The notes under the pieces are model-generated. The model was not told the origin of the DNA. It saw nothing but the letters and a program-made list of their open reading frames with translations, and searched no databases. The position numbers and the translations under genes were made by a program. Below, one piece after another: positions 1 through 23,431 of a stretch of 23,431 nucleotides of DNA. The first letter of the stretch is position 1. Every line of letters starts with the position of its first letter. Where the stretch lies: the IMG/VR virus record IMGVR_UViG_3300021425_002606, positions 1 to 23,431 of that record. One strand, 5' to 3'. Source of the stretch: a virus.

Positions 1-141
1 TAACACAAGATTAGATAATCTTGGCATAAACTTCTTGGAAGTGTTTAAGGATGAGTAACTTAGCCCGGTAGTGTTACAGAGCTCTGTTCTCGTGACTTGC
101 AGATCTTCTATCTGCTTCTGGACCCATAGATTAAAATACAT
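1..141 (-). CDS. Small HTH (XRE-like) DNA-binding protein, N-terminal part, cut by window edge
   Basis: An ATG at 141-139 follows the ribosome-binding site GGAGG (150-146) and opens a frame that stays open for 47 codons to the window edge. It begins MYFNLWVQKQIEDLQ and continues into a segment shaped like the first helices of an XRE-type helix-turn-helix. The start matches another protein of this window (22099-21866, MNFGLWVQIEL) and the core of the HTH protein just upstream (489-169, DFGMWIF). The F-x-x-W opening and the later Leu and Ser positions line up. I infer a phage regulator of the same small family. It is the last visible gene of the leftward replication operon, 27 bases after the stop of the previous HTH gene. 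The C-terminal half is outside the window, so a frameshift or early stop further left cannot be excluded. Confidence 0.7.
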   Translation of the reverse strand, partial: MYFNLWVQKQIEDLQVTRTELCNTTGLSYSSLNTSKKFMPRLSNLVL

Positions 142-168
142 TGTACCTCCGTATTTTTTGTGATTGGG

Positions 169-489
169 TTATTTGGTTTTCTTGTTCTTCTTTTTGTTGG
201 CTCGATATCGAAGCCTTCTGTAGGTAAATTGATACTCTGGCATCTTTTGGAATCCTCTATCGATAATCTTCCAGAGTTCCTCCGGGCTATCTGAGAAAAC
301 TTCGCAGAGGGCTAGATAGGTATCGAGCTTCGGATATCGAACTCCTTTCATATATCCCTTGAGGGTAGTTTCAGAGATTCCGATTTTATCTGCTAAGTGT
401 ACTAACTTCCAATCCTTCCTAGCAGCCTCTCGGAATATCCACATTCCGAAATCTGTACAGCCCTTCGGGATTACTTCGTTCTGGCTCAT
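169..489 (-). CDS. Small XRE-like helix-turn-helix regulator
   Basis: The 106-residue product has one helix-turn-helix domain. After a short N-terminus comes DFGMWIFREAARKDW, then LVHLADKIGISETTLKGYM (the HTH proper: Leu-Ala-Asp-x-Ile-Gly then Ser-x-x-x-Leu), then a third-helix region with a conserved Pro and a final amphipathic helix. The C-terminus is very basic (about ten Lys/Arg in the last fifteen residues), suiting DNA contact. I chose the ATG at 489 rather than the upstream in-frame ATG at 522 because GGAGG (501-497) sits 7 bases before it. It also overlaps the primase stop as ATGA, so translation is coupled. The role is inferred as transcriptional regulation of phage genes. The family (Cro/CI-like fold) is known but the target is not. 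Confidence 0.82.
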   Translation of the reverse strand: MSQNEVIPKGCTDFGMWIFREAARKDWKLVHLADKIGISETTLKGYMKGVRYPKLDTYLALCEVFSDSPEELWKIIDRGFQKMPEYQFTYRRLRYRANKKKNKKTK

Positions 490-1328
490 ATTAGATCCTC
501 CAATCTTCCCCACCATTGGCATTTATTGGCTCGGTTACAGTGTGGCCATAAGACCGCATGAGGGAGAGAGGGATCGATGGAGAAATAAACCTCTCTCTTA
601 CCGCATTGAGGGCAGAGGATATCTCGGGCTACGTTACCGTTTATACTGGCTCCGACCTTCGATGCTATACCCATTCTAAATTCTGGATTATGGAATAATG
701 CTTCTATTCCTACTTTGGCTCCTGGCTTTCTGCTTACCCATCTATGATACCGAGGCTTCTTTTCTTCCTTCGGTATATGGGAGTAATCCAATCGAAGGAA
801 CTTAGAGCCCTTATGCGCTTTCGCTGCTTGGAGATGGTTATCTCCCCTTGCTGGAGTAGCGAATCGGTAATACATTCTAGCGCAATCTGTAAGAGCACTA
901 GAATCGGGCTCTCCCTCTCCCACTACCTTATCCCATAGTTGCTTAGCGGCCTGCGCTGCTCTCTTCCAATCGGTAGCGATTACAGGCTTCTCCAGAGGAA
1001 GGATTATTCTCCACTTATGGATCTGCTCTGAGTGGGAGAAAGAAGTATGGGCTATGTAATGGTATTCATCCCAGCCTAATCTCCATCCCCAATCCGTACC
1101 ATCATCGAGATCGAATACTAAGCAAGAGATCTCTATAGCATTGGCTCCACTTCGATTACCAGCAAAAATAGTAGGGCTCCAGAGTGGGAGGCTCTTCTTT
1201 TCTCGTACTGGGAAGGGCTTCGAAGGCATCATTAGAGCCTTAGCAAGATTACGAAGGGATACCTCTACTTGCTGAGGCTCTCTTACGTAGTGACTATCGA
1301 AGAGAGATATTTTATACTTCGGTTCCAT
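486..1328 (-). CDS. Primase of the archaeo-eukaryotic (PrimPol) type with C-terminal zinc ribbon
   Basis: The 280-residue protein probably makes primers for phage DNA replication. The catalytic fold is suggested by VFDLDDG (residues 71-77; D73 and D75 as the metal-binding DxD pair), AHTSFSHS (93-100, the s-x-H nucleotide-binding motif), KWRIILPL (105-112) and ALTDCARMYYR (145-155, with a further acidic residue D148). The C-terminus carries a zinc ribbon: C239-x2-C242, then C264 and C270, with H263 as an alternative ligand. No Walker A helicase domain follows, so this is a stand-alone primase, and a helicase would have to lie outside the window or come from the host. GGAGGG lies about 8 bases before the ATG. 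It sits between a methyltransferase gene and an HTH gene in one operon. Family assignment is by motif reading and I am fairly sure of it. Confidence 0.8.
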   Translation of the reverse strand: MEPKYKISLFDSHYVREPQQVEVSLRNLAKALMMPSKPFPVREKKSLPLWSPTIFAGNRSGANAIEISCLVFDLDDGTDWGWRLGWDEYHYIAHTSFSHSEQIHKWRIILPLEKPVIATDWKRAAQAAKQLWDKVVGEGEPDSSALTDCARMYYRFATPARGDNHLQAAKAHKGSKFLRLDYSHIPKEEKKPRYHRWVSRKPGAKVGIEALFHNPEFRMGIASKVGASINGNVARDILCPQCGKREVYFSIDPSLPHAVLWPHCNRANKCQWWGRLEDLI

Positions 1329-1339
1329 GTTTATCCCTC

Positions 1340-1969
1340 CTAGAATAGTTTACTCTGCTTCGAGTGCTCTGTATATCTGGCTACTGTTTTCTCGAAGTAA
1401 TCTTTATCGATCTCCCAAGCATCTAGATCCAATCCAAGATCCCAGCAAGCGCAAGCGATAGAACCCGATCCGAGATGAGTATCGAGTATCTTATCTCCGG
1501 GCTTAGCAAACTTCTCTAAGCACCATTTATACAGAGCGATAGGTTTCTGGGTAGGATGGATCTTTCCTCCAGTTCTATTATCGAACTTGAATAGAGGAGC
1601 TGGCTTATTAAAAGAAGTCCATCCCATCTCCCAGCCTGAGAAGTTCTCCCAAGGCTGCACCTTATCCCAAGCGATAACGCATCTGGTAGGAGGGAGATCA
1701 AAGTAGTTACCTCCCCATACTATCTGCTCTTTGGATACTCGAAAGAGCTCCTCGAAGTACTCCGGGGAAGGTGCTGTATCCCATCTTTGGATCTTATTAT
1801 CAGTATTGAGAACTCTATTACGGAGTTTACCGCTTCCATGAAAAGTACTATAGCTATCGATTCCATAAGGAGGATCTACGATTGCTAGATCGTACTGGTT
1901 ATCTTCCATATCTCTCATAGCTTGCAGAGAGCATCCGAGATGGAGATTAATGCTAGGATCTTTACGCAT
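1340..1969 (-). CDS. DNA methyltransferase (N6-adenine or N4-cytosine, beta class)
   Basis: The 209-residue enzyme should transfer a methyl group from S-adenosylmethionine to an exocyclic amino group of adenine or cytosine. The catalytic motif IV, DPPYGID, lies near residue 32. HPTQKP and the S-adenosylmethionine-binding stretch KILDTHLGSGSIA follow near the C-terminus. The order IV then X/I is that of beta-class enzymes. The usual D-x-F-x-G-S-G is DTHLGSGS here, a mild variant. The ATG at 1969 is preferred over an upstream in-frame ATG at 2041 because GGAG lies 8 bases before it and family homology begins about here. It overlaps the end of the resolvase gene by 8 bases. No restriction enzyme gene is next to it, so it looks like an orphan phage methyltransferase, perhaps protecting the genome from host restriction. 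The target site is not predictable from sequence. Confidence 0.9.
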   Translation of the reverse strand: MRKDPSINLHLGCSLQAMRDMEDNQYDLAIVDPPYGIDSYSTFHGSGKLRNRVLNTDNKIQRWDTAPSPEYFEELFRVSKEQIVWGGNYFDLPPTRCVIAWDKVQPWENFSGWEMGWTSFNKPAPLFKFDNRTGGKIHPTQKPIALYKWCLEKFAKPGDKILDTHLGSGSIACACWDLGLDLDAWEIDKDYFEKTVARYTEHSKQSKLF

Positions 1970-2405
1970 CTTCACTACTCCAAGTATAGATAGAGAAAAG
2001 AGTATGGGCTTCTTCATTTGCTCCGCAGTACATATCTTCACAAGAGAGAGATACTACCCGATTATCATCTATCCATATATCGGATTGAGTAATGCAATCG
2101 AGCACCATCTTCAGAAGATTATCGATATCGGGCTTCTTTGGCCTCCAGATTCTCCCTGCAGTAAGTTCTCCGGCCTTGAGATATAATCTCTTAGTTCGAG
2201 GATGGAGAAAAGAGATCGTAACCTTGAATATCCCATCGAGAGGAACCCAATCCTCACCGCAGGAGGCTCGAAGGTTCTTAACTGCTTCATCCTTGTAACT
2301 TCGGGAAGTCTTAGGAGTATAGGCTCTTCCTGTTTTCGTAATCCGAGGCCTCCCCATCGCTACTGGGGGGCCTTGGATAATACCTTGATATGCTAATTTC
2401 CACAT
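1962..2405 (-). CDS. rusA: RusA-family Holliday junction resolvase
   Basis: The 147-residue protein should cut Holliday junctions and branched replication intermediates before packaging. The RusA signature is clear: KPDIDNLLKMVLD gives D93-x-D95-x3-K99, and D114 in IWIDDNRV lies 19 residues after D95. This is the same spacing as the known catalytic residues D70, D72, K76 and D91 of E. coli RusA. The N-terminal GPPVAMGRPR and the YTPKTSRSYKDE stretch are also typical. The start at 2405 shares its A with the stop of the preceding HTH gene (TAATG) and has GGAG 8 bases upstream, so I prefer it over the in-frame ATG at 2459. It belongs to the leftward replication and recombination operon. Confidence 0.93.
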   Translation of the reverse strand: MWKLAYQGIIQGPPVAMGRPRITKTGRAYTPKTSRSYKDEAVKNLRASCGEDWVPLDGIFKVTISFLHPRTKRLYLKAGELTAGRIWRPKKPDIDNLLKMVLDCITQSDIWIDDNRVVSLSCEDMYCGANEEAHTLFSIYTWSSEDA

Positions 2406-2911
2406 TAGATGCGCTCCATCTCTACTACTTTCGAGAGTGTAAGATAATGTTCTTCCCACTTAATAGGGTATAACATCTTACATAATCTAAGGAGGCTTGG
2501 TACTGTTGGATGGGTATCTCCCGAAATCCACTTAGAGATCCCATTCTTACTAATACCGATAGAGTCTGCGATATCTTCGATTGTGAACTCACTATTAGCG
2601 ATAGCGGCCTGCATCATAGTAGCGAACCGAGGATTAGAGATAGCCTTAAACTTCTCTTGGCTCCATCGAACTGCTACGAGAGGATCTGGCTCGCAGAACT
2701 CTTTACGCAAGATTAATCCGTTCACTTGGCAAGATGCTTCCCAGACCCAAGTACAATAAGTAGGGCTCCAGACCTTGCAGAGCTCTCCGATCTGCTTAAC
2801 GTAATCGAACTGGTCCAATACAATAGGCTTCGGAGGTGTTCGCTTATTACTCATCTGTCTAAGTTTGTTTCTTCCGTTCTCTTTGATATAGTTTCTTCTT
2901 CGTTTATTCAT
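2405..2911 (-). CDS. Two-part protein with C-terminal helix-turn-helix domain
   Basis: The 168-residue product has a very basic N-terminal 25 residues (MNKRRRNYIKENGRNK). A domain of about 70 residues rich in Trp and Cys follows (LCKVWSPTYCTWVWEASC), which I do not recognise. The C-terminal part is a helix-turn-helix: FTIEDIADSIGISKNGISKW, with a conserved Pro in HPTVPSLLRLCK. It resembles the other small HTH proteins of the window. It is the first large gene of the leftward operon, directly after a 35-residue hydrophobic peptide (TAA, one base, ATG). That makes it a candidate for the regulator acting at the inverted repeat 3052-3084. The start at 2911 is chosen for the G-rich sequence GGGGGTG just upstream. 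A later in-frame ATG at 2854 has no ribosome-binding site. The operator assignment is inference. Confidence 0.8.
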   Translation of the reverse strand: MNKRRRNYIKENGRNKLRQMSNKRTPPKPIVLDQFDYVKQIGELCKVWSPTYCTWVWEASCQVNGLILRKEFCEPDPLVAVRWSQEKFKAISNPRFATMMQAAIANSEFTIEDIADSIGISKNGISKWISGDTHPTVPSLLRLCKMLYPIKWEEHYLTLSKVVEMERI

Positions 2912-2912
2912 C

Positions 2913-3020
2913 TTACACCCCCAGCAACCATACAAGGAAAGAATATGCAAGAGGGAAAGAGCAGAACACTACTGCGAAAAGAAGATGGCAGCAGATAGTA
3001 TGTGTTATAGATTGTTTCAT
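2913..3020 (-). CDS. 35-residue hydrophobic peptide, probably single-pass membrane protein
   Basis: This short frame has an ATG at 3020-3018 with GAGGT (3032-3028) 7 bases before it. It ends in TAA at 2915-2913, one base before the ATG of the HTH gene, the spacing seen between other coupled genes here. The peptide is almost entirely apolar after MKQSITHT: it runs CCHLLFAVVFCSFPLAYSF and ends FLVWLLGV, long enough to span the membrane once or to act as a signal-anchor. It has three cysteines. I know no family for it. It could be an early toxin-like or superinfection-exclusion peptide, or a leader that couples translation to the downstream HTH gene. The gene-like start signal and exact coupling make chance less likely. 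Confidence 0.6.
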   Translation of the reverse strand: MKQSITHTICCHLLFAVVFCSFPLAYSFLVWLLGV

Positions 3021-3051
3021 TGTTTGTACCTCTGGTTATTACTCATCATTG

Positions 3052-3084
3052 AGTATAGATATGTATATCATAGTTTTCTATACT
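3052..3084. promoter_or_regulatory. Inverted repeat, probable operator in divergent promoter region
   Basis: AGTATAGA (3052-3059) and TCTATACT (3077-3084) form perfect 8-base arms. Inside them lies a smaller pair, TATG (3060-3063) and CATA (3069-3072). The element sits between the leftward operon and the only plus-strand gene. One arm covers the candidate -10 box TATAGA of the leftward promoter (minus strand, 3082-3077). Such an arrangement is typical of a site bound by a dimeric HTH repressor. The protein that binds is inferred, not shown. Confidence 0.5.
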
Positions 3085-3104
3085 GTGTACAGAAAAAAGA
3101 ACAA
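3077..3104 (-). promoter_or_regulatory. Candidate promoter of the leftward replication operon
   Basis: On the minus strand, TTGTTC (3104-3099) is followed after 16 bases by TATAGA (3082-3077). The -35 matches the sigma-70 consensus in three of six positions and the -10 in four of six, so it is weak on its own. Its place before the first gene of the operon and its overlap with the inverted repeat arm support it. The rest of the gap 3021-3154 is AT-rich, and I see no convincing promoter for the plus-strand gene. Confidence 0.35.
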
Positions 3105-3154
3105 TATAAATAAACTTTTTTGTGTTATATTGCTATCGTATCGGAGGCTACGAT

Positions 3155-3679
3155 ATGAATACGCAATACAGACTAAGAGAATCCGATCGCTTATGGTTCC
3201 AATATGTAGTACCTACCCTTCGAGATCGCTTTCCTGGCCAATGGAAAACCGAGATAGGAACCGATCGAGATCTGAAGTACGGTATCGATTATACCTATAC
3301 AGAAGGCTCGAAGGAACTCACCGTATCCGCTCGATTATGGAAGTCTAGACCCTGTAGACACTTCGCTCTTAGATGGAAGCGAACCAAGTACCCGGAGATG
3401 GGCTTGGAGATTGCTAGTAGGCTCGATGCCATAAAGAACGGAGGAGAGATATCCGATCTGACTATGGAGGGCTTCCTCTATAATGGTAAGGTCTGGATGG
3501 CAATAATCGATACTCGAAGGCTCTATACTGCGATCGATGGGATAGTACCTTTCCTCTCAGAGTTTACAGTAGAGAATACAGGGCCCGGAGATCTAACCAT
3601 CTTCAAGAGAGCATCTTGGGATCTCTTTTCGGATGGGGAGATAGAGAGGATTATCCTACCCGCAAGAACCGAGCCTTAA
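3155..3679 (+). CDS. Unknown protein, only plus-strand gene; possible nuclease-like fold
   Basis: The 174-residue product begins MNTQYRLRESDRLWF. The start at 3155 is chosen because GGAGG (3143-3147) lies 7 bases upstream. An upstream in-frame start at 3122 has no such site. The central part reads EIGTDRDLKYGIDYTY, then KELTVSARLWK. An acidic residue, then GID, then a beta-strand ending in Arg is reminiscent of divergent PD-(D/E)XK enzymes, but this is a weak resemblance. No membrane segment or signal peptide is visible. It runs against the leftward operon, and its 3' end overlaps the holin gene by 29 bases, tail to tail. An opposed lone gene in a phage is often a regulator, an anti-defence protein or an accessory gene. 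I cannot decide among these. Confidence 0.8.
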   Translation: MNTQYRLRESDRLWFQYVVPTLRDRFPGQWKTEIGTDRDLKYGIDYTYTEGSKELTVSARLWKSRPCRHFALRWKRTKYPEMGLEIASRLDAIKNGGEISDLTMEGFLYNGKVWMAIIDTRRLYTAIDGIVPFLSEFTVENTGPGDLTIFKRASWDLFSDGEIERIILPARTEP

Positions 3680-3968
3680 TCTCATCTACTATTTTAGCAA
3701 TATGCTCTAACTTTGTCTCTAGCATCGTTACCTTACGATCGAGATCGTTTATCTCCGATACCAGTTCTCTCCGCATAGTATCCTCTCGGGCCTGCATATC
3801 AGAAATTACCTTATCGTATCGAGCCCGGAGATCTTCCTCTTTCTTATCTTGCTTCTCTTCTCGTTCATCTGCTCGCTTCTGTAGTTCTTTGTTCTGCATA
3901 TAGAGAAATAAACCGAAGGCAACGTTAGCACCACCGTTTAGAATAAGGTGTAAAAGATTCTCTTCCAT
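3651..3968 (-). CDS. Holin-like membrane protein with long coiled coil
   Basis: The 105-residue protein has one N-terminal hydrophobic segment (about residues 5-24, HLILNGGANVAFGLFLYM). It is followed by a highly charged coiled coil (KELQKRADEREEKQDKKEED onward to about residue 95). This is the shape of BhlA/XhlA-type holin-associated proteins, and the gene follows the endolysin directly. The role inferred is permeabilising the inner membrane or controlling endolysin release. The ATG at 3968 shares its A with the endolysin stop (TAATG) and has GGAG 6 bases before it. An in-frame TTG at 3980 is less likely. It could also serve as an inner-membrane spanin subunit, but no outer-membrane lipoprotein partner was found next to it. 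Confidence 0.72.
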   Translation of the reverse strand: MEENLLHLILNGGANVAFGLFLYMQNKELQKRADEREEKQDKKEEDLRARYDKVISDMQAREDTMRRELVSEINDLDRKVTMLETKLEHIAKIVDEIKARFLRVG

Positions 3969-4543
3969 TATAAACTCCAAGCAACGATACCAGCAGCGAT
4001 CGAATCAGCAATAGAACGGAGATGCTCTATTGATAATAGATCTCGATGGGTATCCATGAAAAGGGGCTCGCAGCAGATCGCTACTGGTTTTCCTACTCCT
4101 CGTATTGTGTACCACGCGTTCTTAGTCCAGTCCTCACTACTGGCAACCTTCGGAAGGCATCTAGATAATCCGGGTAACTGCTTATCTCTTAATCTATCGC
4201 AGATCGAACTCGCTAAGGAGGCTCCTCCTGCGCTACCCATATGGAAAAAACTAGCATAGTCACCATCTCCACAATTCAGATGAAGAGAGAGATATACTTG
4301 CTTCTCTTGGAACCGCTTAGAGTATTCGTTTACTCGCTTATGCCTATCGGTATATTTACCATCGGAGATAGGCATAACCTTAACACCATGCTCGATTAGT
4401 TTCTCCTCAATCATAATGGAGAGATACCCGGTATAGATTGCCTCCATCCCATTACCAAAAGCAGGAGTAGGCATAACGGAAGCCCCTCGATCTTGGATCT
4501 TATCTGGCTTCCCTGCATGTTGTCTATCTAAGAATACTATCAT
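3968..4543 (-). CDS. Endolysin, zinc N-acetylmuramoyl-L-alanine amidase (Amidase_3 type)
   Basis: The 191-residue enzyme should cleave the bond between muramic acid and the stem peptide of peptidoglycan to release progeny. Zinc ligands are visible at the expected places: H9 in FLDRQHAGK (the family usually has D-P-G-H-G-G), E34 in GNGMEAIYTGYL and H88 in LSLHLN. The catalytic glutamate is likely E159 in AICCEPLFMD. The domain fills the whole protein, with no cell-wall-binding domain and no signal peptide, so export would depend on the holin. The start ATG at 4543 has GGAG about 11 bases upstream. The 41-base gap before it holds no gene. Family assignment is confident despite the altered first motif (RQHAGK). 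Confidence 0.9.
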   Translation of the reverse strand: MIVFLDRQHAGKPDKIQDRGASVMPTPAFGNGMEAIYTGYLSIMIEEKLIEHGVKVMPISDGKYTDRHKRVNEYSKRFQEKQVYLSLHLNCGDGDYASFFHMGSAGGASLASSICDRLRDKQLPGLSRCLPKVASSEDWTKNAWYTIRGVGKPVAICCEPLFMDTHRDLLSIEHLRSIADSIAAGIVAWSL

Positions 4544-4584
4544 AAGGCTACTATACTCCGATTCGATGAGAAAAAGGGGAAAGT

Positions 4585-6285
4585 TTACTCTCGGATGGTT
4601 ACGAGAGGGTTATCTTCGATATGGAGTACGTATCTCCAGCGGTTATCGTTCCAAGATTTCGATACTATTTGGCATTTATGCTCTGTTAATCCGACTGTAT
4701 CCGAAGAGATAGCAATAACATCTCCGAGATCTAGATATCCATACTTCGGAGCAGCAGAGATCTCGATAGCATAGTTCCCTAGAGCATGGGCTCTAATCTT
4801 ATCTCTGGCTATCCTTACTGCGGTCTGGAAATCATATACATAAGGAGTCTCGATTACCTTCTCTCGAAGTCCGTACCGGGTATAGGAGATATAGGCTAGG
4901 GGATCTCGATACTTCATAGGCTCATCTTCTGCCAAAGTAGGATCGATAACTATTTGTGATCTGAAGGAACCTAACTGCCCAGCCCATCCGAACCGGATTG
5001 TAATCTTATTGATAATCTCACCTTCGAGAGGAGTTAAAGGGCTTATAATCTCGAACTCTCCACTCTCGATTATGTTATGGGATGGTATAATCTCTTGAGA
5101 GTACGTATAGAGATTGAGAGCAACCTGTATACCCTTCCCTCCGTTCACTACCATAATGGGCAGGAGATCCCAGATATTATCCTTTACCCAATCATATACA
5201 TTTATATCTAGATCGTTAACATAGCCTCCGAACTTGTATCGATTGAGTACTGCTGCTAGCCCTTGCCAAGATGAAAAATCAAAGAATAACCCACTCTTCT
5301 CCAAAGCATAAAGAGAAATATCTATCGCTCCTTCTAATGGGCCTCCACCATCAATATTAGTTAATCCTCCGTTACTCTGGCCCCAAGATGCGTAATAAGT
5401 AAAGGAAAGTTCCGGGCTCGATACTTGGAAGTTATCTAGCTGTACGTTAGTTCCCTCTGGAGGTCCGGCATCTGTAATATAAAAAGGTACGTAGGTATGT
5501 ACAAAGCCCTTGTTATCTACTGCGGTTATCGCATAGTTCGAAAAGGAGCCTCCTTGGCCATCGAAGATCTGGATAACAGAGTTACTCGGACTGTATACAG
5601 GATGGTAGGCTACTTGGAAGTATTGAGTAAGGAGCGTAGTAGTTCCTCCGGCTTGGTAGGCTGGGGCTACATGGAGATCATCATCGAATACTACAGTATT
5701 AGCAGCCTCTCTCGGAGCAGTACCCAGATTACCGAATACGAAAGGAACTACCTTGCCTTTACTCTGTTCTATGATATCGATACTATAGTTATCCTCGATT
5801 ATTACATGCTCGGGCCCTAATAACTTAACTACCCGAACATTAACCGAGTTTTCGATAGTAAAGGATACTGTACCCTTCGGAGCATCCGGAGATCCGAAGA
5901 TCGCTCCGAGTACTCTACCTTTGAATACTGAGAGTTTATCCTGCTGGGTAAAGTCTGTTTTACCATCTTCGATTATCACCATCGAGAGTTCACAGAGAGC
6001 ATCGTTAAGCGTTCTCCCCTTAAGGAACTCCGATACCCAATCTATATCCTCGAAGATTAACTCCATCGAGATAGTATTGGCTTCTAGATCTACTCCGAGA
6101 AGATCGCTCTGTAAATTGATTGGAGGATCGGAGAGGGCTCCTCGATATGGTATCGTAATATTCTCTGCTAGATCTTCGATATCAATAGGAACCGTAGAGA
6201 ACCGATAGATCGCTCCATAATAGGATATATCGAGCACAAAGCATATATCTCCCTGCTCGATGCTCGATTTCGGTATAGTTTCCAT
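4585..6285 (-). CDS. Tail-tip hub / baseplate-like protein
   Basis: The 566-residue protein is the last structural gene before lysis. No signal peptide or membrane segment is seen. It is rich in beta-strand-like sequence. The last 90 residues resemble tail-hub proteins: VYDFQTAVRIARDKIRAHAL, then YGYLDLGDVIAISSD, then QIVSKSWN and a closing beta-strand. That layout (conserved D-x-G-D-x-I/V just before the end) is common in proteins closing the siphovirus tail tube and gripping the tape measure. Translation is coupled to the preceding gene by TAATG at 6285. The N-terminal half is not recognised. The function is inferred mostly from position and the C-terminal pattern. Confidence 0.7.
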   Translation of the reverse strand: METIPKSSIEQGDICFVLDISYYGAIYRFSTVPIDIEDLAENITIPYRGALSDPPINLQSDLLGVDLEANTISMELIFEDIDWVSEFLKGRTLNDALCELSMVIIEDGKTDFTQQDKLSVFKGRVLGAIFGSPDAPKGTVSFTIENSVNVRVVKLLGPEHVIIEDNYSIDIIEQSKGKVVPFVFGNLGTAPREAANTVVFDDDLHVAPAYQAGGTTTLLTQYFQVAYHPVYSPSNSVIQIFDGQGGSFSNYAITAVDNKGFVHTYVPFYITDAGPPEGTNVQLDNFQVSSPELSFTYYASWGQSNGGLTNIDGGGPLEGAIDISLYALEKSGLFFDFSSWQGLAAVLNRYKFGGYVNDLDINVYDWVKDNIWDLLPIMVVNGGKGIQVALNLYTYSQEIIPSHNIIESGEFEIISPLTPLEGEIINKITIRFGWAGQLGSFRSQIVIDPTLAEDEPMKYRDPLAYISYTRYGLREKVIETPYVYDFQTAVRIARDKIRAHALGNYAIEISAAPKYGYLDLGDVIAISSDTVGLTEHKCQIVSKSWNDNRWRYVLHIEDNPLVTIRE

Positions 6286-9200
6286 TACTCAATCTCCTCT
6301 AGGTTCACTGTACTAACCCGAAACATCTCATCCAATCGCTCTTCTCCGAGTACACTCTCTACAGTGATCTCCCCGGTAGTTCTACATAGCATATGAGAAT
6401 CTCTAGCAGTAAGTAAGATCTGATCGTTAGTAGGTCTCTTCTCAATACTGGGAAGATATACTAAGGGCTCCTGATTGTTCAAGTATCGGAAGATGCCCTC
6501 TAGAAGATACGGATCTCCATAGTTGGCTACCGGTTGCGCTCCAGAAGTGGAGGATACTTGCCAGTAATCCGGATTGAGATCGTTTAATCTTGTAGGATCG
6601 ATGGGCTCGGTCCAGGCTATGGAAGCAGTTCTCCGGCCTGCGCTCATCTTACGAGAAAAGAACATACCATCTAGGCTAGATTGGGTCTGGATATTTGGAG
6701 AATAAGTTATCGTTCTTCCTCTTTGGTATTGAGGAGCAGGGAAGGCTACGGAGCCCATTAGCATCGATCCTATCTGGAAATAATCCTCTAATCGATCTTG
6801 AGCACTAACCTCTAACATCCAAGCATATTGCCCAAGATTAACACCATCTAATCTAGATTTAAGGAAGGTAACCGAATCGGGGATTAAAAAGATCTCTCCG
6901 TTCGTTGGAATAGTACTGGGATCGGTAATAGTGGTATCGTATTGGATTACCGCTTGCTTAACTCCGCTGTCTGTACTCCAGATTCCCTCGGAGTTCATAA
7001 TAATCTTAACGAAGGCTACATCTTTCGATACTGGATCATATAATCGAGCTCTCCATCCGATAGCCTCTCCATATCGGAGTAAGAAATCTTTGGTAGCACT
7101 ATTCGAGATAAGGGTATTCCCCTTCTTAATGTACGTACTGGTATAATCTGCAGAAGTATCTACAGTAGCGAAGGTATTCCAGGAGGCTCCGTTCCATACT
7201 TTGATCTTAAATAATCTAAAGTTAATATTAGAGAGATGGATTCCAAACATATCAGAACATCCGAGGCTCTTCTCCGTATCCTGTACTATTGGATCTACGA
7301 AGAGAGGGATCTGCTGTAAGCTTTGATCTGCAGATCTCCATACTATTCTCGGAGATAAAGAGATCTTATGAAAGATATTCTTGATTCCGTAATCATATCG
7401 AGGAGTAATCTTATACTCATCTTCTCCCCTTGCTGGTGCATCCCTAGCAGTAATCGCTAATCCTCCATCGATATACTGATACTCTCCTAGAGGAGGATAG
7501 GTAGCACCTCGAAGAGCGAAATCGAATAGCCCAGCCTCTTCTCCAGAAGAGATGGATACTTCCTGCCAATGAGATCGGAAAGTAAGTGCACCAGAGAAAG
7601 CAAGATGCCCCCATTCGATACGATTACCAGCACCGGAAGCCCCTTTGGTTATCCCGGTGATGGATTGGAGATTCCACTTTTTAGCCTGCGCTCCATCATA
7701 AGTTCGATAATAGATTCGAGCAGCAGTATCCGTAATACCGATTACGATCTCTGTACTGTCTCTCATATCGTGAGTAATGGTAGCCTTAATCCCTGCGCTA
7801 TCTCGTACTTGTATCGTAGAAGGAGAGAACCGAAGTATTAACTCTGTACTGTTTACTGTATCATCTTGAGTAACTCGGAAAGCGATATAATTATTAAGTA
7901 CTCCCCCATTATTAGCATCTACTTGGAGCCTAAATCGGATTACTTGACCCTCTGTAAAATAATTACCGCTATGAGAGTATCGATAGTATCGAGTATTTCC
8001 AGAAGTAGATAGATCTAATCCCTCATTATCGAGAGATTGAGAGCCTGCTCCGAGTGTAGTGTATTGGCTACTGGAACCCGGTAGGACTACTGGAATATAT
8101 GTAGAATCCCACAGGAGATAATTATTACGAGTAGGGGAGATACTTCGAGCAGGGTAAGAGAAAGAACTGTACCCTCCATAAGCAAGCATCCATACACTAT
8201 TAAGTTCATGGCCTATAATCTTAGCTCTTCCTTCGTGTACACAAGAGGAGAGTTTTTTTAATCGATCTGTGTTCGAACCATAATCGAGGATAATACCATC
8301 TGCGCTACTATTACCGGTAGCATAATCCCAAGTTACTCCGAAATCTTCCGAATAGTATCCGATTAATCGACCGTTACCATATTCCTGCGCTACTACCCAG
8401 ATCTTACCATCTTGATACCATGTAGTAACATTACCGAGGGTTAACTGGTCCCCAGTCTTAAGAGCAAAGTTAACTCCACTCGTATCGATCTCATATTGAT
8501 TATCCGCTCTCCAGAAAGCAGAAGAGGCTCGGATACCTGGTGTAGGAATCTTGGTAAAATGGAGTTCATCTTCCTCGGTTAGATATGCAATACCGATAGA
8601 ACCATCCGGAAGGGCTACCGGGCTGGGCTCATGGAATTTACCATCTCCGAAATCAGAGATAGAATCTACGAGAGTAAAAGTAGTACCTCCATCTCTCGAT
8701 ACATACTGCGATAATCGATTGGGGTTAAGGGTTTCCTCAAGTTCGATAAAGAGCACTATAGCATTATCAATAGATACCATCCGCATCTTAACCGGGGTAT
8801 ATGTACCAGTAAAAACTCCTACGTTCAATCCTCTAGAAGAGATCTCCTTCCATGTATCCCCATTATCGATACTTCGATGCACCTTTATATTAGAGGAGGT
8901 TTCTGTAGTGTATTGGAAGTAGGCTACCAAGAGGCTCCCATCCTGTAATCGAGTAATCGCTGGGATAGCATCAGTAGTAAAAGTACCCGGTAAAGATACG
9001 AAGGTATTAAGATTAGCGATCGCTCCGTTCTTCTCTTGTCTAGATATAGATACTGTGTGTACGTTTCCAGTAGTTTCTCTCTCCGATACTACCCAGAGAG
9101 TACCATCGAGGGAGGCTACGCAATCGGAGTAAGTGTATCGAGCAGTAACCGGAGTAGAAGAGTAGATCCAATATCCGGCCTCTGTAAGAATATAGGGAGC

Positions 9201-9470
9201 ATCTTGGCCAAGATCGATGCTATCCTCTCCCTTCCAAGTAAAGAGAGCATCTGCAGGGAGCCCACCTTGGATAGTATTAAGGGTAATCTCTTCGGTTTGG
9301 GTTCCAATTGAGGATACAGTTAGATTAACACCTTTGTTCTGGGCTTCTGGTACTCCGCTTCTCGGATTGGCTTGGGAGTAGTTTGCTTGAGCATCCCAGA
9401 GATTATCCTTCGAGATGGAGATAGAAGGGATTAGGAACCCTCTTAGATAGTCTGGTGTTATATTGGCCAT
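6285..9470 (-). CDS. Large tail-tip protein with sialidase-type Asp-box propeller
   Basis: This 1061-residue protein is the largest here and the best candidate for receptor contact. Residues about 100-440 form repeating beta-sheet units with three Asp boxes of the S-x-D-x-G-x-T-W type: SIDNGDTW (200-207), SRDGGTTF (258-265) and SEDFGVTW (374-381). Between them lie strand motifs such as TRLQDGSLLVAY (173-184) and PVALPDGSIGIAY (284-296). Asp boxes stabilise beta-propeller blades in sialidases and other glycan-handling proteins. Residues about 480-640 look like a jelly-roll (LamG/ConA-like) domain. The C-terminal 400 residues are beta-rich and unrecognised. I did not identify the arginine triad needed for sialidase catalysis, so binding rather than hydrolysis is as likely. 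The gene starts one base after the tape-measure stop. Confidence 0.78.
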   Translation of the reverse strand: MANITPDYLRGFLIPSISISKDNLWDAQANYSQANPRSGVPEAQNKGVNLTVSSIGTQTEEITLNTIQGGLPADALFTWKGEDSIDLGQDAPYILTEAGYWIYSSTPVTARYTYSDCVASLDGTLWVVSERETTGNVHTVSISRQEKNGAIANLNTFVSLPGTFTTDAIPAITRLQDGSLLVAYFQYTTETSSNIKVHRSIDNGDTWKEISSRGLNVGVFTGTYTPVKMRMVSIDNAIVLFIELEETLNPNRLSQYVSRDGGTTFTLVDSISDFGDGKFHEPSPVALPDGSIGIAYLTEEDELHFTKIPTPGIRASSAFWRADNQYEIDTSGVNFALKTGDQLTLGNVTTWYQDGKIWVVAQEYGNGRLIGYYSEDFGVTWDYATGNSSADGIILDYGSNTDRLKKLSSCVHEGRAKIIGHELNSVWMLAYGGYSSFSYPARSISPTRNNYLLWDSTYIPVVLPGSSSQYTTLGAGSQSLDNEGLDLSTSGNTRYYRYSHSGNYFTEGQVIRFRLQVDANNGGVLNNYIAFRVTQDDTVNSTELILRFSPSTIQVRDSAGIKATITHDMRDSTEIVIGITDTAARIYYRTYDGAQAKKWNLQSITGITKGASGAGNRIEWGHLAFSGALTFRSHWQEVSISSGEEAGLFDFALRGATYPPLGEYQYIDGGLAITARDAPARGEDEYKITPRYDYGIKNIFHKISLSPRIVWRSADQSLQQIPLFVDPIVQDTEKSLGCSDMFGIHLSNINFRLFKIKVWNGASWNTFATVDTSADYTSTYIKKGNTLISNSATKDFLLRYGEAIGWRARLYDPVSKDVAFVKIIMNSEGIWSTDSGVKQAVIQYDTTITDPSTIPTNGEIFLIPDSVTFLKSRLDGVNLGQYAWMLEVSAQDRLEDYFQIGSMLMGSVAFPAPQYQRGRTITYSPNIQTQSSLDGMFFSRKMSAGRRTASIAWTEPIDPTRLNDLNPDYWQVSSTSGAQPVANYGDPYLLEGIFRYLNNQEPLVYLPSIEKRPTNDQILLTARDSHMLCRTTGEITVESVLGEERLDEMFRVSTVNLEEIE

Positions 9471-9471
9471 C

Positions 9472-11481
9472 TTAATACCCTCGTATTCCTACTTGCTTAG
9501 TTTTTCTTATTCCGAGATCTGCTGCGAACCTTCCGAAATGTTTAAAGGGTTGGATTACTACGGTCTGAGTTGTGGGAGCTTCTCCCTGCTGGAGATTGCG
9601 AACCCCTTGCTCTCCTCCGATTCTCCTTACAGTAGCTCTATCCAATACTGCCTCTCCTCGCAATACTCTAGCCCCCATCTCATCTGGGGCCATCCCTCCC
9701 ATGTGGAATTTCACTTGGGGGGCTGGTTGGCTAGCAATTACTGCCGCTTGAGCAGTTCCGGTAGCGATTGCGAATCCTGTCATGATTGGAGCCAATACTG
9801 GCCCATATCCTTGGGCTTTCGCTACGTTCTCTGCAGTAGTCATCGCTACTTCAGCCAGAGAAGCGGCCTTGGATAGTTGGAAGAGGGCTATCGCTGCTTT
9901 AGATCTACGCTTTAGGGCTTCTCTCTCTTTCTCCGTAAGGCTATCTAGTATCTCTTGCTGCTTTCTACCTGCCTCTACATCGATAGTATTGATCTCCATC
10001 TTCTGTTCCATCAATTGCTGGAGGCTCCCAGTAAGAGCAGAAAAGGAATCGTTAATCATTCTAGAATTTTCTAATTGAGATTCTGTAATACCTAGGATAG
10101 TTTCTTCTTCTTTCTCTAGGTTCTCCATCTTACCCTGGTGTCTTAGGGCTTCGATTGCCATAGCCGCCTCGGCTTCTCTATCGGTAGCGATACCGAGCCT
10201 AGTAATAGCTTCTATCTCTGCATTAATGCGATCTTGCTGGGCTAGTTTCTTCTTCCCTTCATCACTGAGGAAGGCTTCTGCCATAGCCCGATCCATCTTA
10301 TCCTGTAGGGCTTTCTCCTTCAGAATATCATCAGAGAGAGCGAAAGCCTCTTCTAGAGCATCGATAGTTTTTTCTTCTGCTTGTGCTGTTTTCTCGGCTG
10401 CTTGTGCTCTTCTTTCTGCTTGTTCTGCTGCTTCTTCGTTTGCATCTGCAAGCTCTTTCTCAAGAGTTACCATTTCCATAGCAAGATTAACGCTTTCTTC
10501 TTGCATTGCTTGAATGACTTGCTTCTTTTTCTCTTCTTGAGATATTTCATTTACCAATATTTTCTCTAAATGTAATAGAGCAGTGGTAGACTGGATACTA
10601 ATATCTGTCAGATCCAAAGTATTAGATATCGTATCCTGTTGTAATTGTAAGGTACGGAGCCTATCTTTCTCATCTTCAGATAATGCTACATTTCTAGCTT
10701 GACCACCTTTTAGATAAGCCTCCTGTAGGGCTTTTACTGTTTTCAGTAAACTCTCATTATTTTCTATTGCTTCTTCTGTAGCTTGAATATTAGTAATAAA
10801 TGCTTCGTTAGCAGATTCCCCAGCCTGCTCCAAATTATATTCATACTCGGAAATCTGTCCTGTTAATAACTTAAACTCTAATCTCTGCATACGTAGCTTA
10901 TTAGCAGCATCTTCGAGATTCTCTTGAGATGATTGCAGAGTATCATTAAGAGCGTTTTGGGCTTCTCGTAATTCTAAAGTTAATTCTCTAGCGTTGGATA
11001 GTTCTGCCTCATACGAGGTGTAGATGGTTACCAATCCTGCAATAATCCCCGTAGCAATCATCATAATCGGATTCATGGATTGTAGGTTTTCTAACAGACC
11101 AGTACCAGCAGCAGAAGCATCGGAAAATAGTTGTATACTTTCACTCAATTCGGGATTAAAAATACCCACAGTTTCAGCCAGAGAACCGAAGGCACCTTCA
11201 GCCTCTGCTCCCGATTCTCCTATTTGGTCTAATCGAGAACTAGCATCATCTGCGGCCTCTTCTAGTCCCTCAATTTCTTCGGCTGCTCTGCTAGCTGCTT
11301 CTGCTGCTGCTTCTGCTGCCCTTCTGGCTGCTTCTTCTGCGCTCTGTAATTGATTATCTAGAGCGTTAACCATATCTTGAGCCTGTTGCTCAGTGATATT
11401 CGGTAGTTCTTTAAGTTGCTTGATTAAATCCTGTAAATCTGCTCTGTAGGAGATGGATATCGTTCTGCGTTCTTCCATCAT
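9472..11481 (-). CDS. Tape measure protein
   Basis: The 669-residue protein sets tail length and lies in the tail lumen. Its N-terminal half is an Ala/Glu/Gln-rich coiled coil. A hydrophobic segment at about 137-155 (NPIMMIATGIIAGLV) is followed by more coiled coil. Another apolar helix region (GPVLAPIMTGFAIATGTAQA) precedes a C-terminal GARVLRGEAVLDRATVRRIG motif that is common at the end of tape measures. By the known relation of about 1.5 angstrom per residue, the tail would be near 100 nm (inference). It overlaps the gp10-like gene by ATGA. The N-terminal coiled-coil part has fewer TCGA words than most of the window, perhaps only because of its amino-acid bias. Confidence 0.93.
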   Translation of the reverse strand: MMEERRTISISYRADLQDLIKQLKELPNITEQQAQDMVNALDNQLQSAEEAARRAAEAAAEAASRAAEEIEGLEEAADDASSRLDQIGESGAEAEGAFGSLAETVGIFNPELSESIQLFSDASAAGTGLLENLQSMNPIMMIATGIIAGLVTIYTSYEAELSNARELTLELREAQNALNDTLQSSQENLEDAANKLRMQRLEFKLLTGQISEYEYNLEQAGESANEAFITNIQATEEAIENNESLLKTVKALQEAYLKGGQARNVALSEDEKDRLRTLQLQQDTISNTLDLTDISIQSTTALLHLEKILVNEISQEEKKKQVIQAMQEESVNLAMEMVTLEKELADANEEAAEQAERRAQAAEKTAQAEEKTIDALEEAFALSDDILKEKALQDKMDRAMAEAFLSDEGKKKLAQQDRINAEIEAITRLGIATDREAEAAMAIEALRHQGKMENLEKEEETILGITESQLENSRMINDSFSALTGSLQQLMEQKMEINTIDVEAGRKQQEILDSLTEKEREALKRRSKAAIALFQLSKAASLAEVAMTTAENVAKAQGYGPVLAPIMTGFAIATGTAQAAVIASQPAPQVKFHMGGMAPDEMGARVLRGEAVLDRATVRRIGGEQGVRNLQQGEAPTTQTVVIQPFKHFGRFAADLGIRKTKQVGIRGY

Positions 11482-11939
11482 AACCTCCGTACTAAATCAT
11501 CTGCGAGGGCTTTCACTACTCTATCGGCATCTGTTCTCTGTGGTTTTATCATGAGTTCTTCAGATACTCTTATTCCCGTTCTGTATTGTATATTTGCACC
11601 AGAGTTGTTTTTAGAATTCTTACCAAACTTAATAGCCCAAGCATAAGGAGCATTATTTCTAAGATATCCCTCGAAAAAACCACCTTGCACAATACGAAAA
11701 CCACGCTCGAACTTCTTCCAAGAGCCCTTACTGGTTTCTCTTATTACAGTTGTAGAGCCAGAGGTTCTAGTTATGGGTTGTCTGACAGGCCAATTCTTCT
11801 TAGCTTCTCGCTCGATCTTTTCTAAAGATGATTCGATTTCTCGTTTTAGATTGGGGGCTACAGTATCTAAGAATCCTGTGTAGAACTGCTGAAGATTCTG
11901 ATCTATTTCTATACTGGCTCTATTACTTCGTATTGTCAT
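11478..11939 (-). CDS. HK97 gp10-like tail component
   Basis: The 153-residue protein has the layout of HK97 gp10-type minor tail proteins. An N-terminal helix (NLKREIESSLEKIEREAKKN) leads to a W-P-V-R-Q turn where the family usually has A-P-V. The middle carries Thr/Ser/Gly-rich strands, then NNAPYAWAIKFGKNS, where the family has Y-A-x-x-x-E/K-F/Y-G. A final helix holds DADRVVKALADDLVRR. These proteins act in tail completion or at the head-tail joint. Its usual place is nearer the tail-tube gene. Here it lies between the chaperone and the tape measure. The start overlaps the end of the frameshifted chaperone by 17 bases. Confidence 0.65.
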   Translation of the reverse strand: MTIRSNRASIEIDQNLQQFYTGFLDTVAPNLKREIESSLEKIEREAKKNWPVRQPITRTSGSTTVIRETSKGSWKKFERGFRIVQGGFFEGYLRNNAPYAWAIKFGKNSKNNSGANIQYRTGIRVSEELMIKPQRTDADRVVKALADDLVRRL

Positions 11940-12491
11940 ATTTACCCTCTGTGATCTGTTTTATTCTAGCCCTTTTTATGCGCTCTTGTCTATCTTTGAG
12001 ACTTTTAGGATCTTCCAAGGATAAACGATATTCGGCTAAGAGAGATATCTTGAGATCTTCAGAGAGTGTATAATACCATAACGGATCCTTACCCCATCGG
12101 AGAGATATCCGTAATGCTAGAAGATCTAGTGATCCTCTGCCCCCTGCGTAAAATTTGCTCTCTCTTCTACCTCGGCCTCTTTCGGTATTATCTTGATCAT
12201 TTCAGCCAATACTAAAGAGCCCATCTTATACACTTGAGCAGGAGTAACACCGGCCTCTAATAATCTATCCAGGATCTTATGCCCATAAGCAATTGGATCT
12301 CCACTATTCAGATTGTAAGCAGGTAATACTCGCTTGTGGTCTACGGATACCGCAATAGCAGCAGCGCAAAGCCTACCAAGTTGGGCTCGATTCGGATCGC
12401 TCCCCCAGATCGCTACGAAGTCCAAGCAAGTAGCAATCGAAGAGGGGATCTTTCCCTCGTGGGTTCCAATTTTTCCAAGATAAAATAGCAT
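11923..12491 (-). CDS. Tail assembly chaperone, long (GT-like) -1 frameshift product
   Basis: Ribosomes that slip one base back after F114 (codon at 12152-12150) enter a frame open to a TAA at 11925-11923. This adds 75 residues and gives a 189-residue fusion. The extension starts YAGGRGSLDLLALRISLRWG and includes KDPLWYYTLSEDLKISLLAE, a pattern typical of the T part of siphovirus chaperones (W-G x-x-P x-x-x-x-x-L x-x-x-x-x-x-L-L-A-E). It ends in a basic helix. The added part has no good start codon of its own and fills what would otherwise be a non-coding gap of nearly 190 bases. In lambda the T part recruits tail-tube subunits to the G-coated tape measure. Confidence 0.88.
12126..12491 (-). 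CDS. Tail assembly chaperone, short (G-like) product
   Basis: The 121-residue product lies just before the tape-measure region and after the tail-tube gene, where the lambda G-like chaperone is found. It is mainly helical, with VTPAQVYKMGSLVLAEMIKI as the clearest helix pair. It ends seven codons after a -1 slippery heptamer. The short form should coat the tape measure together with the longer fusion protein during tail assembly and not stay in the virion. The ATG at 12491 follows GGAGG closely. Similarity by sequence alone is weak, but position plus the slippery site makes the assignment convincing. Confidence 0.85.
   Translation of the reverse strand: MLFYLGKIGTHEGKIPSSIATCLDFVAIWGSDPNRAQLGRLCAAAIAVSVDHKRVLPAYNLNSGDPIAYGHKILDRLLEAGVTPAQVYKMGSLVLAEMIKIIPKEAEVEERANFTQGAEDH
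12150..12156 (-). promoter_or_regulatory. -1 ribosomal frameshift site (slippery heptamer)
   Basis: On the coding strand the bases read A AAT TTT in the zero frame (12156-12150), a canonical X-XXY-YYZ heptamer. The zero-frame stop comes eight codons later (TAG at 12128-12126), and the -1 frame is open for 75 codons. A short hairpin, CTAGA-TCT-TCTAG, lies about 20 bases downstream. Whether it stimulates slipping is unknown. Confidence 0.85.
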
Positions 12492-12508
12492 AGTACCTCC
12501 TTATGCCA

Positions 12509-13006
12509 TTACGCTACAGTAAGACCACCGTAACAAGTGAAGTTAAGAGTAAAACTACTTGGATCTCCCTCTGAGAAATCCAATGTACAGATACATTTAG
12601 ATAATGTTACTGTGTGATCTGATTCTGCTGCATCTGGGCTATCTGCTAAGTACTTAATATCGATAGTGTAGTGTTCTATATATGGAGTACCAGTAAGACC
12701 AGTAGAAACATTACCAGAGTAGTTACCAGCTTGATTAATGAAATCTCGAACCGATCCGGCTTCTGCTGCATCTGTGAACTGTCTAAAGTGGAAAGAGAAC
12801 GATCCGCTCTTGGCCTGCTCATCTTGCTTACGGATTGCAGCGAAGTTTCCACGATCCATTACTACGAGTTCAGAGAACTGCTGGGGATCTGAGAAGGTAA
12901 AGTTCCCATCTTCATAGGCTACTTCTAGCTCTATTGGGGTTGCAGTTCCATCGAGAAGAGTAATAACACCATCTCGCTTAGTCTTGGGGATTGTTGAATA
13001 TGCCAT
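12509..13006 (-). CDS. Major tail (tube) protein
   Basis: The 165-residue protein opens AYSTIPKTKRDGVITLLDG and is almost all beta-strand. It carries SGSFSFHFRQFTD and closes with SSFTLNFTCYGG, as in tail-tube proteins of siphoviruses. Its place just before the chaperone pair and tape measure agrees. Six-fold rings of it would stack along the tape measure. GGAGG lies 5 bases before the ATG. Codon use leans to GGT for glycine in the second half, suggesting high expression. The family call rests on position and beta-strand pattern more than on a diagnostic motif. Confidence 0.82.
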   Translation of the reverse strand: MAYSTIPKTKRDGVITLLDGTATPIELEVAYEDGNFTFSDPQQFSELVVMDRGNFAAIRKQDEQAKSGSFSFHFRQFTDAAEAGSVRDFINQAGNYSGNVSTGLTGTPYIEHYTIDIKYLADSPDAAESDHTVTLSKCICTLDFSEGDPSSFTLNFTCYGGLTVA

Positions 13007-13045
13007 TAGGGCCTCCGGGGATGATTACTATTCTATCCTATTTGG

Positions 13046-13474
13046 TTAGATAGTGTGTAAAATATTGAACAATATAGAAATCAAAATATACTCTTGGCTA
13101 TCCGCTACTTGTCTATCTGAGCCTTGATATCGAATAGAAAAATTATTATCTGTAGGATATGTTTCTAGAACCTTATTTATTACTTGCTCTTCTGCATCTA
13201 GGGCAGCATCGTAATCAGTAGGATAAATATCTAGTGGCCTTAATCTATACGAGAAAATAACTTGCATTGGAGTAGATAAATACACTCCTACCGCTCTACG
13301 TTGTCTCTCTTCCATAGCATTAGAACTCGCTACGGAGATAGAGAAAGCCTTATGGGCTACAGTGTTCTGAGTTCTCCCGAAAAAATCTGGAGTATGAGTA
13401 GATTCCTTAAAGCCCGATATCTCTTCGATCTTCGATGCTATTCCTCTTCGGATACTGGAAAGAGATTGTCCCAT
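13046..13474 (-). CDS. Tail terminator / tail completion-like protein
   Basis: The 142-residue product starts MGQSLSSIRRGIASKIEEISGF, an N-terminal helix, then a beta-alpha pattern with RAVGVYLSTPMQVIFSYRL. It continues with a helix DYDAALDAEEQVINKVLE and ends in strands SQEYILISILFNILHT. This order (helix, sheet, helix, closing strand) and the position just before the tail tube are those of tail terminators (lambda gpU-like fold), which cap the tail and join it to the neck. It is coupled to the gene before by TAATG. No sharp motif exists for the family, so confidence is moderate. Confidence 0.6.
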   Translation of the reverse strand: MGQSLSSIRRGIASKIEEISGFKESTHTPDFFGRTQNTVAHKAFSISVASSNAMEERQRRAVGVYLSTPMQVIFSYRLRPLDIYPTDYDAALDAEEQVINKVLETYPTDNNFSIRYQGSDRQVADSQEYILISILFNILHTI

Positions 13475-14241
13475 TATCTTCTCCGAAATCTACGAGAGAA
13501 TCGACCGTTACCATTAAGATAGATTACTGGCTGCTTGGCTACTCTATCTTCTGGGTTGGCAGTCTGGCCATCGTGATTATGGTCATATACGAAGTTAATG
13601 CGCTTCCACTCATCTCGATATTGAGCAAAGTGTTCATTAGCAAGATCTAGATATCTTCCGTTCGATTGGCCAAGGCTCGAGTGAAAATCTCGAAAGATAT
13701 AATAGAGGGCTAGATTCTGATGAGCAGCCCGGAAAGCCTCTGCGCTCATTACCAGATATTCTAATCCTCCTCCCTCGGTTCTCATTCTCTGTACCATTGT
13801 ATACCAAGCCTCATCGATATAAGTTTGGTACGAGGTAAGATTAGAAGGTCTGATATCTGCTAACTGAGAGTAAGTAGCAGTTAGATCTCCATCGGATACT
13901 ACTGGGTAGAGTCTCCGAAGGACTACCGAGACCATTCTACGGAAAGTATATACCTCTCCTACAATTGTAATCTTCCACTCTTGCAAGTACCCCTCTCCGA
14001 GGGTTGTTTCTTCGGGGAGGATAGATGCACTATGAACGAAAGTAGGAATATTACCAGGAAAGGAAGCAGCAGCATTATCGATTAACTTGTCTTGATTTGG
14101 TTTGTACAGAGTGTATCGAACCTCTGTAGGAACTACGAGTACTCCATCTCGATAGATAGGGAGAATAGAGGTATTACTCTTCCCTCGTTCGAGAAGCTCT
14201 GGTATCTTGATTTGTGGAGCGTATGGAGTACTGGTTGCCAT
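13474..14241 (-). CDS. Neck / head-completion protein, family not certain
   Basis: The 255-residue protein lies between a capsid-proximal gene and the tail terminator, so a role at the head-tail joint is likely. The N-terminal 100 residues are beta-rich (LPIYRDGVLVVPTEVRYTLY). The middle is helical (YIDEAWYTMVQRMRTEGGG, then AFRAAHQNLALYYIFRDF), like the helical bundle of head-tail adaptors. The C-terminus is very basic (GRFSRRFRRR). Both its ends overlap neighbours by TAATG, so three neck genes form one coupled set. I do not recognise a named family and infer the role from position and helix pattern. Confidence 0.55.
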   Translation of the reverse strand: MATSTPYAPQIKIPELLERGKSNTSILPIYRDGVLVVPTEVRYTLYKPNQDKLIDNAAASFPGNIPTFVHSASILPEETTLGEGYLQEWKITIVGEVYTFRRMVSVVLRRLYPVVSDGDLTATYSQLADIRPSNLTSYQTYIDEAWYTMVQRMRTEGGGLEYLVMSAEAFRAAHQNLALYYIFRDFHSSLGQSNGRYLDLANEHFAQYRDEWKRINFVYDHNHDGQTANPEDRVAKQPVIYLNGNGRFSRRFRRR

Positions 14242-14897
14242 TACATATCCTTGTAGATCTCTAATCCGATCTTGTTGAACTCTTCGATAAAGTTTAGCAT
14301 ATCCTTCTTAATCTTGTACTGTTCTTCTAACTTCTGCTTTACTTCTGGGATATGCTGGGTATTCTGTAATCTTCGGATGGGCTTCTCAAGTTTCAAGGCT
14401 TCGAGCTCCCAGAAGTGGGGCTCGATAGGTTGGAAGGTTCCATCTACTGCGAGCGATACACTCCATCGAGCGAAAGCATCTCGATCGAAGTTCTTAATTA
14501 CTCGGTTTCCTACTACTCGTACAGATTGGAACTTGGAGCAGTGATATCTTCCACCTCGTACTCGGTACTGGTGTACATACTGATACTTTCCGGGATCGAG
14601 ATATACCCATCCTTGCTGCTGGAGTTTTCCAATACGAGATCCAGGGTTACCGATCTCTCCTTGTACCTGGTGTACTCCATTAACTCCGGGGATGATTCTC
14701 TCCATACGTACGGTAGGAATAAAATAGCCCTTGCGCTCTATCTTGGTTCCTTTGCCCTTCGTTACTTCTTTCTCGAAGTATTGGAAGGTCCAGTTAGTAG
14801 GATGCCATTTATAGAAAAAGGGGTGATTTGGTTGCTCTGGAAGGAGCTTATCTTGCGTTGGTTGAACTGGAGCCCAAGGCTGGGGAGTTAAACTCAT
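14241..14897 (-). CDS. Unknown structural or neck-region protein
   Basis: The 218-residue product is unrecognised. The first 30 residues are Pro/Gln-rich (MSLTPQPWAPVQPTQ), suggesting an extended arm. The middle has many aromatic and basic residues (QYVHQYRVRGGRYHCSKFQ) and a likely beta-fold. The last 60 residues are helical (IPEVKQKLEEQYKIKKDM onward). There is no signal peptide or membrane segment. It lies directly after the capsid terminator and is coupled by TAATG to the next gene. A minor head or head-tail joining protein is the natural guess. GAGG lies about 8 bases before the ATG. Confidence 0.75.
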   Translation of the reverse strand: MSLTPQPWAPVQPTQDKLLPEQPNHPFFYKWHPTNWTFQYFEKEVTKGKGTKIERKGYFIPTVRMERIIPGVNGVHQVQGEIGNPGSRIGKLQQQGWVYLDPGKYQYVHQYRVRGGRYHCSKFQSVRVVGNRVIKNFDRDAFARWSVSLAVDGTFQPIEPHFWELEALKLEKPIRRLQNTQHIPEVKQKLEEQYKIKKDMLNFIEEFNKIGLEIYKDM

Positions 14898-14911
14898 AAT
14901 TTGTACCTCAT

Positions 14912-14947
14912 TAAAAGATTAAAAGATGGGAGCCCAAGAGAGCCCCC
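14912..14947 (-). terminator. Intrinsic terminator after the major capsid gene
   Basis: On the minus strand GGGGGCTC (14947-14940), loop TCTT, then GGGCTCCC (14935-14928) forms an 8-pair stem with two G-U pairs. It is followed by a T-rich tract (ATCTTTTAATCTTTT). The stem lies 23 bases after the capsid stop. The T tract is interrupted by AA and C, so read-through into the neck genes is likely. Confidence 0.7.
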
Positions 14948-14969
14948 ACCACAACGAACGGAGAAAGGA

Positions 14970-15902
14970 TTATACCTGAGTAGCGATCTCAACACCGCGA
15001 GCATCTTCTAAGATGGCCATACCTAAGTAAGCATGCCCTACAACCTTAGTAAGAGCCTTAGCAGCATCACGATCCATCTCTACCATAACTTCACCCATTT
15101 CCATAGCCTCAACGGCACCAGGAAGAGCATTAGGCATACCAGTAGCATAACCGATAGCACCAGGGCAGAACATAGCACCAGCATAGTTAGAACCGTTATC
15201 AGTTACATAAGAACTAGTATAGATCTCAACACCCATAAAAGTACCTTTATAGTGAGAGCCCTTAGCAGAGATAGCCTCGTAAGAAGCAGGAGTAAAGGTT
15301 AAGATACCGCTTTCATTACGGATTGAATCTTGCAATTCTGCATACTGGGCAGGATGCAATACACAAACATAAGGACCAGGAGCACCTTTATTAGAGTCTG
15401 CAGCTTCCAAGGCTTGGATAGCATCTACCCATACATCTACAGTAAGAGCAGAAGCAGATCCTACCTGAGCAGTAAAACCACCGAACAAAGCAGCAGTTAA
15501 CTTAGCGAAAAGAGCATCATAAGATTTAGCGATATGCTCAGCGATACGGAAAGGATCGATATCAGCACCCATACCAGTCATAGAAGCAAGATCGGTAATA
15601 GAATAAGCCAAAGATTGTCGTTTACAGACTACATCTACATGAGAATCTACGAGAGCCTTGTTTAAGACTGCATCGGCTTCGGTTCCTGCGTTGAATTCAG
15701 AGAAGCCCGATTCTCCATCCAAGAAAGCTTGTCGTACTCGGATAGTATCTGAGCCCATTCCGTTAATACTTCCTACGAAGTCTACGAAAGGAGTGTTTCG
15801 AAGGTTTACAGAATCCTTCAAGAGTAAGCGGATTTCTGCAGATATCATCTGGCTTAACCGAAGGTCTCCGATAAGCCCGTTATTAGTAATTTCATTTGCC
15901 AT
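14970..15902 (-). CDS. Major capsid protein (HK97-fold type)
   Basis: The 310-residue protein is the likely shell subunit. It follows scaffold and precedes neck genes, and it has the expected size. The N-terminal arm (MANEITNNGLIGDLRLSQMI) leads to VNLRNTPFVDFVGSINGMGS. The middle has the helix LFAKLTAALFGGF and the strand-loop PYVCVLHPAQYAELQD typical of the P-domain and A-domain pattern. The end reads HAYLGMAILEDARGVEI. No prohead protease gene is seen in the window, so maturation may not need cleavage. Codon use changes sharply near residue 105: before it glycine is mostly GGA, after it almost only GGT, with GCT and CGT. It stands alone between two terminators, with a candidate promoter of its own. 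The ribosome-binding site is weak (GGTG). Confidence 0.9.
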   Translation of the reverse strand: MANEITNNGLIGDLRLSQMISAEIRLLLKDSVNLRNTPFVDFVGSINGMGSDTIRVRQAFLDGESGFSEFNAGTEADAVLNKALVDSHVDVVCKRQSLAYSITDLASMTGMGADIDPFRIAEHIAKSYDALFAKLTAALFGGFTAQVGSASALTVDVWVDAIQALEAADSNKGAPGPYVCVLHPAQYAELQDSIRNESGILTFTPASYEAISAKGSHYKGTFMGVEIYTSSYVTDNGSNYAGAMFCPGAIGYATGMPNALPGAVEAMEMGEVMVEMDRDAAKALTKVVGHAYLGMAILEDARGVEIATQV

Positions 15903-15979
15903 GATTACACCATAGTAAGGGGAATAAAAAGAAGTTTCTGGGCTCTTCTGCTGTTTCGGGAGCGACCCTACCCACTAGT

Positions 15980-16008
15980 ATCTTATACGAAAGCAGAGCC
16001 TATCGCAA
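15980..16008 (-). promoter_or_regulatory. Candidate promoter for the major capsid gene
   Basis: On the minus strand TTGCGA (16008-16003) and TAAGAT (15985-15980) are spaced by 17 bases. Each matches the sigma-70 consensus in four of six places. The pair lies just after the strong terminator and would give a leader of about 70 bases before the capsid ATG. The need for new transcription past the terminator supports it. Confidence 0.45.
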
Positions 16009-16012
16009 GGAT

Positions 16013-16039
16013 AAAAAAAACCTCCCCGAAGAGGGGAGG
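16013..16039 (-). terminator. Strong intrinsic terminator between fibre and capsid genes
   Basis: On the minus strand CCTCCCC (16039-16033), loop TCTTC, then GGGGAGG (16027-16021) is followed by eight T (16020-16013). The stem is all G-C or A-T pairs and the T run is uninterrupted. It lies about 50 bases after the fibre stop. A second, weaker pair GGGGAG/CTCCCC lies just before it (16051-16073) and is followed on the plus strand by TTTTT. Confidence 0.88.
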
Positions 16040-16090
16040 AAGGAGAGTGGGGGAGGTACGACCCTCTCCCCTTTTTGAGGAGATTACATC

Positions 16091-17458
16091 TTACAAAGAC
16101 ACGACAATTTCCAAACCAGTAACATCCTTAACAGACTTAACCTTAACGTTATTGGAATCTACCAATTGAACATCCAATTGGATCTTGTCACCGTTAGAGT
16201 CATAAGCAGATACATGGATAATCTTTTCACCTAATTGATGGTTCAAAGTAGCCCAAGTATTAGCAGCCAAGTTCTGAGGAGCGAAGGTAGAACGGAAATC
16301 AGATTTAGATACTAACATCTCACCAGTACTACTACTGTAAGTAAGCATATTACCAGTAGCAGGATCGGCAGCGATAGCACTACGGGCTCGAGCATTGGTA
16401 AAGTACAGATTAGTACCTTCGGTTACATCATCAGTATCACCATTAAACGAGATTACACCAGAAGCATAAGAGATAGCAGTACCACCGCTCAAGTGAGCAT
16501 CTACCAGAGAATCAGCATAGAACTTGTTAGTAGCTCCTGCCAATTGAGCGATATCATCAGTATTAGCATCCAATGAGAATTGACCACCACCATCCCAAGA
16601 TAATCCTTGGCCTGCGCTTAACTGAGTGAATACACCAGACAACGGAACAGAAAGAACCCCGTTAGCATCCTTAGAGAGCAATTGGATATCTTGACCGCTC
16701 AAAGTAGCAACAGATAAAGCACCACGAGCACGAGCATCGGTAAAGTACAGGTTAGTACCTTCAGCGATATCATCAGTATCAGCAGTTAAAGAGATAGCAC
16801 CACCGGAATAAGCAAGTCCAGCACCTTCTACAGAGATAGCACCTTGAGCACGAGCATTGGTAAAGTACAAGTTAGTAGTACCTTCGGAGATGCCATCGGT
16901 ATCAGTATCGAGAGAGAAAGTACCGTTAGCATTATCATAAGCAAGACCAGTACCAGCAGCGAAGAAGCCTCGGATCTCACCTTGATCAGCAGTGAACTCA
17001 CCAGTAGAGGCATTAAAATCGATACCAGCAGAAGCAGATAAAGAGCCTCGGATCTCTGCATCAGTAACATCAGCACCTTCGATCTCGGTGAAGTCTGTAG
17101 CATCTCCAGCAGTTCCACCATTATGGATCCAAGTTTCAGTCCGACCAGAAACAGCAGTAAGAACGATAATATCTCCTTCTTGCTTCTCATCTCCATTAGT
17201 GTAGTTAGCAGTAACCCAACCAGACAAAGAAGTAGCAGTAGTATCTACGCTTACATCTGTAATAGTCAGAGGCTTAAGCTTAAGTTGCTTCTCACCGTTT
17301 ACAGTTACGAGCTCTGCATAATTTGCGGAATCTGTAGCGATACCGACTACGGCATTTGCTTCCAAGTAGGCTTTAGTTACAGCGTGGTTACCAGCGGTAG
17401 GATCTTCGTTAAGTTGTACGACCCCTTCGAATATATTTGTAGGTGCAAGAAATTGCAT
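16091..17458 (-). CDS. Repetitive fibre protein, probably head fibre
   Basis: The 455-residue protein starts MQFLAPTNIFEGVVQL, then DPTAGNHAVTKAYLEAN, a phrase common at the start of phage fibres. The shaft has units built on GEIRGFFAAGTGLAYDNANG and the repeated TDDIAEGTNLYFTDARAR (three close copies plus one divergent copy, TDDIAQLAGATNKFYAD). The C-terminal 50 residues (LNHQLGEKIIHVSAYDS onward, then DSNNVKVKS) form a small beta domain shared with the 72-residue protein upstream. I chose the ATG at 17458 because GGAG lies 6 bases before it. The in-frame ATG at 17470 has no site. It lies between scaffold and capsid genes and uses highly biased codons, which suggests many copies and hence a place on the capsid. 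Tail attachment is the alternative. Confidence 0.85.
   Translation of the reverse strand: MQFLAPTNIFEGVVQLNEDPTAGNHAVTKAYLEANAVVGIATDSANYAELVTVNGEKQLKLKPLTITDVSVDTTATSLSGWVTANYTNGDEKQEGDIIVLTAVSGRTETWIHNGGTAGDATDFTEIEGADVTDAEIRGSLSASAGIDFNASTGEFTADQGEIRGFFAAGTGLAYDNANGTFSLDTDTDGISEGTTNLYFTNARAQGAISVEGAGLAYSGGAISLTADTDDIAEGTNLYFTDARARGALSVATLSGQDIQLLSKDANGVLSVPLSGVFTQLSAGQGLSWDGGGQFSLDANTDDIAQLAGATNKFYADSLVDAHLSGGTAISYASGVISFNGDTDDVTEGTNLYFTNARARSAIAADPATGNMLTYSSSTGEMLVSKSDFRSTFAPQNLAANTWATLNHQLGEKIIHVSAYDSNGDKIQLDVQLVDSNNVKVKSVKDVTGLEIVVSL
16380..16915 (-). repeat. Internal repeats of the fibre shaft
   Basis: Three stretches coding for T-D-x-x-x-E-G-T-N-L-Y-F-T-x-A-R-A recur at about 16385-16440, 16730-16785 and 16853-16915. 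They share long runs such as GGTAAAGTACA on the plus strand. The last copy has one extra codon (GTT repeated for TTNLYF). A fourth copy near 16505-16565 is divergent. These are coding repeats of a beta-structured shaft, not a mobile element. Confidence 0.85.
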
Positions 17459-17507
17459 TTTTAACTCCATGTAAAGATTAAGAGGGTACCATCCCTCGCT
17501 CTCTATA

Positions 17508-17726
17508 CTATCTCAAGATTATCTCTCCGGAGAGTGAAATTTGGAAAGATATTAGAACACTATTGGAATCCGTATGGGATACTTCACCTTCTGCGATAGT
17601 CCCATCTGAGAGGATTATCTGCACCATTGGTTTGTATCCGAGATTATGATTAATGAGTACTTGAGTACTATTGGAAAAGGAGTGGATCTGCGGTCTAGTA
17701 GAACCCGGAGCAAAGTATAAGGCCAT
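17508..17726 (-). CDS. Small beta protein, stand-alone copy of the fibre C-terminal domain
   Basis: The 72-residue product reads LINHNLGYKPMVQIILSDG, then EVSHTDSNSVLISF and a closing strand. The N-H-x-L-G start, the S-D-G or S-N-G turn and the D-S-N-x-V centre match the last 50 residues of the neighbouring fibre (NHQLG, DSNGD, DSNNV). This small domain is common in phage fibres and adhesins. Here it stands alone, with a 20-residue lead. It is coupled by TAATG to the gene before and lies 49 bases from the fibre. A decoration protein or fibre cap or adaptor is likely (inference). Confidence 0.75.
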   Translation of the reverse strand: MALYFAPGSTRPQIHSFSNSTQVLINHNLGYKPMVQIILSDGTIAEGEVSHTDSNSVLISFQISLSGEIILR

Positions 17727-18034
17727 TATTCCTCCTCGAAGATGAGAACCACATCAGCAGAGGAAGAGCTCTTGGTAGCGATATAGATATTAGGGCTTCG
17801 GTTTCTACCCTTAGCGAGATGAACCTGCATATAGGAACCCGCTGCCAAGGGGACTTTATCATTACCGAGGATTACTCCATCTGTACCAGTATCGCTCCAG
17901 TGTATTTCGTGCTGCTCGCATCCGATCGTTACTTTCCGAGCAGTTTTCGGAAGTTGGATCTCGGTAGCAGTCTGGTTCGCAGTGAAAACTTTCACTTTCG
18001 GGTATGTATTGGAACTTTGTAGATCTAGTGACAT
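17726..18034 (-). CDS. Small beta-rich protein, possible head decoration protein
   Basis: The 102-residue product has no membrane segment or signal. It is predicted by eye to be mostly beta-strand, with alternating patterns in KVKVFTANQTATEIQLP, KVTIGCEQHEIHWSD and ADVVLIFEEE. I do not recognise a family. Its place right after the scaffold gene and before the fibre set matches the usual spot of capsid decoration (cement) proteins in lambda-like phages. Start: AGGAGGT lies just before the ATG at 18034. Stop: TAATG with the next gene. Confidence 0.7.
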   Translation of the reverse strand: MSLDLQSSNTYPKVKVFTANQTATEIQLPKTARKVTIGCEQHEIHWSDTGTDGVILGNDKVPLAAGSYMQVHLAKGRNRSPNIYIATKSSSSADVVLIFEEE

Positions 18035-18055
18035 TGTACCTCCTTCGATCTTGGG

Positions 18056-18691
18056 TTATAGGGTTGTTCTTCGCTGGGCTTTCCAAGCCTTCTCTATCTC
18101 TGCTCGATTGGCTCGGTAAAACTCTGGATCGCTAATACGAGAAAGGATATCTCCGCTCTGTACTGGTGCTGGTTTCGCTCCGGTATTCGTTTTCGGAGGA
18201 AGGAGAGTAGGAGCCTCTGGGGCTGGGGCCGCTTCTGTCACCATTGGAGATGCTTCTGCGCTTTCTGTACTGACTTCTGGAGCCTTCTTTGCTTGGAGAT
18301 GGGGTCTAAGTACCAGAGGAGCCTCTTCGGGTTTCTCTTTGATTCCCTTAATCCAATCTTCGAGGGTTGCTTCAGTCTTACTACGTTGATAGGCCCATTC
18401 TACAGCCTCTCGAAGTTCGGGATCGGTGAAGCCTTGCTCGGATAGCATAGATACTCTGGTATACTTGCTCTCTGCATCCTGTAGAGATTGCTCGAGAGTA
18501 GATACTTTCTCTTGGAGCTTCGAGATCTTCTCTAGTTCTCCCGATTGGTTATCCATCTGCTCCTGGAGGGCTTTCGCTTGCTCTTCGGCTTGGATTGCTC
18601 GTGCGCTTAGTTTGGAGATTCGATCCTTAAAAGCAGATTCGATATCGGCTTTCAATACGTATTCTACTCCTTCATGGGTTATTGTTTTCAT
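18056..18691 (-). CDS. Capsid scaffold protein
   Basis: The 211-residue protein should guide capsid assembly and then leave the head. A short beta start (MKTITHEGVEYVLKADIES) is followed by a coiled coil (about 23-80, ISKLSARAIQAEEQAKALQ and LQEKVSTLEQSLQDAESK). A small helical part comes next, then a Pro/Ala/Glu-rich linker (about 120-175). The C-terminal basic helix (FYRANRAEIEKAWKAQRR) is the usual capsid-binding element of scaffolds. Position between portal and capsid genes agrees. No protease domain is fused to it. The start overlaps the previous gene by 20 bases and has GAGG close before the ATG. Confidence 0.88.
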   Translation of the reverse strand: MKTITHEGVEYVLKADIESAFKDRISKLSARAIQAEEQAKALQEQMDNQSGELEKISKLQEKVSTLEQSLQDAESKYTRVSMLSEQGFTDPELREAVEWAYQRSKTEATLEDWIKGIKEKPEEAPLVLRPHLQAKKAPEVSTESAEASPMVTEAAPAPEAPTLLPPKTNTGAKPAPVQSGDILSRISDPEFYRANRAEIEKAWKAQRRTTL

Positions 18692-18992
18692 TAGTACCTC
18701 TTTGCTGTTGGTTACGTTGGTTAATGTATCTTAAAAACTCGGATTTCGCTAGATTCTCCTTATCCCAAGGCATCTCGAAAGCGATATCTAGAAAGGTTTC
18801 CAGATCTTCAAGGGGTAGCCAGTGATCGCTAGCATCCATGCTCTCGATAAGTTCTCTGCTCTTCTCATAATAGCAGCAACCCGGATGGACTAATCGAATA
18901 TACATAGCTAGAGCCCAATCATCAGAAGATAGCCACTCTACGATAGTTTTATTTATCTCCTCGATGGGCTTATTACACTGATCACAGTACAT
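18672..18992 (-). CDS. Small zinc-knuckle-like protein between portal and scaffold
   Basis: The 106-residue product begins MYCDQCNKPIEE. C3-x2-C6 and a later H36-P-G-C39-C40 could bind one zinc ion. The rest is helical and acidic, and the tail is Asn/Gln-rich (INQRNQQQRGTNENNN). I do not recognise a family. It is coupled by TAATG to the portal stop and overlaps the scaffold start, so it is made along with head-assembly proteins. A head-assembly helper or a small regulator is possible. The sequence does not decide. Confidence 0.7.
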   Translation of the reverse strand: MYCDQCNKPIEEINKTIVEWLSSDDWALAMYIRLVHPGCCYYEKSRELIESMDASDHWLPLEDLETFLDIAFEMPWDKENLAKSEFLRYINQRNQQQRGTNENNNP

Positions 18993-20449
18993 TACATAAA
19001 CTCCGCTCTCTCTCTGCGGATACGAAGGAGATACTCTCGAGCCTCTCTATCATCCATATCATCGTACATCATCATAACGGCCTGTACTGGGGAGATTAGG
19101 CCTGCAGTCATCTTCTGTACAATATCCTCTCTCTGCGCTCTCATCTCATCCGGGGTTAATGGCATTGAGTGATAGGATACCCGGTATCCATCTTCTGGAA
19201 GATCTGTACCGAGGAATCGATTAGCGAGCATTGCAGTTTTAGCGAGTAACTCCTCATCTCCCATACGGAATACAGGTGCAAATTTTTTCTGGGCTTCTCT
19301 CTGTCCACTCTTCGATACTGCCAAAGCATAACCGCTTCTCGGATCTCCATTCGTTCTACTCAGTTCTGAAGGAGATAATCCTGCGGCTAATCCTACTCTC
19401 ATCTCGTACTTAGAGATCGATTCTAATAGAGCATGGGGATCGGTTGGAATCGAGAAGGAACCTACTAAGGGCTGGCCTTGAGCATCTGGATCTTGAGTGA
19501 ATACTAGAATAGAACTTGGATCGGTAGCAATCGAAGATCTCCGGGCTATCTCGTTCTGATCGATCTGTGATAATCCGGCTACTGATAATCCGGCTACATA
19601 CTTCTGGCTCCAGCAGGCATCTCTTACGAGGTGAACCCACATCGAATACAGTACCGCAGAAGTTAGAGATCCGTACACCATCTGAGAAGCGTTATAACTA
19701 TCCCAGAGGTATCCTGTTTTCTCTGCATGGTAGAGAACTACAGGGAGAAAAGGATTCCCCTCTCCATCTCGATAGGGGTAATCTTCTCCTCTGTGGGTAG
19801 GATGTCCCATATAGTATTCCGATACATCTTCTCCGAGTGTACCATCCTTATTAATCTTGAACATACCGAAGATCGGATTATTCACATCTCGAATATCGAG
19901 TACATCTGCTACCCAGCAGGCTTTTCCTTGATACTCTCGCAATCGAGCCTCTTGGTAGTATACTGGGATATCTGGATTATCTGGATCGGCTTCGCAGTAT
20001 AGGAGATCTGGAGTAACTATGCGATATTGGATACCAGGAGCGATAGTAGGAGCCCCTTCTACATGAGGATTAACATCGATTCGAATAGCACTCTCTCGGA
20101 GCCCGATTACCATCTGCTGCGCTCTCTGCATCAGTTGCCAGAGGCCTGCCTTCGTTACCAATCCTTCTCGAGAAGTCAGATCGGAGATATCTCCGTTAAG
20201 ATTAGTAACCGCTGGTACTTCGTGGTAAAGAACAGATAATTGTCTAGTGATCTGCTCGAATGGATTGCTCGATAGATCTGCTGGACCCCAGGCCTCTCTC
20301 CGATCTGCTGGAAGGTGTCTAGCGAGTTCATCCTCTAGATCTTGCTCCCAGGCTCCGATAATCATGCGCTTTCTGAGAGCAGTATGGTTCCATCTCTCTT
20401 GCTCATCTGTGGAAGGGGCTAGGGGCTTGAGTGGAGTATTACTATACAT
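18992..20449 (-). CDS. Portal protein
   Basis: The 485-residue protein would form the dodecameric ring through which DNA enters. It follows large terminase by one base (TGA-T-ATG), the standard order. Typical portal features: PFEQITRQLSVLYHEVPAV near the start, the wing-like beta region with YRIVTPDLLYCEADP, a helix ALLESISKYEMRVGLAAGLS, then RSGYALAVSKSGQREAQKKF (the S-G-x-A-L phrase common in portals). The C-terminal part contains MTAGLISPVQAVMMMYDD. Length is normal for the family. The ring role is from family knowledge and position. Confidence 0.88.
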   Translation of the reverse strand: MYSNTPLKPLAPSTDEQERWNHTALRKRMIIGAWEQDLEDELARHLPADRREAWGPADLSSNPFEQITRQLSVLYHEVPAVTNLNGDISDLTSREGLVTKAGLWQLMQRAQQMVIGLRESAIRIDVNPHVEGAPTIAPGIQYRIVTPDLLYCEADPDNPDIPVYYQEARLREYQGKACWVADVLDIRDVNNPIFGMFKINKDGTLGEDVSEYYMGHPTHRGEDYPYRDGEGNPFLPVVLYHAEKTGYLWDSYNASQMVYGSLTSAVLYSMWVHLVRDACWSQKYVAGLSVAGLSQIDQNEIARRSSIATDPSSILVFTQDPDAQGQPLVGSFSIPTDPHALLESISKYEMRVGLAAGLSPSELSRTNGDPRSGYALAVSKSGQREAQKKFAPVFRMGDEELLAKTAMLANRFLGTDLPEDGYRVSYHSMPLTPDEMRAQREDIVQKMTAGLISPVQAVMMMYDDMDDREAREYLLRIRRERAEFM

Positions 20450-20450
20450 A

Positions 20451-21866
20451 TCAATAGATCCTTAGTTTACCGGGTATATTTGCTTTGGAGGATTCTAGGG
20501 TGGGAACTACGCAGTATCTAAGAGCATCGACCGAATGGCCCCATTCATCTTTAGATCTTGCGCTTTGGTTCTTCTTCATTGTCCACCGTTGAAGAGAGAG
20601 TATCAACCTCTCACACTTCGGACTAATAAAAAATTGCCTTCTGGCCATAATAGAGTGTATCATAGCACTGCCATAGTATACACTATATCGAGGCTTCTTA
20701 ATCGTTCTTATTCTGAATGGGAGATTACCTTGCGGATACTGGAGAACCTTCTCGAAGGCTCTCATAAGTAGCGAGTTACTCATCTTTCCACCTCCGGAGC
20801 CTCCATAGTGGATATTATCCCCAGTCCATCTACAAGATGCAGGCTCGATATGGTTTCTCGATAGCATCTCTAAGATCGCTCGAGCATGGGCTTCCGGAGG
20901 TGCAGCCCCAGAGATATATTCATCGAGTACATAGACCCAAGGAGAACTCGGATCGCTCATTTCTACCGCTGCCAGTATCGCTACTTGCGCGTTCGGTTGG
21001 CTTCCGTGGTCTACTCCGATGCAGAAGGAATAGTTACCTACTGGTGCAGGCTCCTTCGATATCATATCTTCAGAGAATTGATCGAATACTCTACCCTCTG
21101 GAACTCCCACTACCCAATCTCCATTCAATCGAGCAGCCCTATCGATGGGAAGATAAGTTTGAGATATGGAATCGATCTGCGATTGCGATATAATTGGCTT
21201 GCAATACTTCGGGGTGGTTTTCTCTACAGTAAGGGGAGCCCTATGGCAAGTTACTCTCCCATCATCTACGAGTTGCTTAAGATAGGATACATCTTGACCG
21301 ACTGGGGTCATAGTAATACCGATAGTCCCAGTAGTTCCTCCTGCTCCACCTCGGAGAACACGTGCAGCAAGTTCTCCCCATACCTCTTGAGATACTGGCT
21401 CATCGATAGCAACATAGCCAACAGTAGCAGAGGCTAATCCGAGCCCTTGGTTCGCTGTCTTGATATGTATCATGCTTCCATTATTGAATCTTACTACAGG
21501 ATGGATACCTCGAAAGCCTCTACCGGGTACGAACTCGCAAGAGGGATGGAGAGCATCCTTCGGGCACATCGCATAGAGTTTCTCTTGGATCGTTATGCTC
21601 TGCTGGTGACTATGGGTAATAAGGAAAGCCTGAATAGGTGGAGGATCGGTATCGAGATAGGGATGGTTACCGAGGCATCGATAGAGGAGTTCTGCGGTCT
21701 GTGCATAAGTTTTCCCTACTTGGTTTCCTCCGAGTAGTAACTTAATCTTACTGGGATCTTTTAACCAAGCCTCTTGGGGAGGAGTAGGGCAGAAATAGGC
21801 TAGAGGATTCTGGGTAGCCCGATTCCGTAGCCTTATTAGGTTCTTTGTAGTATCCCGGATGCTCAT
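20451..21866 (-). CDS. terL: Terminase large subunit (packaging ATPase and nuclease)
   Basis: The 471-residue motor protein pumps DNA into the head and cuts it. ATPase: Walker A GGNQVGKT (46-53) and Walker B YVAIDEP with D155 and E156, then the coupling motif ITMTP (184-188). Nuclease (RNase H-like): D286 in IGVDHGS, D350 in WTGDN and D447 in WGHSVDALRY are the three acidic residues expected to bind metal. The start overlaps the stop of the small HTH gene (TAATG), so the two are coupled. Unusually, two or more genes separate it from the small subunit. Length and motif order are normal. Confidence 0.96.
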   Translation of the reverse strand: MSIRDTTKNLIRLRNRATQNPLAYFCPTPPQEAWLKDPSKIKLLLGGNQVGKTYAQTAELLYRCLGNHPYLDTDPPPIQAFLITHSHQQSITIQEKLYAMCPKDALHPSCEFVPGRGFRGIHPVVRFNNGSMIHIKTANQGLGLASATVGYVAIDEPVSQEVWGELAARVLRGGAGGTTGTIGITMTPVGQDVSYLKQLVDDGRVTCHRAPLTVEKTTPKYCKPIISQSQIDSISQTYLPIDRAARLNGDWVVGVPEGRVFDQFSEDMISKEPAPVGNYSFCIGVDHGSQPNAQVAILAAVEMSDPSSPWVYVLDEYISGAAPPEAHARAILEMLSRNHIEPASCRWTGDNIHYGGSGGGKMSNSLLMRAFEKVLQYPQGNLPFRIRTIKKPRYSVYYGSAMIHSIMARRQFFISPKCERLILSLQRWTMKKNQSARSKDEWGHSVDALRYCVVPTLESSKANIPGKLRIY

Positions 21867-22099
21867 TAGAACTTAATCCCCATCGATTGCGCTCCCTCTC
21901 GGATGGTTTTCTCTATCGGTTCCTTCCTCAGTAGGGAGATCTCCTTGCATACCAGAAAGAAATACTCTGTTTTGGGGTTCGATAATCCTGCCCTCCACTT
22001 GCACAAGAGAGAAGGATGCGATCCTATCCTGCCAGCTAGCCAAGATAGGCTCTTCTCGTGCTGGTGTAGTTCTATCTGTACCCATAATCCGAAATTCAT
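21866..22099 (-). CDS. Small XRE-like HTH protein coupled to large terminase
   Basis: The 77-residue product reads MNFGLWVQIELHQ, then SLSWLAGRIGSHPSLLCKW (HTH), then GLSNPKTEYFFLVCKEIS and a final helix. It matches the protein at the left edge of the window (FNLWVQ) and the one at 489-169 (FGMWIF, LADKIGIS), so it is a paralogue inside the packaging operon. The start at 22099 is set by this homology. In-frame ATG 22111 and GTG 22144 are alternatives, and the ribosome-binding site is weak. It lies fully within another open frame (22184-21873). It may regulate late genes or bind near the packaging site (inference). Confidence 0.75.
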   Translation of the reverse strand: MNFGLWVQIELHQHEKSLSWLAGRIGSHPSLLCKWRAGLSNPKTEYFFLVCKEISLLRKEPIEKTIREGAQSMGIKF

Positions 22100-22184
22100 C
22101 CCAAGCCCCATCGCAATCGCAAGGATCGCAAGTACATATATCACAATATCGATCTACTTTCTTGTATCGAGTACTTTTAAGCAT
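21873..22184 (-). CDS. Alternative overlapping frame with Cys-rich N-terminus, uncertain
   Basis: This 103-residue frame has an ATG at 22184 with GGAG 8 bases upstream, a better start signal than the HTH gene it overlaps. Its first 27 residues include YCDICTCDPCDCDG, five cysteines in eleven residues, like a small metal-binding knuckle. After about residue 33 the frame shows no family-like features and is probably a shadow of the HTH gene. Either a short Cys-rich protein really starts here and runs on, or a +1 shift joins it to the HTH frame, or the frame is chance. See findings. Confidence 0.3.
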   Translation of the reverse strand: MLKSTRYKKVDRYCDICTCDPCDCDGAWDEFRIMGTDRTTPAREEPILASWQDRIASFSLVQVEGRIIEPQNRVFLSGMQGDLPTEEGTDRENHPRGSAIDGD

Positions 22185-22579
22185 TTATCGATCTCCATCT
22201 GGTTTGCTTTGCAAGTTTCTATAATCGAGATTGTATTGTTAAGATTAGCAATCTCCTCACACTCCGATTGTGAAGCCCCATCTCCCTCTCTAGTTTGGAG
22301 CCTGCAGAACATCTCTCTACAGAGGCCCTCTCCATTATTGGCCATATACTCAGAAGAGCAAGGAATCTCCAATAGATCCGGAGCGGTTAGAGATTTCTGT
22401 ATCTCTAGTTCTCCCTTCTGGATTTCGCTTTGGAGTGTTGATAAGTTGTTGATAACTTCGGTTTGAGAAGTAGAAAACTCTTCCCATTTCTTACTCTTGT
22501 TATCGAGGGCTATGAGAGCCCCAGTAGTAAGAAGAGAGCCTCCCATCGCAGAGATTAGGATAATCTGTAGTACTGTCAT
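22154..22579 (-). CDS. Membrane-anchored Cys-rich coiled-coil protein, unknown
   Basis: The 141-residue product has one N-terminal membrane segment (about 4-25, LQIILISAMGGSLLTTGAL), then a coiled coil (about 30-65). A C-terminal part holds six cysteines, including IPCSSEY, LCREMFCRLQ, REGDGASQSECEE and ETCKANQMEIDKC. Spaced cysteines after a signal-anchor suggest disulphide bonds in the periplasm or outside the cell. The build recalls an inner-membrane spanin (Rz-like), but it lies between terminase genes rather than with the lysis genes, and no lipoprotein partner was seen. It is coupled by ATGA to small terminase. Confidence 0.75.
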   Translation of the reverse strand: MTVLQIILISAMGGSLLTTGALIALDNKSKKWEEFSTSQTEVINNLSTLQSEIQKGELEIQKSLTAPDLLEIPCSSEYMANNGEGLCREMFCRLQTREGDGASQSECEEIANLNNTISIIETCKANQMEIDKCLKVLDTRK

Positions 22580-23238
22580 TTCTTCACCTTCATCGGAATA
22601 ACGTTATCGATCTGGCTAATCGTTCCTTCTAATCTCTGTCTAAGGATTGGAGGTAGAGATACAATAGCAGAAGTAATCTCGGTTAGTAACTGCTCATCGG
22701 TTAAGCCTTCGAGTTCATCCCCCATACCTTCCTCGGCTTCTATCTGTCTTATCTGTTGTACTACCTGGAGGAGTTGCCTCTGCAGGGCTGCATAGGCTTG
22801 CCAAGATTGGCTAGATTCTGCTTTGGAGATCGATACTCTAAGTTCCTGCGCTTGATCTCGGAGAAGTTCTAGCATATTGGATGGAAGAGGCTTGCTTTTA
22901 ATATCTTCCTCTTGCTTAACTACCCCTTCTTTAGAGTATCCATGCCTACGCTCAAGAAGCCAAGCAGCAGCCTTCCAATCTTTCTTCGAGGCTTGGGCTA
23001 TCGTTCCGAGGTGTACTACCGCTCCCTCTGCTTCTGCCTTTTTTATATTGTCGTAAAAAGTTCGATAGGCTCCGTTATCTTCCTTCTCTCCCTTCTTAAT
23101 CCACTCGTACAAAGTAGAGCGAGAGATTCCTGCATACTGAGCAGCGATCTCATAAGTAGTACCAGCAGTAAGGGCCTCGATTATTCTTTTCTTTACTGGA
23201 GCGGTGAACTTGCTCTTTCTTCCCTTCGGTTTCGGCAT
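22576..23238 (-). CDS. terS: Terminase small subunit
   Basis: The 220-residue DNA-recognition subunit of the packaging motor. A basic start (MPKPKGRKSKF) leads to a helix-turn-helix (about 28-48, TYEIAAQYAGISRSTLYEWI). KAAAWLLERRHGYSKEG follows, the usual phrase of small terminases at residues about 90-106. A long helical, coiled-coil region (about 120-170) should form the oligomer. The C-terminus is suited to bind the large subunit. The ATG at 23238 has AGGA 7 bases upstream. The packaging start site is probably nearby, perhaps in the gap just upstream. Confidence 0.9.
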   Translation of the reverse strand: MPKPKGRKSKFTAPVKKRIIEALTAGTTYEIAAQYAGISRSTLYEWIKKGEKEDNGAYRTFYDNIKKAEAEGAVVHLGTIAQASKKDWKAAAWLLERRHGYSKEGVVKQEEDIKSKPLPSNMLELLRDQAQELRVSISKAESSQSWQAYAALQRQLLQVVQQIRQIEAEEGMGDELEGLTDEQLLTEITSAIVSLPPILRQRLEGTISQIDNVIPMKVKK

Positions 23239-23332
23239 TGTATTTCCTGTTTTTTTCTGTAAAAATTAACCCGTATCAAAAAAATCTCGTGGTGAAGGAA
23301 GCGCGGGGGGGGGTACCCTAGGTACACATGGC
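23239..23332. other. Non-coding gap with nine-G run and inverted repeat; possible packaging site
   Basis: The 94-base gap before small terminase holds a run of nine G (23305-23313, preceded by GCGC), a GTACC-CTA-GGTAC inverted repeat (23313-23325) and an A/T-rich part near the terminase start. Nothing else in the window is so GC-skewed. Cohesive-end or packaging sites often lie here, but no known site sequence is recognised. A long G run could also be a sequencing artefact. Confidence 0.35.
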
Positions 23333-23431
23333 CTAAGGGGTGGCCAATCGGGCTTCCATCTCTAGGCTTGGAGTCCACCAGAATACACCGGAGTAACTAT
23401 TCCAAGCCCGATAAAGATCTCGTAGCCAATC
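23333..23431 (-). CDS. C-terminal end of an unknown gene, cut by window edge
   Basis: From the window edge the minus strand is open for 32 codons to TAG at 23335-23333. The peptide DWLRDLYRAWNSYSGVFWW is followed by a short tail with Glu, Arg and Pro. Codon choice (CGA, CTA, GGT, GAT) resembles the known genes and the other frames look worse. The many Trp, Tyr and Arg residues give no family. It would be the gene before small terminase. A short open frame at a window edge is weak evidence. Confidence 0.45.
   Translation of the reverse strand, partial: DWLRDLYRAWNSYSGVFWWTPSLEMEARLATP

Follow-up and report, generated by a model that had tools for sequence, protein, structure and literature searches.

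The gene at 16091..17458 on the minus strand of IMG/VR virus record IMGVR_UViG_3300021425_002606 probably encodes a head fibre or decoration protein that is exposed on the capsid exterior and likely trimeric. We call its 455-aa product, which has full-length relatives in viral contigs, FIBRE, and the whole 23.4-kb stretch of DNA analysed the window. Judged from its sequence, we would describe FIBRE as a new sequence family that probably works like a head fibre: head fibres are already known, and this family appears undescribed. A preliminary description had proposed a capsid fibre from codon usage and gene position. That reading is strengthened by a codon bias conserved among relatives, fixed synteny, a terminator and a leader hairpin, fibre- and cement-like proteins occupying the same slot in other genomes, and a conserved tip.

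The window represents a siphophage-like genome whose minus strand encodes a terminase, a portal, a scaffold candidate, the major capsid protein (MCP), a tape measure and tail proteins. FIBRE lies between the scaffold candidate (18056..18691, minus strand), so labelled from its position and a weak coiled-coil match, and the MCP gene (14970..15902, minus strand; Pfam Phage_capsid_4). Two small genes, 17508-17726 (sm72) and 17726-18034 (sm102), separate FIBRE from the scaffold candidate. FIBRE is more than 4.6 kb away from the tape-measure gene (9472-11481) and from the tail genes that follow it, in line with the earlier assignment of FIBRE to the head block. FIBRE is thus found outside the tail-tip gene group that follows the tape measure, where a tail fibre would be expected. 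The phage collection searched contained no close relative of this phage, and an MCP search of phage records returned a single distant relative, DSL-LC06, in which the scaffold is followed directly by the MCP. Bacterial genome contigs, searched with MCP patterns, yielded no host. A plus-strand ORF of 185 aa at 3122-3679 runs opposite to the remaining genes.

The longest FIBRE frame (17470-16091) spans 459 aa. Since Met5 (17458) is the invariant start among relatives and is preceded by a GGAG Shine-Dalgarno-like site (17465..17468, minus strand), the gene boundaries 16091-17458 given previously are right. In the 459-aa numbering, the protein consists of an N-terminal segment, a conserved domain reaching to residue ~150, a repeat shaft (~150-392) and a C-terminal domain (393-459). 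The shaft contains about four copies of the motif T-D-D-I-x-E-G-x-N-L-Y-F-T-x-A-R-A, one of them degenerate; the repeats and the distinct terminal domain noted at first sight are therefore both present. The full-length monomer model is weak (pLDDT 67, pTM 0.28) and predicts mixed alpha/beta repeats and a beta C-domain. Sequence searches detected no solved relatives of FIBRE, and a Foldseek search of the PDB with this weak model gave no match at E <0.001 and listed none to a beta-tulip base or gp8.5 fold. Among the viral Foldseek matches in BFVD, several carry the name tail fibre or tail protein. The full-length TM-scores are low, so that BFVD names, 'capsid decoration protein' among them, give no more than weak hints.

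The strongest codon adaptation in bacteriophages is that of head genes (PMC2266997). We scored each gene with the MCP as reference, using the own MCP of each relative. In the window, the codon index is 0.73 for the MCP and 0.67 for FIBRE, and no other gene exceeds 0.55; the Nc values of FIBRE (36.9) and the MCP (37.6) lie below those of the remaining genes (41-60). Against a null of synonymous codons drawn from other genes of the window, the match of FIBRE to the MCP reaches z = 12.2 for the whole gene, 10.7 for the shaft, 4.8 for the N-domain and 4.2 for the C-domain, which corroborates the initial claim that its codons are as biased as those of the capsid gene. Because the non-repeat N- and C-domains each exceed chance, duplication of repeats is ruled out as the source of the codon match. 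Across 83 related contigs, the mean index is 0.64 for FIBRE, 0.60 for the major tail protein (MTP) candidate and at most 0.56 for other genes represented by more than a few sequences. FIBRE comes second in 46 of 68 genomes, and second or third in 24 of the 28 genomes of a second clade. The gene after the MCP is unbiased in the window, as are sm72, sm102, the scaffold candidate and the MTP candidate; these last four indicate that codon bias follows copy number inexactly.

RNA elements are found on both sides of FIBRE. Ahead of the gene lies a leader hairpin, GAGGG-AUGGUA-CCCUC (17482..17497, minus strand). Stems of five or more pairs occur at this position in 69% of 54 distinct relatives versus 6% in shuffles, and their sequences change while complementarity is kept. 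Just after FIBRE, an intrinsic terminator (16013..16042, minus strand) is formed by a stem at 16042-16021 and a subsequent T-run; it is present downstream of FIBRE in 89/89 relatives. Taking codons and RNA elements together, we infer high, apparently very high, expression of FIBRE. The MCP has no clear Shine-Dalgarno site and is preceded by a covarying leader RNA (15934..15978, minus strand). This 45-base element occurs once per genome, always before the MCP, in the relatives searched. Its covariation score is 0.255 versus 0.090 in shuffles (0/500) and also exceeds all slid controls. It matches no Rfam family at its gathering score, and we consider it a candidate for a new cis-regulatory RNA. 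Occurrences of the pattern in L122, L156, L159, L167 and L185 fall inside an unrelated coding gene and were taken as chance.

Gene order around FIBRE is nearly invariant. Among the 34 loci that were selected by MCP alone and had enough upstream DNA, FIBRE is immediately ahead of the MCP in 33 (the exception is L043), a conserved place beside the MCP, as would be expected of a head fibre. The repeat shaft matches the PHROG 697 cyanophage structural proteins (E 3e-17), and a cyanophage structural protein encoded alongside neck genes has repeats of the same type. These best described repeat relatives are encoded beside head-tail adaptor and head closure genes, and the T4 whisker gene has a similar neighbourhood. 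On this ground FIBRE could be an appendage of the neck, the collar (whisker-like) or the tail side, with its gene among head genes by chance, which we regard as unlikely: such a structure would need few trimers, yet the mean codon bias of FIBRE exceeds that of the MTP candidate across relatives, the MCP adjoins FIBRE in all but one of the selected loci, and phage fibres commonly contain the repeats in question. The PHROG 697 proteins also differ from FIBRE in their length of ~2000 aa or more and their neck-gene position, and no C-terminal domain in common with FIBRE was found in them.

The base and the tip of FIBRE are equally conserved among relatives; the shaft alone varies, and the length is near-constant. 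Identity to the window averages 0.71 for FIBRE; it falls to 0.59 in the 1061-aa tail gene and to 0.46 in the tape measure. The combination of conserved base and variable tip that marks receptor-binding tail fibres is not what we observe. It is therefore quite improbable that FIBRE is a receptor-binding tail-tip fibre displaced in the genome, despite a tail-fibre architecture of N-terminal domain, repeats and terminal domain and despite the several Foldseek viral matches bearing tail names: its tip is conserved as much as its base, other large genes follow the tape measure and vary more, and FIBRE is always in the head block. A tip so strongly conserved speaks against variable receptor binding and suggests that it is a capsid-binding end or contacts an unvarying ligand. 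The high expression, head location and capsid-surface role proposed in the preliminary description are supported by the comparative evidence; binding of cells or mucus is speculation. Least probable of all is that FIBRE is a low-copy accessory with some other function and owes its codon match to common ancestry, to a local mutation bias or to mRNA structure. The loose link between codon bias and presumed copy number in this genome speaks for that reading, yet the flanking sm72, sm102 and the gene after the MCP are unbiased, and the bias recurs in two clades, as fits translational selection of phage head genes (PMC2266997).

The small neighbour sm72 (17508..17726, minus strand; 72 aa) lies directly upstream of FIBRE in 83/83 FIBRE loci with enough upstream DNA and resembles its C-terminal domain. 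Both match phrog_21918, and a profile comparison aligns them end to end (E 0.0011), with a probability of only 20%. We propose with moderate confidence that they are distant paralogues. Solved-structure sequence matches of sm72 were unrelated or weak. The second neighbour, sm102 (17726..18034, minus strand), has no solved relatives by sequence and is predicted to form a single beta-sandwich or jelly-roll (pLDDT 93); this matches a common jelly-roll arrangement, from which we draw no function.

Relatives collected via the MCP leader RNA and via divergent MCPs differ in what occupies the slot before the MCP. In one clade it contains sm72 and FIBRE, the codon bias is again high, and sm102 is undetected. 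Another has sm102 and proteins of 254-275 aa, and in further relatives sm102 is accompanied by a 136-138-aa protein and a 416-aa fibre. In L157, the 137-aa protein and the 416-aa fibre have a C-terminal stretch in common (39% over 57), and the small protein approaches the Pfam families XM1 gp53 minor capsid (25.2 bits, cut-off 27) and Phage_cement_2 (22, cut-off 24). Its homologues in L188 and L189, the two copies tested, have no Pfam match, which makes the cement assignment tentative. The L224-L238 clade carries an unrelated 605-aa fibre (e.g. L232:2383-4200) whose gene runs opposite to the head genes; its best PHROG is 'head decoration' (E 1.5e-33) and its codon bias is only moderate. Given this fibre on the other strand, small forward ORFs were rejected as the main occupant. 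The slot is empty in L043, L239 and L240. These empty, unrelated-fibre and cement-like states show that the slot is exchangeable and accessory and has been repeatedly filled by surface-type proteins. The FIBRE module is itself accessory: in relatives whose head genes are related, it is missing or another fibre- or cement-like gene stands in its place. Dinoroseobacter phage R5C has a small-plus-large pair, similar by Foldseek, between its portal and coat genes; the text of the R5C paper contains no virion proteomics for this pair. A tentative and rather doubtful extension is that the slot between the scaffold and MCP genes serves for the exchangeable display of proteins on the capsid: a short protein and a long fibre, paired by the same terminal domain, would compete for the same capsid sites and set fibre density. 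At L043:5980-6351, a 123-aa protein is encoded between g218 and g255, and no homologue was noticed in the window. Its homologues in distant clades have codon usage near that of the MCP (0.67-0.78 in many), so that it may be another decoration protein.

As a head fibre, FIBRE would be translated at a near-MCP rate, judging from its codons, from a message framed by the leader hairpin and the terminator. It would then join the assembled head via a conserved end domain and project its repeat shaft, the sequence of which would be free to vary. As a stand-alone relative of the C-terminal domain, sm72 might occupy equivalent sites or cap the fibre. The proposed role is similar to that of Bacillus phage phi29 gp8.5, a dispensable accessory head fibre that is trimeric at quasi-3-fold sites (PMC7602432). 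We found no sequence match to gp8.5, and the phi29 fibre combines a coiled coil with a beta-tulip base, in contrast to the mixed alpha/beta repeats and beta C-domain predicted for FIBRE. The head fibres gp21 and gp29 of crAss001 are bound to the capsid in many copies by a short N-terminal segment (PMC10172136); they are much shorter than FIBRE, and no sequence relation was found. For the capsid fibres of phage 7-7-1, a base, a repeat shaft and a knob have been proposed; eleven fibres at the vertices were seen attached to flagella, and the protein was not identified in that paper (PMC12796354). This layout resembles that of FIBRE. The genes of Phage_cement_2/XM1 gp53 proteins lie beside the MCP, as does FIBRE; the sub-threshold match comes from a distant relative's slot, whereas FIBRE and sm72 have no Phage_cement_2 match. 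The FIBRE-bearing phages, uncultured and small, occur in many metagenomes. If the head-fibre reading is correct, a conserved, apparently very abundant fibre of this kind would point to a general capsid-surface role, such as keeping particles close to cells or surfaces. The exchangeable slot allows different surface proteins to be compared on related capsids.

Two features of the tail region deserve mention. The 1061-aa gene after the tape measure (6285-9470) contains BNR-like repeats and matches an NCBIfam Leptospira lipoprotein family at E 5e-8, below the cut-off of that family. Before the tape measure, at 11478-12126, a gap of ~190 bases between g121 and g153 is conserved in 53 relatives, and its size would suit a tail assembly chaperone extension produced by frameshifting.
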